From assembly GCF_011074885.1 (NCBI RefSeq), contig NC_054689.1, forward strand, positions 2,108,001 to 2,172,000: a stretch of DNA of 64,000 nucleotides. Reading direction: 5' to 3'. The notes beneath the pieces are model-generated. The model was not told the DNA's origin. It saw only the letters and a list, made by a program, of their open reading frames with translations, and made no database searches. Made by a program: the position numbers and the translations under genes. Positions 1 to 64,000 of this stretch are shown in pieces; the stretch's first letter is position 1, and each line of letters begins with the position of its first letter. The stretch is from Brettanomyces bruxellensis. Lineage: Eukaryota > Ascomycota > Pichiomycetes > Pichiales > Pichiaceae.

Positions 1-696
1 TCAAGAAACTTAAAGAGAGTTTCTGGGGCTAGACCACGAATGTCGAAATTGGCCGTGGGTTCCGATACAATTATGAAGGTTTTCCAAAGTTTGCCAAAAA
101 CAAAACATTCGTTACAGGAGAGTCCTAACTTATATTCTATGGAAACCATATCATTTCCGTCTCTAAATGGAATGCAAATCACATTGCACGGCGAATTCAA
201 TGAAACAGGTGCTGCAGACCATCCATTATCCAATAATAACAACCACCGCGGTGGAAAGTTTAATAAATATAACCAACAAAGAGGTCCAGCATTTGAAAAA
301 CGGTCCTTTGATAGAACTTTTGTGGTAGTTCCTGGACCAAATGGTAATTTCATAGTTGCTTCTGATATGCTTCTTGTTAAACCTTATGCGGGAAATTCTG
401 CTTGGCTTGAAACTAAGAATATTGCCGCTCCTGCAGCTGTGACAACTCCAGCTCCTTTGAACAATACAAATCCTACGATACATCCAGCAGCACCAACAGG
501 AAACATCCCACAGGAGATTGCCGCAAAATTGAACCCCGAGCAGCAACAATTAGTGTTGAAGATTATGCAGGACACGAAGTTAAATTTACAATTTTCGATA
601 ATGCTTTTAGAGCAGAGCGGATGGAACTATCAAGCGGCAGGACAAAATTTCATGAGCTCAAAGAGTCAGATTCCACCTCAGGCGTATCAGCAGTGA
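1..696 (+). CDS. MEX67: mRNA export receptor Mex67, C-terminal part (5' truncated by window)
   Basis: The frame is open from base 1, so the gene starts outside the window; 231 residues are visible. The first part fits the end of the NTF2-like domain that pairs with Mtr2, including a stretch near nt 310-410 that reads FVVVPGPNGNFIVASD. After a Pro/Ala/Thr/Asn-rich linker, the last ~60 residues (nt ~520-690) form a TAP-C/UBA-like module with an LNPEQQQLV start and an SGWNYQAAGQNF end, the part that binds FG nucleoporins. Family knowledge: Mex67-Mtr2 carries mRNPs and ribosomal subunits through nuclear pores. The first visible ATG at 40 is internal and not the gene start. Confidence is high because both domain signatures occur in the expected order. 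Confidence 0.9.
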   Translation, partial: SRNLKRVSGARPRMSKLAVGSDTIMKVFQSLPKTKHSLQESPNLYSMETISFPSLNGMQITLHGEFNETGAADHPLSNNNNHRGGKFNKYNQQRGPAFEKRSFDRTFVVVPGPNGNFIVASDMLLVKPYAGNSAWLETKNIAAPAAVTTPAPLNNTNPTIHPAAPTGNIPQEIAAKLNPEQQQLVLKIMQDTKLNLQFSIMLLEQSGWNYQAAGQNFMSSKSQIPPQAYQQ

Positions 697-755
697 GATG
701 TCTATTTTGCTTTGTGTACAATCTCTTACTATGTACTATTTCATAGCATATGTAA

Positions 756-791
<36 letters not shown>

Positions 792-1166
792 CATTTGATT
801 GAGATCATTTCGGTCATCAATCATCATTGATTTCGATCAATCAATCACTGTAAATATTCAGGTATTGCATAGATGTAAAGTTAAAAAAGTTATTGTGACA
901 AATCAATTATGCATTCAGATGAAAAGAATGACATTACTACTAACTGAAAATGATTGTCTCAACTTCATAAAAGTCGTTCGTTCGATATGTTGAAATTTTT
1001 TATCTGTGATGATATTCGATGACTTTTCCACAAGACAATACATATAAGTCGAGCGTCAAACAAGACAGCAGTATATCACATATGTATAGATGCATTACAT
1101 ATCTGGAAAAAAGTATTACAAATATTATGCAGATCTAGAGTTGAATTAAGAAGGCATCACATCGAC
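697..1166. other. Intergenic region, convergent 3' ends of MEX67 and GMH1
   Basis: It holds an uninterrupted run of 28 T (760-787) just after MEX67, then AT-rich sequence. No open frame with a convincing ATG and family match, and no RNA gene, was seen. Confidence 0.6.
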
Positions 1167-2117
1167 TCAGCTGAAATAGTACTTCAACATGTATGCCGCA
1201 AGGTTTATATTTGAAAGCGACAAGATAAGCCATATAACAGCAAGAACCGGTATGAAAAGAAGAATATATTCCGTTTTATGCAAAAATGGAAGCGTATTAT
1301 AACCATAGAACGAGATGATAAAGTAATATGTCAATGCAATGAAATATAGGGTATTTCCCAACAATGTTGCAATGTAATTGTCAAGTCTCAAAACTGGCAA
1401 GAGCACTAACTCAATGAGATAGAGAAGAACCCAAATTAGCAAATATGCGTTGCAATGAACATCGAAACAATATGCCCATTCAACCGGTGAATTGAATGGA
1501 ATGATGCGGCGCAAGAAACCATCGGTGCTGAAAGATGAACCATCCTTAATATTTTTGTCCAAAAGTAATTTGCTGGATATGATCCATCCAAAAGTTGCGA
1601 TTATAAAACCTGCCAGCAGAAAGTCAACCACTACCATATGAAATATTAACCTTATGCACTTTCCAAAAGATCTCGCGTATACTAGACTCCAGCCAACGGC
1701 ACTAACTGAAAGCAACCCGCATAATAAAATCACAAAGCTAGGATCATCCCGTGACCATTTGTTCCTTGTTTCCTTTTGATAGTACAATGATCGATACACT
1801 TGTTTTGGTCTTAGTATAAGATTAATCATATCCCAAACGGACGTTTCAAAATCAAGAGACTTGATATTAAATAGCCTTTTAAAATACCTAGGAATACGGA
1901 ATTTCGAATTGAAATTCTCATGGATTCTTCTGCTTTTTGACTTTCTATGCTGCCTTGCGGCATATGATGTTAATGATGTAGATTGAATTGAGTTATCCAT
2001 ACTGATGTTATCATCTTGATCTACCAGACCGATACCTTCAGTAATGTCATCCTTTGTAAGTGGAAGTACCGATCTGCGGGCAGTACTGTGTCCAAACTTT
2101 TGAGCATCAGTCATCAT
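1167..2117 (-). CDS. GMH1: UNC-50 family Golgi membrane protein, Gmh1-like
   Basis: The 316-residue product has a charged, Ser-rich N-terminus (~125 residues) and then five hydrophobic segments at about 128-148, 156-181, 225-247, 252-275 and 285-310. The WDMINLILRPKQVYRSLYYQKETRNKW-type block before the first membrane segment (partly quoted) and the DPSF entry into it are typical of UNC-50. Yeast Gmh1 is a Golgi membrane protein that interacts with the Arf-GEFs Gea1/Gea2; animal UNC-50 supports receptor trafficking. Two adjacent in-frame ATGs (2117 and 2114) are possible starts; I took the first. It is somewhat longer than S. cerevisiae Gmh1 because of the N-terminus. A TGACGTCA element lies about 200 nt upstream. 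Confidence 0.85.
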   Translation of the reverse strand: MMTDAQKFGHSTARRSVLPLTKDDITEGIGLVDQDDNISMDNSIQSTSLTSYAARQHRKSKSRRIHENFNSKFRIPRYFKRLFNIKSLDFETSVWDMINLILRPKQVYRSLYYQKETRNKWSRDDPSFVILLCGLLSVSAVGWSLVYARSFGKCIRLIFHMVVVDFLLAGFIIATFGWIISSKLLLDKNIKDGSSFSTDGFLRRIIPFNSPVEWAYCFDVHCNAYLLIWVLLYLIELVLLPVLRLDNYIATLLGNTLYFIALTYYFIISFYGYNTLPFLHKTEYILLFIPVLAVIWLILSLSNINLAAYMLKYYFS

Positions 2118-2556
2118 GCGGAATCATATACTATTTTGAATGTATAATAATTTATTGCTAAAAAAAAGCCTCTTTTGATATTTGATGGGGAGTTGTTATC
2201 ACAGCTAAGTTGAACAGCTGTTAGGATGCACGTATCAACGGTTATAAACAGTTGAAAAATTCCTTAACGCAAAAAAATGTGAGGAAGGGGTGGGGGGAAA
2301 AAAGTGCTCGATTGACGTCAGGCTTTATCCTGGATATATCGAACCACATTTTCTATCATATATTATACCGGGAAACGTACTAAGAAAACATTTGAAGACT
2401 GACTATAGCTAACAAGGAAAAAAAACATTATATTATTGTATTAAATGATCACATACATACCTTTATGACATCATCTAGTTCACTCGAGGTATCTATCCAA
2501 AGGTTCACCCATAACCTGCTCAATAACTTTTGCTAATCCGGTTCGGACCTCGGCTT
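2118..2556. other. GMH1 promoter and UTP10 3' region
   Basis: This 439-nt stretch is upstream of GMH1 and downstream of UTP10 (both on the minus strand). It contains a G-rich patch near 2288-2298 and the TGACGTCA palindrome at 2313-2320. No gene seen. Confidence 0.6.
2313..2320. promoter_or_regulatory. ATF/CREB-type palindrome TGACGTCA upstream of GMH1
   Basis: Perfect 8-bp CRE 196 nt upstream of the GMH1 ATG. bZIP factors of the Sko1/Aca1/Aca2 kind bind this sequence in yeasts. Function here is inference from one exact match. Confidence 0.35.
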
Positions 2557-5500
2557 CTACGGATTCATATCATCTTCCAACAACTCAGCAATAAGTGGAA
2601 CCAATTGAGGAAGCAAGGACAACCAATTTTCACCAACCTTCTTGTAAATACTTTTGAGAACTCTGACAGTCCAATACTTCTCGCGTGGTTTACATTCAGT
2701 TTTCATGTGTGACATCAACAAGGTATTGACAGCCTTATTATGCTCATCAGATCCAGCAACTTTCACAAGTGTGGTAATTGCCTTGATCAAATGCTTTCCA
2801 ATTTTATCTTCAACGTTACTTAACTGACTGCATAAAGCAATGGAGACAGCATCAAATCTTGTACTGGATTGCCAGAAACCTATTTGGTCGTATTTGAAAG
2901 AGGTAGCTAACGAAATTAAAACCAACCTCCTTAAAGGAATGTCTTCTAATCGAGATTCAGAGAAATCCCGTAAAAGCTGTCCGACCGAATCTAGTAAGTA
3001 TGAATAATAAGTTGTGATAATGCTTTGTAGCTGTTCTTGAAGTTTGTTGAAAAACTTGAAGAAAGACTGGAGACGCAAACTTCTATCATGCACCTCACCC
3101 TTTTCTTCATCAAAGGCCCACCTGACGATAGAAGCAAACAATGGCCTAAACGATTTATCATTCAATTTCAAAACGTAGTCAATACCACATTTATCAATAG
3201 TTGATTCAATCCTATTTGCGGTGTTGATATCAAAGTTTGTTTTGGATTTAAACTCCAAAGCATCCAAGAAGAATCTAATAAACACTGTAGATTCTGAAAT
3301 AGCCACCTTCCTCTCAAGCTTATTGATCGTGGCCTCCAATGCGCTGAGAAAGAGACCAATTGTAGATGCATCTAATGATGAGACACCATTCCATAAGTTG
3401 CACATCGCAGACAACACTGCCTTAGAGTCTGCAGAGTCAACTATACTCATTAAAACAGACGACCTCACCTGCAAAGAAGCCAAATTTGATCTGAAAACAA
3501 CACTCTCAAAGCTCTCAACTTCAGGAATTAAGAAATTAGGAATTTTCCTAATTAAAGTTGCAAAAAGAACTAAAATTGCCGTTTCCCCTAAGCGTGACGT
3601 ATCCTCATCAGACGACTTAACTAATGATTCAAAAATCTGGTAAATCGGTGGCACAAATTTAGGGAAATATCCTATTATCTTAACACCTTCAATCAACACA
3701 ATACTAGTAAGGCAGTTGATCGACGAAACAACAAGCTCAGGACTATGCATGCTTAAAAGACCAAATTTTCCAATTGCAACATTCATAACACTCTTAAAAA
3801 GGGAGGTGTCCAATTTTTCACCAAAACGTCTGAACAAAGATGCAATAGTATCAAAGGATGATTGGGAAATTTCCAAATCAGCATTAGACTCAATGAGATG
3901 TAATAAAATAGGAACAATCTCTTCAATTCCTTCACGAGCATGCGGGTCATCTATTTCTTCAAACTCGAACTTCGTTCCTGTTAGAATAGTAAGATGCCGT
4001 ATTGTCCTAACAGAGGAAGATGCAGATTTCAGTATTCTGGATGCAGAGTCCACATAATACTTAAGGGGAAGAAAACTCAAAATATTAGCTAACAACTTGT
4101 ACAACTTCTTAATGATTTCTTCATCCTCCACGTTTCCAGAATATTCGTCCACAAGACTCAATAAATCTCCAATTAGAGCTGAGAAAACTTTCAAGTTCCG
4201 ATCAACATTTTCCTCATGCAAAAATTCTGAAGCAATCACAATTCTCAATCTCGAGTATCCATTAGAGCCCTTGAAATCAACTAGAGAGTGTCTCAAGTAA
4301 GAAACAAGCCCACGCCTTAAGTTGTAAAGTTCTGATTTATTCATCAGTAATATTGAAGGCGAGAAAACGACCCTAGTAGTCAAATTACTATACATCTTCG
4401 AGTCTTTTTCAACAGGATCCTCAGGAATCATTTTCCAAAGATCCAAATACTTTCTTGCTGCATCAATCTGTTCAGCAGAGTTAAAATGCTGCAAAAATGT
4501 TGACGAGAAATCAACAAGTGCAGTACAACTGTCCATACTGTGCTTACTATATGCTGCTGCATATTGCTGACCGCACAAAAATAGGATGAGATGCATGGAA
4601 AGATGACTTCCAAGAGTTGTTGCAAGAGTCGTGAATAACTTAACCCTTCTATGCCTTGGGATGTGTGGAAACGCACTAACAAAAGATGTTAACAAAAAGT
4701 CAATCTCTTCATCCATTCCGCTCTTTGCAGTACTGGCTAAAGCGGGAACGACACATCTAATAGTTTCTTCCACAACCTGAGACGAAAACTCATCATCCTG
4801 CCTAATGGTATGCGCGCCCATAAATGTAAAAATAGGCATAACTGAGTGTAAAACAATTTCCGGTACAAAGGATGCAAGAGCAGCAACAACAAGAAGTAAC
4901 TTGTTTTGAACCTGGGGAGCGTCGGACGACCGAATTGAAGAAACAACAATATCAGCTCTGATGGATGAAATATCATCCACATGTATATGATTATCTGAAA
5001 TCTTGTGTATTAAGTTCACCATGCAGGATGCTAGGGTTTCCTGAGCGTATAAAACGGGGAGTTTTCCATCGATTCCCAAAGTTTCGAGATCATCTAATAT
5101 TGTAAATAATGGTTCAAGTAACTGGACAGACGGATTGAAATTCTTTAACGTACTGAAATGATAAAGAACATCTAACAAGACAGTTAACTTTTGTAAATGC
5201 TGTCTAGCCAAAGAAGAGACTCCCATTTCCCTCATCGCATGCCTTGCAGAGGCGGAGGAAGCCCGTCTCCGCTTTGGAATATTCGTTTGAGGTTGCGCGG
5301 AATTACTTAAGACTGATCCCTTGAAGAGCTCGACCAAAAGTTTGCTATTCAAATTCATCTCTTCTAAAAGATCAGCTGGATCGTAGAAAGTTGTATTTTT
5401 ATCATTTAAACCATTTTCTAAAACACAGTTGATAAGATGCATTTGACAATCAAATGGAATGGTGGAGAACACCTGAAGCATCTTCGACTGAGCGGCAACA

Positions 5501-7791
5501 GAAAGATGCTTATATGGAGAAGTGAGTGCCTGCTCTAAAAATAGCAATGCATTCTGATTGAAATCTTTAACAGATATCAAATTCAAAACATCATCCTCAA
5601 AGGAATTAAAGCCGCAATTTGTGTATCCACATCTCTCGATCCATTCAGCTCTTGATGCAATGTAATTGCTAATAAATGAACCAAATACCTCCACTGGACC
5701 AGATGCCTTTTTAACTGCATTACAACCAGCTGCAGTTATACGCATCAATTTACGCTTGATATCTGGAATGCCATTCTCCAAACCATGGGCGGCAAAAAAT
5801 GCTAGGAAAACTTGACCCAATTTCTTCGATCCAAGAATTGTACCGAAAGAACTTAAAAACGACCCTGAATCGATTTTAAAGACATCCTCCTCCTTTTGTA
5901 ATGCCTGGAGCAACAAATATCCATCTTTTGGTGACAACATTGCCACCTTTTTAGTTTTAGTGCCATCATAAATGTACGGCAAACAGAAATTTTGAGCATT
6001 GTTCGACTTTTTCGACGACATACAGTCTATGATTTCAACAGCAGAACACCTCAAACGAGCATTAGTGTCAAGCAAAAATGTACAAACAATAGGAATTATG
6101 GAGTAGGTAAGGATGGTGCCACCAATGGAATTAATACATTTCTTCACCATCGAAAGGGCAAGAGTCCTTGCTCTAATAGGAGCGCCTTCTTCGGAGGCAA
6201 CCCTTAAAAGAAACGAAATTCTTTGATCCTCATCTTTCAATCCTTGTTGCAAGAAGGTCTCAAAAGAATATGTCTGAATTGACTTGAAGTAAATATCACG
6301 CAATTGGAAAAACTTCTGAGCCGTTTGCTTATCAGACGAAAGGAAAGAAACTGTGTCAGAGACAAGTGATTGATAATTTTCAGGCTTACCCTCCATTATA
6401 TTACCTGAAACAGAATCAAAGCTTTCAACTTCATTGTCCTCTTCAGCATCAACGAATGTCTCATCTTCAGCGTTTCTATCTAAGATGGTAGCATGGAGCA
6501 AAAGTTCTAGGTCTGAAACTGTGAGATGCGCCTTGTTGACAATTTTTCTGAACTGTGCTTCATCTCTGTCCAAAAGGTACCTAAACAAAGGCACATAATT
6601 TTCCGAATTATGTGCATCATTTTTCACAATACTAAGAGCATCTTCTTCTATGAGTGAGAATGCTTTTGTTGTGATATTAAAGTTTTGCACGGAATCAAGA
6701 ACGTCCACAACTTCAATTATAATACTTTGTGCTTTCAATGCTGCTCTTATATATGCGGTCAGAAAGCTGCCATTCATACCTGTTGAAAATATGATATCTT
6801 GATAATCCTTCAACAAGCTATCAGGAAGCTTATTGAAGACGGACAAAGGCAATACATTTAACGAATCTGTTTGAATTGTCTGATAAAGCTTTAGTATACA
6901 TTTTAAAGCTGATGCCGTTAGTTTACCATTCAATGTGGTTAAGATAGTGTCTATGGAAGCAACAATAACATCTCTAGAAAGAGGAACAGCTGAAGAAATC
7001 ACAGCAAGAATTGTATAAGCTGAAATTTTACTCTCATTTCCAGTTGAATCCATTAGTGCACTTGATGCCTCTAGTGAAAGAGCAATAACATTCGAAAGTT
7101 CCTTAGAGTTTGATGCAGAAAGGGAGGCAATAGCCATGATCAACATAGAAGTAAAGAAAACAAGCTCTCGGCGGTATACATTCGAATGGGAAACCTCTTT
7201 AATCAAGAACTTCGAATAAAGATTAAGAAATGTCTCATCACAAAAAGCCCTCTTGATTGTGGAGTTTGTCGGACATTTTCCAGACCTCTTGAATCCTTGT
7301 AACCATTGAAACATTGGTGGTAAAACGGGAATAACATACAACATCCTTTCGAAAATTGGTTGATCATAATATGGAAGTGAACACAATAAAAGATATTCAC
7401 TATTGTAAATATTCATCGAAAAACGTCTTAAAGGCCATTCAGCAGCCTTAACAGAGATGGCTAAATGCCAATACGGAGACAACATTGAAAGAAATGCATC
7501 TATAGTTTTGCCAAGATTTTCCTCTTGTTCCTTTGTCTGTGCTTCTCTATCAATTCTAAGTGAAAACTCACTGAATATGGTATCCCTAAACTTTGAAAAT
7601 CTGCTATCCAAGATTTCTAGTTTATCTAAAGCAACCAAAGACTCTGAAAAAATAGATTCATAGTCTTGAGTTGCTGCGTATGTCCGATCGTACAAAAAGG
7701 AAATGGAGTGTAACTTTTCCTTTCTGTGCCGATCAAGAGCAACGGCCCTAGAATTTTGGTGAATCTGAGTAAGCTGATCTTGTAAGGACAT
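2557..7791 (-). CDS. UTP10: U3 snoRNP / SSU processome protein Utp10 (HEATR1)
   Basis: The product has 1744 residues, close to S. cerevisiae Utp10 (1769). The N-terminus MSLQDQLTQIHQNSRAVALD matches the conserved start of Utp10, so the ATG at 7791 is the start; the frame is open slightly further upstream but lacks an earlier ATG. The body is a long alpha-solenoid of HEAT-like repeats, with an acidic patch near residues 440-460 and a basic RRRRASSASAR patch near 840. The end corresponds to the BP28 C-terminal region. Utp10 belongs to the t-UTP/UTPA complex, which loads early on nascent pre-rRNA and is needed for 18S production and Pol I transcription. An RRPE-like AAAAATTTT element sits about 100 nt upstream, as is common for ribosome-biogenesis genes. 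Confidence 0.95.
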   Translation of the reverse strand: MSLQDQLTQIHQNSRAVALDRHRKEKLHSISFLYDRTYAATQDYESIFSESLVALDKLEILDSRFSKFRDTIFSEFSLRIDREAQTKEQEENLGKTIDAFLSMLSPYWHLAISVKAAEWPLRRFSMNIYNSEYLLLCSLPYYDQPIFERMLYVIPVLPPMFQWLQGFKRSGKCPTNSTIKRAFCDETFLNLYSKFLIKEVSHSNVYRRELVFFTSMLIMAIASLSASNSKELSNVIALSLEASSALMDSTGNESKISAYTILAVISSAVPLSRDVIVASIDTILTTLNGKLTASALKCILKLYQTIQTDSLNVLPLSVFNKLPDSLLKDYQDIIFSTGMNGSFLTAYIRAALKAQSIIIEVVDVLDSVQNFNITTKAFSLIEEDALSIVKNDAHNSENYVPLFRYLLDRDEAQFRKIVNKAHLTVSDLELLLHATILDRNAEDETFVDAEEDNEVESFDSVSGNIMEGKPENYQSLVSDTVSFLSSDKQTAQKFFQLRDIYFKSIQTYSFETFLQQGLKDEDQRISFLLRVASEEGAPIRARTLALSMVKKCINSIGGTILTYSIIPIVCTFLLDTNARLRCSAVEIIDCMSSKKSNNAQNFCLPYIYDGTKTKKVAMLSPKDGYLLLQALQKEEDVFKIDSGSFLSSFGTILGSKKLGQVFLAFFAAHGLENGIPDIKRKLMRITAAGCNAVKKASGPVEVFGSFISNYIASRAEWIERCGYTNCGFNSFEDDVLNLISVKDFNQNALLFLEQALTSPYKHLSVAAQSKMLQVFSTIPFDCQMHLINCVLENGLNDKNTTFYDPADLLEEMNLNSKLLVELFKGSVLSNSAQPQTNIPKRRRASSASARHAMREMGVSSLARQHLQKLTVLLDVLYHFSTLKNFNPSVQLLEPLFTILDDLETLGIDGKLPVLYAQETLASCMVNLIHKISDNHIHVDDISSIRADIVVSSIRSSDAPQVQNKLLLVVAALASFVPEIVLHSVMPIFTFMGAHTIRQDDEFSSQVVEETIRCVVPALASTAKSGMDEEIDFLLTSFVSAFPHIPRHRRVKLFTTLATTLGSHLSMHLILFLCGQQYAAAYSKHSMDSCTALVDFSSTFLQHFNSAEQIDAARKYLDLWKMIPEDPVEKDSKMYSNLTTRVVFSPSILLMNKSELYNLRRGLVSYLRHSLVDFKGSNGYSRLRIVIASEFLHEENVDRNLKVFSALIGDLLSLVDEYSGNVEDEEIIKKLYKLLANILSFLPLKYYVDSASRILKSASSSVRTIRHLTILTGTKFEFEEIDDPHAREGIEEIVPILLHLIESNADLEISQSSFDTIASLFRRFGEKLDTSLFKSVMNVAIGKFGLLSMHSPELVVSSINCLTSIVLIEGVKIIGYFPKFVPPIYQIFESLVKSSDEDTSRLGETAILVLFATLIRKIPNFLIPEVESFESVVFRSNLASLQVRSSVLMSIVDSADSKAVLSAMCNLWNGVSSLDASTIGLFLSALEATINKLERKVAISESTVFIRFFLDALEFKSKTNFDINTANRIESTIDKCGIDYVLKLNDKSFRPLFASIVRWAFDEEKGEVHDRSLRLQSFFKFFNKLQEQLQSIITTYYSYLLDSVGQLLRDFSESRLEDIPLRRLVLISLATSFKYDQIGFWQSSTRFDAVSIALCSQLSNVEDKIGKHLIKAITTLVKVAGSDEHNKAVNTLLMSHMKTECKPREKYWTVRVLKSIYKKVGENWLSLLPQLVPLIAELLEDDMNP

Positions 7792-8094
7792 ATCTCGATT
7801 CAAGCTTTACTTCTATGGGTATAGTTGTAAGGATCATCAACAACAAATAAGAGGTATCTAGATTCAATTGTGCGTAGCTTTTAGAGCTATGCAAAATTTT
7901 TCAGTGCTTTCCCTGAAACTTTTTTTTTTTTTTTTCAGCTATCTTTGCAAGTAGATAGATAAATTCGATGATGACATTGCAAATGATAACAATATTACAT
8001 ATATATACGACAAATTCTGATGCGAAAGAATAATATTTAATATTAACTTATTACACAAATATGGAAAGCGTAATCACTCATCCAAAAATATGAA
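7792..8094. other. UTP10 promoter and SPO14 3' region
   Basis: This stretch contains the RRPE-like element (7891-7903), a poly-T run starting near 7919, and AT-rich sequence downstream of SPO14. No gene seen. Confidence 0.6.
7891..7903 (-). promoter_or_regulatory. RRPE-like element upstream of UTP10
   Basis: On the minus strand the sequence reads TGAAAAATTTTGC, an exact core of the ribosomal RNA processing element that Stb3 binds in S. cerevisiae. It lies about 100 nt before the UTP10 ATG, the position expected for this element. I did not find a PAC box (GATGAG core) beside it. Confidence 0.5.
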
Positions 8095-11000
8095 TTAGTC
8101 ATAAATTTGGATCGGTGGTAATTTATCTGCCTTATAAAACCAATTAGATCCTTCTATTTCTTTCTTCAACCACCGAGTTGGGAATTTAACAATTCTTCCC
8201 CTCACCAATTGAAGTAACTTCTTGGCAGTATCGTAATCAAAGACAAAAATTCCATTAGGAGATCCAACTAGGTTAAGATTGGAAGCCTGCCCCAATATTC
8301 CAGCGACACCGCTTTCTCTTTGAAAACGGTCTAAGTCGGCCATTCTTGCTCTTCTCAATATCTGTCTGTGTAGATCATCAGTTAATCCATTCTGTACAAA
8401 AGTAGATTCGTCAGGACTCTCTTGAGGCTCAACCTGTTGATTTTCACTACTATCAGAAGAATGTTGTCCCAATATATCATCTCTTCCCTCCTCAGAAGGT
8501 GACTCTTGACTGAATCCACGTGAAATCTTCTGATGATCCATAAAGGCATGTCTCAGTTTCTGAAACTGTTTATAGTCTTTCCAGCCTGAAACACTATCAT
8601 CAGGCTGTGTATGAAAGACCATCTGATAGATCATTGTATTTCGGATGGCCAATGGCATCCATGTACCTTCAAAAAAGTCAATATCCAAAGGATCTTCGAA
8701 GGCATATGGATCAATGAAATCGCTCACCGTCTGTGGAAGTATATTCTTATCAATTTCATTAATTTGCAAATCACTCAAAGCTATTTTTGGGATAGAAGGA
8801 GCTGGAATATCATTTTCCGTGTTCTGACTCTCTGCAGTGGACTTTTCTTCTTTAGGTGAAACATCAGTTTCAACTCTCATTTGCATTTTCTTATACTCCA
8901 ACTTCTGCATATAAAAAAGTCTTTTTAACATGACCCATCTTTCCTTATTTAAAATATCAATGGACTCCACATTTTCGCCATCATTGAGAAATTCCAATAT
9001 ATCCTCATATGTCGGTAGTGGGCAATCTTCCGTTGCCTCATTTGCCATTCTTTTCATGAATGTGTTGAGGCGAACCTTGGACTGTAAATATGATGTGGAT
9101 TGATACATATCCTCCCCATAACCATTAACATCATCTCTATGTGCTTTGGTTGTCACCCTAGAATCTGTTGAAAATGGCTTCTTATCACGAATTCCAACAT
9201 TTTCCTTACCAGCACGATGATTAAAAGAATATATGTAACTATTACCGTTGGGCTCACTCTTATCAAAAACTGGATCCTTTTCCTTAAATGTTTCTAGCAT
9301 CAAAGCAGTCAACTGTTTACCAAAACTATTAGATTTATTCATGCATCTGTAATTATCAGTACCATCATATTTTTTGAGAAGATATCTTGTTCCAAGTTCT
9401 ACCATTGCAGATAATACATGACTGTGTTTGGACTGGTCTAAAGAAAGTGTGGAGGCATTTAAACCTTGTGATGAAGAGGCAAATTGCTCAATGGATGAAA
9501 ATCTTCTTTCAACAAGATCTAACAAATCAATATCAACGCCAAGATGTTCTCTCATTAAACGAACTCTCAATGTATGGGGAAATCTTCCAACGCTGTAAGG
9601 TTTACCGTCCATATGCGATTCAATCATATCCTTATCACGAACAATCGCACAAACCTCTGAATCTCTGGTTCCTCTCATAGACCTTTCATTGATATTTGCC
9701 GAGCCGATAATGGCAATACGATCATCAACAATCATAACTTTTGCATGGATATATAGCTGTTCAGTCACAAGTAACCTTTTAACTCCAATCATTCCCCATC
9801 TCCGAAGAGAATAAAACTGTATATAATCCTCTGGAGATATTCCGACTTTTCTTAGTTTAGCGAATATAGAACTATCTCCCATTGAAATGGACATATACTG
9901 ACATCTGGTGATCAATCTAACTGAAGAACCCTCCTGCAAATCGACATCACTTTCAAATCCCGGCAAAAGAGGAATAACTATTATGGCTTTCCACGTTTCT
10001 TTTCGGTGATGAGCGGTAATAATCCTATCGACAAGTGCATCACCAATTCTATTTAGTATCATCACCCCATCCACTTCACATGAAGTCACAAAAAACTGAT
10101 TTTCCAGATAGACAAAGTGTTCGCTGGTCTCAATGCATTTTATGTAAGCGTTTTGAATACTCTGCTCATGATTCTGGAGACCAAGCGACCAGAAGCACGA
10201 TGAACGAAGTAATTGAATCTCACATGTACCAGTAAAATCATACTGCTTAAGTTCATCAGGAGTGAAGTTTCTTGGTGGAAGAAGGAGAGGTGTAGGGCGT
10301 GATGGTCTTTTTTGCCGTAACAAATAATTCCATCTTTGCACAAAGTGCCTTGACAAGTCCCTTGCGATTTGGCCACACGTCACCATATGAACATCATGCC
10401 AAGGCATCCTTGGGGTTATTTGTCGGTTATACATATCTTCAAACGGTGATTGCAAATCGTAGAAATCCCTCACCCTGGGGTTCGAATAATCCTTGCCAGG
10501 ATGTAGTTGATACGCAATCCCTTTTCCTTTTTTTGCCAATGATTCTGGTACCTGAGACTTAAACGAATATGGACTATCATCTACTAAACCATGACCTGGG
10601 GTGTCCCATCTACCATAACAAAGATCAACACCTCCTAAGAAACAAACCATTTGGTCTACTATGAGTAGCTTTTCATGATGAGCCCAGAAATAAACGTTTT
10701 GCATCAACTGGTTCGGGGATCTCATAACATGAATATTTGGATGCAGGTTTAGTAATGAATGCTTTGTCCATAGAGAATCAGTGACAACCGTATTTCCAAC
10801 ATTCCGGTAGATGATAATAAAAATTTTGACACCCTGCTCAGCCTTTCTCTTCAACAATCTATCCAATCTCCATTCTTGATTTCCTTCAGCAGGTCTTCTC
10901 AGGTAAAGTTCCGGTGAAAGCCACCAATCATGTATATATATAATATCCTTTGCCATCTCCATAGCAGAAGATGCAGCCCACATATAGTCTCTAGCATCTA

Positions 11001-12954
11001 CAAACCATTGTGCAAAACAATCGTTCCTTACCGGGGCAAAACTTTCAAATCTATGATGCGAAGACCATTCACTATTTGAACTCATGTCACATATTGAAAG
11101 ATACCAATTCTTTAATTGCTTTCCAGAACGAGACATAACACTTAACTTGCGTTCCCCATTCTCCAATGTCATAGAAAAGTATGGCGTTTTTTTGGTACTC
11201 TTCTGAGAATCTTTAACTTCATTTTCGTCGTCAATCTCATCATCATCGTCACTGTAGTCCACGCGCTGCAACTCCTGCTTTGGAGTAACAGTCGAATTCA
11301 TACCCTTAGAAGCAATATCAGAGAACCCAGAAAGGGTTGCTTTGAATTTAGGGTCGATCAAAAACACATCTAAAGGTGTTGTGGAATCGATATCAGCGAC
11401 ATACATGATATAGCTATGCCCAAGAATAAACCACTTTGAGGTATGTCTTACAACCATGGCCTTAAAATCTCGATACTTTAGATGTCCAACTCTCCATCCT
11501 TGTGCCTTTGCAGAAGTTTTAATGAACAAATAGCCCTCCTTTCTCTTTTTTTCATCCTCCTGGCTAAGTAGGACACTCATTGGAGAGAGTTCAAAAAATT
11601 GTAACAATTTAACCGATTCGGGGCGTAAAAGAAGCTTGCTATTCAACTTATCAAAATAATTCTGGAGAGACAACCTTAGAATTTCATCATCTTCACCTCT
11701 ATTTCTATCTTGCTTTCGTTTCCTAAATAGTCCATGTCTCCATAAGCTTGCAGCATCAGAGAGTATTGAGCTGCTTGAGGAACTCAGAGATGTTAACGAG
11801 GAATGAACTGAGTGTACTGCTAATGGTGATCGAGTTTCAAGACCAAATTCTTCATTGCGCTCTGTATCTTGTAGGGCCAGTCGATCAGCTGATCGTATAC
11901 GATTCATTTCATTTGGGTATGGTTCATAGTTTCTGGTGTCGTTATTATTAACATGTGACAGATCAAGGTTTTCAAAATTAGAGGAGAAAGTATGTATTGG
12001 TTTCATTTTTGGAAATTTTGGTAGAGTAAGCTCCCTACGACCAGTTCCCTTTGATATCACATTAGCCTGCAATATTTGAATTTTTAACTTGTTATGAAAA
12101 CTCACAATTTGCTTCAAATCTTTTGTTACGGTCCATTCCAATGCTCTATCACCGACACCATACTCCAAATAAAATTTAAAAAGCTTTGTTTTCGAATTGG
12201 AGGGATTAGGGACTTCAGCAATATATGACGACAGTAGGCATAGAAGTATGGGAACCTTTCTTTGTGTGTGATCATCGTTAAGAAAGTATGAGGAAAAAAG
12301 CAATGCCTCCGGATAAGCAGTAATTAAAGATTGAACAGTGAATTGTGCCTTTTTGGTATCACGAAGTTCTAGTTCATCGGCGATATTTTTCGATTCGACC
12401 GTTCTGTGCTTCTTAGGCTTTGTCGGAGGCAATTTAAGCTTGCGGAGACCTTTCATAAATTTCTCCGAAAAACCATGCCGACCTTCTTGATTGCTAATGC
12501 TTCCACTTTGCCTAGGACCAAAATGAGGACGCAAGAGTTTTCTAACACTTTGATGTTGCTTGACATCAGATTTATCTTGAGCGCCCTGAGCATCTGATCG
12601 AGATCCCCTTTTCATACGGTGCAAAATATTTCTAACATCAGGAACAGGCAATTTCTCTGTTCCAAAGTAATGTCCACTTAAGCGTTCTTCAGACTTTCCG
12701 GTATCCTCTGGTAAAGGCAATCCCATTCCAGCCTTATTTGGAATGTCCTCACTATCGATTGTAGCATTTGCTGTGACATCATCTTCTTCTCCATTTTCAG
12801 GCTCCAGCACGGAAACATGTCCTGAATTTAGATCTGCCTCATCTTCAGTCACATTCTCTTGCCCGTCAGCAATCATCTTATCAGGTGAAACAATTTCTGG
12901 AACAGCCGTATCTTGCTTTCCGAAATCATCAGATTTCACTTGGTTTGCAGTCAT
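8095..12954 (-). CDS. SPO14: Phospholipase D, Spo14-like (PX-PH-HKD-HKD)
   Basis: The 1619-residue product is close in length to S. cerevisiae Spo14 (1683). An acidic, low-complexity N-terminus (~200 residues) precedes a PX-like region (~235-320, with LTLPKFPKM), a PH-like region (~480-640), and two catalytic HKD motifs: HHEKLLIVD near residue 758 and HAKVMIVDD near 1070, the latter followed by GSANINERSM. The enzyme hydrolyses phosphatidylcholine to phosphatidic acid and choline and is stimulated by PI(4,5)P2; in yeast it is needed for prospore membrane formation and for Sec14-independent secretion. Both H, K and D residues of each motif are intact, so activity is expected. The start ATG at 12954 has no closer in-frame competitor. 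Confidence 0.95.
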   Translation of the reverse strand: MTANQVKSDDFGKQDTAVPEIVSPDKMIADGQENVTEDEADLNSGHVSVLEPENGEEDDVTANATIDSEDIPNKAGMGLPLPEDTGKSEERLSGHYFGTEKLPVPDVRNILHRMKRGSRSDAQGAQDKSDVKQHQSVRKLLRPHFGPRQSGSISNQEGRHGFSEKFMKGLRKLKLPPTKPKKHRTVESKNIADELELRDTKKAQFTVQSLITAYPEALLFSSYFLNDDHTQRKVPILLCLLSSYIAEVPNPSNSKTKLFKFYLEYGVGDRALEWTVTKDLKQIVSFHNKLKIQILQANVISKGTGRRELTLPKFPKMKPIHTFSSNFENLDLSHVNNNDTRNYEPYPNEMNRIRSADRLALQDTERNEEFGLETRSPLAVHSVHSSLTSLSSSSSSILSDAASLWRHGLFRKRKQDRNRGEDDEILRLSLQNYFDKLNSKLLLRPESVKLLQFFELSPMSVLLSQEDEKKRKEGYLFIKTSAKAQGWRVGHLKYRDFKAMVVRHTSKWFILGHSYIMYVADIDSTTPLDVFLIDPKFKATLSGFSDIASKGMNSTVTPKQELQRVDYSDDDDEIDDENEVKDSQKSTKKTPYFSMTLENGERKLSVMSRSGKQLKNWYLSICDMSSNSEWSSHHRFESFAPVRNDCFAQWFVDARDYMWAASSAMEMAKDIIYIHDWWLSPELYLRRPAEGNQEWRLDRLLKRKAEQGVKIFIIIYRNVGNTVVTDSLWTKHSLLNLHPNIHVMRSPNQLMQNVYFWAHHEKLLIVDQMVCFLGGVDLCYGRWDTPGHGLVDDSPYSFKSQVPESLAKKGKGIAYQLHPGKDYSNPRVRDFYDLQSPFEDMYNRQITPRMPWHDVHMVTCGQIARDLSRHFVQRWNYLLRQKRPSRPTPLLLPPRNFTPDELKQYDFTGTCEIQLLRSSCFWSLGLQNHEQSIQNAYIKCIETSEHFVYLENQFFVTSCEVDGVMILNRIGDALVDRIITAHHRKETWKAIIVIPLLPGFESDVDLQEGSSVRLITRCQYMSISMGDSSIFAKLRKVGISPEDYIQFYSLRRWGMIGVKRLLVTEQLYIHAKVMIVDDRIAIIGSANINERSMRGTRDSEVCAIVRDKDMIESHMDGKPYSVGRFPHTLRVRLMREHLGVDIDLLDLVERRFSSIEQFASSSQGLNASTLSLDQSKHSHVLSAMVELGTRYLLKKYDGTDNYRCMNKSNSFGKQLTALMLETFKEKDPVFDKSEPNGNSYIYSFNHRAGKENVGIRDKKPFSTDSRVTTKAHRDDVNGYGEDMYQSTSYLQSKVRLNTFMKRMANEATEDCPLPTYEDILEFLNDGENVESIDILNKERWVMLKRLFYMQKLEYKKMQMRVETDVSPKEEKSTAESQNTENDIPAPSIPKIALSDLQINEIDKNILPQTVSDFIDPYAFEDPLDIDFFEGTWMPLAIRNTMIYQMVFHTQPDDSVSGWKDYKQFQKLRHAFMDHQKISRGFSQESPSEEGRDDILGQHSSDSSENQQVEPQESPDESTFVQNGLTDDLHRQILRRARMADLDRFQRESGVAGILGQASNLNLVGSPNGIFVFDYDTAKKLLQLVRGRIVKFPTRWLKKEIEGSNWFYKADKLPPIQIYD

Positions 12955-13147
12955 AATTTGTTAATGATGGACTCATAAGTTCGAATTATTAAAACACCTC
13001 CCTAACAAATTTCTGTACATTCAGGGTCCAAAAAACCTTTGTAAGCGTAAGATTATACACGAGAGGATACGATCCCGATAAAAACTCGTGTAAACAGCAG
13101 AAACAGCAAGAACAATAAGACGGGGAAACAAACGAACAAATGCACAC

Positions 13148-13182
<35 letters not shown>

Positions 13183-13423
13183 ATATTGCAAAGCCATCAC
13201 AGAGAATGTCTGTTAATCAACCAAATACTAAAGAAATGGAAATGTCCGTACATTAAAAAAGTAAAACATCTATCAGAAATACGCATATAATGAGATATTC
13301 CAACATTAAAGGCACAGTTCATTAGTAACGGAAGAGCATGAATATCAACAGATATAATTCTTATTAAAATTATTTATGTACATGATTTATTACAGATAGT
13401 GAATGACTGCTAACGTCCGTCCT
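12955..13423. other. SPO14 promoter and IMG2 3' region
   Basis: It contains an uninterrupted A run of about 31 nt (13149-13179), probably a poly(dA:dT) nucleosome-excluding element for SPO14. Short open frames here are low-complexity and were rejected. Confidence 0.6.
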
Positions 13424-13792
13424 CTATAACTCGTTGTTTAAAAGTTCCTTTAATCTGCTTGCCACATCTCCTTTTATTTTGATGGTCTTGCTTGACATCA
13501 CGCAAGTGAAGTTTTTCTTTGGCACATCTGGAAGAGCTGCCTGAAGATCGTTCCTGAGTTGAACTATATCTCCACGAATTTTTCTCACGTCTGTATACAC
13601 GGCTTGACTTCTGTAGGTTTTGTAAATTGGTAAATTCCCCTTTGATGTTCTATCAAGAAAGTACTTCTTGAATGGTATTCCTTTGTACAAATCTTCTCCT
13701 GTAATCCTATCAATAGAAGGAATTATACGGGAGAGTCTCGCTTGACTGATAGACGAAGAAAATCGACGGGAAGTTAATGAAAACAACAACAT
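13424..13792 (-). CDS. IMG2: Mitochondrial large-subunit ribosomal protein mL49 (Img2)
   Basis: The 122-residue product begins with a short basic, Ser-rich presequence (MLLFSLTSRRFSSS), as expected for mitochondrial import. The core NLPIYKTYRSQ...VRKIRGDIVQLRNDLQAAL, with C-terminal KTIKIKGDVASRLKELL, matches the mL49/Img2 family. Img2 is part of the 54S subunit of the yeast mitoribosome and is required for mitochondrial genome maintenance. It shares a 397-nt divergent region with the DET1-like gene. It is shorter than S. cerevisiae Img2 (146), mostly at the N-terminus. Confidence 0.85.
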   Translation of the reverse strand: MLLFSLTSRRFSSSISQARLSRIIPSIDRITGEDLYKGIPFKKYFLDRTSKGNLPIYKTYRSQAVYTDVRKIRGDIVQLRNDLQAALPDVPKKNFTCVMSSKTIKIKGDVASRLKELLNNEL

Positions 13793-14189
13793 AATACTTC
13801 AAACTTGGCGGGTATATGGCTTCGTGGATTGATGATGTTATCACATATATGAATACCAGTGATACACACCACTTGCGAGAGGTACCCCAACCAAATTATT
13901 TATTTGAGCATTCTCAGATTTTATTTCCTCGTAAAATAAAATATATGTATTGCAGGTAGCCAAAAAGACGCAATCGACGCGCCTTTTTCGGAGTACATTA
14001 GATTCCGTGGTCATCACAAGATAAATTGGATCGGAAGGGATCAGTTTTAATTGTTTAAAGAGTGCTTTCCACATCCAAAGGTATCGCTTTTTAGAAAAAA
14101 AAATATACTACACAGTATCTTACCTATAGTTGGTAGAATTTGATATTTGATTTCAGGTGTTATAAACTTATAAACACATAATTTATCCA
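13793..14189. other. Divergent promoter region between IMG2 and DET1
   Basis: This region of 397 nt includes a 77-codon minus-strand open frame (13841-14074) with an ATG but no recognisable family; I treat it as chance. No TATA box stands out. Confidence 0.5.
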
Positions 14190-15134
14190 ATGGGGAGACC
14201 TAGAGTAAGTGATATAACAAAAAAAGCAACACTGATATGCTTTTTATGGATAGTTTTACTAACAAATTTTCATGTAATTTAGTTAATACTTCTTGTCCGT
14301 CATGGAGAATCTGAAGGAAACAAGGATAAAACAGTGAATCAGTATATACCAAATCACAAGGTTCCATTGACAAACCATGGACATGAACAAGCACTTGAAG
14401 CAGGAAAGCTTCTAAAGTCTATTTTAAAAGAAGATGACTCCATTTGCTTTTACACGTCACCATATCTGAGGGCCCGCCAGACTACAAACGATATAATTGA
14501 AGGTATCAAGGATACAGGTGTGAAATATGTAATTGAAGAAGAACCTAGAATGAGAGAACAGGATTTTGGAAATTTCCAGAGCACAAAAGAGGAGATGCAG
14601 AGAATATGGGTTGAGCGTGCAAAGTACGGCCATTTCTTTTATAGAATTCCTTACGGAGAGAGTGCAGCAGATGTATATGATAGATGCGCTTCCTTTGATG
14701 CATCTCTTTTCAGACATTTCGCGCGGGACACGTTCCCGTCGATTTTGGTACTTGTTACGCATGGAATCTGGGCGAGGGTTTTCTTGATGAAATGGTTTCG
14801 ATGGACCGTGGAGTATTTTGAGGATTTACAAAACGTCCCTCATTGCACGTGGATAGTGATGGAAAAAGATCCTAAAACACAGAAATATCATCTGAACACA
14901 CATTTACAAACGTGGTCTGAGCTTGAGGATCAGCAAAGGGCGAAGAAGTTGAAAGAAGACACTTCAGATGAGTTGAGGCTTACTACAAACGGGCAATTAG
15001 ATGATAACGAAATGAATACGGTTGCAGTTGCAGCAGCTAAAGCCAAGGATGAGCAAGTGAAAAGGTCACTAGAAACCATGAGGAAGTATGAAGTGCTGTT
15101 CAAAAATAAGAACACCAAAGAAGCTGGCATTTGA
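14190..15134 (+). CDS. DET1: Histidine-phosphatase superfamily protein, Det1-like, with a five-codon first exon
   Basis: Spliced product of 288 residues: exon 1 14190-14204 (MGRPR) and exon 2 14283-15134. The join restores MGRPRLILLVRHGESEGNK, the start of the phosphoglycerate-mutase-like fold with the catalytic RHG (R11-H12-G13); a second catalytic His is in VTHGIW near residue 164, and Glu in REQDFGNF fits the proton donor region. S. cerevisiae Det1 (YDR051C) is an acid phosphatase linked to sterol traffic between membranes; it has the same ARPRLI-type entry and the YGHFF..P.GESAADVYDR block seen here. The C-terminal tail is charged and helical. Without the intron the first catalytic His would have no upstream ATG, so splicing is well supported. 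Confidence 0.85.
14205..14282 (+). other. Spliceosomal intron in DET1 (78 nt)
   Basis: Donor GTAAGT at 14205, branch site TACTAAC at 14257-14263, acceptor AG at 14281-14282. It lies after only 15 coding bases, a typical 5'-biased yeast intron. Confidence 0.9.
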
Positions 15135-16015
15135 AGGTAACACGAGCAAGGAAAGGTACTAACAACTTATTTATTTATTGATATGCCAAATTCAAGGGTT
15201 GAAAAACAATTTTTAGAGTATAATAATTAACCGCCATGCGACGCACGACTTCTGAAAATATGAATTGGTGCAGGGAGGAAGTGGACGCTCGCATGTCCTA
15301 GACATCCCACAGATGATTCCGCCAACATCGGAGTTGCATCTTTTACGCGAAATTTGAAATTCAAGCATCACAATAAGAAATTCAATGAATCAAAAAATGT
15401 GAGAATAATATGACTGTCAGTCTTTTTAGAGATCGCTTCCAGAGAAAAAAAAATACCACGTTGGAAATTTTTCATTCATCCCGGGTAACAGAGGTCCTTT
15501 CTGATAGACTTCGGCTCGACGCATATTTTTGCAGATGTCCCTTTTCGACTGAAAATATCAAGGGACGAACGAACAATTTCGATAGTGTAGTGAAGTGTAT
15601 AACTGAAATACAATAAAGTTTGCAAAGTGAAATGTAAGAGTAAGTTGCTGAAAAATTTGGAATTGCAAGCCTGGATCTTGGTGAATGACGTAGGAGGTCG
15701 GGAAATACGGACTCATAAATGTCCGACCACGTTCGGGGGTATCCCGGGGTTGATTTCATTGATAATCACCTACTTCCAATTTTCAGCGGAATTTTGTATC
15801 GCGGACAGCGAAGGCTAGTTGGATGATTTATTGTACATAATTTTCATACAGCCTGAATATAAATATGTTTGCTCGTTCCATTTTTTTTTTGTTCTCTGCG
15901 TTTGCACCTTTAGAGCATTCTTTAGATCTTTTGTTTTCCCCTTCCCATTTCTTTACCAGTGTTAGTTATAAACTTTGGTTAATTAAGAAATTATATATAT
16001 ATAAAACATCACACA
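15135..16015. other. TPI1 upstream region
   Basis: This region of 881 nt separates DET1 from TPI1. The proximal part shows a pyrimidine-rich stretch (about 15885-15955) and a TATATATATATAAAA block at 15992-16005 close to the ATG, both usual for highly expressed glycolytic genes. A CGG-N12-CCG inverted repeat is at 15708-15725. Short frames in the region show no family resemblance. Confidence 0.6.
15708..15725. promoter_or_regulatory. CGG-N12-CCG inverted repeat upstream of TPI1
   Basis: The arms CGGAC and GTCCG face each other around 8 nt, giving CGG triplets spaced by 12. Inverted CGG triplets are the usual half-sites of Zn2Cys6 regulators. It lies about 290 nt before the TPI1 ATG. The factor is unknown. 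Confidence 0.3.
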
Positions 16016-16759
16016 ATGGCTAGAACATTTTTCGTCGGAGGTAACTTCAAGATGAACGGCTCTAAGGAGTCCATCAGCACTATTGTTCAGAACTTGAACA
16101 AGGCTGACTTGCCATCAAATGTTGAAGTTGTTCTTTGCCCACCTTACCCATATCTTGCCCAGGTTGTTGCTGAGAACAAGCAGCCAACTGTCAAGGTTGG
16201 TGCTCAGAACTGCTACTTGAAGGCTTCTGGTGCTTACACTGGTGAGGTCTCCCCAGAGTTCTTGAAGGACCTTGGTGTTGGCTATGTTGTTCTTGGTCAC
16301 TCCGAGAGAAGACAATACTTCAAGGAGTCTGACGAGTTCGTCGCCGACAAGGTTAAGTTTGCTTTGTCCGAGGGCTTGAAGGTTATCCTCTGTATCGGTG
16401 AGACTTTCGAGGAGAAGAAGGCTGGCAAGACCATCGATGTCTGCAAGAGAGAGCTTTCTGCCGTTGCTGAGAAGGTTAAGGACTGGACTAACATCGTTGT
16501 TGCTTACGAGCCAATCTGGGCTATTGGTACTGGTTTGGCTGCTACTGCTGCTGATGCCGAGGAAGTTCACGCTGACATCAGAAAGTACTTGTCCACCGTT
16601 ATTGGTGCTCAGGCCGAAGAAGTCAGAATCTTGTACGGTGGTTCCGCTAAGGCAAGCAATGTCGGTGGTTTCAGAGACAAGAAGAACGTTGACGGTTTCC
16701 TTGTCGGTGGTGCTTCATTGAAACCAGAGTTCGCTGACATCATTAAGTCAAGACAGTAA
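16016..16759 (+). CDS. TPI1: Triosephosphate isomerase
   Basis: The 247-residue product is full-length (S. cerevisiae 248). It interconverts dihydroxyacetone phosphate and glyceraldehyde 3-phosphate in cytosolic glycolysis. Active-site residues are visible: Lys12 in GGNFKMNG, His near 95 in LGHSERRQ, and Glu near 165 in [11 protein letters not shown], plus the phosphate-binding loop GGSAKASN and the GFLVGGASL end. Codon use is strongly restricted (AAG for Lys, TTG for Leu, GGT for Gly, AGA for Arg), unlike most genes here, which fits very high expression. The ATG sits in a favourable CACAATGG context downstream of a TATA-rich block. Confidence 0.98.
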
Positions 16760-16944
16760 ATGAAGATTCTTTGGTTTAGTTAATGTGTACGATGCTATAC
16801 AGCTAAAAATGGAAATATATTTTTATGAGAAAAGATGGGTACTGATTGTATTGTAACTGTTCTGAGTTTTATTATTATTATTATGTTATGTAGGAAAGGC
16901 TATTTGTTGTTACTGAGTGAAGGTGCAATTTGATTTTATTGCTT

Positions 16945-17484
16945 TTATACTCGGTTATCATTCATTGACACACCCTGACTGTCCTTTTTCATATCTTCAG
17001 CGAACACACGTCCAAGAATTGAAGCATCGTCATCATCATCAGCTGCATTTCTAGCTTTCCGCAACGTCCGTATCAAATCCTTCGAGTATTGCATGGATCT
17101 GTCTTCACATTTCTTAATGGACCCACTCACATTTATTGTGTGGAATATGCAATGCTCTCCATTTATACTGTTGATGAAGGTGATGGCAGCCACAATGTAC
17201 TTCCAGTTATTCCTGGTGACCCTCAATATGCCTGTACCTGTTCTAGGTGAGAAGTATCTCATGGAGAGTCCCACAGCAGTAGATGACCCATAATCGCCGA
17301 AATTCTTATGGAGCGACAGTCGTATTAAATATATTATTTGCCTACCAGTAACCTTCGAGTCAGTCGGCTGATGAATTGATAATGCCGAATCTGCAACTGT
17401 TCCAAAATTATCCTCGATGGGATAAGTCTTCCTCTCGGGGTAGATAATCTCAAAAAGGATATACCGGGTCTTTAATCTCACCAT
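16945..17484 (-). CDS. POP5: RNase P / RNase MRP protein subunit Pop5
   Basis: The 179-residue product begins MVRLKTRYILFEIIYP, nearly identical to the start of yeast Pop5 (173 residues). Further family landmarks are NFGDYGSS, YFSPRTGTGILRVTR and INVSGSIKKCE. The tail is acidic (DDDDD). Pop5 binds the RNA of RNase P (tRNA 5' processing) and RNase MRP (pre-rRNA and mRNA cleavage) in the nucleus. It is convergent with TPI1 and divergent from ALA1. Confidence 0.93.
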   Translation of the reverse strand: MVRLKTRYILFEIIYPERKTYPIEDNFGTVADSALSIHQPTDSKVTGRQIIYLIRLSLHKNFGDYGSSTAVGLSMRYFSPRTGTGILRVTRNNWKYIVAAITFINSINGEHCIFHTINVSGSIKKCEDRSMQYSKDLIRTLRKARNAADDDDDASILGRVFAEDMKKDSQGVSMNDNRV

Positions 17485-18211
17485 GAAAGTTGACTATTAG
17501 GACAACCCACGGAAATGTCCTGGCAATTAATTATAAGTACGCAAATGTATTTCTTGGCATATCATTATTGATCATGTATAATTAATATCTGATGGGTACG
17601 GATAAGAAGATGGTGCGGTGAATTATTTAATTTTTTTTTTTTTTTTTTCGAGCTCAAAAAAATTTGTGAAATTAAGGCAAACCCTTGCATTAGAAAGAAA
17701 GACCTAAAATACTGAACTAGTGGAAGTTCAATGTATGTCATACGGTAGATAGATAGACATCAGTTATCATCGGAATGCTAGCATTAAACGATCACAGTGC
17801 TTAATATATGTCTAAATTACTGTGAAGTTGTGAAATTTATATAATTTATTGGGCTTTTTTTTTAGGTGCTATGAAAATTAACTTAAGATTCAATTCACCT
17901 ATCTGTAGTTTGAATTTTGCAAACCACCACCACCTCCTCTGACCACTTAGTGACGAATAATATCAAATAATCATTCATCCCCATGCATATCTAAAATTTT
18001 TTTTTCTTGGAAAAGACGCGAATTTCATCGGTACAGTACTTCACTATGACACAAAAATGAAAAAAATGAATTGCAGAGATAAAATAAGACGGAACAAAAA
18101 TTAAAAAAAAGCTCTATCCACTTCATAGCAGAACAGTATCGATAACCGTTACATTTTAAGTTTTTGTACATAATCATCGATACTTCGATTGGTGGATAAT
18201 ACCCATAGTTT
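17485..18211. other. Divergent promoter region between POP5 and ALA1
   Basis: This region of 727 nt is AT-rich with poly-T tracts near 17631-17648 and 17857-17865. An inverted CCAAT (ATTGG) occurs at about 18189, just before ALA1. No gene or RNA was recognised. Confidence 0.6.
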
Positions 18212-21193
18212 ATGAGTTTTAAGCTTGCTAGACTTTTTGTTGCTCCACTCGAACGTCTCAGATTGTTTCATTTCAGAAAGATGTCTACCACCAATTATAA
18301 CGGTCAGCCAGCCGAAAGTTCAGCTTTCAACGCTGAAAATTGGCCTGCTTCTAAAGTTCGTGATACATTCTTGAACTTCTTTAAGGAAAGAGGACATACT
18401 TTTGTTCCATCATCTTCTGTTATTCCACATGATGATCCTACTTTACTTTTTGCCAATGCAGGTATGAACCAATACAAGCCAATCTTTTTGGGAACTATTG
18501 ACCCATCTTCTCCATTGGCACACATTAAAAGGGCCACAAACTCTCAGAAATGTATTAGAGCAGGTGGAAAGCATAATGATTTGGAAGATGTCGGTAGGGA
18601 TTCTTATCATCACACATTCTTTGAGATGTTGGGTAACTGGTCGTTTGGTGACTATTTCAAAGAAGGCGCGGTGGGATTTTCTTGGGAACTTCTAACAAAG
18701 GTTTACAAGCTTGACCCAAGTCGATTGTATGTTACCTACTTTGGAGGTGACAAGAAGGCTGGACTTCAGCCAGATTTAGAGACGAAGAAGATCTGGGAAA
18801 ATATCGGTGTTTCGGAAAGTCATATCTTACCTGGTTCCGCCAAAGACAATTTCTGGGAGATGGGTGACCAAGGTCCATGTGGTCCATGCTCAGAGATCCA
18901 TTATGATCGTATTGGCGGCAGGAATGCTGCAGATTTGGTGAACAAAGATGATCCAGATGTTTTAGAAATTTGGAACAATGTCTTCATCCAGTTCAACAGA
19001 GAACAGGATGGTTCTTTGAAGTCATTGCCTCAGAAACATATTGATACTGGTATGGGATTTGAGCGGTTGGTTTCCATCTTACAAAATGTTAGGTCTAACT
19101 ACGATACTGATGTCTTCAGACCATTGTTCGCAAAGATACAAGAGATCACTGGCGTCAGACCTTACACTGGAAAGTTCGGTAAGGAGGACGTTGACGGAAT
19201 TGATACTGCATACAGAGTGTTGGCTGATCACGTGCGTACTCTTACTTTCGCAATTGCAGACGGTGGTGTGCCAAACAATGAAGGTAGAGGCTATGTTTTA
19301 AGGAGAATTTTGAGAAGAGGTGCAAGATATGCCAGGAAATACATGAACTACCCAATCGGCAAGTTCTTTTCCAGTCTTGCTCCAACCTTAATTGAGCAGG
19401 TGAAAAATATATTCCCTGAACTTACTAAGGATCCTCAGACTATCTACGAGATTATGGATGAAGAGGAAGCATCATTTGCCAGAACTTTGGACAGAGGTGA
19501 AAAGCTATTCGAATCTTATGCTGAAAAGGCATCGAAAACATCTGAGAAGATGCTCTCTGGAAAGGACGTGTGGAGATTGTATGACACTTACGGTTTCCCG
19601 GTTGATTTGACTAGATTGATGGCCGAAGAAGCTGGCTTGAAGATTGATGAGGAAGGATTCGAAAAGGCAAAGCTTGCCTCATGGAAGGCTTCCAAGTCTG
19701 GTAATTCTAAGGGCGGTAAGAAACTTCTCAAGCTCGATGTTCATGCTCTGGGCGATCTTCAGTCCAATGACAAGATCTCTCAGACGGATGATCAATTCAA
19801 GTACACCAGCAATGATGTTGAAGCAGACATTCAGGCCATTTACGTGGATCAGAAGTTTGTGAACTCCACGGAAGGATTGAAAGAAGGTCAGCAGATCGGT
19901 ATCATTTTGAGCAAGACACCATTTTATGCAGAACAAGGTGGACAGGTGAATGATACCGGTAAGCTTGTGATTGACGGTCAAGCCGAGTTTAATGTTGAAA
20001 ACGTTCAGACGTATGCCGGTTATGTTTTACACACTGGATATATAGAAGAGGGATCTCTTAAAGTGGGAGAATCAGTTATTGCTAGTTACGATGAGACGAG
20101 GAGAGAATCGTTAAGACACAACCATACTGGTACTCATATCTTGAACTTTGCTTTGAGGAGTGTTCTGGGAGACTCAGTTGATCAGAAAGGTTCATTGGTT
20201 GCCCCTGATAAGTTGAGATTCGATTTCTCCTTTAAGAAGGCTTTGAAACTAGATCAAATCAAAAAGACGGAGGAAATCGTGAATAAGATTATTAAGGATG
20301 ACGTCAAGGTTTACACTAAGTCTGTTCCACTGGAGGAGGCCAAAAAGATCAATGGATTGAGAGCAGTCTTTGGAGAGAGTTATCCTGATCCTGTTCGTGT
20401 CGTTTCTGTTGGTAATTCCGTGGATGAGCTCATTGCCGACCCTTCAAATAAGAAATGGCTCAACTACCCAATTGAATTCTGTGGTGGTACGCACGTTTCC
20501 AGATCCAGCGATATTAAGTTCTTAGTTATTACTGAAGAAGGTGGTATTGCCAAGGGTATAAGAAGAATTATGGCACTTACTGGAGAAGAAGCACTCAAAA
20601 CCAAGACTGTCGCCAATGAGTTTGAAGCAGTTCTAGACGACATCGAGAAAATGCCATTTGGAAATGCCAAGCAAAAAGCTCTCAAGGCCAATACTACCAA
20701 GCTGGGCAAACTCATAGTTTCAATTTTGGATAAGGAAAGCTTGAAGAGCAAGTTCAACAAAATTGATAAGGACGTTAAAAATGAGTTGAAGAAGAGACAA
20801 AAGGCTGCAACTAAGAAGGCCGAGGAAGAAATTTCCCAATACTTTGAGGAGCATCCAGATTCTCAGTTTGTTGCTCTTCACATTGACACCGGTTCAAATG
20901 CCAGAGTTATTACGGAAGCATTCAATTACTTGAAGAAGAATTTCAAGGGAAAATCTCTATTCATCATAATTGGTACTAGTGAAGATCAAAGAGTTGCTCA
21001 AGGTGTGTACATTTCTGATGAGCACTTGAAGAGTCTTGCCAGCTCCGATGTTGCCAAGGTTGCTTCTGAATATATTGGTGGTAAGGCTGGAGGAAGAGGT
21101 AATATTTGCCAAGGTATGGGTGACAAACCGAACGGAATTAACAAGGCTGTTGATGCTGTCACAAAATTGTTTGAAGAGAAACTTAAGTTGTGA
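18212..21193 (+). CDS. ALA1: Alanyl-tRNA synthetase, probable dual cytosolic/mitochondrial
   Basis: The 993-residue product is a class II synthetase charging tRNA-Ala. The catalytic domain spans ~30-480 (FANAGMNQYKPIF, GRDSYHHTFFEMLGNWSFGDYF, GVPNNEGRGYVLRRI). The editing domain has the zinc-type HNHTGTH motif near residue 636 and CGGTHV near 757, and a C-Ala tail follows with the GGKAGGRGNICQGMG end. The frame starts at ATG 18212 with a basic, amphipathic leader (MSFKLARLFVAPLERLRLFHFRK) typical of a mitochondrial presequence; a second in-frame ATG at 18281 begins MSTTNYNGQ, the likely cytosolic start. The first ATG has T at -3 (weak) and the second has A at -3 (strong), consistent with leaky scanning. 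S. cerevisiae ALA1 makes the mitochondrial form from non-AUG codons instead. Confidence 0.97.
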   Translation: MSFKLARLFVAPLERLRLFHFRKMSTTNYNGQPAESSAFNAENWPASKVRDTFLNFFKERGHTFVPSSSVIPHDDPTLLFANAGMNQYKPIFLGTIDPSSPLAHIKRATNSQKCIRAGGKHNDLEDVGRDSYHHTFFEMLGNWSFGDYFKEGAVGFSWELLTKVYKLDPSRLYVTYFGGDKKAGLQPDLETKKIWENIGVSESHILPGSAKDNFWEMGDQGPCGPCSEIHYDRIGGRNAADLVNKDDPDVLEIWNNVFIQFNREQDGSLKSLPQKHIDTGMGFERLVSILQNVRSNYDTDVFRPLFAKIQEITGVRPYTGKFGKEDVDGIDTAYRVLADHVRTLTFAIADGGVPNNEGRGYVLRRILRRGARYARKYMNYPIGKFFSSLAPTLIEQVKNIFPELTKDPQTIYEIMDEEEASFARTLDRGEKLFESYAEKASKTSEKMLSGKDVWRLYDTYGFPVDLTRLMAEEAGLKIDEEGFEKAKLASWKASKSGNSKGGKKLLKLDVHALGDLQSNDKISQTDDQFKYTSNDVEADIQAIYVDQKFVNSTEGLKEGQQIGIILSKTPFYAEQGGQVNDTGKLVIDGQAEFNVENVQTYAGYVLHTGYIEEGSLKVGESVIASYDETRRESLRHNHTGTHILNFALRSVLGDSVDQKGSLVAPDKLRFDFSFKKALKLDQIKKTEEIVNKIIKDDVKVYTKSVPLEEAKKINGLRAVFGESYPDPVRVVSVGNSVDELIADPSNKKWLNYPIEFCGGTHVSRSSDIKFLVITEEGGIAKGIRRIMALTGEEALKTKTVANEFEAVLDDIEKMPFGNAKQKALKANTTKLGKLIVSILDKESLKSKFNKIDKDVKNELKKRQKAATKKAEEEISQYFEEHPDSQFVALHIDTGSNARVITEAFNYLKKNFKGKSLFIIIGTSEDQRVAQGVYISDEHLKSLASSDVAKVASEYIGGKAGGRGNICQGMGDKPNGINKAVDAVTKLFEEKLKL
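18281..18283 (+). other. Alternative downstream AUG of ALA1 (probable cytosolic start)
   Basis: In-frame ATG, 23 codons after the first, in AAGATGTCT context with purine at -3. Removing the first 23 residues removes the whole basic leader and leaves the conserved enzyme intact. Confidence 0.7.
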
Positions 21194-21626
21194 TGGGTTC
21201 GTCTTCTGAGTGTCATCTAGAAAATTGTTTTTTTCCTTTTTTCTTGTGTGGGCAGGAGTAATTTTTTTTTTTTTACTTTAATTTCTCTAATGCTTCATGC
21301 AATCAAAGAGTTTGTCTGCAAAGAATATGATGATGTCGAAATGTGTTACTAAATACTTTGAATGATAGTATTGTCTGTTGTAGATTGTTAAAGCATCTGA
21401 ATGCTTGTGAAATTAGTGAGGAATAATTATTTCTTGTTCTACTAATTCAGGTCGATGTATTTTTTTTATTTTTATTGTGCAACGTAATGGGGGAAAAGCA
21501 CTACCGGAAATTTTTTGGATGGAAATGTAAGAATATGTTAATCAGGCATCTCCTTCTTCTACATATCACCATTCAATAAAGCAACACTTAATTGCGAGAT
21601 TAATCAATAGCTGAAGTTGAATAGGT
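21194..21626. other. ALA1 3' region and MID1 promoter
   Basis: It is T-rich downstream of ALA1 (runs near 21227 and 21261-21272). No gene seen. Confidence 0.6.
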
Positions 21627-23216
21627 ATGCAATATTATGCCTTGAGAATATTATATATATTTTTTTTTTGCGTCACCGGGTTGTGTTCCGATGACAAGGA
21701 CTCGAATGACATCACTGACGAATTTATGATGAAAGATCTCCAATCATTAGACCTTTTTGACGTAAATGGAATGATGTATGATCAAAGATTATCACTTTTA
21801 GGACAAACCTCGATTCTCCAGGACTGGACGCCAATTCGGGCAACTATTGGTTTAAATGATTCGTTAACATACACATTTGACGTTAATTATACCTCTCCAG
21901 GATTGGCACATTCTTTTGAAGTCATGGTTTTTATTAGTGCAGCCATTTGTGAAATGCCAGATTCCTTAGAATTTAGCTCTCAGAAAAATGGATTGAGTCT
22001 TTACTACACATTTGAGTCTAACGTTGCCAATCTTTCCGCTATGAATCGTATATCTTTTGTGAATGGTTATGCTGAAGGACTTGCAAGCAGCGATGGAGCG
22101 GAGAATCACAGAGTATTATACGTTACAATAAAACCAGATGATTGTGAAAGTTGCACTTTGAATGATACATGGATATATGAATTGGGTCTTTCTCAGAGCG
22201 ATCTTGTTTTTCAATATGATAATAACCCTATCATTTCGGTGGCTGATACGGATTTCGACTCGGCCGCTTTTTCCGCGGAGAATCTCACATTCAGAAATGA
22301 TTCTACATATACGGTATATCTATACAACCGGTCACAGTATACATCCTTATCACGTCTTAATCAAAGTTGGTGTGCTATAGCGAATGCCGATGAATACGTC
22401 AAGCAATATCCTTTGGAATCATCTGCTGTTGTGAGTGAAAAGAAATTCTTTTCCGTTACAGATTTGCAGAAGTCAACAAATTATACAGGGGTGCTTTTGC
22501 AAACATTCAATACGGTGAATTATGGTGGCTCTGTTTACAAACTTTTCAACTTTTCCACAATGGGTTCCAACGCTTGTAAAGTAATTTACGGCCTTGACTT
22601 CTGCGATGAGGTTGCGTACGCTGCTCCTGCTTCAAGAAATTTGACCAATGGTCAACAAACCGTTCAGGAATTGGCCAGTATTTACGATAATTACACAAAA
22701 GAGTTGTATCAGCAGTTTGACTATGCACTGCAACAGATACCTTGTGATGCGCATTTGGATTCTAGATACTCTCCGATCAGAACATGTGAGAACTGCCGTT
22801 ATTCCTACAAACAATGGCTTTGTTCGGTAACGATTCCAAGATGCTCTTCCGAGGAGCAGGAAGGTTATAAGAGATACAATTCCTCAGAGGGCAGGAACTC
22901 TTTTATTGCAGATACAATTGATCCGCCTCTTTCTTACTATGAGATATTACCATGTATATCTATGTGCAATGCCATAGTCAGGGATTGTCCATCTGACTTT
23001 GGTTTTGCATGCCCCATAAGAGATGATTTTCTAGGAGTGAGTTATGGGGTCAATTCTGACGATGCTAGTAATCTAACCTGCAATTATGTGGGAAACAATG
23101 ATATGGATTCTGACAATTTGGAGGAGCAAGTTTCTACCGGAGGTGCGGCATTAATTTCACCTTCTTTTTCGATTAGAATGATGTACATTGCAGCAATTCT
23201 TTTCTACCTTATTTAA
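21627..23216 (+). CDS. MID1: Stretch-activated Ca2+ channel regulatory subunit Mid1
   Basis: The 529-residue product is near S. cerevisiae Mid1 (548). It has a hydrophobic N-terminal signal (ALRILYIFFFCVTGLC), many N-glycosylation sequons, a Cys-rich C-terminal part (CENCRYSYKQWLCSVTIPRC, then ILPCISMCNAIVRDCPSDFGFACP) and a hydrophobic C-terminus (MMYIAAILFYLI). The Cys-rich pattern is the family signature. Mid1 acts with Cch1 at the plasma membrane in Ca2+ entry during pheromone response and stress. The hydrophobic tail leaves open a GPI-anchor or membrane insertion. Confidence 0.9.
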   Translation: MQYYALRILYIFFFCVTGLCSDDKDSNDITDEFMMKDLQSLDLFDVNGMMYDQRLSLLGQTSILQDWTPIRATIGLNDSLTYTFDVNYTSPGLAHSFEVMVFISAAICEMPDSLEFSSQKNGLSLYYTFESNVANLSAMNRISFVNGYAEGLASSDGAENHRVLYVTIKPDDCESCTLNDTWIYELGLSQSDLVFQYDNNPIISVADTDFDSAAFSAENLTFRNDSTYTVYLYNRSQYTSLSRLNQSWCAIANADEYVKQYPLESSAVVSEKKFFSVTDLQKSTNYTGVLLQTFNTVNYGGSVYKLFNFSTMGSNACKVIYGLDFCDEVAYAAPASRNLTNGQQTVQELASIYDNYTKELYQQFDYALQQIPCDAHLDSRYSPIRTCENCRYSYKQWLCSVTIPRCSSEEQEGYKRYNSSEGRNSFIADTIDPPLSYYEILPCISMCNAIVRDCPSDFGFACPIRDDFLGVSYGVNSDDASNLTCNYVGNNDMDSDNLEEQVSTGGAALISPSFSIRMMYIAAILFYLI

Positions 23217-23305
23217 AATGACAAATTTCAAATAGCATTCATGTTTATCTAAATCTATACGTACAAATCTAAGTGTTAATATTACATGTAATAATCCCAC
23301 ATTCA

Positions 23306-24469
23306 CTACTCTTTCTTGGATGTTCTAGGGACGACAGTTATGTTGTCACTTGGTGTGATTTCCTCGTTATCCACCACTTCCTTCCCCAAAGGCTCCTCAA
23401 CCTTTTTAATTTTCCTGTTGGCGATTGCTTCTGCCATTGCCTCCCGAATATTAACTTTCGGACCCTCTTCGAAGACCCTTTTAAGGACTGGTCCCCAGAC
23501 ATCTTCCTCATAATTCTCAAAATCAGAAAGCTCAAAAGTATTTTGATCGAGCAACCAATCATCTTGTCTCCTTCTAATAAGACTGACCATATAGGCAGAT
23601 GATCCTAAAGCCCTGCCAAGATCAGTTATAAGGGATCTGATATAAGTTCCAGATGAGACTGTAGCGATAAAATGCAGAAGAGGGGCTTTGTAACCCTCAG
23701 TATTGTATTGTTGGAGGTCATTGGCTTTTTTCAATGAAACGGCTTCGGTGGATAATGATGAATCCCTTTCAGCCCTTTCGAGGTACTCTTTCGAAAAGGA
23801 AACAACGTGTTCCTGTAATGGCTTATTATTCTGCAACAGTGTGACGAGTGTAGTGCCATCATCGCAAAGCTTGCTTTGAAGAAATGGATACTTGTGATCT
23901 TTGGTTAAACAATCATCACACAAATCGAGTGAGTGAATCTGAACCTCCCTTGATTTGATTTTACGAGGTAAAGGAATATTCTTTCTAGCATATTCATATA
24001 AAGGTATTCCGTTCATTTTGAGAGCACTAAATATAGGTGGTGTCTGTGTTACAGTGCCAATAAATTTCTGAGCAGTACTTTCAAGTAGCTCTTTCGTAAT
24101 AAAGTCATTTTCAGTAATTAACGATAGCTCACCATCCGAGTCTCCTGTCGTCGTTTCACCGCCAAGTAAAGCCTCTGCCTCATATATTTTAGTGGAATGA
24201 TTTGTGAGCCCTCCTAACCGTTTTGTTCCCGAGCCCACACCTAGTATTAAAACACCAGAAGCCAACGGATCCAAAGTTCCTCCATGCCCCATTTTTAACT
24301 TGTTAGATCTTCTGTTTCTACGAGATTTTCGTCCCGCATTTCTTTTCTCTGCCAGTGCTTTTAAGGTAGGCTTAAAACATTCTGCCTGAGAGAGAATCCT
24401 GTTCACTTTGTCAAGACACAACCTTGAGGTCATGCCAGAAGGCTTGTTGATCGCAAAAATTCCCTCCAT
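23306..24469 (-). CDS. PUS4: tRNA pseudouridine-55 synthase Pus4 (TruB family)
   Basis: From the ATG at 24469 the product has 387 residues and begins MEGIFAINKPSGMTS, matching the usual Pus4 start. The catalytic Asp is D67 in MGHGGTLDPLASGVLILG. Other TruB blocks are TPPIFSALKMNG and VSSGTYIRSLITDLGR. Pus4 makes Psi55 in the T-loop of cytosolic and mitochondrial tRNAs. A second in-frame ATG at 24499 would add ten residues (MTVTNLLAKV); this could give a targeting variant, but the extension is short and I favour 24469. The C-terminus is charged. Confidence 0.93.
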   Translation of the reverse strand: MEGIFAINKPSGMTSRLCLDKVNRILSQAECFKPTLKALAEKRNAGRKSRRNRRSNKLKMGHGGTLDPLASGVLILGVGSGTKRLGGLTNHSTKIYEAEALLGGETTTGDSDGELSLITENDFITKELLESTAQKFIGTVTQTPPIFSALKMNGIPLYEYARKNIPLPRKIKSREVQIHSLDLCDDCLTKDHKYPFLQSKLCDDGTTLVTLLQNNKPLQEHVVSFSKEYLERAERDSSLSTEAVSLKKANDLQQYNTEGYKAPLLHFIATVSSGTYIRSLITDLGRALGSSAYMVSLIRRRQDDWLLDQNTFELSDFENYEEDVWGPVLKRVFEEGPKVNIREAMAEAIANRKIKKVEEPLGKEVVDNEEITPSDNITVVPRTSKKE

Positions 24470-24499
24470 TACTTTAGCCAGTAAATTTGTGACTGTCAT

Positions 24500-24599
24500 A
24501 AATAAGGTTATATATACAATAGTGGCTTGCACTGTTCGCTCATGAGTCTAATAAGAAGAGAAAGCTTACTTCCAATAGTTAATATCTGGAATTTTCAGC

Positions 24600-24633
<34 letters not shown>

Positions 24634-24829
24634 CGTGGACTTGTATGGTAGAGATGCGTTGCGTGTTCATTCTTCAGCGGAGCCCACAAAAATGTATACA
24701 TGGTATATATATGCATCAGGTGCAATGATAACATGCATAAGAAACAACATTAAAAAACAACGCATTTTAATTTTCTAGATATACTGTATATAATTGATAC
24801 TGATTGAGTTATTTTCTAGAGAATCACCC
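24500..24829. other. Divergent promoter region between PUS4 and MON2
   Basis: It contains an uninterrupted T run of about 31 nt (24603-24633). MON2 begins at the ATG at 24830; the frame upstream of it is open but has no earlier ATG. Confidence 0.6.
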
Positions 24830-27800
24830 ATGAGTCTGATTCAACAGATAAAAGATACATTGTTATCCTTATCTACCGATTCCAAAAGAAAGCACGGTCA
24901 TATACGAAAAGCATCCCAAAGATCACTCCAAATTTTGAAATCATTTCCAATTCATTCCGTGTCGGATAATAAGAAACAACTTGATTCATTAAAGGATTAT
25001 CCAGATTTCATTGATCCGTTTCTATTATGTTTCCATACCAAAGAAACGAAGCTTGTGTCCTTTGCTCTCACTGCGTTAAATAAGCTAGTTGTATCAAAGG
25101 CAATTAGTTTTACCAAGATTGATGAGATAATTGCTGTATTACAAGATCTGACATACATGTCAACTGAGGTACAGCTCAAGATCTTACAGATATTGCCGAC
25201 GCTTTTCGAGAACTATTCCATGGATATTAACGATGAATCTCTATCGAATATTCTTTATGTTTGTACTCTGCTACAAAATTCAACGAAGTCGCCTGTAGTC
25301 GTGAATACAGCCAAGGCTACGTTTTCCCAGATGATTGGTACTGTTTTCGAAAAGGTGAAACAGGAAAAGGAATTGCTAGTTAGCAAAAAAATTACAGGCC
25401 CGGCTCGGTATACTTTGCCAATCGATAATGACAAGACTGTGAAGGTGCACCTCTGTGCATATGACGCTCAACGTGTTTTCAATGATCTTTGCACCTTAAT
25501 TGAACATCATAAGCCTGTATTTTTGAAGACGAATTACATGACGGAAGATGATGGTTTTGAGATTTTGGAGAGTACCATCAAAAATAACGAAGCTGTCTTT
25601 AAAGATCACGTAGAGCTTGCTTATCTTCTTCGCATTCGTGTTGCGCCTATTCTTTTAAGATTTATCTCATCCTGCGATGACTTCACCTTAATGGTTAGAG
25701 TCTTCAGACTAGTTTTTCTTATGATCTCTGATTTACTCGAAATAACTACTAATGAGGCAGAGGTTACGTTGTCTCTTATGACACATTTGATTTCATCGAG
25801 TTCTAAAACTCCAAAATGGAAACGTATTTTTTGTTTAGAAATTTATGCCTCTATTTTTAAAGATTTCAAAGCTACAAAGACGCTTTTTAGGGAATTTGAT
25901 GATAATCAAGAGGTCGAAAAACGTCAAGTTGTTCATGACTTTTTAACCGTGTGTGTTGAAATTATTGGGTCACAACACAAAATGTTGAATTCTGGTGATA
26001 TCGTACAACCCCCAAATGGTGATGGCAATAATAGAAGGAGTAGTAGTGGATCGAGCTCTACTCTTTCACTCAATGGGCAAGGTGGACCAAAAGATCCTCA
26101 TTCTACTTCTACACCATTGATTTTTTCTGTTTATCCATCTGAAGTAAAGCAAAGGTATATGGATTCTATAGATAAGATGGAACCGCCAGCAATGCCAGAT
26201 TACTACATGTTAAGTTTGATAGCACAATGTGTCACGAATTCATCGGAGGGCATATTTAATTATTCTTTAAACCTAGCGCGTGATTTTCAGAAAGGAACGT
26301 CCAAAGTTAAAGGGCAAGGTGTGACATTTCTCGATGAATCTTTAATGAAGAAATATGGTGGTGCCACTGAACTAATTGAATACAGGATTTTGCACAATTT
26401 CACGCTGAGGAGTTGGGAGTCTCTATACAGTATTTTAAAGGTTTTAATCGTTTCTTCACTGGATAACAAAGGTTTTTCATTGATAATACAATCTCTTCAA
26501 CGGTTATGCCATGCCTCCGGTATTTTATCCGTGAGAAAAGCACAAACTACTATCATAAATTATTTTGCCTATGCTACAGTCAATTTAACTGGCCAACTTG
26601 GTTATCATAATAAGATTCAATCTTTTGGGGAAAGTATTGCTGGCACAATTAGTTCAGCCATTGGACAAGCTGTATCTAACATGTCCCATAATGCAAGAAG
26701 TTCATCAGAAACTGGCACAAATATATCAACTGATACATCAACAAATTCGAGGGTGAAATGGTATCCGAGAACAATTAATTCTAGACAAATAATTTGCTTT
26801 CGGGCCTTAGTTGATTTGGGCATATCATTAGCTGAGCTTTTTGATGATAGTTGGAGAACTTTGATGATTGTCTTTCAGTGGATCAGTTATTATATTGACG
26901 GTCCCACTGGGTTCAGTACCAAGGAGATACCACCTATATCTCCTTTGCTTGATAATCATGACATATCAGTGATTTCTGAAACTTTGAAGAAATTTTCAAA
27001 TGGTATAGGAAAGCAGGACTATTTGGTATTCAGGAAGATATGTAATTCCTTGTTTCAGTTATCTGATGAAATTTTTAAACAGCCTGTGTTCGGTAGCATG
27101 GTGTTTTCTCCTGTGAAGGAGGAAGGCTATGAAATTTATCCCTGCATCTATTGTCGGTCATTCTTTGTTGCAGAGATATCAAATCTATGCCTTATTAATC
27201 CGCTCAAATTTCTCATTAATGAAAATGGTATATGGGACGATATTGTGAGCTTTTTTTCCAACATTTGCACTGACCGTGAACTAGAAGAAAGTATGAGACT
27301 CTTATTTGCACGAAGCTTTGGCGAAATCATTCAGGCTGTTGCTAATGTTGGATTTGACGATAATGTGGCCGGTGATGATGATGAGAGGACTTCTCTTTAT
27401 TCTCTTACAGAACGTGGCGTTTTGAAAGCTTTGCTTATTCATACACAAAAGCTGTTGGATCTTAAGCCAGCCACTGAAGTCTTAACGATGAATGTTGAAC
27501 TTCGAATCGTACTATCGAACCTCAATATTCTTAAAGATATTATTGACCGCTTTGGAAATAAAATATCCGAGGAGTGGGATGCAGTGTTTTCTTTGTTGGA
27601 TGTTCCATTTAAAATATCAGGGGATACAAGTTATTCATTTCAGGAGTCTAGTACAAAGGAGATGCTTGTTTCTTTGATGAAATCCTCGTTTGAATCATTA
27701 AAGGTTACGTTAGATGAATTGCTTCAAACAGTTCCGTTGTCACAAATAAGAATTGTGATTGATATTCTTTTCAAGTTTGTGACTCAACGATATGACCTTA

Positions 27801-29863
27801 ATGCCTCCTTCAATGCTGCCAGCTATTTCTGGATTATTAGTGACTACTTAAAGGATTCGTTAAATACATATAATGAAACGAGCATAGGTTCTACCCAAAC
27901 GGAGATAAATTCAGAGCAGCAATTGGTAAGCATAGTGAAAGCTGGTATAGAACGGGATAATAATAAAAAAGCCTACATTGAATCTCTCTGGCTTTATTTA
28001 TTATTAAAACTTGCTGAAACAACGAATGATAAGCGAGCCCAAGTGAGGAATGGATCAATAATAACATTTTTTAACGTATTAGATTCGTACTCTGAAATTC
28101 ATCCATCATACAACTCAATATATGCAATCATATTGGAACCAATTCTTCTTCAAATACTTCCAGATAATAAAATTAATGAATGTCCAAAAACTGTGCAAGA
28201 GGAATGGATAGCAACTTTGAGCAGTGTCTCGAGCAGTTTGACAAAGTTTTATTGTCAGAGATTGGGAAATTTCAATGCGGATAAAAAATCATCAAACGAA
28301 TTACAACATTATTGGCATGGCTATTCAGTATATATGACGAAATTGCTGAATATAAACAATGATTGGATGTCACTTAATACCAAAATTTTTGAAAACCTTT
28401 TAAAGGTGTTTAATACATTTTCAGTTGAAGGGACTAATGTGCCATCCAATACTGTTGAAGATTTTTATTCTCTTTGGACCGAATATAAAATTGTTTACAA
28501 ACTTTCAGATGATAGTTCATATGAAGAACTGTTGTGCGCCTTTGTTTCATGCTTTATTCCTCTTTTTAATATGGTTGGTTACTCTTTGAGCATATCTAAA
28601 TTAGAGAGCTTGCTAATGCAGTTGAATTCCTGTGTGAGATTTCCTGTACTTATTGCTAATAAAAGGGATGACAAACGGATGACAAAATTACAACGGAAAG
28701 TTTTAGATTCTTTATCGAACATGTCTTTTGAAGAACCTCAATATCAATCTTTGCTGATCAGAGATTTGTGCTCCATTATCGCTTTACCATTTACCACAAG
28801 GGATCTAATTCAGAAAAAGCTTGGATCCAAAGGTTTACGGATCCCAACTTTTAGAATGGTGAGCTATAATTGTCTGAAGGTTTTGGAAAAATGCCTATCT
28901 ACGATTACTCGACTTGTTCCATTTTTGGTGGATCACAGTATTTTGCAGTTGTACGACTCTCTCTTAGAGCCTTGCAAGCTTAAGTACAGGTCGGATGCAC
29001 AACTTTGTACAGGTGAATATTTATGGAAGGGGGCATCATCCATTTTGTGTGATCTTTCTTGCAGGATATGTGAATCATTGATTTCAGACGCTCAAAGTTT
29101 TGATGATCAAAAACTGAGGAAGCAAGATTTTTATGCATTATGGAGCAGAATCTTGAAATTCTTTGAATCTTGCTTTCTCTCCTGCGAGAACCGTAAACTT
29201 GTGAATGAATTTCAAAGTTTTGATCTTGAAATTTCAAGGCGGTTGGAAGAAGCTTTTTCCCGATTAATAAGAGAAAGAAATCCTGCTACGTTCACCGATG
29301 AAAACAGACGCAAGTTCCTTAGTTGTATATGGAGAGCCTCCTTTTTATATTCCACAGATGATGCTAGTCAAGAAGTATTAAACTTTACCGATTCTCCATT
29401 AGAAATTTCAAAGCGTCTTTCTTTGTTTAAGACATTTAAATACTGTGGAAATACTTCGACATTGACACCTGTCGTTACTGTTGAAACTGCAAAACTATGC
29501 TTACATGATCTAATTGACCTCTCAGCTCCAGGTAGTGGTCCATTGTGGAAATTTTCTCTTGAGTACTATATCGGCAGATTTTCATTTGCACTTGCAAAAT
29601 ATATTTCGGATTTTTCATTGTGCGGTAAAAGACCAATGCCTAGAATGCAGGGTGCCGAGTTAGAAATGCTTTTGATAGGTTACCTAAGAATAGTTAATCA
29701 TATGAAGCAGCTAAATTCAAATGATTTCGATTGGTGCAAAAAAAGCATGCATCCATTATATCAGCTCATATCGTTGTTGCCATCTTTGAATATTCATGAC
29801 AGGAAGCTTGGTGCTCTCGTCACATCTGTTTTTCATCAATTACCAATTAGATCTGGAGAGTAG
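24830..29863 (+). CDS. MON2: Mon2, Arf-GEF-like endosome/Golgi trafficking scaffold
   Basis: The 1677-residue product compares with 1636 in S. cerevisiae. The N-terminus MSLIQQIKDTLLSLSTDSKRKHGHIRKAS fits the DCB-type start of Mon2 (LSSESKR...IRHAS in yeast). The rest is alpha-helical, with the HUS/HDS-like segments of large Arf-GEFs but no Sec7 catalytic domain. A low-complexity Ser/Gly/Asn insert is near residue 405. Mon2 acts with Dop1 and the flippase Neo1 in endosome-to-Golgi and cytoplasm-to-vacuole traffic. I chose ATG 24830 because it starts the conserved block. Confidence 0.9.
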   Translation: MSLIQQIKDTLLSLSTDSKRKHGHIRKASQRSLQILKSFPIHSVSDNKKQLDSLKDYPDFIDPFLLCFHTKETKLVSFALTALNKLVVSKAISFTKIDEIIAVLQDLTYMSTEVQLKILQILPTLFENYSMDINDESLSNILYVCTLLQNSTKSPVVVNTAKATFSQMIGTVFEKVKQEKELLVSKKITGPARYTLPIDNDKTVKVHLCAYDAQRVFNDLCTLIEHHKPVFLKTNYMTEDDGFEILESTIKNNEAVFKDHVELAYLLRIRVAPILLRFISSCDDFTLMVRVFRLVFLMISDLLEITTNEAEVTLSLMTHLISSSSKTPKWKRIFCLEIYASIFKDFKATKTLFREFDDNQEVEKRQVVHDFLTVCVEIIGSQHKMLNSGDIVQPPNGDGNNRRSSSGSSSTLSLNGQGGPKDPHSTSTPLIFSVYPSEVKQRYMDSIDKMEPPAMPDYYMLSLIAQCVTNSSEGIFNYSLNLARDFQKGTSKVKGQGVTFLDESLMKKYGGATELIEYRILHNFTLRSWESLYSILKVLIVSSLDNKGFSLIIQSLQRLCHASGILSVRKAQTTIINYFAYATVNLTGQLGYHNKIQSFGESIAGTISSAIGQAVSNMSHNARSSSETGTNISTDTSTNSRVKWYPRTINSRQIICFRALVDLGISLAELFDDSWRTLMIVFQWISYYIDGPTGFSTKEIPPISPLLDNHDISVISETLKKFSNGIGKQDYLVFRKICNSLFQLSDEIFKQPVFGSMVFSPVKEEGYEIYPCIYCRSFFVAEISNLCLINPLKFLINENGIWDDIVSFFSNICTDRELEESMRLLFARSFGEIIQAVANVGFDDNVAGDDDERTSLYSLTERGVLKALLIHTQKLLDLKPATEVLTMNVELRIVLSNLNILKDIIDRFGNKISEEWDAVFSLLDVPFKISGDTSYSFQESSTKEMLVSLMKSSFESLKVTLDELLQTVPLSQIRIVIDILFKFVTQRYDLNASFNAASYFWIISDYLKDSLNTYNETSIGSTQTEINSEQQLVSIVKAGIERDNNKKAYIESLWLYLLLKLAETTNDKRAQVRNGSIITFFNVLDSYSEIHPSYNSIYAIILEPILLQILPDNKINECPKTVQEEWIATLSSVSSSLTKFYCQRLGNFNADKKSSNELQHYWHGYSVYMTKLLNINNDWMSLNTKIFENLLKVFNTFSVEGTNVPSNTVEDFYSLWTEYKIVYKLSDDSSYEELLCAFVSCFIPLFNMVGYSLSISKLESLLMQLNSCVRFPVLIANKRDDKRMTKLQRKVLDSLSNMSFEEPQYQSLLIRDLCSIIALPFTTRDLIQKKLGSKGLRIPTFRMVSYNCLKVLEKCLSTITRLVPFLVDHSILQLYDSLLEPCKLKYRSDAQLCTGEYLWKGASSILCDLSCRICESLISDAQSFDDQKLRKQDFYALWSRILKFFESCFLSCENRKLVNEFQSFDLEISRRLEEAFSRLIRERNPATFTDENRRKFLSCIWRASFLYSTDDASQEVLNFTDSPLEISKRLSLFKTFKYCGNTSTLTPVVTVETAKLCLHDLIDLSAPGSGPLWKFSLEYYIGRFSFALAKYISDFSLCGKRPMPRMQGAELEMLLIGYLRIVNHMKQLNSNDFDWCKKSMHPLYQLISLLPSLNIHDRKLGALVTSVFHQLPIRSGE

Positions 29864-30038
29864 GATTTCACTGTCGCCTTTTTTGTTATATTATTACGCC
29901 TGTTAAGTTACACAAGTATCTCATGTTTCTTACCGATCTAATTGTTGGTTTATTATTTCTATCTTTTAATTCTTACAATGCATGTCAAAATCTATAATTT
30001 GATCATTAGATGTGAGGTAATCCGTGTAGCAATTCTCT

Positions 30039-33000
30039 TTAAGAATCAGTGCAGTAGCTCGGATTATAAGCTTGGGGAACAGCAGTTTCATTTTCTCTTC
30101 TTTGTTGTTCGTACTCCCTCCAGGTCATCTGAACAATCTGCGAACCATCAAATTCGCCCTTGTCAATATTGGCATCCTTGGCTTTACCCTGAGTCTTTCT
30201 GGTATCACCCCAGCTGAAGTCATCAAACTTCCAGTATGCGTATGCTGGGAGTATGAAATTCCATATTGGTAGAGAGATCATATAAATAAGCATCCAGATA
30301 ATATACATTGGGCTGGTTATAGTTACCACAATGAGTATTGCTGGGAGTCCGAAAACAATGGCCATCAAGATAAGTGACATGATCGGCTTCACGGGGGAAA
30401 TGATGGCAACAAGGATAATATAAAGAGTGAAAGTGATCGATGCTGGAAGTACAAGTGTACCAATTAGTTGAATTATGATGACAAATTGCATCGAGAAACA
30501 GAATGTACCACAAAGATCTTTAACTAGTGCAAGCTCCATTAAGTTATGAACGGTTGAATTAATCCAGCGTCGTCTTTGAGAAAGAAGAACCTTAAACTTA
30601 TCTGGAACAACCGTCTTGCACACAGCCTTCGGCACAAATATTTGCTTCCTTCTAGGAAAATTTCTAAGCATTAATGAGGAGAGATACCGATCTTCCCCTA
30701 ATAAGAGAAGGTTTTTTCTATGCAAGCTGTCCAGTATATTTTCAGAATATTTGGCGACAATATCGGCATTAGCTAAAATCGGTACCCACACGTTTATATC
30801 CTTAGGAGCCTTTATTCTGTACATGCAGAAGCATCCTGGTAGACATGTCACACTGCCAAACACAGACTCAAATGCTTTAGCCTGATGATGTGAGATATAG
30901 TACTCAAACACCTGAATAGCAGTAACCCAGGATTGAGCCTTATTGGCAATTCTAGTCTCTCCACAAAGACCCATCACTTCCGGATCCCTGACAAGTTCGG
31001 CGGCTAAATGGGTAACAGAATCCGGATAAACAAGAGTATCAGCGTCAACCATTAGTAATGCCTCATAAAATGTCGCCATCAATCCAGTAACCTGCCATAT
31101 CGATTTCAACATTTCAAACTCTAGTTCAGTCATTCTTTCATTGTAATTGACACTTTCCAAAAATGACATGAGTATAATCTGGGAGTCTCTTTTGCCTCTA
31201 TTACCTGGTTTAGCCGAGCCTGCTTCGGCTGGAGTTCCGCATTTGACAATAAGTAACATTGGTATTTTCTGCTGTTTTTCGACGGGTATTGTGTTGTTAT
31301 CATATTTATAAAATCCGGCATACACTTTTGCCTTGTTATGCCGTTTTGATCCCTCTGCAACGGAAACATAGGAGTATGGTTTGACCTCATTCTCATTCAC
31401 AACCAAATCAGACATCATATCAAGACAAATATCAGGTGTTGACTTCGAATTTCCGGCACCAGTGATCAGACCATCACAGATGACAACCAATAATTTATGA
31501 GAATTTGGGTAATCTGTTGTAGCAACCGAGTCAAGTGTCGTCCTAATTTCGCTTTCACCCTCCGAATAGCAAGTCACTAAGCACATTATGTGTATCAAAG
31601 GATATCCAAATGGTTCCCAATCCACTGGCTGCTGTTCCAAGACTTTTCCACTCACAATTGCTGGGTCCAACGAAGAAATTTCGGACTTTGCGAATGAATT
31701 TGTGCTATGATTGTCTTCAAGTGTATGTTCTGCAAAGTTGTTTGCACTCATTTTAGTGCTCTTTCTCTTGGATGACGCAAGATATCTTTCAGCCGTCATT
31801 GTTAAATACTTTGGATCATAATCACCTGATGCTGGGTGAACATACTGTTTTTTTACATCAATGAACTCCGAAATATCACCACCCCATGATTGTCTCAAGG
31901 CACGTCTTTTCAAGTTATTTCCTGAATGATAGCCAATGGCCCTTGATGAAGTCTTTTCTCTATACCCCGCGCGTCTTTCTGGAGGTATTGTTTGTATATG
32001 TGCCTGTTCTGTTTTCCCGTCGGTCCATTTTTCTATCATCTTTTCTCGATTATTCATAGATGACATGTTGATACCTTGCCTAGGTGACACAAACCATTTG
32101 AAATAGCATGCAACCACGAATTGGGCAATCACTAAAGCTAGAACAAATATAAGAGAAATGTATAAAACTATGGTTGCCGATATACATCCAACAGTTGTAG
32201 TATCAACAACACCAACTTTGGCAATTTCTATTAGACATTGGGCTGCGCGACGTTCACCCGAGCTTGAAAGTATTTTCGATATATCATATCCTCTTAGTAA
32301 TTTATCATCCTTCAAGGTATCAAAAAGATTTGGATAGTCAAGGTCATCTGTTTGAATCCAGTTTAATATATCCATGTCCAAAACATTGCCATTATAAACA
32401 ACAAAATTTCTGCTCTTATTGGAGATTTCTTCCCAAGAATAATGAACAAATCCAGTTGACTTTAATGAGTAAAAAGCCTTTCTGGCTTCAGGAGATGTAT
32501 GGCAAGCATACCCATCATAGTAGTCAAAAGTAAAGTTTGGATGACTTGATCCATCCATGTTGAGGAGTTTGCATGGCATATACCAAGCTAATTCTTCACC
32601 AGAGTGTGGAATTGTGCAATTATCTCTCGGTGTAATTAGTCCTTTACAATTCCCATTGACATTCTGAAACAACAAGGTTCCATCTTTACCTCCAGCATTA
32701 GCCGGGGGATAAAGAATGTTCGATCCGGCAGAAATTCCTGGTGCCGCTGGATGCGACGAAGAATCCAAATTGTAGGCTCTACCATTGATGACTAAGTAAC
32801 CAGTACTGATATCCTTTGGTGTTAATGACATTGAGTTTCTGCAAACAGATCTTGTGAAGCCAAAAGTTAAAAATGCAATGATTAAACCAAGAACTAGAAT
32901 TATTGATATTAAGCCCATCTTCTCCCTCCATGCGTACTGCCTTTGCTGGGATTTCAAACCAAATAAATTTAAAAGAGGTGGAGGTGCCCAAAATGTCACA

Positions 33001-33524
33001 CAGTAACAGTATATCTTCCAGAATGGAAATTTCTTGTGACTTTTATTCAAGTCACGGATTCTCCTAGGGGAAATAGATATTCCATAACGAGAAGTAAGTG
33101 GGACCGTTTCTGGGCTATCTTCATTAAGAGTGATGTCCGAAAAACTGCTACGATTATCCGCATCACTATTAAATTTATCGAACTTTTGAACTGCATATTT
33201 ATCTTTGGATGAAGCTGTCTCCACGGGAGCATTCATATCAGTCAGTTGAATATCATTGGGATCCTCCAGCGAATTATCTCTATGCACAGATGATGGTCTG
33301 TTTGATTCTTCGCGACCAGTTAATGGTGAACTGTTCGGGTATGCAGAATATACAAAAGTATGCCTGCTTCTATTTCTACGAACCAATGTCCGTTTTCTTT
33401 GCAATGAGCCCGACTCTAAGTCATAGCTTCCCAAGCTATGCGGGCCTTTCCGCTTAGATACGTTATTTGATGATTGATGTTCACCCGTCCTTGTGGGAGC
33501 CGAATGTGGGATATCACTTGGCAT
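30039..33524 (-). CDS. CHS3: Chitin synthase, class IV, Chs3-like
   Basis: The 1161-residue product is nearly the length of S. cerevisiae Chs3 (1165). It polymerises UDP-GlcNAc into chitin of the bud-neck ring and lateral wall. The cytosolic N-terminus is Ser/Arg-rich; early membrane segments include IISIILVLGLIIAFLTFGF near 205. The GT2 catalytic core has MVDADTLVYPDSV, CGETRIANK, EYYISHHQAKAFES, TCLPGCFCMYR and the QRRRW product-binding motif, all intact, followed by several C-terminal membrane segments. Traffic of Chs3 by Chs5/Chs6 and activation by Chs4 are family knowledge. It shares a divergent region with MCM2 and is convergent with MON2. Confidence 0.96.
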   Translation of the reverse strand: MPSDIPHSAPTRTGEHQSSNNVSKRKGPHSLGSYDLESGSLQRKRTLVRRNRSRHTFVYSAYPNSSPLTGREESNRPSSVHRDNSLEDPNDIQLTDMNAPVETASSKDKYAVQKFDKFNSDADNRSSFSDITLNEDSPETVPLTSRYGISISPRRIRDLNKSHKKFPFWKIYCYCVTFWAPPPLLNLFGLKSQQRQYAWREKMGLISIILVLGLIIAFLTFGFTRSVCRNSMSLTPKDISTGYLVINGRAYNLDSSSHPAAPGISAGSNILYPPANAGGKDGTLLFQNVNGNCKGLITPRDNCTIPHSGEELAWYMPCKLLNMDGSSHPNFTFDYYDGYACHTSPEARKAFYSLKSTGFVHYSWEEISNKSRNFVVYNGNVLDMDILNWIQTDDLDYPNLFDTLKDDKLLRGYDISKILSSSGERRAAQCLIEIAKVGVVDTTTVGCISATIVLYISLIFVLALVIAQFVVACYFKWFVSPRQGINMSSMNNREKMIEKWTDGKTEQAHIQTIPPERRAGYREKTSSRAIGYHSGNNLKRRALRQSWGGDISEFIDVKKQYVHPASGDYDPKYLTMTAERYLASSKRKSTKMSANNFAEHTLEDNHSTNSFAKSEISSLDPAIVSGKVLEQQPVDWEPFGYPLIHIMCLVTCYSEGESEIRTTLDSVATTDYPNSHKLLVVICDGLITGAGNSKSTPDICLDMMSDLVVNENEVKPYSYVSVAEGSKRHNKAKVYAGFYKYDNNTIPVEKQQKIPMLLIVKCGTPAEAGSAKPGNRGKRDSQIILMSFLESVNYNERMTELEFEMLKSIWQVTGLMATFYEALLMVDADTLVYPDSVTHLAAELVRDPEVMGLCGETRIANKAQSWVTAIQVFEYYISHHQAKAFESVFGSVTCLPGCFCMYRIKAPKDINVWVPILANADIVAKYSENILDSLHRKNLLLLGEDRYLSSLMLRNFPRRKQIFVPKAVCKTVVPDKFKVLLSQRRRWINSTVHNLMELALVKDLCGTFCFSMQFVIIIQLIGTLVLPASITFTLYIILVAIISPVKPIMSLILMAIVFGLPAILIVVTITSPMYIIWMLIYMISLPIWNFILPAYAYWKFDDFSWGDTRKTQGKAKDANIDKGEFDGSQIVQMTWREYEQQRRENETAVPQAYNPSYCTDS

Positions 33525-34046
33525 TTTGGACTATGTTAAAAATCAATACCTTAAGTTCATTATAAATTATGTGTATTATAGCTGTAATATAAAATATGTT
33601 AAGATTCTAATTTTTTGTTTTTCTCAGTATTTACATGAGGACCCCGAATCCTCCCTATGACAAAAAAAAAAAATGTTAAACGTAAACAAAACATTTTGTT
33701 TGAATTTTTTTTGGTGATCGGATGCTTCAATTTCATTCTTTAAAAATCCGCTGCGGAAAAAGAGACATAGAGAATGCACTAAAATAAAGTAAAAAAAAAT
33801 GAAATAAAAGTTGACGCGTTCAATTAATCTGATTATAGAAATTAATCCAAAAAGGGAACTGATATTAACCTTGTTTCAAGAAAAAAGAAAGATGCGAAAA
33901 AATTATTCGTGTACGGTTTTCACGAAACTTCAATTTACTCTCTCTCTTTTCTCCTTCATAAAAAGTCTTACCTCCCGTGATAAAAATACACTATAATCCT
34001 TCAATTTTTGCTCATTTTGCATATTACTTAATTGAATAATAACACA
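33525..34046. other. Divergent promoter between CHS3 and MCM2
   Basis: This region of 522 nt is AT-rich, with A/T runs near 33661 and 33791 and a perfect ACGCGT at 33814-33819. No gene seen. Confidence 0.7.
33814..33819. promoter_or_regulatory. MCB element ACGCGT between CHS3 and MCM2
   Basis: Palindromic MluI cell-cycle box, 228 nt upstream of the MCM2 ATG and 290 nt upstream of CHS3. MBF (Mbp1-Swi6) uses this motif for G1/S transcription of replication genes, so it most plausibly serves MCM2. Confidence 0.55.
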
Positions 34047-36761
34047 ATGTCTGATCATAGAAGCCCAAGAAAAAGAACTATAGAATCGGACGACGAGAAC
34101 TCTTCTGGTGAAGAAGTTTTCGCAAGCTCTTCACCAAAGCATCAATCATCCCCTGCACCTTCATCATTGGCATCTTCACCTAGAGCACAGCAACCACCAT
34201 CTTCTCCAGCAATACCATTTGAAGAAGATACGGAGGAGAATGAAGAACGAAAATACATGAATAATAATATTGATGATCTTGAAGATAAATTAGAAGAACA
34301 AACAGGTGTGGATTTAATAGGAGATGAAATGTCGAAAGATTACAAGTCCAAGCCGGAGCAAGATCGATATGATTCTGAACAATTGGATGATAATGAATAT
34401 GATGCCTTGTCAGATTCCGAGAAGAGGAAAGTTGATGAGATGTTAGATGCAAGAGATAAGTTAAGAAGAAAAAAGCTTGCAGGTGAAGGTAACCTCGATC
34501 TAGATGAAGGCGAAAATTTGAATGATGTGCCAAGAGATGAATATGGTTTACCAATTCAGAGACGAAGAAGAAGGCATGGTTATGAGGAAGATACTGAACA
34601 TTATTTTGATGACGTTGACCCCTTGACGGAAGAATTGTCTTTGGACGCCCTTTCCGAAGTCAAAGCTCCATCTATTCTAGAATGGATAACTATGCCTAAT
34701 GTTGCGAGATCTATTGCCAGAGAACTTAAATCTTTCCTTCTTGAATATACGGATGAGAAAGGTCGTTCAGTTTACGGTAGTAGGATTAGGACATTGGGTG
34801 AAATGAACAGTGAGAGTTTGGAAGTCTCGTATATGCATCTTCTTCATTCAAAAGCCATTCTTGCCCTCTTTTTAACAACGTGTCCAGAAGAAATGCTGAA
34901 AATATTTGATGTGGTTGCAATGGAGGCCACTGAGCTACATTATCCCGATTACAGTCAAATACACTCCGAAATACACGTTCGTATAGCGGGTTTCCCTACA
35001 ATTAACCAGCTTCGAGAATTAAGAGGGTCTCATTTGAATACATTAGTGAGAATTACAGGTGTTGTCACTAGAAGGACAGGTGTCTTTCCTCAGCTTAAAT
35101 ATGTGAAATTTGATTGCTTAAGATGTGGTGCGGTTCTTGGACCATACTTTCAGGACTCAAATCAAGAAGTTCGGGTTTCTTACTGTACAAACTGTCAGTC
35201 TCGAGGTCCATTCAGGTTGAATTCTGAGAAGACAGTTTACCGAAATTACCAAAGGGTTACCTTGCAGGAATCTCCTGGTAGTGTGCCACCTGGTAGAATC
35301 CCACGGCATAAGGAGGTTATTCTTCTGTGGGATTTGGTTGATTCTGCCAAGCCAGGTGATGAAATTGAGGTCACGGGAATATACAAAAATTCTTACGATG
35401 GAACTTTAAATGCAAAGAACGGCTTTCCGGTGTTTGCTACAGTCATCGAGGCTAACTCGATAAAAAGGCGTGAGGGTGCTGCTAAAGGATCTGGCGGTAT
35501 TGGTTCTGTTATTGGTACAAGTGGGCTTTCTCCATTTGAATGGACAGAAGAAGATGAGAGAGAAATTATTAAAAGAAGTAAGCAAAGAGGTATCGTGGAC
35601 CAGATAATTGCATCAATGGCGCCATCTATTTACGGTCATAAGAATATTAAAACAGCAGTTGCATGCTCCTTGTTTGGGGGTGTTCCAAAGGACGTAAATG
35701 GGAAACATTCAATTAGGGGTGACATTAACGTTCTCCTTTTGGGTGATCCAGGTACTGCAAAATCACAAATTTTGAAGTATGTCGAAAAAACAGCACATAG
35801 AGCTGTTTTTGCAACAGGTCAAGGTGCTTCCGCTGTTGGTTTAACTGCATCAGTTAGACGTGACCCAGTTACAAGAGAGTGGACGTTAGAAGGAGGAGCA
35901 TTAGTTCTCGCAGACAAGGGAGTTTGTCTGATTGACGAATTTGATAAGATGAATGACCAAGACAGAACATCTATTCATGAAGCTATGGAACAGCAATCTA
36001 TTTCTATTTCCAAAGCAGGTATTGTTACCACTCTTCAGGCAAGATGTTCCATAATTGCTGCTGCTAATCCTATTGGTGGACGTTATAACTCTACACTGGA
36101 TTTGCAAAGGAATGTGAATCTTACAGAACCTATCCTTTCTCGTTTTGATATAGTATGTGTTGTGCGGGATTTGGTGAATCCAGAGGCGGATGCAAGATTG
36201 GCTGAATTTGTGATAGATTCACATATCAGATCACATCCGTTAAACGATGATGGTCACGACGAAGATCCTGATAAGATGGATGTTTCTGATGACGATACGG
36301 TCAATAGTGAAGATGATGATGAAAATATTACTTCTACACGGTTACGGAAAGAGGAAAACGCAAGAAAGCAAAAAGAGGATGAAATTTCACCTATTCCACA
36401 GGCCTTTTTAATTAAGTATATTCATTATGCGAGAACAAGAATACATCCAAAGTTGAATCAAATGGATATGGATAAGGTTTCAAGAGTTTACGCTGATTTA
36501 AGAAAAGAGTCAAACACGACCGGCTCCTTTCCAATTACTGTGAGACATTTGGAAAGTATTCTTCGTATTTCCGAATCCTTTGCAAAAATGAGGTTGAGCG
36601 AGTATGTTTCAAGTGGTGATCTTGATAGAGCTATAAAAGTTGTTGTTGACAGTTTTGTTGGAACCCAAAAGATCAGTATCAGAAAGCAGTTACAGAGAAG
36701 CTTTATGAAATACACCCTTCCACACAGAAAGCATCTACCACAGCAGGTTACTGTCTCTTGA
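34047..36761 (+). CDS. MCM2: Replicative helicase subunit Mcm2
   Basis: The 904-residue product compares with 868 in S. cerevisiae. An acidic, Ser-rich N-terminus (histone-binding and DDK-target type) precedes the OB region with a C4 zinc finger (C357-X2-C360, C380-X2-C383). The AAA+ core has Walker A GDPGTAKSQ near 566, Walker B CLIDEFDKM near 626, and the Arg finger in LSRFD near 697. An acidic insert near 735-775 is followed by a lid and winged-helix tail. Mcm2 is part of the MCM2-7 hexamer in replication origins and the CMG helicase. The start is the ATG at 34047 (MSDHRSPRKR); the frame upstream has no earlier ATG. The Leu in Walker B is encoded by CTG (35928-35930). Confidence 0.97.
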   Translation: MSDHRSPRKRTIESDDENSSGEEVFASSSPKHQSSPAPSSLASSPRAQQPPSSPAIPFEEDTEENEERKYMNNNIDDLEDKLEEQTGVDLIGDEMSKDYKSKPEQDRYDSEQLDDNEYDALSDSEKRKVDEMLDARDKLRRKKLAGEGNLDLDEGENLNDVPRDEYGLPIQRRRRRHGYEEDTEHYFDDVDPLTEELSLDALSEVKAPSILEWITMPNVARSIARELKSFLLEYTDEKGRSVYGSRIRTLGEMNSESLEVSYMHLLHSKAILALFLTTCPEEMLKIFDVVAMEATELHYPDYSQIHSEIHVRIAGFPTINQLRELRGSHLNTLVRITGVVTRRTGVFPQLKYVKFDCLRCGAVLGPYFQDSNQEVRVSYCTNCQSRGPFRLNSEKTVYRNYQRVTLQESPGSVPPGRIPRHKEVILLWDLVDSAKPGDEIEVTGIYKNSYDGTLNAKNGFPVFATVIEANSIKRREGAAKGSGGIGSVIGTSGLSPFEWTEEDEREIIKRSKQRGIVDQIIASMAPSIYGHKNIKTAVACSLFGGVPKDVNGKHSIRGDINVLLLGDPGTAKSQILKYVEKTAHRAVFATGQGASAVGLTASVRRDPVTREWTLEGGALVLADKGVCLIDEFDKMNDQDRTSIHEAMEQQSISISKAGIVTTLQARCSIIAAANPIGGRYNSTLDLQRNVNLTEPILSRFDIVCVVRDLVNPEADARLAEFVIDSHIRSHPLNDDGHDEDPDKMDVSDDDTVNSEDDDENITSTRLRKEENARKQKEDEISPIPQAFLIKYIHYARTRIHPKLNQMDMDKVSRVYADLRKESNTTGSFPITVRHLESILRISESFAKMRLSEYVSSGDLDRAIKVVVDSFVGTQKISIRKQLQRSFMKYTLPHRKHLPQQVTVS

Positions 36762-36928
36762 ATGTAGGGAAATATTTTTACATGTATTTGCGTATACATC
36801 TCGTTTATTTTCTTGTTCAATTACCTTTTTTGAATGTATAATTCAATGGTGTGCTTTTTTTTTTTCAACTCTTTAATGTTAATGGATTGGTTTTGACGCA
36901 CCCTGATATTAAGAATTAAATGTCCAGT

Positions 36929-37564
36929 CTATCCGGTGATCTCTTTTAGTAAATTATCCACATTTTCCCCTTCTTCTGCAGCCCTTTTCCGCAAGAATTT
37001 AAATTTGTTTTGACGACTTTTTTTTATTTCATCAGCATAATTGGTTCTATCAGATGAGAGATACAACTGTCTCGAGGGGTCAATGTTTCTCTTTTTCAAA
37101 GTGTTTATTCTAGCTTTTGCAGATTGTGTCTGCTGTGATAATGCTAAGACACTTCCAAACTCTAAAGCAATAATGTCCGAATATTGTTTAATAAGATCAA
37201 CTTCATCCTCGTCCTGAAATAAAGGTATGTCCTCAAAGTCGGTTAAATGTTGAATAAATTGCTCTACCGTGATAAAATTACCCAACTGACAAACTGGGCA
37301 TTTCAATTCTACCATGATTCCATCTGAACGCTTTAGCCTAAGACATTTAGTAGCCTCCTTATATCCCATTGGCTGCAAAAGTGGCATATACTTTCGGGAT
37401 GTTTGAGGATGTTTAACAAAGCCTTTAACATTTTGCTTATCAGTTTCCAAGGCAGATAAATATTTTAATGAGTTCTCGGTATACTCTTTATGTAGTTCAA
37501 GGAGTCTGTTTATATCACCGTCTGACAATGCTGTCTCATCACATTTCTTTGAAAAACCATCCAT
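36929..37564 (-). CDS. AHC1-like zinc-finger protein (tentative)
   Basis: The 211-residue product has a CPVC pair in VELKCPVCQLGNFITVEQFIQH, preceded by ATKCLRLKRSDG. This resembles the short zinc-finger block of the fungal Ahc1 family (ADA histone acetyltransferase complex component), where a CPxC pair is followed by a phenylalanine, a QxFxxH and a distal ligand. Here one His is visible but the last zinc ligand is unclear. The C-terminal third is basic and helical, with an RQNKFKFLRKRA patch. It is much shorter than S. cerevisiae Ahc1 (566). The family call is my recollection, not a search, so the function should be read as unknown. Confidence 0.6.
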   Translation of the reverse strand: MDGFSKKCDETALSDGDINRLLELHKEYTENSLKYLSALETDKQNVKGFVKHPQTSRKYMPLLQPMGYKEATKCLRLKRSDGIMVELKCPVCQLGNFITVEQFIQHLTDFEDIPLFQDEDEVDLIKQYSDIIALEFGSVLALSQQTQSAKARINTLKKRNIDPSRQLYLSSDRTNYADEIKKSRQNKFKFLRKRAAEEGENVDNLLKEITG

Positions 37565-38643
37565 TTTGTTGAGGTTCTACAAGTTATATCATTCAATAAG
37601 ATTAGAAGTGCATTGTATCAGGGAAAAAGATAAGGTCTTCTACAATGAAATGAATAAATTAAAGTTTTTTTCAGAATATGTGTACTGATAAACCAAAAAG
37701 TTCATCACGTGATATGCAAGTTCTTTTAGTAACATAATTTTTGTAGAGTAAGTTGTGGAAAAATGATGTATCACAAAGCGATGTTCGATGAATATGAATC
37801 CATTAGTGATTATTGTAGAAGAGTGAAGCGATATTATTTACAAATCAATTTCAGTTTGCTGTTGTCACTAATATAAGCTTGGAATTTGTAAAGTTAGTCG
37901 TTTATAGTATTTCACATAAATATTGATTGAACTTAGTCCTTCCGTTCGTGATTCCTTTTAACTTGCAAATAATATTTCAATTCTTAACAGATATAACACG
38001 ATGTTCTGCAGTATATGTGGAAATTTTTGTTGGAGTCATCATCCAGTTTGGAATAGAAATACGAAAGACTTTGTTCTTGTAATATTTTAGTTAATTAGTT
38101 TAAGTGTGACGCCGTAGACGCGACTGTCGACGTATTTATTACAGTTCTGTTCAAATTTAGTATAATTATGTACTCAAATAATCAGGTTGAATTAAGTGTA
38201 TTCTAAACAAATGATAACTGTAACAATCCCTATCGCTTTCTATTAAAAACTCTTCAGAAATTTATCATGGAGGTATAATCAATCGTTCCGGAAGGAGTAT
38301 AAAAATAAATTCTATGGGAGTTTTCGTGCTCGAAGAATACGCCGAAATCTCAGTAAAATCAACCAATAAAAATCTTAGACTTGAGTAAGCGGGAATTGGC
38401 ACATCCTGCTGACGGGGTATTGGCCGATTTCTACGCGTTCATTTTTACTTCACTTTATTTCAATTTTCTTTCATTTGCTTCAATTCGTGGTATTTTTTCA
38501 CTTCTTCATACGGTACGAAAATTTTTTCCGCAGACAGACAGAAGTCAATTTAAGATCCGAAGAGGTGCCAAGTTCAACGTCGTCAGCAGTTTCGGGAAGC
38601 TTCAATTGAAATCATAAATATACCTGGAAACGGCAGTGATAAG
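37565..38643. other. Long region between the AHC1-like gene and PIS1 (divergent)
   Basis: At 1079 nt it is the longest gene-free stretch of the window. It contains TCACGTGA at 37705-37712, TTCCGGAA at 38286-38293 and a TATAAAAATA box at 38298-38307. An open frame at about 38382-38617 lacks an ATG start and a family match. I saw no tRNA box pattern. Confidence 0.5.
37705..37712. promoter_or_regulatory. E-box TCACGTGA
   Basis: Perfect palindrome containing CACGTG, 141 nt upstream of the AHC1-like ATG. Cbf1 and related bHLH factors bind RTCACRTG in yeasts; regulation is inference. Confidence 0.4.
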
Positions 38644-39324
38644 ATGACGGAAGAGAAAAAATCCCCAATTAAAAACACTGATATTTTCACCTTCATTCCC
38701 AATCTCATTGGGTATGGACGTGTGTTAACGTTGTTAGCATCTTGGCTTACCATGAAAAGCTATCCTCTTATTACAATGTTGGCATTTTACTCGACCTCGT
38801 GCTTGTTGGACGCTTTTGATGGCGCAGCAGCGAGAAAATACGGCCAATCAACTAAATTTGGAGCTGTTTTAGATATGGTGACAGACAGATCTTCGACCTG
38901 TTCCCTTATAGTGTTTCTTGGTATCATTTATCCAGACTGGTGCATACTTTGGCAGTTTTTAATCTCGTTGGATCTTTCATCTCATTATATGCACATGTAC
39001 GCTATGATCACAAGTGGTGCTTCTAGTCATAAGAGTGTTTCAAAGGATTCCAACATTTTGATGAGGCTTTACTACACGAACAGGAAGATTTTGTTCACTG
39101 TCTGTGCATTTAATGAGCTTTTTTATATTGCATTATACTTTGCTCATTACGATCTTGGTAACTTCCCTGGCACTTCCATTCCAACAGGTGTTATGCTTGC
39201 TTATATTTCGGCACCTACCTGGATCTTTAAGCAAATAATGAACGTGATTCAAATGGTGAACGCTGCTTTAATGATGTCTCACTTGGATGCACAGCAGTAC
39301 AACAAATTGCACAAATTAATTTGA
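38644..39324 (+). CDS. PIS1: Phosphatidylinositol synthase
   Basis: The 226-residue product (S. cerevisiae 220) is a CDP-alcohol phosphatidyltransferase joining CDP-diacylglycerol and inositol in the ER. The family motif DGxxAR(x8)GxxxDxxxD is complete: DGAAARKYGQSTKFGAVLDMVTD at about residues 59-81 (23 residues in all; key residues D, G, A, R, G, D, D). Several hydrophobic segments follow. The N-terminus is short and soluble (MTEEKKSPIKNTD), entering with IFTFIPNLIGYGRV. Confidence 0.96.
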   Translation: MTEEKKSPIKNTDIFTFIPNLIGYGRVLTLLASWLTMKSYPLITMLAFYSTSCLLDAFDGAAARKYGQSTKFGAVLDMVTDRSSTCSLIVFLGIIYPDWCILWQFLISLDLSSHYMHMYAMITSGASSHKSVSKDSNILMRLYYTNRKILFTVCAFNELFYIALYFAHYDLGNFPGTSIPTGVMLAYISAPTWIFKQIMNVIQMVNAALMMSHLDAQQYNKLHKLI

Positions 39325-39643
39325 AAAAGAATGTCATAGTTGTCTTTCCCCCTGTTATTTGAGATCTTTTATATCGTGTCTTTTTTGTCCGATAATTGAC
39401 AGCTGCACGTACTCTGACAAGATTCGAAACTAGAAGCAGAGTTACCTTCCGATAATCCTACTGAACTCTTATCTGTAGCTAGGCCACTTTCCCGTAGATT
39501 GTAGTTCACGAGTGTCGCTTGTGCCTTTTTATTGAGCTATTTTACTTATTCCCAAAAGGATGTAGTTTACAATTTATATATTATAATAGATGTGTAAGTG
39601 ACTAGCTAGTCTCGTGTATCCGATGTGCACTCGGCCCAGAAAT
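39325..39643. other. Convergent 3' region of PIS1 and POM34
   Basis: This 319-nt stretch shows no open frame or RNA that I can support. Confidence 0.5.
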
Positions 39644-41008
39644 TCAGTAGTGTGTCCTATCAAAGCTACTTGTCTTATCCAAAGGCGAATTTAATGTCCG
39701 GTCTAAGAAAGAACTTCTGTGTGTTCCATTTTGTCTATGTGCTGATAGGAGACGCTCCTTGATTTTCTCCGGAGATGAAGGCCCCTTATCCTTTGAAGGA
39801 GTGTTCAAATTTATCAAAGGTCTAACACCGGAGTTCTGAGTTAAACCGTTAAGTCTTGAAATATTCATGCTGGCAAAACTTCTTGAAATATCATTTTCTA
39901 TTCCAGATCTATTTGGGGACCCTGAATATTTTAAAATTGGTGGCTCCTCTTTCACCTCCGCCTTTCCTATAATGTTTGGTTCGTCAATATCATCCGTGCT
40001 ATGAATCTGGGGTAGGCCCAAAATCTTTCGTTGAGAATCCGTTAATGGTAAATCTAAGCATTTGTCCTGAGGCTTTAACAATCTCACAACTGCTATAAGT
40101 ATATTTAAAAGTAAGCCAACATAAATTGCGTAATTAACATAGCTCATGATGGTGAAAAGCGTGGTATCTTTGTTTCGCACGGAAGAACCTTTCAGTTCAA
40201 CTTTTATCCTCAAGAGGGTGACGATGGCACAAATAAGCTTGTAAAAAGTAAAAAGTAGCAAGCAAACGACCAACCGGCCCACTTCATAGCTTTTATTGAT
40301 CATTCTCTTCAGAGCGATTTTCATGTATGGGCTACCAAGGTCTGTATCATTATCCAACTTCTTATTTTGGGGCTTTTGTTTCCCATCGATCGTCCTGTTA
40401 TAGGAAGAAGACATCACATTATTGGGAGATAAAACAGGAGTCGTCCCAGGGGTGGTTCTCCTCGATCTAAAAACTGAACGATTGTAAATTTGAGAAAATA
40501 ACGTGGGGTCTTCTTTCTTTTCGGGTGTCATGCTAAGCTCTAATTGGTGCTGATGAATTTTCTCCTTCTGTTCGACCTTTTGCTTCAAACTGGAATATCT
40601 TTTCTGTGCATGTCCAAATAAGTCATCTCCAACATGAGCCGCATCCAAAAGCCGTTCCGTGATTTTCTTAATGCTGTCTTTTTGGATTGAATCAGCATCT
40701 GGTGTTGTTTCATTGTAAGTTAAGAAATCGTTTCGTCTAGGTGAGGTGCGAGATGACCTGAACGGGGATGATACAAGGGCCTTTATTGGAGTAAAGGACG
40801 TAATACCCTCTGATGGATGGACAGGATTTGATTTATCAAATATATTGCTTGAATTTTCAAGGCCTGAGCCCATCTCCGAATTAGACCATGTCGGCAACCG
40901 TTTATTACCACTTTTGGCCCTTCTAACTCTAGAGAATGTGTCTTCTGCAGATGATGCAAATGAGCTCGTGGAATTCGCCGACGGTGAAAGTTGAATTTTG
41001 TCTAACAT
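39644..41008 (-). CDS. POM34: Nuclear pore membrane protein Pom34-like
   Basis: The 454-residue product has two hydrophobic segments (VGRLVVCLLLFTFYKLICAI near 243-262 and YAIYVGLLLNILIAVVRLL near 290-310) separated by a short loop, followed by LPLTDSQRKILGLP, the short motif after the second segment in Pom34/NPCC proteins. Both ends are Ser/Thr/Pro-rich and phosphorylation-prone. Pom34 forms the transmembrane ring of the pore with Ndc1 and Pom152. It is longer than S. cerevisiae Pom34 (299) because of the N-terminal tail. Identity rests on topology and the motif. Confidence 0.75.
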   Translation of the reverse strand: MLDKIQLSPSANSTSSFASSAEDTFSRVRRAKSGNKRLPTWSNSEMGSGLENSSNIFDKSNPVHPSEGITSFTPIKALVSSPFRSSRTSPRRNDFLTYNETTPDADSIQKDSIKKITERLLDAAHVGDDLFGHAQKRYSSLKQKVEQKEKIHQHQLELSMTPEKKEDPTLFSQIYNRSVFRSRRTTPGTTPVLSPNNVMSSSYNRTIDGKQKPQNKKLDNDTDLGSPYMKIALKRMINKSYEVGRLVVCLLLFTFYKLICAIVTLLRIKVELKGSSVRNKDTTLFTIMSYVNYAIYVGLLLNILIAVVRLLKPQDKCLDLPLTDSQRKILGLPQIHSTDDIDEPNIIGKAEVKEEPPILKYSGSPNRSGIENDISRSFASMNISRLNGLTQNSGVRPLINLNTPSKDKGPSSPEKIKERLLSAHRQNGTHRSSFLDRTLNSPLDKTSSFDRTHY

Positions 41009-41335
41009 TTATATGTGGATGATCGATAAGAAACAAAAGAGCAAGAGTCCGACAGCTTTAGCCAACATTCACAAGTGTTGTTTATTTGAAGTGTACTTTA
41101 AATTAGAATGCAAGGGCCGAACGGATGAAAAAAATAAAAAAATAAAAAATAAAAAAATAAAAAAATAAAATAAAAAAATAAAAAAAGTCAGGAAGTTATA
41201 GTTACTTAGAAAAGGGGCTTCAACATCAACATTTAGCATATCAGTTATCAGTCTTTGCTTATTTCAAATAGAAAAGAACAGTACGTTTACATTGATTATA
41301 TCTGAATTAATTATGCCAACCCATAAACAGAAGGT
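41009..41335. other. POM34 promoter and MEU1 3' region with A-rich repeat
   Basis: It carries about 60 nt of (A5-7 T)n simple repeat at 41128-41187. No gene seen. Confidence 0.6.
41128..41187. repeat. (A5-7 T)n simple repeat
   Basis: Tandem AAAAAAT-like units, irregular in length. A similar tract is at 61504-61538. Confidence 0.8.
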
Positions 41336-42289
41336 TTACTCTAAAGGCCAATAGTTTGGGAAAAGATAATGCATTTTGATTGCAGCCCTTCTATCTCTTG
41401 CTGGCTTTTTCGTACTGACAGAAAACTTCATACTTCCATCCAAATCACCCCCAATTTCTCCGGATTTTATTTTTGGCTCCAATAGATCAATAAGTTTTTC
41501 AGCAACACGATGTGCATTATCTGTATTGGCCTTAAGATTCCCAACAACCTGTTCAACAGTAACAGGCTCTTCCGACTCATTCCAGGAATCGTAATCAGTA
41601 GACATACAAATCATCTGGTACGCTATCTCTGCTTCTCTTGCCAATTTGGACTCAGGAATGCATGACATATTAATAACATCACCACCCCACGACCTATACA
41701 ATTGTGATTCAGCTCTTGTAGAAAAGGCAGGTCCCTCCATGCAGACTAAAATCACATTCTTACCTTCAGTTTCCTTGGTATGAAGCTTAACACCATCGCC
41801 CTGCAAAATTTCTCTACAATGATCGCCAATCAATTTGTTTAATTTTGGATCGAAAGGCTCACCAAATCCAGCATGAGCGACAAAACCCTTGCAAAAGAAT
41901 GTAGACGAGCGAATACCTTTGGTTCGATCAATTATCTGATTTGGAACAACAAAATCTCGAGGCTTGATATGTTCTCTTAAGGAACCCACCGCACTAAATG
42001 CAAGTATTACTTTAACACCTAATCCTTTTAAAGCGGCGATATTAGCACGATATGGGACATCTGAAGGTAAAAGATCGTGATGAGGACCATGCCTGGCAAG
42101 AAACGCAATAGGAAATCCGCTGCTGGTACGTGCGATGGTAATTGGAGAGGATGGCTCACCCCAAGGTGTAGATATAATAAGTTTAGCGATTGGTTTCAAG
42201 GCAGCTAAGGAGTATAAGCCTGTTCCTCCAATAATTGCCAGAAGGACTGGCTCGTGAAATTCGTGCGCTAGTTTTGTCATAATTGGCAT
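41336..42289 (-). CDS. MEU1: S-methyl-5'-thioadenosine phosphorylase
   Basis: The 317-residue product (S. cerevisiae 337) phosphorolyses methylthioadenosine to adenine and methylthioribose-1-phosphate in methionine salvage. Family blocks: LAIIGGTGLYSL, FLARHGPHHDLLPSDVPYRAN, AFSAVGSLREHIKPRDFVVPNQIIDRT (27 residues; key SAVGSL and PxxQxIDRT), CMEGPAFSTRAES, INMSCIPESKLAREAEIAYQ and STDYDSW, then the LFPNYW end common in fungi. The start is the ATG at 42289; a second at 42280 is possible (MTKLAHEF). Confidence 0.95.
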   Translation of the reverse strand: MPIMTKLAHEFHEPVLLAIIGGTGLYSLAALKPIAKLIISTPWGEPSSPITIARTSSGFPIAFLARHGPHHDLLPSDVPYRANIAALKGLGVKVILAFSAVGSLREHIKPRDFVVPNQIIDRTKGIRSSTFFCKGFVAHAGFGEPFDPKLNKLIGDHCREILQGDGVKLHTKETEGKNVILVCMEGPAFSTRAESQLYRSWGGDVINMSCIPESKLAREAEIAYQMICMSTDYDSWNESEEPVTVEQVVGNLKANTDNAHRVAEKLIDLLEPKIKSGEIGGDLDGSMKFSVSTKKPARDRRAAIKMHYLFPNYWPLE

Positions 42290-42619
42290 TGATAGTTAGA
42301 TTCGGGCAAAGAGCGTTGGCAAATTTCAATTCCTTTTCCACTATTCAGCTAGTCGGAAGTACGGGCAAGAGGAAGGAAATATGAGAAAAAAAAAAACGTT
42401 GAGAGTTGTTGGATCTGGCGAAATATCGCAATTTCGCGATCAGGTGAAATATTTCCTTTCTCGACCCTATCAGCAAATTATCCATACAGACGGTATTAAG
42501 CTGGAAACTAACCGGTGCCAATTTCCTTTGCCAAGCACGTTCTCTAATTAAATAATATACATCATTAAATTGGTATGAGAAGAAGCATATCTAAAAATTT
42601 ACATGGTATCACTCCGTAA
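42290..42619. other. MEU1 promoter and TPP1 3' region
   Basis: It contains an ATCGC-N6-GCGAT inverted repeat (42425-42440) overlapping a CGCGAAA box on the minus strand. No gene seen. Confidence 0.5.
42432..42438 (-). promoter_or_regulatory. SCB-like CGCGAAA upstream of MEU1
   Basis: Exact match to the CRCGAAA Swi4/Swi6 box on the minus strand, 143 nt upstream of MEU1. A single 7-bp match in AT-rich DNA is weak evidence. Confidence 0.25.
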
Positions 42620-43381
42620 TCATTTTTCCTTAACATCTAAAAAGTACTGCTCCGGAGTGTAAAATTTAACACCAATCTTTTTTGCTATTCCAATATCACA
42701 CTCACTGAAATCTCCTGGTCTACCAGCAGCGTCCCCACAAAAAAAGCTGTCTTGATAAGAAACATCTTCCTTTGTGGCATTTATATCATTAAGAAGCTGC
42801 TGAAACATTCCTATATCTGGTTTGCGTGCTATTTTAGCCGCCTTTTTAGCAAGTACATTTTTATTCGCCTGCGGATCTCTGGTGGCAGCATAAATTACTA
42901 TTGGCAATGATGTCAAAGTGCTAAGTTTCTTTATGATGCTGGAAATTTTATGCGTGAATCCACTTAGACTTTTTGATCTCTTTGTGTTATTAATAGCTCC
43001 TTGATTTGTAAATATAGCAATGACTTTAATGGTATCATCGTTCGAATGAATTGTTTCTAATTCCTTAAGCCTTGAAACTACTTCAGGATATTTTATACAC
43101 CAATCCCACGCACCATGACCGAAACGTGTACCAGACTGCGTAGTTATGATGGTTTCATCCATATCAAAGCCTGCGATACTGTACTTTTTCCCTGTCAATG
43201 ATTTGTCACCTAACCTAATACTTAGAAATTTGTCATTATACATTCTAAGCATGTGCGACCCAATCCTCTCACAGTTTTTTCTATACCTAATTTCTTGATA
43301 GTGGTATACTTCCCCTCCTATTAGCATTGATTTAGGAATTGGCGGAAACGATTCATCCTCATTTTGCACAGGATTATTCAT
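42620..43381 (-). CDS. TPP1: DNA 3'-phosphatase Tpp1 (PNKP phosphatase family)
   Basis: The 253-residue product (S. cerevisiae 238) removes 3'-phosphates at DNA breaks in repair. HAD-type motifs are visible: motif I GFDMDETI with nucleophile D73 and D75; motif II in IAIFTNQGAIN; and CGDAAGRPGDFSECD, the metal-binding motif typical of the PNKP group. There is no C-terminal kinase domain, as in yeast Tpp1. The N-terminal ~65 residues are extra and not recognised. Confidence 0.92.
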   Translation of the reverse strand: MNNPVQNEDESFPPIPKSMLIGGEVYHYQEIRYRKNCERIGSHMLRMYNDKFLSIRLGDKSLTGKKYSIAGFDMDETIITTQSGTRFGHGAWDWCIKYPEVVSRLKELETIHSNDDTIKVIAIFTNQGAINNTKRSKSLSGFTHKISSIIKKLSTLTSLPIVIYAATRDPQANKNVLAKKAAKIARKPDIGMFQQLLNDINATKEDVSYQDSFFCGDAAGRPGDFSECDIGIAKKIGVKFYTPEQYFLDVKEK

Positions 43382-43700
43382 AATGATCCTTGGATGTTAT
43401 TCGATATAATTATGACTTCAATAGAAAATGAAATGTCCGTCGGAATTGAGCATAGGATTAACTGAAGACAGATTGATCGAGCTTTAATAAGGTGACTGCC
43501 AGAAACACCACTAAGAGAAAAATAACGGTAACCAAAAAAATAAGTGAAAAAACTGTAACAAATTACAGGGAACATACAGCGTGCATTAAAATTCCTACAA
43601 GCAATTTAATCCGAATTTACAGTTTAAATCCCGGTTTATCGTATGAATTATTAAATAATCGTGAGTATATATATATACAAGTTTTAGGCCTTCAAGTGCT
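43382..43700. other. TPP1 promoter and MRPS8 3' region
   Basis: AT-rich stretch of 319 nt; nothing recognised. Confidence 0.5.
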
Positions 43701-44171
43701 TTACGAAACTCGGCAAAGCAACTCACCGGTTAACTGTTTTTTCACGGCCTCGTAAAGATTCAACACATCTCCATTACTGGCTCTCACAAACACAACCTCA
43801 TCAGGTTTCATTGGCTTCACGAATCTAACTCTATTTCCTGCAGCAAAGTGAACAAGCTCGTCATTTGTCAAATGGACTCTTCTATTAGGTTTCGAAATAA
43901 GATGAATATGTGATAGCACTGGCTTATTATCTTTGTATTTCAGTCCAAGCCACAACCTCCTTGTGGACACATTGTCAGGAGTAACTTCTACCTGTTTAAT
44001 GTCTGGACCATTAATAGAGCCACGTTGAACGGAAGATATAAATCCTTCATTGTACAATCCTAACGCAATTTGCAAATGTAGTCGAGTATAGGGTATTTTA
44101 GCCAATGGTAACTTTGCCATCACACAATTCTGTAAATGGCTGCAAACATTTGCCAAGTTTACCAAAGACAT
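43701..44171 (-). CDS. MRPS8: Mitochondrial small-subunit ribosomal protein uS8m (Mrps8)
   Basis: The 156-residue product (S. cerevisiae 155) begins MSLVNLANVCSHLQNC, the conserved Mrps8 start, so the ATG at 44171 is used; the upstream open frame lacks an earlier ATG. Conserved blocks include STRRLWLGLKYKDNKPVLS, LISKPNRRVHL and the GELLCRV end of the uS8 fold. It is part of the central domain of the mitochondrial small subunit, binding rRNA. It is divergent from AIM36, another mitochondrial gene. Confidence 0.95.
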   Translation of the reverse strand: MSLVNLANVCSHLQNCVMAKLPLAKIPYTRLHLQIALGLYNEGFISSVQRGSINGPDIKQVEVTPDNVSTRRLWLGLKYKDNKPVLSHIHLISKPNRRVHLTNDELVHFAAGNRVRFVKPMKPDEVVFVRASNGDVLNLYEAVKKQLTGELLCRVS

Positions 44172-44481
44172 TCCTCCTAGAACCAAATGGTGAAGTAAGC
44201 TCACGTACTGCAAATATCTATACTATTTCAACGCTTTGTCCATAATTTTATGATGACTTGAGTTAATTAATACTTGTTTTTCTTCAATATTTGTATTTTT
44301 TTTTTTAATTCCAATTTTTTCTTCTTCAGCTTCAAAATTCAACTGCGTCCTTACATATGTCTAGTATCTTTTTTGACCTTCATAGCCAGAATACAGCATT
44401 ATCTAACACATTCTTCCCTTTGACTGAGCTTTCAACACCCAACTATACAAAGACAGTTGCACACAATCTAGTAGATGAAGA
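44172..44481. other. Divergent promoter between MRPS8 and AIM36
   Basis: 310 nt, with a T run near 44298; nothing else recognised. Confidence 0.5.
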
Positions 44482-45516
44482 ATGTTCAGAAATATACTGA
44501 GGTCATCGTTCAGAATAAGTTCTCGTTTTCCCGGAAAACAGATTCCAGGAATAATTAAAGAAGCCAAGCCTGTAATGGGAAGAAGGTACGCATCTGGATT
44601 CAAAGAGGAACTTGTTGATAAGAAGTTTGCGCTAAAATGGTTAGCCGTTGTCTCAATAGTTGGTACGGCTATTTTTGTTAAAGTGATTAGAAGAGTTAAG
44701 AATGAGCAAGATAATAATAGATTGAATATTAAAACAACGTACACCGAAGAGGAGTGGCATGAGCATTTACGGAAACTTCAGAAGAAGAAGTTCTCTTTTG
44801 AATCCGGTGAGGAATTTTACCTTTTCCCGTTTGCTTCCCACTCGGAGAAGAAAGTGACTGAGTTAGTCAATAAGCTGGGTGGATCTGATACTGTTGCCAC
44901 TGTAGACCTTAATGATTTGATTGCTGCTCAGTTGGCAGACAAATCTTCCAAGTTTGGTCATTTACTCCAGCAAACCTTGGAGAAGAAGGATGAGAAATCT
45001 AATACATGCTACTATAGCTTTACTTACGTTCTTTCACCAGGTGTTTTTACGCAGCTTGTGAAAGATAAAGCATTAGAACTAAGGGCTGAGCATCCAAAAT
45101 ATTCAAGATTTGTTTTATTAAATTATCCAAACACTATTGAAGAAGCCGTTCGGTTTGAACAGAAGGTTTCAAAGGTAAAAAAGCTAGTAGTTGGAGGAAA
45201 AGAGCCGAAGGACAACAGAATTATTGATTACTTTGACACCGTTGACAAGGTTACAAAGATTAATGATCTTTCGAAGCAGGAGCCAAAGATCATTAATAGA
45301 TCTTCCGCTGATTCATCAAATATAGTTAAAAGTGTATATACTGGAAGTTCATTACCCTGGGGTGCCTCAGAACCTCCTGCAGAGGCTCCAGCTATTCTAA
45401 AAGCTCAGTATAAATTAAGAAAAATGGGTCAACCAATTCGCAAATATGGTGAGAAGGACAAGGACGTTATCGAAAGACTATCATCTTTTGTATCCAGTGG
45501 TAATGGTAGCGCGTGA
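44482..45516 (+). CDS. AIM36: Mitochondrial inner-membrane protein Aim36-like
   Basis: The 344-residue product has a basic presequence (MFRNILRSSFRISSRF) and one membrane segment (~50-69, LKWLAVVSIVGTAIFVKVI). After it, TYTEEEWHEHLRKLQKKKFSF aligns with the LSEEEFENVVKGLKRRVAIF region of yeast Aim36, and RFVLLNYPNTIEEAVRFEQK with LVVVNFPHSIADATRFENE. The domain after the membrane segment is inferred to face the intermembrane space or matrix; this is not decided by sequence. It is longer than S. cerevisiae Aim36 (255) through a C-terminal extension of about 80 residues. The biochemical function of Aim36 is not established. Confidence 0.8.
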   Translation: MFRNILRSSFRISSRFPGKQIPGIIKEAKPVMGRRYASGFKEELVDKKFALKWLAVVSIVGTAIFVKVIRRVKNEQDNNRLNIKTTYTEEEWHEHLRKLQKKKFSFESGEEFYLFPFASHSEKKVTELVNKLGGSDTVATVDLNDLIAAQLADKSSKFGHLLQQTLEKKDEKSNTCYYSFTYVLSPGVFTQLVKDKALELRAEHPKYSRFVLLNYPNTIEEAVRFEQKVSKVKKLVVGGKEPKDNRIIDYFDTVDKVTKINDLSKQEPKIINRSSADSSNIVKSVYTGSSLPWGASEPPAEAPAILKAQYKLRKMGQPIRKYGEKDKDVIERLSSFVSSGNGSA

Positions 45517-45614
45517 TCTAGAAGGGATCTTGTACATATAAATTTGAGCTCTCTTGCCACCATATACATATTTATATAAAATTTCATGTAATGAATTCGG
45601 ACTTCCTTTACTTA

Positions 45615-46580
45615 TCATGGGCCTGTTAACTTTCTTGTGATTTCATCCGTGAATGCAAAATCGGAAGCTTGCGCATAAGAGTAAAAGTTTAAATCTGTTC
45701 TAAATTTTGCAAATAGGTGTGGCTTTTTGTGTATTATCTGGTCTCGGTTTAATGCCCAAAAAGTAAGTAAACCAATCTTCATCCGAAATGCAAAAGAGAC
45801 CATATGCCGCCAATCTTCCAAAGTGAATATGATGCCATCATCGTTTTGGCCAATCATTGGGCATAATCCCATCATTTTCCACACATCTTTTTTTGTTTTT
45901 CCAAATATTTTTTGTAAAATAGCATTTGATTCATGTATTATCTTAAAATTGTGCTCTTCCCATGTTCTATAATGACCTAAATCAGTATAAAAATCCATGA
46001 TCATTAAATTGATATATTTTATACGAATTTTTGCATCATTGAAAAGCTTTAAAACCTTTGCTGCATCATCACCTATTCCTATTTCATATTCTACGGGTAA
46101 AGTTATTGATATCCAAAAATTAGGACCATACTTTATAGATATCATCTTTATTATTTCCAATAATTTGCGCAACCTGTATTGATCAGTTAGTGCTTTCCCC
46201 TCAATGTCCAAATCAAGTCCTTTAAACCCGGCAGCAGCAATTAGTGTATCTAATTCTTTGAATTCCTCAACCACATTCAATTTAACTGAAGGATAGTGTC
46301 CATCAGCTCCGCCAATGGAAAGAATGACATTTCCTGGAAATTGTCTTATCTCTGGAATCCATTGTTCAATTTCATCATATGTTTCGTTGGTTAAAAAGGC
46401 TAGCATAACATAGTCAAAACACGTTTTTTCTTTGACATCTCTCAAGGATGAAATTTTGTACTTTTTATCATTTTTTAGGCACCACGAATAAATATATGGA
46501 GAGCAAATAGTCATTTTGCTTGTAGAGTAACGTTTTGTAAAACAGCAAAAATATGTGGTAAAAAAGTATGTAAACGTCAT
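45615..46580 (-). CDS. GH18 chitinase-like protein, bacterial-type subfamily
   Basis: The 321-residue product folds as a GH18 barrel by motif: VILSIGG (85-91), the catalytic GLDLDIEG with D123, D125 and E127, NLMIMDFYTD (191-200), LCPMIGQNDDGIIFTLEDW (~239-257) and TFWALNRD (273-280). The last blocks resemble bacterial (actinobacterial/ChiD-like) chitinases rather than yeast Cts1. The catalytic Glu is intact. The N-terminus (MTFTYFFTTYFCCFTKRYSTSK) is hydrophobic but not a convincing signal; a second ATG at 46514 gives MTICSPYIYSW, where the barrel begins. No chitin-binding domain or Ser/Thr linker is present, unlike Cts1. The gene looks more AT-rich than its neighbours. Hydrolysis of chitin or related glycans is inferred; transfer from bacteria is a hypothesis. 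Confidence 0.85.
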   Translation of the reverse strand: MTFTYFFTTYFCCFTKRYSTSKMTICSPYIYSWCLKNDKKYKISSLRDVKEKTCFDYVMLAFLTNETYDEIEQWIPEIRQFPGNVILSIGGADGHYPSVKLNVVEEFKELDTLIAAAGFKGLDLDIEGKALTDQYRLRKLLEIIKMISIKYGPNFWISITLPVEYEIGIGDDAAKVLKLFNDAKIRIKYINLMIMDFYTDLGHYRTWEEHNFKIIHESNAILQKIFGKTKKDVWKMMGLCPMIGQNDDGIIFTLEDWRHMVSFAFRMKIGLLTFWALNRDQIIHKKPHLFAKFRTDLNFYSYAQASDFAFTDEITRKLTGP

Positions 46581-47178
46581 GTAAACCCGTTTTGACTTTA
46601 CCTCTCCGAATCCTTGTTCTATTTTTTTTTTGTCACGAAAGTGAGTGAATGTGTTTTATAACTTTTATCAATTATATAAAATATTATTTTCTATGAAACC
46701 AAATATAACAGATAAACCCACAATCGACGAATGTTTGATAAATATAAAAGCTTCCACTCGCTTGATAAAGTATTGTTCTAATTATTTTACGGTAACAAAA
46801 GAAGTTTAATGGGTAAATTTGAACAAAAAAAGGACTTTAGATATCACATTTGCGCCTGTTGCATGTAAAATTTAACCGAGTGAAGGTCAATAAATTCGGA
46901 CATCCTTACTTTGATATGACTTGTTAAAAGTAAAGAAATTTGTTGATGTTTGAGTCCAACTCTGTATTCATTTTGAACTACGGTATCCGTCGACAATAAA
47001 AGTTCTTGTTTCCTATATTTGTCAGAATTGTATTCTCTAGCTTTAAGCCGCAACGCTACGCACAATATTAGAATGAAGAAATTACATATATCTACAATCA
47101 TATTTATAGGATCTCTGTTCACCTGTGCATATGTATATATCATATATATTCAACAAAAAATACCCATCTTGAATATAG
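46581..47178. other. Upstream region of the GH18 gene and SNU23 3' region
   Basis: About 600 nt, AT-rich. A 99-codon minus-strand frame with ATG at 47143 (to 46844) has a hydrophobic patch but no recognisable family; I do not call it a gene. Confidence 0.5.
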
Positions 47179-47772
47179 TCATGAACCAAAATTCGAAAAC
47201 CCCATTAGCGTTTGCAGTTCTTTCGTATCTAATCCGTTAGTAAGTTTCTCAGACATATTCTTTCGTTTCTGTCTTCGCTCCTGTCGCTTTTTGCGTCTTC
47301 TTTCAAGCCGTTCATCCTGAATTTCGTGAGATGAACGAATGTTGTTTTCATTTTGTGGGTTGCTGTTGATTTCCTTTACCTTTTCCCTTAAATATCCAAG
47401 TCTTTTCTTGACATCAGCAACTGTATATTTCTTTAAAGTATGAAGACCAGACACACCAGACTTTGTCAAGTGCTCTTTTTCATTCAAATGTGACAAATAT
47501 GCCAAGTTATCACGAAATGTTCGATGACATAATTCACAATGAAAACCTGCATACTTCGCTTTATCACTGGATACCAAGTTTGAGCTACTGTATGTATCCA
47601 CTTGTTTTACTCGCTTGGAACGGTCTTTGTAAAACTCATCTAAGCTTGTCACTTTCGAATACTTATCGTTTGTCAACCGCTGTTCTCTCCTAGCTTTAGC
47701 CTTCTCCGCATATTCGTCTTCATCCCAAGTTTTCCGGCCAAAATCAGACTTTGCGGAGTTGCTATTGGACAT
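47179..47772 (-). CDS. SNU23: U4/U6.U5 tri-snRNP protein Snu23
   Basis: The 197-residue product (S. cerevisiae 194) starts at ATG 47772 (MSNSNSAKSDFGRKTWDEDEY); the RKTWDxxEY block is the family signature. A C2H2 finger of U1-type follows: C79-X2-C82-X12-H95-X5-H101 (FHCELCHRTFRDNLAYLSHL...H). The C-terminal half is a charged helix rich in Arg/Lys/Glu. Snu23 joins the spliceosomal B complex with Prp38 before activation. It is divergent from the ACM1-like gene. Confidence 0.93.
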   Translation of the reverse strand: MSNSNSAKSDFGRKTWDEDEYAEKAKARREQRLTNDKYSKVTSLDEFYKDRSKRVKQVDTYSSSNLVSSDKAKYAGFHCELCHRTFRDNLAYLSHLNEKEHLTKSGVSGLHTLKKYTVADVKKRLGYLREKVKEINSNPQNENNIRSSHEIQDERLERRRKKRQERRQKRKNMSEKLTNGLDTKELQTLMGFSNFGS

Positions 47773-47897
47773 GGTCAATATGTAAATTCATCCGGAATGT
47801 ATTATTCTTGAATGATTAATATAAGAAAAATTGAACAGTGCGATATGAGGCAAACAAACCAACACGCTTCTTCTATTGTAAAAAAAAAAAAGTACGA

Positions 47898-47903
47898 ACG
47901 CGC
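47898..47903. promoter_or_regulatory. MCB-like ACGCGC between SNU23 and the ACM1-like gene
   Basis: One base off ACGCGT, 141 nt upstream of the ACM1-like ATG. S. cerevisiae ACM1 is cell-cycle regulated at G1/S, so the site is plausible but weak. Confidence 0.25.
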
Positions 47904-48043
47904 TTGCAATAAAAGGGGCTCGATACCATACATATCTGCCCCAAATTTCCTGAAATTAGTGTCCCTGTTTTAATTAAACTTTTCTTTCTTGTCATCACTA
48001 CCATATACAAAGAACCAAAATATTTCTTATATTACTATCAAGG

Positions 48044-48990
48044 ATGTCATTTAGAAGATCAAGATCACAATCTCCAACGAAGGGATATTCTTTTCCTGAC
48101 CGAACACCGCTCTCGCTGAAGGATTCAAATGTGTATGGCTCAGGTAGTTCATCACGGAATTCCTCTCCTTTAAAAGCATCTTTTCCACGATTATCACAGT
48201 CTTCAAGGAGTCAAGAATCAAGATCATCATTTTATCGCAAGGAGAATAGCGTGTCTCCGAAAAAGGCTTTCCCAAAGAGACCTTCCTCGTTTGCACTTGA
48301 TAACAACGTTTCCCTTTCACCTACAAAAAGCTAAAGTCGAATACAACACCGGCTCTAAAACATCAGCCAAACTCAACTCTAAAATCGTTCAAAATATTTG
48401 AAGATCCAGATGATTATAACAAGAAATTACGCTCTAAATTTGAGGAAACATTAAAAATTTGTGATTTAGCACCTGAAACGAAGGAGAACATCTTTCCATT
48501 CGTGGGCAGGCAACAAGAAGATCAACACATACCGTCTGAGAACGTTTTTGATGATAAGATACCACAAAAACTTTTGAAACGACAAAGACGACCATTGCAT
48601 GATCTCAGTATAATGGATTACCCTGGGTATGCTCAAGTACTCCAGTCTCGAAAAAGTTCCGGCGTCTTAAGTCCTAAATCGCAGCTCATGAACTCGTGGA
48701 TATTGAAGTTCGGTCCTTCAAGAAGACATTCAACAAGGACTCCAAAGATTCGAATGCCATCTTTTGTTACACCTCCAAAGAAAAGCGGTCTCCGGTTCAG
48801 ATATATTTCGTCTCTTGATCAAAGAAAACATCGTTTTCGGGTGACAGATACGGGGCGTCCATCGAATGTAAATGTGATCGATTACCCTCAGAGGGGAATG
48901 GATTCAAGAATTTTGACGTATGATGCTGATTTCGCAGAAGCCAAAAGAAGACTTAAATTTCCTATTTATGATGACAATATCAGAAACTAG
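48044..48990 (+). CDS. ACM1: Probable Acm1 homologue (APC/C-Cdh1 inhibitor) with a one-base frameshift
   Basis: Two adjacent frames form one protein of about 315 residues: 48044-48334 (96 codons, stop 48332-48334) and an open frame continuing to 48990. An A5 run at 48325-48329 sits where the frames would join; one extra base there would make them continuous. The first part is Ser-rich with many SP(x)K Cdk-type sites, an RxxL (RTPL, residues 20-23) and a KEN box (66-68). The second part has FKIFED (48388-48405), fitting the ABBA motif, then an RxxL D-box RRPLHDLSI (from 48586), and MPSFVTPPKKSG plus RRLKFPIYDDN. These match, in my recollection, LKDLS, LPSFITPP and the RKLSFHVYEDE end of S. cerevisiae Acm1. 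Acm1 blocks Cdh1 as a pseudosubstrate. Whether the shift is real, an assembly error or recoding is undecided. Confidence 0.7.
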
Positions 48991-49506
48991 CTGTACGAAT
49001 TAACGAACCGGGCACATGTGTTTATATTTAATTAACGCGAAATACATATATACATATATACATATATGTAGCTCCAAAAGCATATAGGGTACTCGATGTT
49101 AGAAATACAAAGTAAACAGACAAGATAATATAAAAACGTAACGAAAATAGAAAAAAACGACAACGTTGAATGAATAAACGATGAGTGAACAATAGAGTTC
49201 AAGAATGTGGAAATCCCAATTACACCAACTTGTTTTTGCACAAAATGAATGTCACTTCATGCAGGGTAAGAGGAGGAGATATACGTGAGTTGCAAACCAC
49301 CACACAGGTGAAAACGCTTCCTGTGTACTGTTTACATTTCTCCATCCTCTTTTTTTTTTTTCTCTCTTTCTTCAATTAACTTTCAATTAGTAAAGAAGAC
49401 ACAAAAAAATGAAAAGCATGTGCCGTTTTGATATCCTGCCTTTCAAGTGAAAATAGATAAAGAACTAAAAAGAGTGTAATGTAAACATAATGCCATAATG
49501 CACAGA
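48991..49506. other. Convergent 3' region of the ACM1-like gene and PAL1
   Basis: It contains an (ACATATAT)n microsatellite around 49043-49068. No gene supported. Confidence 0.5.
49043..49068. repeat. (ACATATAT)n microsatellite
   Basis: About three tandem units of ACATATAT; no further role seen. Confidence 0.6.
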
Positions 49507-51771
49507 CTAATGCCTAGAACTCTTTCTCCCCTTTAGTGTCTTCACCCTTCTCAAGAAGCCACTTGACTCTAGTATACTCTTCTTCCTTCCCAACTGAGTC
49601 TTCTCTTTTTCCTTGGCGAATGCTTTCTTTTGGGCTGCCGTTGAAGCAGGAGCACCATCCAGAAACGTACTAGATCCTAGTCCAAGTGTTGTATCACCAT
49701 GCACTGGTGTAGACTTTGTGTTAACATCAAATCTAGTTGTTGTAGGATTATTATTCAATTCATTCAGACGGATAGTTGACTGCGTTGCCTTTTTGACGAT
49801 GAGACCATTTCCATATGGTGTTTTGCCTGTATAGTAATCTGGGTTTCCAGAACTGCGCGAACGATTTTGTTGGGAAGAGGAGCCCTGATGCGAAATCTTT
49901 GTTGTGTACAATGGTTCATCATCCCCAACACCAAACATCAGATCATATTGATTTTCGGTAGAATTCATTGGAGCCATACCCTTGATAGAATTGTTTGGTC
50001 CATCAGGTGGGAATGCCAGTACTGGTGCCCTCGACTTATCTCTATTCCTGTGTGGTGTGCATGCATCAAATGGTCCATCATGATGAAATTTAGCACCTCC
50101 ATAAAAACCAGTCACATCTAACTTGTCGATAGTATCCAAGTTCTTTGGCTTGGCCATCACAAATTTTTTGTGTGGATGATGGTGATGGTGGTGGTGATGG
50201 TGATGATGATGATGATGTGGTTCAGGACTCTCAGAAACGGCATGGCGACTCTTTCCATCCAGAGATGCTTGTCCAACACTTCTGGATCTGATTCTTCCAT
50301 CTTCCATAATTTTCGTTTCTGTAGTAGCTGTGATGTCTTTTCTACGTGGCTGGGTGTTGGAATTCTCGCGTGACCTGTTATTCGAATGCAATCCCTCACG
50401 TCCTGCATTCCTCCTACTTCTAGAAGAAACTCTCACTGTTTTAGCACGGCGAGGCAATGTAGCAGCAGGAGGCATCTTAGATCTCTTACTGGAATCCTCT
50501 CTTCCAATTGGACGTTTTTCGTCGGTTGGATATTCATCCTTGGAATATTTCTTCCCAACTGCTTCTTCGTAAGATGGCGGTAAGTCGCTGCTATCGTTTA
50601 ATGCATTAGGGTCATAATTCCTTGGTAAGCTCATATCTGTTCTTGAAGGAGTGTTGTGTCTCATACTTCCTTTAGTTGATGCCTTTCTAGAATTTTCACC
50701 GCTGGACATGTCAGAAAATGGATTTGTCGATCTTCTTCTTCTTAATCTGAAAGGAAGCAAAATATATAGCAGACGTTAGTATCCAATGAAAAAGAAAGAA
50801 GAAAAAACGCAGAGTAAGAAACAGATATGCTATCAAAAATGTTAAAAGCCACCGGTGTAAATCCTAGCACAGCCAAAACAATTTAATTCTATGCCATGAC
50901 AGAAATCGCCAGGAATTCAATGGACGAAGAGCACAGAAAGGCCAAACAAAATTGCCCAGTAAAAAGAACCAAAAAAGAGAAAAAAAAATCCCTGCATCGA
51001 GAATAGAAACTTGCTAAAATAAAAAAAGGGGGGCCCAATCTCTATCAAAGTGGCTATTTTTAGTAAAAAAAAAAGTGTGCTGCGCGTGGGGATGAAACCA
51101 AGAAATTCCATAAAAAATAAAAAACGCGGAAATGGCAACAGAACATTTTTGACCTCAAAAAATGCCCTAGCCCAAACACATCTACCTATCACACATAGTT
51201 ATTTGAAACAGCTATGAATCAATCATGGGTGAATAATGTATTTTCACGCTTCAAAATGAAGAGCAAGCTTTTGAATATAAATAAAGTCCTTCCCCACATG
51301 TTTTGGAGTATCGTGCTTGTAAATAGTAATAGAAACCCATAATAAAAAAAAGTATTCAAAAGGAAAATCAGTTGGTTTTGACCATAGTTGTGAAGAAACT
51401 TGATAGCATTCTGTGAAAGAATTTTGAAAAGAAAATGTCGATTATAATATCATCCGGCTCGAAAACTTAATATATACTTACGTCATAGGATCAGAACCCC
51501 TTGAATCAAGTGAAGGCTTCTTAGGAACTCTTTCAGATGTAAAGTCAATAAGCTCATCGCCCTCACTAAATGAATTACTGTCGCTCACAGATTCCTCGTC
51601 TATCCGTTGATCCATCCAGTCCTTGTATTTTGGATCTTTTGATATAGTGGCCTCCTCTTGAAGAAGGGCAGACCGGAATGGATTATTGGAAGACAGACGC
51701 TTGGCGGAACCAGTAGATGTAGCAGACAGGTTTGAGTGCCTAAACATTGGCTGCTTGGGTGCTTGTTGCAT
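49507..51771 (-). CDS. PAL1: Pal1 family endocytic/morphology protein, split by a long intron
   Basis: Spliced product of 509 residues from exon 1 (51482-51771) and exon 2 (49507-50746); S. cerevisiae Pal1 has 499. Exon 1 starts at ATG 51771 (MQQAPKQPMFRHSN) and ends in a phase-2 codon that joins to give SDPMT-LRRRRSTNPFSD. The conserved Pal1 block is KNLDTIDKLDVTGFYGG then FHHDGPFDACTPHRNRD, preceded by a run of 14 His. NPF motifs (NNPFRS, TNPFSD) suggest EH-domain (Ede1-type) binding. The C-terminus is basic, with serine sites. Pal1 arrives early at endocytic patches and affects cell shape in fission yeast. A start within exon 2 alone would lack the family N-terminus. Confidence 0.88.
50175..50218 (-). 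repeat. Poly-histidine tract in PAL1
   Basis: Fourteen consecutive His codons (CAC/CAT mixed). The mixed codons suggest selection or age rather than a recent single-codon slippage event. Confidence 0.9.
50747..51481 (-). other. 735-nt intron in PAL1
   Basis: Donor GTAAGT at 51481, branch site TACTAAC (50781-50775) 28 nt before the acceptor, polypyrimidine GCTTCCTTTCAG ending at 50747. The exons join in frame. The interior holds no ORF or RNA family that I can support. Confidence 0.88.
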
Positions 51772-52475
51772 ACTTCTTCTGATAAATAATAATGTAGCTT
51801 TTTTTTTTCCTTGATCAGACTGTTTATGAACCTATTTTTTTTGTTCTTACAAAAATTATCCTTTTTCTCAGCTTGACTAATCAGCCTAACTTGAATAGGC
51901 TCGCTTAAATCCAATGTTATTTGTCGCTTGATGAATGAAAATGTGAAGAAGTCAACTTAATCCAAAAAAGCTAGTTGTTCATAGCTTGTGGCTTCGCAAA
52001 TAAATATATTCTTGAGAAGAAAAAAAAATCGAGCTCGAAAAAAGGGGGGGGGAGAGAGAAAAGAAACAGAGCACAACAAAAATTTAATGCAGGCTTCCAA
52101 TTTTTTTTTTTTCGCGTCATCATAATTAGGGAAGAAAAAGACTAGATTCCATCCCGAAGATTCAACTTTTCTACATTATCAATTCCCGACTAGGACGTTA
52201 AGTTTTTATTTTTCCAATATTCACAATCTGGACCATTTTGTCCGATCCGTGGTTCTAAATAATTAAGCGAGTCGCAGGACCTAAGCATGTTGATACGTAC
52301 GTAAAAAAAAGTGCACTAAACTAAGTCACTTTGTAGACATTATTTTTTATTCTTTCACTAACGCGCCTATGTATCTAAATCTCCAATAACCCCTGATATG
52401 AAATTACAAAATTGAATTCCGAAACAAGCCAGAGAGCAAGATAGGAACATGGTTCCACAGTTGTATATTTTCTAT
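51772..52475. other. PAL1 promoter and Hsp70 3' region
   Basis: 704 nt, AT-rich with A/T runs near 51798, 52020 and 52101, and a G8-9 run near 52045. No gene seen. Confidence 0.5.
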
Positions 52476-54479
52476 TTAATTATCTTTAGGATCGGCCTTT
52501 CCCTTATGATAAGCATGGCGACTTCTCTTGCCAGCATTTCCTATAACTTCCATAGTTTCATCTTTCAACTCGTCCTGTGCTGCCTTGATTAACTTTACGT
52601 TGAAGAGGTCACCCTTTCTTGAATCCTCGATCATTCTTTTCACGATGCTGATTTTTTTATTTAATGTAGTCTTTTCCTGCTGAGTAATGAATGCTGATAG
52701 ATTTTCCATGGCCTGCTCACTATCGAACACTATTAACTCCAAATTATTAACGTGCTTCAAATAATTCATCCGTATTTGGTCCTCTTTTGTTGTCTCCTTA
52801 CTCTTCTTCACCAAGTTATCGATCTCTTCCTTTGACATTCCGGTTTTACCAAAAACAGTAATTGAGGATTTCTTCCCACTCTCCTTATCGGCGGCACTCA
52901 CTTTGATGATTCCATCTGCATCTATATCAAATGAAACCTCAATTTTAGGCACACCTTTTGGCTTTGGTGGTATTCCTGAAAGCTTGAATTTGCCAATTAA
53001 TTTGTTATCCTTAATAAGTGGTCTCTCTCCCTGGTAAACATTAATATCGATTGAATTCTGACCGTCCACCGCAGTAGAATAGGTTGTATTTATTTTGCAA
53101 GGGACTGTAGTACCACGAGGAATTAATGGTGAAAATAAACCTCCGTATGTTTCAATTCCTAAAGTTAACGGTGTCACATCCAACAAGAGGACATCTTTAA
53201 CTTCACCTGAAAGAACAGCACCTTGTATAGCAGCACCCAAAGCAACTGCCTCATCAGGGTTAACCTTAACATTTGGCGTCTTTCCAAAAAAGTCGCTGAC
53301 AAGCTTTCTTATTCTCGGCATTCTTGTCATTCCTCCAACCATTATTATCTCGTCGATATCACTTTTCTCAAGATCTGCATCAGACAAAGCAGTTTTCAAA
53401 GGTCCAAGAGTTTTCTTGATTAAATGCATGGAAAGATTGTCGAGTTCGGACTCCTTGAGTTCAAAGTCTACACTATCCGTGCTAGTCAAAAATGGTATCT
53501 GAATCTTCGTCACATGAACATGCGAAAGCTCAATTTTTGCCTTTTCTGCGGCCTCCTTGATTCTTTGCATTGCCATCTTATTCTTGGTTATATCCACATT
53601 GCTTTTCTGATCTTCTTTAAACTTCTTCAAAATATATGATACCAACAAATTGTCAAAATCCTCGCCTCCTAAATGTGTATCCCCATTGGTTGATCTCACC
53701 TCAAAAACACCATCATCTATATCCAAGATCGAGATATCAAAAGTACCACCACCCAAATCGTACACTGCGACCGTGCCATTCTTATTCTGGTTAAGACCAT
53801 AGGCAAGTGATGCAGCTGTAGGCTCATTCACAATTCTCACGACATTTAAACCAACCAACTCGCCCGCAGTTTTAGTTGCCTGTCTTTGAGAATCGTTAAA
53901 ATAAGCTGGAACTGTTATCACAGCGTTCTTAATCTTCACAGCAAGATCCTGCTCGGCAATTTTCTTCATCTCTTTCAAAACAAGCCCACCTATCTGAGAT
54001 GGAGAATACGAGACGTTATTTCCAACTGTGGTTTGAACCCACGCATCCCCATTGTCATGCTTGACAATTTTGTATGAAACATTCTTGGAATCGTTTTGAA
54101 CTTCTTCATCATCAAATTTCCTCCCTATAAGACGCTTCGTGGCGTAAAATGTATTTTCACTGTTTAACACTGCCTGCCGTTTTGCGGGTTCGCCAACCAA
54201 TACATCGCCATTCTTAGTAAATGCCACGGTTGATGGGGTGGTTCTTGTTCCCTCGGCGTTTTCCAAAATTCGTGGCTTCTGACCTTCAACTAATGCGACT
54301 GCAGAATTTGTTGTTCCTAAATCAATTCCAATCACCTTTGAGTATTCTGTTTCCGGCTTTGCATTTGATTCTGTAACAAATGATCTGCATAATTGGGAAT
54401 GATAGCAACTGGAAAATCCTCGCACGAAAGACTTGGCGATTACAGTACTACCGATTAAAGAATATCTCACTGATAACAT
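52476..54479 (-). CDS. SSQ1: Mitochondrial Hsp70, Ssq1-like (Fe-S cluster biogenesis)
   Basis: The 667-residue product has a presequence (MLSVRYSLIGSTVIAKSFVRGFSS) and a complete Hsp70: IGIDLGTTNSAVALVEGQ, AYFNDSQRQATKTAG, VYDLGGGTFDISILDIDDGV, and GGMTRMPRI, then substrate domain LDVTPLTLGIETYGG. Ssc1-type proteins are the general matrix Hsp70; here ELDNLS, GGMTRMPRI, LGIETYGG and VDGQ favour Ssq1, which works with Jac1 on the Isu scaffold. Codon use is not biased like TPI1, unexpected for abundant Ssc1. Length also fits Ssq1 (657). The tail KADPKDN lacks the Asn-rich end of Ssc1. The paralogue call is moderate; mtHsp70 is certain. Confidence 0.8.
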   Translation of the reverse strand: MLSVRYSLIGSTVIAKSFVRGFSSCYHSQLCRSFVTESNAKPETEYSKVIGIDLGTTNSAVALVEGQKPRILENAEGTRTTPSTVAFTKNGDVLVGEPAKRQAVLNSENTFYATKRLIGRKFDDEEVQNDSKNVSYKIVKHDNGDAWVQTTVGNNVSYSPSQIGGLVLKEMKKIAEQDLAVKIKNAVITVPAYFNDSQRQATKTAGELVGLNVVRIVNEPTAASLAYGLNQNKNGTVAVYDLGGGTFDISILDIDDGVFEVRSTNGDTHLGGEDFDNLLVSYILKKFKEDQKSNVDITKNKMAMQRIKEAAEKAKIELSHVHVTKIQIPFLTSTDSVDFELKESELDNLSMHLIKKTLGPLKTALSDADLEKSDIDEIIMVGGMTRMPRIRKLVSDFFGKTPNVKVNPDEAVALGAAIQGAVLSGEVKDVLLLDVTPLTLGIETYGGLFSPLIPRGTTVPCKINTTYSTAVDGQNSIDINVYQGERPLIKDNKLIGKFKLSGIPPKPKGVPKIEVSFDIDADGIIKVSAADKESGKKSSITVFGKTGMSKEEIDNLVKKSKETTKEDQIRMNYLKHVNNLELIVFDSEQAMENLSAFITQQEKTTLNKKISIVKRMIEDSRKGDLFNVKLIKAAQDELKDETMEVIGNAGKRSRHAYHKGKADPKDN

Positions 54480-54826
54480 TGTCTGATAAAAGCTAAACCA
54501 CCTTATATTATCATATACAAGAACGTATAACTATAGGGCACAACCTTCTCTCTCCCTGTTTAGTCTGGATGAATTTGTTAGAAGACTATTAACGCCTATA
54601 AAAGTTGGGGACAATGCAAATAAATAAAAAATTCGAAAAAAAATATGTATATGAAATTAAATATTTTGTCATATTGGCAAAGTTAGAAGTTTAGCTGTTC
54701 ACGCAGACTTCAGAACCCATCTGGGAAAAAGCATGCCGTGCAGCCCGGGGGTAAAAAGCTAATCGCATAAAATTTACATTTATTTTTCATATCTGATTGA
54801 TGGTAGAGATACAAGTACTATTTAAT
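54480..54826. other. Hsp70 promoter and BUG1 3' region
   Basis: 347 nt; nothing recognised. Confidence 0.5.
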
Positions 54827-55792
54827 TTAGAGATTCAATATTGGTCCCATACCTATACTTCTCCAATCTCTCATATCAATGTTATATCCTTTCCAAGAGG
54901 CGAAATTTTGCTTCATCTGCTCACTAGTAGGATATCCGTTATTTGCCACACCATATGCGGGTTGCGAATAAGAGTTATACGCTTTTGAGATGTGATCTGA
55001 AAAAGCATCACTATCCTCATCTGAATTGCGCTCGCTGACTAAAGAAGTATTGTTCTTAATAATGTCGGATTTGTCGGTCTTAAGCCTGCTGATTTCTGAT
55101 TCTAATCGTTTAATCTGTTGTTGAGCAGTTTCGTAGTTATTCTTCACATCTTCAAGTTCCAATTCTGCGCTTATTTTTGCCACTTTTAGATCCGAGTTTT
55201 CCTTTTTTAGTTTCTTCACTTCCTCCAACGACTGGTTCAACTCATCTGAAACCTTCCTCACCTGCGAACGAAGTTCATCATCTAAAAATGCAGATTCTTT
55301 ATTGCCTTCTTTAGAAGCAAGAATCTCTTCAAGTGGTTTGTCCTTTCCATCCTGATCTTCTTTTTCTGACAGCACCTCTTCCTTAACAACAGGTGGTTGC
55401 TGTTGGTCTTGGTCATCTTGATCGTCGTTCAATTTTGTTGTCAAAGCATCAGTTTTCACATTTTCTTCCCCTGATTCACTCTTCGTAACTTTCTCATTTT
55501 CTTGACTGTTGTCTCCATTTGTTTCTGTGCTTTCAGCATCACTTTTTGAGGTTGTTACTTCATCATTTGCCTTGTTTTCATTATCATCTTGTACCTTACT
55601 TTTATTAACATCATTTTCTCTTGTTTCGTCGGATTTTTCCTTTGCATCAGCTGTTTGTTCCACTGGCTGTCTCTTTTTATGTTTCGCTTTCTTTTTATTC
55701 TTCTTTTTGAGTGTTTCAAATCTCTTTCTGGCCTGATCCAATTTTTCCTGCTTTAACTTCTCTTCATCTTCCTGAGTTGGGGAGTCGGACAT
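54827..55792 (-). CDS. BUG1: Golgin-like coiled-coil protein, Bug1-like (tentative)
   Basis: The 321-residue product begins MSDSPTQEDEEKLKQEKLDQ followed by ARKRFETLKKKNKKKAKHKK, the amphipathic, Lys-rich start typical of cis-Golgi golgins (GM130/Bug1), where it acts in membrane or Uso1/p115 binding. Residues ~40-165 are acidic and low complexity. A coiled coil follows (~165-250, ELNQSLEEVKKLKKENSDL and on). The C-terminal tail, FASWKGYNIDMRDWRSIGMG then PILNL, ends hydrophobic and could be the GRASP (Grh1)-binding end. S. cerevisiae Bug1 (341) links Uso1 and Grh1 at the early Golgi. Identity relies on architecture, not on a search. Confidence 0.6.
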   Translation of the reverse strand: MSDSPTQEDEEKLKQEKLDQARKRFETLKKKNKKKAKHKKRQPVEQTADAKEKSDETRENDVNKSKVQDDNENKANDEVTTSKSDAESTETNGDNSQENEKVTKSESGEENVKTDALTTKLNDDQDDQDQQQPPVVKEEVLSEKEDQDGKDKPLEEILASKEGNKESAFLDDELRSQVRKVSDELNQSLEEVKKLKKENSDLKVAKISAELELEDVKNNYETAQQQIKRLESEISRLKTDKSDIIKNNTSLVSERNSDEDSDAFSDHISKAYNSYSQPAYGVANNGYPTSEQMKQNFASWKGYNIDMRDWRSIGMGPILNL

Positions 55793-56302
55793 GTTTGAAA
55801 AAATGAATATGGGTGCCTGTGATGAAGTGAGTATTCTTGAAAATATTTGGTCAATGTAATCTTATATATTAGAACGTAATGAATCTTATCAAGGTAAATG
55901 GGAGTTAAGTTTTGCGTGTTCGGTAATGAATTAATAGAGAAATCGTTAATAACTTTCAAGTCAACCGATGTGTTCAATTGTGTCGTCCAAACGACGCGAC
56001 GGTATTCTATTACAGAAAACGAAGAAATTGAAATTTTCCCCAATAATCTCGAAACTAAGTTGACGTATAAAAAAGTGTATTTCCTGCCTTGGAAATTTGT
56101 AAACATTACGGATTAAAGATATACAGTGCGGTCTTGGGGAGAACCCCATCAAAAATGATATATACAGAAAAAACGCAAAAAACGCATAAGCAGTAATTCT
56201 CAATAAATCAACAATTAACCTGTTTATATCCAGAAAGTAATATATATCTTAACGTATTTAAAGGTTAGCCGCATTTCTTAGGGATAATATCAGAAATAAT
56301 AA
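55793..56302. other. Divergent promoter between BUG1 and HOF1
   Basis: 510 nt with an ACGCGA core at 55994-55999. Overlapping short frames on both strands show no family match. Confidence 0.5.
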
Positions 56303-58321
56303 ATGAGTATTTCGGCGGCAGAAGGCTATGCTGGTAATTTTTGGTCTACGGAGACAGATGCATCTGTTTCTGTTCTGACTGACCATTTTCATGAAAGCAC
56401 AAAAACTATAGAGCACCTTCTTCAGTTTTACAAGGAGAGGATCGCAATAGAGCACGAATATGCACGAAAATTGAATAATTTGGCTAGGAAGAGTGGCTTA
56501 AATTCTATGCGTAAGGAAACTGCAACTTTGACCGACAGTATAAGAGTCTTAATCGATGAGACGAAACAGCTTAGTAATAGCCACTCAGTGGAAGGTGAAA
56601 AGTTATCGGAATTGGTCTATTTACCTCTGAAAGAGTACTTGGGAAATGTTCGCGGCAGCAATAAACCATGGGAGTCAACTATATTGGAGTTTGTCAAATA
56701 TAAAGAAAATTTCCTATCCACTGTTAGGCAATCCCAAAGTAAATATGAATTGTTATGGAAAAAGGTTAATAGCTATAAAACTGAACAAATTCTTTTAGAT
56801 GATACGGAGGCCAATAGAATTCAGAAGAAAATAGACAAATGTACAGAAGAGATGATAAACCAAAGGTCTAACTGCTTCAAAATGATTCACAAATATAACA
56901 AAATTCAGGAGACATTCAAGCAACAATGGTGTCGGTGCTGTGTGGAATTTCAAAGGATTGATGAGGACAGAATAAAATTTATTCGAAGGAATATATGGGA
57001 ATACGCAAATGATATTAGCTCGGCATGTATATGTGATGATCAGAGTGCTGAAAACATTAGGTTGAGCCTTGAAAAATGTTCCTATGAGGCAGATATCAAA
57101 GGATTCACAAAAGCCTATGGTACCGGTAACAAATCGTGCCCACCTTTAAAATTTGTTGATTTTGCGAAAGGGGAGGATATGTCTTCACAAGTATCGAAAT
57201 CTGCAAAAACAGTTGATGTCGACGAATTACTTCGTTCTACGAGATCCAGTAGAAGTGCTTCAAGTTCAATCAGTCCTGTTGAATTTCTGAAAACCAAGAA
57301 GAAACATCCACCCAAAGCTACTGAAGAACAGGAAACAGCAATTAATATGATTGATAGAAGCAGTAAGACTTACTCTGAATTACGCCGAGAAGAAGATGAG
57401 GAAAAAGATGTGAAACATCCTGATGAAGGTGGCTCTGAGCCAAGTACTTACAAAGTAATGTCGGACTACTCTACCACGACAACTGATACTAGTGTAGGGT
57501 CCTCACAAGCTGTGCAGAAAAAAAAGCCTACATCAGAATTGAATAACAGTGTTTTTTCAAATCCATTATTACATTCAACAGCCTCTTCGAATCATCCGAT
57601 TTCCGCACATACCGAGAAAAACAACGTTGCTGACATTTTAGGTAAGAATGATGATCCATTGAAGGCTTATCTCAATGATCTTTCTCTCGGTGGTAATGGT
57701 GATATGTCGAAATTTAGGGAATCCATGAAACTTGCAAATAGTCAGAATAGCTCAAGGAAGCAAAATGGATCTGGTAACCGCGGCTTTTCGAAAGATATAC
57801 ACGAACTACTGAAAGAAGGGGATGTGTACAAAAGTTTTGAAAATACCAGGAAAGATACAATACATCATAAAAAGAGTTTTAGTTGCACTCCCGCATTTCC
57901 AGCGGAAACAAATGTAAGTACTGAGAGAAAAATATCATCGAATAGAAAACAGAGACCCTGGAGCACACAAGATATTGACGGAAGATTATTAAACGATACT
58001 TCAAGAGTTTCTTCAGTTCAGTCACGATCGATAATTCAAAGAAAAGTATCCTCTTTGAGAAGGACCAAGTCACAACATAGTTTAGGCAGCAAATTCATAA
58101 GTGTAGAAAACTTACCAACACATTCCTCCGAGGGTTTCCCAGTTCTTAAATATTACAAAGCGCAGTATAATTATAAGGCTGAGATAGAGCAGGAATTAAG
58201 CTTCAAAAAGAGAGATATCTTGATGATACTTCATCAGCAACTTGATGGCTGGTGGTTTGCAGAGGACGTGAATTCAGGAGAGTCCGGTCTTGCTCCAAGC
58301 AATTATTTAGTTGAACTTTGA
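56303..58321 (+). CDS. HOF1: F-BAR/SH3 cytokinesis protein Hof1 (Cyk2)
   Basis: The 672-residue product is the length of S. cerevisiae Hof1 (669). The F-BAR domain covers ~1-265 (MSISAAEGYAGNFWSTETD, the FCH block KTIEHLLQFYKERIAIEHEYARKL in part, then a long helical bundle). A long Ser-rich linker with basic patches follows, and a C-terminal SH3 (~612-672) with ALYDY-like YKAQYNYKAE, DGWWFAED and SGLAPSNYLVEL. Hof1 localises to the septin ring and bud neck and couples actomyosin ring constriction to the primary septum that Chs2 makes. The start is the ATG at 56303. Confidence 0.92.
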   Translation: MSISAAEGYAGNFWSTETDASVSVLTDHFHESTKTIEHLLQFYKERIAIEHEYARKLNNLARKSGLNSMRKETATLTDSIRVLIDETKQLSNSHSVEGEKLSELVYLPLKEYLGNVRGSNKPWESTILEFVKYKENFLSTVRQSQSKYELLWKKVNSYKTEQILLDDTEANRIQKKIDKCTEEMINQRSNCFKMIHKYNKIQETFKQQWCRCCVEFQRIDEDRIKFIRRNIWEYANDISSACICDDQSAENIRLSLEKCSYEADIKGFTKAYGTGNKSCPPLKFVDFAKGEDMSSQVSKSAKTVDVDELLRSTRSSRSASSSISPVEFLKTKKKHPPKATEEQETAINMIDRSSKTYSELRREEDEEKDVKHPDEGGSEPSTYKVMSDYSTTTTDTSVGSSQAVQKKKPTSELNNSVFSNPLLHSTASSNHPISAHTEKNNVADILGKNDDPLKAYLNDLSLGGNGDMSKFRESMKLANSQNSSRKQNGSGNRGFSKDIHELLKEGDVYKSFENTRKDTIHHKKSFSCTPAFPAETNVSTERKISSNRKQRPWSTQDIDGRLLNDTSRVSSVQSRSIIQRKVSSLRRTKSQHSLGSKFISVENLPTHSSEGFPVLKYYKAQYNYKAEIEQELSFKKRDILMILHQQLDGWWFAEDVNSGESGLAPSNYLVEL

Positions 58322-58499
58322 TGCACTAAAAGATTTCATTTTGTTTGTCCGCAATAAGTCTCGGTTGAAAAATACCTTCCCCCTGTATTAGATTTTCTAT
58401 AAAGATGGTGTAATTTATATAATAACGAAATTTTTGAAACTCTGAGTGAATTCTCTTATATGAAAACAGGAAGTGAGTTGATTAAATGTGAACCAACGT

Positions 58500-61352
58500 T
58501 CAAACAATACCACTCACTCTCTTTACGAAGATGTAACTCAAGAATGAAAAAATAAGCATTCCGCACAAAATACCATAGAACCAATTCAAATTTTCAATAT
58601 CCTGTCCTGGAACCAAGCAATTCATACCCCACAAACCAGTGACAACATTCAATGGAAGAACAATCGAGCCTAGAATTGTAATTTTTCCAAGAATATCATT
58701 CATATCATTATTCACCTTCGTCATATCAATATTAATTTGAGCGAGATAATTGGAATGGGATCTTGCAAGAACCTTTTCATAATGATTTAATGACTGCAGC
58801 ATAGTCACAACATGGTCTTGAATGTCTCCTAGATATAATCCTATCTCGGATTTCGGAGCCATCTCCCATTGTTCATTGCATCGTTTTGCAAAACCTTTTA
58901 TAACATCTGGTTTTGATCCCAATAATCTGATCAAAGACATGACTCTTTTTCTGCATTCCCCAATTCTACGCAACATGTCTCCTTTTCTCTTCCAGCTAAT
59001 AATTTTTGTACTTGAAGAAGATGATGATGATGAAGATGACGAAGAAGAGGCTGATGAATGTGTACGAGGCAAAGACCGCAATGATTCATTTCCAACTCCA
59101 ATCGTTGAACTTCTTCTCTTGAGTCTAACCCACACCCGATCCTCGTCGTCCGATTCATCACTGCTATCATCACTGCCAGAATGATCACCACTTTGCATAT
59201 TTAAAATTTCATCCTCTATTGAGTTTACCTCAACCTCTATACTATCAATTAAAGGTGCAAATGCATCTGTGATATCATCAATCAAAGCGTAGCCGATCCA
59301 GTCGGACGTCATCGTCAAATAATCCTTGAGTAATCTTGCTCTTCTTCTAACATTACCTGGATGTGGAGTCGGCTTGAAATGGAATGTGATAACCCCATGC
59401 CTAAATACAACAACATACATATTCAATGAAACCAACTCATCCTTCCTGGACAAATGCTTTCTGGATGATGTTGACTTGATTGATCTTTTGAGCGACTTTG
59501 AACTTGAACGTAAAGAGCTATGATCATTAGAAGCATGTCTCCTGCCATGGGTCAGATGTAACTGATCCCTGAGCCGTGTCAACCAGTTTTCATTTTTTGA
59601 TCTTATCTCATCCGCATCATCTAAAACACTCAACGCTCTGGCCTTCTCCTTCACTTTTTGTCTGTGATGTTCTTGAGCAACGTCAAACGATGTAAAGCAA
59701 ACAAAATAATAGTCTTTGAATAGTTCAACTTTTTCCCGAGCCTCACCCAAAAAGATATCTTCGTTTGTTAAAGGATGAATTCCAAATGATTTGGAAAGTG
59801 TCTTCATTTCATCTTCTGAAGGATTGCAAACATCCAACCAAAAAGGTGGAATATACTGCCTTTCCATCTGTGGATAATCAGCAACAGAAGACGTTGGTGT
59901 TGTGGACGCAGTTGTTACATGAGAAAGTTTTGAGCTATTTTGAGGTTCTGGGCTCGTACTTCCTCTCGACACATCTCTCAACTTTGTTCTGTAGTACGAT
60001 GGAGAAAACAGTTCTTCAAAAGTCAGACCTTCTTTGTGAATGAGGCCAGAAATATTCTTTGAATGTATAGTCTCGGGCATGTCTTCTCTGAAATATGTAA
60101 ACCTAAATTTTCCCAGCATACTCTCCTTTGCTCTAAAGCTATCATGGCGTTCTCGATCCCATGGAGTAATCCTAGGTGGCCTTAGACGGCCATTGATTAA
60201 TCCAGTTTCCTCCTCCTTTGACCTGATTAGTGGCTCCATGGATGCATCTTCTCCCTGCTCAATATTGGACACTATTGGGTAGTCAAAATTCACCCCACTA
60301 TTATTATCCTTGACAGATGAATTCGGACTTATTTCAGAAGCAGCCTTCTGCATCTTCGATATTCTCTGCACTTCCTCTTGCGCAAATTCATTAAGTACAT
60401 CAATATCCGGCCATGTTTTCTTATTGCCGGTATCGTCAATCGATTCCACGGGAAAGCAAACATCATCGATCGATGAAGCATCTGAACCTTCCCTTGATGA
60501 TGGGTTTGAAGATATATAGACTGAGCTGTCAATGTCCTCGTCACTTTCATCACTGTCATAAAATCCGGATAAGGCATCATTAAATCCGGTCTCCACGGGC
60601 CTATTGATCTCCGAATATGCTCTTCTACGAGGAAATCCATACTTTGAAGAAGTCGCTCCGAAAAATTCTGGTGGTCCTGGAAAGTTCTGAACAAATGGAT
60701 GCGGTGAATTTCTTCCACTTCTCGGATGGTATCTCTGAGAAGGGAGTTCGTTTTCCGGTTGGCCAGTGGCTACGGAATGTCTTGCGGATCCGTAATTCCT
60801 ATGACTTGATAATGTACTTCCCAACCCGGATGAAGTATCACCCGCCGTACTATCAAGATTATGCCTTACAGCTCTATATGGTAGTCGATTCGTCGCTGCT
60901 TTGTTTAATGGACCATTGATTCTGCTCACATTTTTAGCTGACACAATTTGAGGCGCCACAGACGACGTACTTGTATTTTGAGAAAGACCTCTAAAATTTG
61001 GCAATTTCCTAGATACCTTTCTTGCACCTAAAGGTGGGGAGGATATCTTTTTATATGATGGAACCCGATGATATCTTTTACGATCCCTTGTAGTGTCACT
61101 GGAGTTATTTTCCCCGGAAGTCGAATCAGACATCATTGTAAGCGGCTCTTGGTATTCATTACTGTATGCTTTAGATTCTAAAATTCCAGAAGCATTAGCT
61201 TGTCTATGTGTTGCTTCCTTCACCTTAAAATGATTGAGTTTATCCTTTTCACTCAACGCAGTTCGAAGATCTTTGCTTCTGTTGGGTAGAGCGGTGGAGC
61301 TACTGCTTGTATTCGGAGAAACAGACTTGTCCATATCTCCGTTACCTGACAT
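58500..61352 (-). CDS. MNR2: CorA-type Mg2+ transporter, Mnr2-like
   Basis: The 950-residue product fits Mnr2 (969) better than Alr1 (859). A long Ser-rich N-terminus (~400 residues) precedes FRYTYFREDMPETIHSKNIS, a block I associate with the Mnr2 branch. The CorA core ends in two membrane segments (~890-908 and ~920-941) with the selectivity motif GMN in TGLWGMNCLVPGQ. A poly-Ser run is near residue 770. Mnr2 sits in the vacuolar membrane and releases stored Mg2+, whereas Alr1/Alr2 import at the plasma membrane. The family is secure; the Mnr2 rather than Alr assignment is inference. Confidence 0.88.
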   Translation of the reverse strand: MSGNGDMDKSVSPNTSSSSTALPNRSKDLRTALSEKDKLNHFKVKEATHRQANASGILESKAYSNEYQEPLTMMSDSTSGENNSSDTTRDRKRYHRVPSYKKISSPPLGARKVSRKLPNFRGLSQNTSTSSVAPQIVSAKNVSRINGPLNKAATNRLPYRAVRHNLDSTAGDTSSGLGSTLSSHRNYGSARHSVATGQPENELPSQRYHPRSGRNSPHPFVQNFPGPPEFFGATSSKYGFPRRRAYSEINRPVETGFNDALSGFYDSDESDEDIDSSVYISSNPSSREGSDASSIDDVCFPVESIDDTGNKKTWPDIDVLNEFAQEEVQRISKMQKAASEISPNSSVKDNNSGVNFDYPIVSNIEQGEDASMEPLIRSKEEETGLINGRLRPPRITPWDRERHDSFRAKESMLGKFRFTYFREDMPETIHSKNISGLIHKEGLTFEELFSPSYYRTKLRDVSRGSTSPEPQNSSKLSHVTTASTTPTSSVADYPQMERQYIPPFWLDVCNPSEDEMKTLSKSFGIHPLTNEDIFLGEAREKVELFKDYYFVCFTSFDVAQEHHRQKVKEKARALSVLDDADEIRSKNENWLTRLRDQLHLTHGRRHASNDHSSLRSSSKSLKRSIKSTSSRKHLSRKDELVSLNMYVVVFRHGVITFHFKPTPHPGNVRRRARLLKDYLTMTSDWIGYALIDDITDAFAPLIDSIEVEVNSIEDEILNMQSGDHSGSDDSSDESDDEDRVWVRLKRRSSTIGVGNESLRSLPRTHSSASSSSSSSSSSSSSTKIISWKRKGDMLRRIGECRKRVMSLIRLLGSKPDVIKGFAKRCNEQWEMAPKSEIGLYLGDIQDHVVTMLQSLNHYEKVLARSHSNYLAQINIDMTKVNNDMNDILGKITILGSIVLPLNVVTGLWGMNCLVPGQDIENLNWFYGILCGMLIFSFLSYIFVKRVSGIV

Positions 61353-61811
61353 ATTTGCTTAATTATTTGCAGCTCTCATATAAACGATATCAATGCCTTT
61401 GCGAATATGTCTTTCGACTAATTGAGCTTCTGGTAGTAAAAAGAAGGAAGGTTGTAAGGAGGGAGTGACAATTACTCAAAATGTTGGATGCGGCGTAGAG
61501 GTCAAAAAAAAATAAAAAATAAAAAAATAAAATAAAAAGCCCACCCCTAATTATCTTTCCGTTCACACCAGAAAAAATTAGGCTTGCGTATCAAAGGAAA
61601 ACAGGCCACTATTCGATCAGTTTACTTCCAAGCTATATATTTACATCTGTTGTACTAATTAAATAAAGCAGAGTAGACAGCTCCTCCTCTCCTTAATGGA
61701 ATATTTCTTTTCAATTCCTTGCACAATTTAGTTAGCCTTCCATCGTATAATATTTGATAAATTGCCTATTAAAATACAGCTAAATTAACATTGGTCACCC
61801 TTCATTTTCAC
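61353..61811. other. MNR2 promoter and SUB1 3' region
   Basis: It carries an (A5-8 T)n simple repeat at 61504-61538, similar to that at 41128. No gene seen. Confidence 0.5.
61504..61538. repeat. (A5-8 T)n simple repeat
   Basis: Irregular AAAAAAT units upstream of MNR2. Confidence 0.7.
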
Positions 61812-62430
61812 TCAATCCGAACGCTTACTTCTTTTTCTAGACTTCTTACTTCTCTCATCTCTAGATCTTTTCTTTGGTCTTTCGTCAACAACATCTTCAA
61901 ACTCGACACCTTCTAAGTCTTCCTCTTCTGAATCATCTGACTCCTCCGAGCCTGCATTTGCTTCTTCTTTTCTTTTTTCAACCTCTTCCTTATGATCAAT
62001 TGCTTGTAATGCTTCATTGATCTCACCTATCTTTGATACAAGAATTCCCCATTGATCTTCTGTCAAGGAAATGCCCTTCAATAAAATAACGAAAAAGATG
62101 GAATAATTAGTAACTTGATCAAGACGAATTTAAAACAAGAACTTTTATATCAACTTACTTTTGTTCCAGGTAGCCATTCTTCATTCTTCTGGTAATATTC
62201 TCTAATATCCACAAGTTTCATGTTACGGAATTTCCGCACCGTAACACGTCTTCTTTCTGCACCTAACTGGTATACGGTTTAACATTTCAAAGGTTAGTAC
62301 ATTTGCTTATCATCTGATAGCAGCATATTTATCAATAAACGCATACCTCAAATTGTATTTTTGGTTGTCCATCATCCTGTTGCTTCTTGTATGATTTCGG
62401 TTCTTTATGAAACCTATGAAATTTAGCCAT
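61812..62430 (-). CDS. SUB1: Transcriptional coactivator Sub1 (PC4), three exons
   Basis: Spliced product of 151 residues: exon 1 62347-62430 (28 codons), exon 2 62159-62266 (36), exon 3 61812-62075 (87 plus stop); all junctions are phase 0. Exon 1 gives MAKFHRFHKEPKSYKKQQDD; exon 2 gives the PC4 single-stranded-DNA-binding strands RRRVTVRKFRNMKLVDIREYY; exon 3 begins GISLTEDQWGILVSKIGEIN, the PC4 end, and continues into an acidic then Lys/Arg-rich tail. Sub1 binds ssDNA and promotes Pol II and Pol III transcription. S. cerevisiae Sub1 (292) is longer at the C-terminus. Without splicing no single frame carries the fold. Confidence 0.92.
62076..62158 (-). other. SUB1 intron 2 (83 nt)
   Basis: Donor GTAAGT at 62158, branch site TACTAAT (62112-62106), acceptor AG at 62077-62076. 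Confidence 0.88.
62267..62346 (-). other. SUB1 intron 1 (80 nt)
   Basis: Donor GTATGC at 62346, branch site TACTAAC (62299-62293), acceptor CAG ending at 62267. Confidence 0.88.
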
Positions 62431-62810
62431 TCCGAATAGATTTCTTGCAGAAAATTATCTGTAATTGACTAACCTATAACCACTTGGTGATGTTTATGTC
62501 AGCAGATTTCTAAATGGTACGTGGACAAATGTACTTTATCGCATAGGCAGCTTGTTCATGATAAAAACTAGAAAGGTAATTGATATCCAAACTGGCCAAT
62601 GCTTATAGGTAGCCCCTCCCTAATCATTTATTTATTTTTTTCCTCTCTCTCATTTTTCTTTTTTTGTGCTTTTTATTGTTACACAGTAAGGAAGATTTAT
62701 GGCAGCGCACACCACAATCTGCTCAGCTCGGACTCTGTGTACACAAACAGTGAACAAGGATCCCTGGATTATCAATACCAACTTGATAAATCTCAGCTAA
62801 TATTTTTCAA
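62431..62810. other. Divergent promoter between SUB1 and ARA2
   Basis: 380 nt, T-rich in 62620-62680. A 73-codon frame (62599-62820) overlaps the ARA2 start and is not called a gene. Confidence 0.5.
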
Positions 62811-63824
62811 ATGTCATTAAAGTTGCAGAAGGTTAAAGGGACATTGGATGGGATCTCTCCCTTAATTATTGGAGGTGCTGTTTTCAACACGCAGTACAAT
62901 GATAATCCATCTTCAATGCCCGTCAAAAATTTGTTGCTTACAGCATTCCAGAACGGCATAAATGCAATTGATACTTCACCATATTATGGACCCTCCGAAA
63001 TTATTTTAGGAGAAGCTTTGGTCGAGCTAATAAGCGTTGATAAATTTATTACCAGAGATAACTTTTACCTTTGCACGAAGGTTGGTAGGATTCAGTTAGA
63101 CGAGTTTGACTACAGCCCAAACTGGATTAGAAATTCAATATCCCGATCCTTGAGTAGATTTAATACTACATATTTAGATGTTGTTTTTCTTCATGACGTC
63201 GAATTTGTAGAGCTTGATGGAATATACGCTGCACTAAAAGTATTGATGCAGCTTAAGAAGGAAGGAAAAATCAGGTACGTGGGCATTTCCGGCTACCCTG
63301 TCAACTTTCTTTACAAAGTTGCGAAGTCAGTGAGGAATATGCCAGAAACTGGATCATTGGATATTGTGATGAGTTATTCAAATATGTGTCTCCAAAATAT
63401 TACGTTACTTAATTATTATGATAAGTTTATTCAGGATACTGGAATAAAACTTCTTGACAATGCCTCTATTCTCTCTATGTCCCTTCTAAGATCTCAGAAA
63501 ACTCGGAACTTTCATCCAGGCTCTTCTGCGTTGAAGGAACGTTGTAATGAATTGGCTCGAATTTTGAGAAACAAGTATAATGTTGAATTGGCCGATTTAG
63601 CAACAAGGTTTGCTATTCGTATGTGGTCTGATAAGCAAGGAAGAACTGTTATTGGGGTGTCTACGATTTCCGAGCTTGAAGATGCATTAAAGCAGTATAA
63701 GTTAGTCATGTCTAGACAGCAAGATGAAAGCGATGACAGGTTGATTAAATTTTCCCAGAAGTTTTTAGGAGAGCATTTTAACGAGACATGGTCCAGTGGT
63801 ATAAATCATGATCAGGGTATATAA
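62811..63824 (+). CDS. ARA2: D-arabinose dehydrogenase Ara2 (aldo-keto reductase)
   Basis: The 337-residue product (S. cerevisiae 335) is a complete AKR barrel. The catalytic tetrad is visible: D54 and Y59 in INAIDTSPYYGPSE, K90 in LCTKVGR, H128 in FLHDVEF. Conserved Ara2 blocks follow: GISGYPVNFL, NASILSMSLLRSQKTRNFHP and HFNETWSSGI. Ara2 oxidises D-arabinose with NAD+ to D-arabinono-1,4-lactone, the first step to D-erythroascorbate, in the cytosol. The ATG at 62811 starts the family N-terminus. Confidence 0.94.
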   Translation: MSLKLQKVKGTLDGISPLIIGGAVFNTQYNDNPSSMPVKNLLLTAFQNGINAIDTSPYYGPSEIILGEALVELISVDKFITRDNFYLCTKVGRIQLDEFDYSPNWIRNSISRSLSRFNTTYLDVVFLHDVEFVELDGIYAALKVLMQLKKEGKIRYVGISGYPVNFLYKVAKSVRNMPETGSLDIVMSYSNMCLQNITLLNYYDKFIQDTGIKLLDNASILSMSLLRSQKTRNFHPGSSALKERCNELARILRNKYNVELADLATRFAIRMWSDKQGRTVIGVSTISELEDALKQYKLVMSRQQDESDDRLIKFSQKFLGEHFNETWSSGINHDQGI

Positions 63825-63901
63825 TAGTATTCAATTTGTCATGTATGTGTGTATAAAATATTTATTGATATATCAAGGGAAGTTTTGGTATCACCATCCA
63901 A

Positions 63902-64000
63902 TTATAATTTAGCCTGAACCTTATTCACTAATTTCACGGCCGCATTGTCAATCACCACAATATCTCTATCAACTGCCTTCGTACGAAATATAACAACGTT
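63902..64000 (-). CDS. C-terminal end of an unrecognised protein (5' part outside window)
   Basis: The minus-strand frame is open for 32 codons from the window edge to a TAA at 63904-63902. The tail reads VDRDIVVIDNAAVKLVNKVQ then AKL. Residue use looks protein-like and the position, 77 nt from convergent ARA2, suits a gene end. I do not recognise the family. A final -KL is not a complete peroxisomal SKL signal, though AKL is a known variant of it. Confidence 0.45.
   Translation of the reverse strand, partial: NVVIFRTKAVDRDIVVIDNAAVKLVNKVQAKL

What the first reader, a model, noticed from the sequence alone, without database searches (positions are those of the whole stretch)
48044..48990. 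Probable Acm1 homologue with KEN, ABBA and D-box motifs far from Saccharomyces
The two frames together hold an RxxL near the N-terminus, a KEN box (nt ~48239-48247), an ABBA-like FKIFED (48388-48405), and an RxxL D-box followed by LHDLS (from 48586), then MPSFVTPP and a KFPIYDDN end. The order of final D-box, SFxTPP block and acidic end parallels S. cerevisiae Acm1 as I recall it, and the KEN also precedes that D-box. Acm1 evolves fast and is hard to find by sequence search; a homologue in a CUG-Leu, Pichiaceae-like yeast would widen the range of Cdh1 pseudosubstrate inhibition. The ABBA motif lies before the KEN in Acm1 but after it here, suggesting motif shuffling.
Basis: partly seen in the sequence, partly recalled or inferred. 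Interest (0 to 1): 0.8.

Follow-up and report, generated by a model that had tools for sequence, protein, structure and literature searches.

The report
Acm1-type Cdh1 inhibitor, distant yeast
The gene looks like a distant yeast's version of Acm1, a small protein that blocks the cell-division enzyme APC/C by imitating its substrates, and it keeps the same motif order as in baker's yeast rather than a shuffled one.

Summary
The finding holds, with one correction. Window 48044-48990 (+) encodes a 315-residue protein in two frames that meet at an A5 run. A 97%-identical database protein (P0001) is one intact frame, so the break is not general. Profiles of Saccharomycetaceae Acm1 recognise the family: profile-profile probability 97.8, E 8e-13; best of 980 ORFs, E 3e-7. 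With the right KEN the order is N-terminal D-box, ABBA, KEN, central D-box, extension (+10), [FY][VI]TPP[KR], C-terminal LxF. That is the Acm1 order in 13 of 13 full-length proteins, so 'motif shuffling' is rejected. The genome encodes a Cdh1, 180 of 304 positions identical to the S. cerevisiae domain. CUG reads Leu. Best reading: an Acm1 orthologue acting as a Cdh1 pseudosubstrate inhibitor, a new member of a known kind. Function is inferred; no binding was tested. Bolder, unproven lead: the TPP block and LxF end may dock mitotic cyclin-Cdk1-Cks1.

The parts
48044..48990 (+). Acm1-like gene, joined product 315 aa, in two frames in this assembly
   Evidence: intact 315-aa relative P0001 at 97% identity
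48044..48334 (+). Frame A, residues 1-95 and the stop TAA at 48332-48334
48304..48990 (+). Frame B, residues 96-315 (its open stretch overlaps frame A by 28 bases)
48325..48329 (+). A5 run where the two frames meet
   Evidence: P0001 continuous here
48071..48082 (+). SPTK, CDK-type site just before the N-terminal D-box
   Evidence: S. cerevisiae P0004 has SPSK at residue 3
48101..48130 (+). N-terminal D-box RTPLSLKDSN (R..L..K..N)
   Evidence: Pattern in 13 of 13 full-length family proteins
48239..48247 (+).
   Evidence: QEN in P0002 and P0003
48388..48405 (+). ABBA motif FKIFED
48481..48489 (+).
   Evidence: KEN between ABBA and D-box in 13 of 13
48586..48606 (+). Central D-box RRPLHDL
   Evidence: R..L.DL in 13 of 13
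48616..48636 (+). D-box extension DYPGYAQ, ten residues after the D-box Arg
   Evidence: Offset +10 in 13 of 13
48757..48780 (+). PSFVTPPK block with a full CDK consensus TPPK
   Evidence: 13 of 13
48946..48975 (+). C-terminal RRLKF-PIYDD: RxLxF/LxF followed by an ABBA-like FPIYDD
   Evidence: L.F.[IV].[EDN][DEN] in 13 of 13

Best explanation
The gene is the Acm1 orthologue of a CUG-Leu, Pichiales-type yeast. Its product would be a mostly disordered (assumed, not computed) pseudosubstrate inhibitor of APC/C-Cdh1. The ABBA motif, KEN147 and the central D-box would occupy the three degron sites of the Cdh1 WD40 domain. The segment after the D-box, which lacks the Asn/Ser of substrate D-boxes and carries the extension [DE][FYH]xG[YF]x[QE], would keep the bound protein from being ubiquitinated efficiently. 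CDK would phosphorylate the S/TPx[KR] sites and stabilise it; the N-terminal D-box would mark it for Cdc20. Shown here: gene, motifs, conserved order and spacing, profile homology, and a Cdh1 with matching D-box residues. Inferred from S. cerevisiae: binding, inhibition, phospho-control and degradation.
For: Profile-profile match to Acm1 over 124 columns (query 89-257): probability 97.8, E 8.4e-13, KEN147 on Acm1's KEN. HMM of 10 Acm1 proteins: window frame B is the best of 980 six-frame ORFs of the window and nine loci, E 3.1e-7 (tied only by the same ORF in L001; its best single stretch 0.001), next ORF 0.37; the reverse HMM gives all 10 Acm1 proteins E 1e-6 or better in a set of 15 proteins, P0011 only 0.12. 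Shuffles reaching the real score: 0 of 3000 for each of three proteins. With the degrons masked: 0, 0, 1 and 0 of 3000 for window, P0001, P0002, P0003. Seven blocks in the same order in 13 of 13. The genome has three Cdc20-family proteins over the cut-off. L002 is identical to the S. cerevisiae Cdh1 domain at 180 of 304 positions and keeps D256 and E537, which hold the Acm1 D-box Arg (PMC12401543, passages).
Against: Single-sequence searches of this genome with Lachancea and S. cerevisiae Acm1 found nothing (0 candidates, no positive control). No Pfam family at E 1. A MAFFT alignment of nine proteins set Acm1's KEN opposite SEN165-167 of the window family, not KEN147, so KEN-to-KEN descent rests on hhalign and on order. 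Lys333 of S. cerevisiae Cdh1, which meets the ABBA P5 Glu (PMC5717348, passage), aligns with Ala in L002. No shared neighbours with S. cerevisiae ACM1 (its neighbours PLC1 and DIM1 are recalled). KEN-to-D-box spacing is longer (31-35 versus 21-26). In this assembly the frame is broken. The degron-masked signal is weak and rests mostly on the PSFVTPP block. No binding test.
Confidence: 0.85

Rival explanations
1. [quoted passage not shown]
For: Short degron motifs arise often; the bare ABBA..KEN..RxxL order appears in 41 of 200,000 shuffles of the window protein. The masked-degron signal is weak, 7.7-13.4 bits.
Against: Order, the +10 extension, the TPP block and the C-terminal block are shared in 13 of 13. 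The central D-box lacks Asn/Ser at P9 and P10 in all nine proteins aligned, window family and Acm1 alike.
Confidence: 0.08
2. The window copy is a real broken allele or pseudogene, so this strain lacks an intact protein or relies on another allele. (This bears on the copy, not on what the family is.)
For: Frame break at 48325-48334 and 11 residues different from intact P0001.
Against: Both halves stay open with all core motifs; the break lies in a homopolymer run, a common assembly error (recalled). DNA and P0003 searches show one locus in this assembly.
Confidence: 0.25
3. One reading: an Acm1 with KEN and ABBA shuffled relative to Saccharomyces.
For: A KEN does lie before ABBA in the window and P0001.
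Against: That KEN is QEN in P0002 and P0003; KEN147 is conserved and in the Acm1 order.
Confidence: 0.03

Closest known systems
Acm1 (YPL267W) of Saccharomyces and other Saccharomycetaceae
   Same: Seven blocks in the same order, D-box extension at +10, TPPR/K CDK site, C-terminal LxF block
   Different: 315 versus 209-233 aa for the ten full-length Acm1 proteins, longer N-terminal and KEN-to-D-box segments, 23-29% identity to six Acm1 proteins, no shared neighbours seen
Mes1 of Schizosaccharomyces pombe (named in PMC6534075, passages)
   Same: Works alike: a pseudosubstrate inhibitor of Cdh1-type coactivators and a substrate for the Cdc20 type
   Different: No sequence comparison was run here
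Emi1 of metazoa (PMC5717348, passages)
   Same: Cdh1 inhibitor with a D-box
   Different: Acm1 uses ABBA, KEN and D-box on Cdh1; Emi1's other domains (recalled) gave no Pfam match here
Cdc6 and Swe1 of S. cerevisiae (PMC6620034, passages)
   Same: LxF motif plus a threonine CDK site, as in the C-terminal third here
   Different: Not claimed as homologues; the three residues before LxF fit the published consensus at only one position here

Membership tests
Acm1 | Profile homology to Acm1 in both directions | tested here: met
   shuffles 0 of 3000 for each of three proteins
Acm1 | ABBA, KEN, central D-box in this order | tested here: met
   The strict ABBA pattern F.[ILV][FY].[DE] is met by the window protein and 9 of 13; the other 4 (FTFHEE, FSFYEE, FHFHEE, FVMFEE) are in P0010, P0012, P0013, P0014
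Acm1 | N-terminal Cdc20-type D-box | tested here: met
   R..L..K..N in 13 of 13; said to be highly conserved in Acm1 orthologues in PMC4114781 (passage)
Acm1 | D-box extension after the central D-box | tested here: met
   My pattern at +10 in 13 of 13; the exact residues of Qin 2019 were not read, the extension is only named in PMC12401543 (passage)
Acm1 | CDK sites S/TPx[KR] | tested here: met
   Five in the joined window protein
Acm1 | Cognate Cdh1 with matching pockets | tested here: inconclusive
   D256, E537 and the GGNDN stretch kept; K333 is Ala (role of GGNDN recalled)
Acm1 | Binds and inhibits Cdh1, not Cdc20 | not testable with these tools
   Needs protein work
Acm1 | Shared gene neighbourhood (PLC1, DIM1; recalled). 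Not a defining feature at this distance | tested here: not met
   No PI-PLC or rRNA-dimethylase domain in 29 ORFs scanned besides the gene itself: all 28 of 150 aa or more and one of 97 aa

The most novel reading that the evidence does not exclude
Acm1 is bifunctional: besides plugging Cdh1, its conserved blocks [FY][VI]TPP[KR] (a threonine CDK site) and the C-terminal LxF form a Cdc6-like docking pair for Cks1 and mitotic cyclin. Acm1 would then recruit, or be shielded by, M-CDK while it inhibits Cdh1, an arrangement kept from Saccharomyces to this yeast. The C-terminal FxIYxD could also be a second ABBA-like site.
Probability: 0.2. Interest if true: 0.65.

Novelty: new member of a known kind. 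Interest (0 to 1): 0.43.

Why it matters
Acm1 is hard to find by plain sequence search: direct queries missed this copy. A member in a Pichiales-type yeast would push the origin of this Cdh1 inhibitor back to before the split from Saccharomycetaceae and shows which parts stay fixed: KEN147, R..L.DL, the +10 extension, the TPP block and LxF. The comparison makes the function of the last two directly testable in laboratory S. cerevisiae.

Tried and rejected
Intron between the frames: rejected, since P0001 keeps every residue on both sides. A likely intron does occur in another window gene (14205-14282).

Programmed frameshift: not needed, as an intact frame exists in P0001.

Motif shuffling: rejected. 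Synteny with S. cerevisiae ACM1: not seen.

Direct search of the genome with Lachancea and S. cerevisiae Acm1: nothing. P0003 finds this locus and only this one. No useful PDB match to frame B (one hit, E 1.1).

A last protein search with the joint alignment of nine returned five proteins, four of them already in it and one new, P0014; five members of the alignment were not among its hits, so that search is not exhaustive.

A simple scan of 603 bases upstream for MCB, SCB and Forkhead patterns gave one CACGAAA and one ACGCG: no conclusion.

Structure prediction and fold search were not run: I judged a lone, probably disordered chain uninformative, and the prediction tool takes one protein, not a complex with Cdh1.

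Papers: five primary Acm1 papers (PMC6873173, PMC3690534, PMC3101997, PMC3259782, PMC2494983) are not held. No held paper joins Acm1, Cdh1 and Pichia, or Acm1, anaphase-promoting complex and Saccharomycetaceae. That does not show that such a homologue is unpublished elsewhere.

P0011 was dropped from the profiles and from the count of 13 because its second half diverges; it lacks the central D-box, extension, TPP and C-terminal blocks.

Full report
What is there. At 48044-48990 (+) two overlapping frames encode one protein of 315 residues when read together. They meet at an A5 run, 48325-48329. A protein search with the joined letters returned three proteins among 737 candidates: P0001, 315 residues in one frame, 97% identical, a cluster of 48 member sequences; P0002, 311 residues, 59%; and P0003, 269 residues, 43% (45% to P0001). 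The window differs from P0001 at 11 of 315 residues and no gap is needed. The frame break is therefore an assembly error or one allele, not a property of the gene. I could not tell which.

Which motifs are conserved. In the three-way alignment the N-terminal RTPL..KDSNV.G, SSPLK, ABBA (F.I.ED), KEN147, R..L.DL, PSFVTPPK and the end L.F.IY.D are invariant. The conserved KEN is the one it did not list, at 48481-48489, between ABBA and D-box. The order is thus that of S. cerevisiae Acm1 (ABBA 61, KEN 98, D-box 119 in P0004).

Is it Acm1? The PDB copy confirmed residues 59-128 (4bh6_I), and the database returned the real proteins: 10 hits among 128 candidates, 8 of them named, from six Saccharomyces species, Torulaspora globosa and Lachancea fermentati. 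A profile of P0001-P0003 matches a profile of 9 of these with probability 97.8 and E 8.4e-13 over 124 columns, KEN on KEN and D-box on D-box; the N-terminal and C-terminal blocks lie outside that stretch. A MAFFT alignment of nine proteins instead set Acm1's KEN opposite SEN165-167, so the loop around KEN is not firmly aligned. An HMM of 10 Acm1 proteins (the 9 plus P0014) ranks window frame B first among 980 six-frame ORFs of the window and nine loci, E 3.1e-7, tied only by the same ORF read from L001; its best single stretch has E 0.001, and the next ORF E 0.37. In a set of 15 proteins the reverse HMM finds all 10 at E 1e-6 or better, and P0011, with its divergent tail, only at 0.12. None of 3000 shuffles of the window protein, P0002 or P0003 reaches the real score. 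With the D-box, ABBA and KEN patterns masked the score drops to 7.7-13.4 bits, still above all shuffles in three of four proteins; 1 of 3000 for P0002 exceeds it. This residual signal sits mostly in the PSFVTPP block.

Spacing. In 13 of 13 full-length proteins (P0001-P0010, P0012-P0014; P0011 left out) the D-box extension [DE][FYH]xG[YF]x[QE] starts exactly 10 residues after the D-box Arg. ABBA to KEN is 31 in the window family and 35-38 in the others. KEN to D-box is 31-35 against 21-26. A passage of PMC12401543 says that residues after the Acm1 D-box, the D-box extension, can inhibit processivity through APC10, citing Qin 2019, which is not held. The conserved +10 segment fits this, but I did not see which residues that paper defines.

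Partners. The genome has three Cdc20-family WD40 proteins over the family cut-off: L002, best matched by Fizzy-related/Cdh1 chains, and L003 and L004, which I take for Cdc20 and Ama1 by rank and appearance only; they were not compared further. L002 is identical to the S. cerevisiae Cdh1 domain at 180 of 304 positions and keeps D256 and E537, which bind the D-box Arg of Acm1, and the GGNDN stretch, which I recall as part of the KEN site. It has Ala in place of K333, the residue that contacts the fifth ABBA residue in S. cerevisiae. So the ABBA contact may differ in detail.

Which yeast. Four of four CTG codons in the window's Mcm2 fall on Leu of the best PDB match, 28vy_2, which I recall as S. 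cerevisiae Mcm2. Rpb2 (974 residues read) scores 1859 bits against 5x4z_B, which I recall as Komagataella, and 1719 against 1i3q_B (YOR151c, S. cerevisiae). A CUG-Leu yeast on the Pichiales side is supported. Brettanomyces is only a guess from genome size (13.2 Mb for B. bruxellensis in PMC7052964, passages); the window's GC of 37.7% is somewhat below the 39.9% given there.

How it most likely works. As in S. cerevisiae: three degron mimics fill Cdh1's sites (PMC5717348, first part of section 5, and passages), CDK phosphorylation stabilises the protein (PMC2876151, passage), and APC-Cdc20 recognises the N-terminal D-box (PMC4114781, passages). For this yeast all three steps are inferred from conserved sequence.

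A further lead. Beyond the extension, two conserved blocks have no role given in the passages I saw. One is [FY][VI]TPP[KR], a full CDK site on threonine. The other is L-x-F within the last 8-12 residues in 13 of 13, with R or K two residues before the Leu in 12 of 13; P0003 lacks it. LxF binds Clb2, and in Cdc6 and Swe1 it works with a threonine CDK site that binds Cks1 (PMC6620034, passages). That paper does not mention Acm1 in its main text (0 occurrences), and Acm1's flanks match only one of its three extra positions, so Acm1 falls outside its consensus. A shared role in M-CDK docking is a hypothesis. A 14-3-3 site at the TPP threonine, which I recall only vaguely from the Bmh1 work, is an alternative.

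Verdict. The shuffling claim does not. It is a new member of a known kind, with a clean correction and one testable lead.

Noticed in passing
window 48946-48975; C-termini of P0001-P0010, P0012-P0014: The Acm1 family ends in LxFx[IV]x[EDN][DEN]: LxF resembles the mitotic-cyclin docking motif and the tail resembles an ABBA motif (FPIYDD here, FHVYED in S. cerevisiae P0004).
   Followed up: partly
window 14190-15134 (+): A histidine-phosphatase-family gene seems to start at ATG 14190 with a 15-base first exon and an intron 14205-14282 with GTAAGT, ACTAAC and TTTAG signals, so the ATG-based ORF from 14550 is too short.
   Followed up: partly
window, about 50170-50215 (-): The Pal1-family protein (49507-50709, -) carries a run of about 14 histidines.
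   Followed up: no
window 45615-46580 (-): A short glycosyl-hydrolase-18 protein matches only part of the Pfam profile (49-189 of 317), perhaps a divergent or inactive chitinase-like protein.
   Followed up: no
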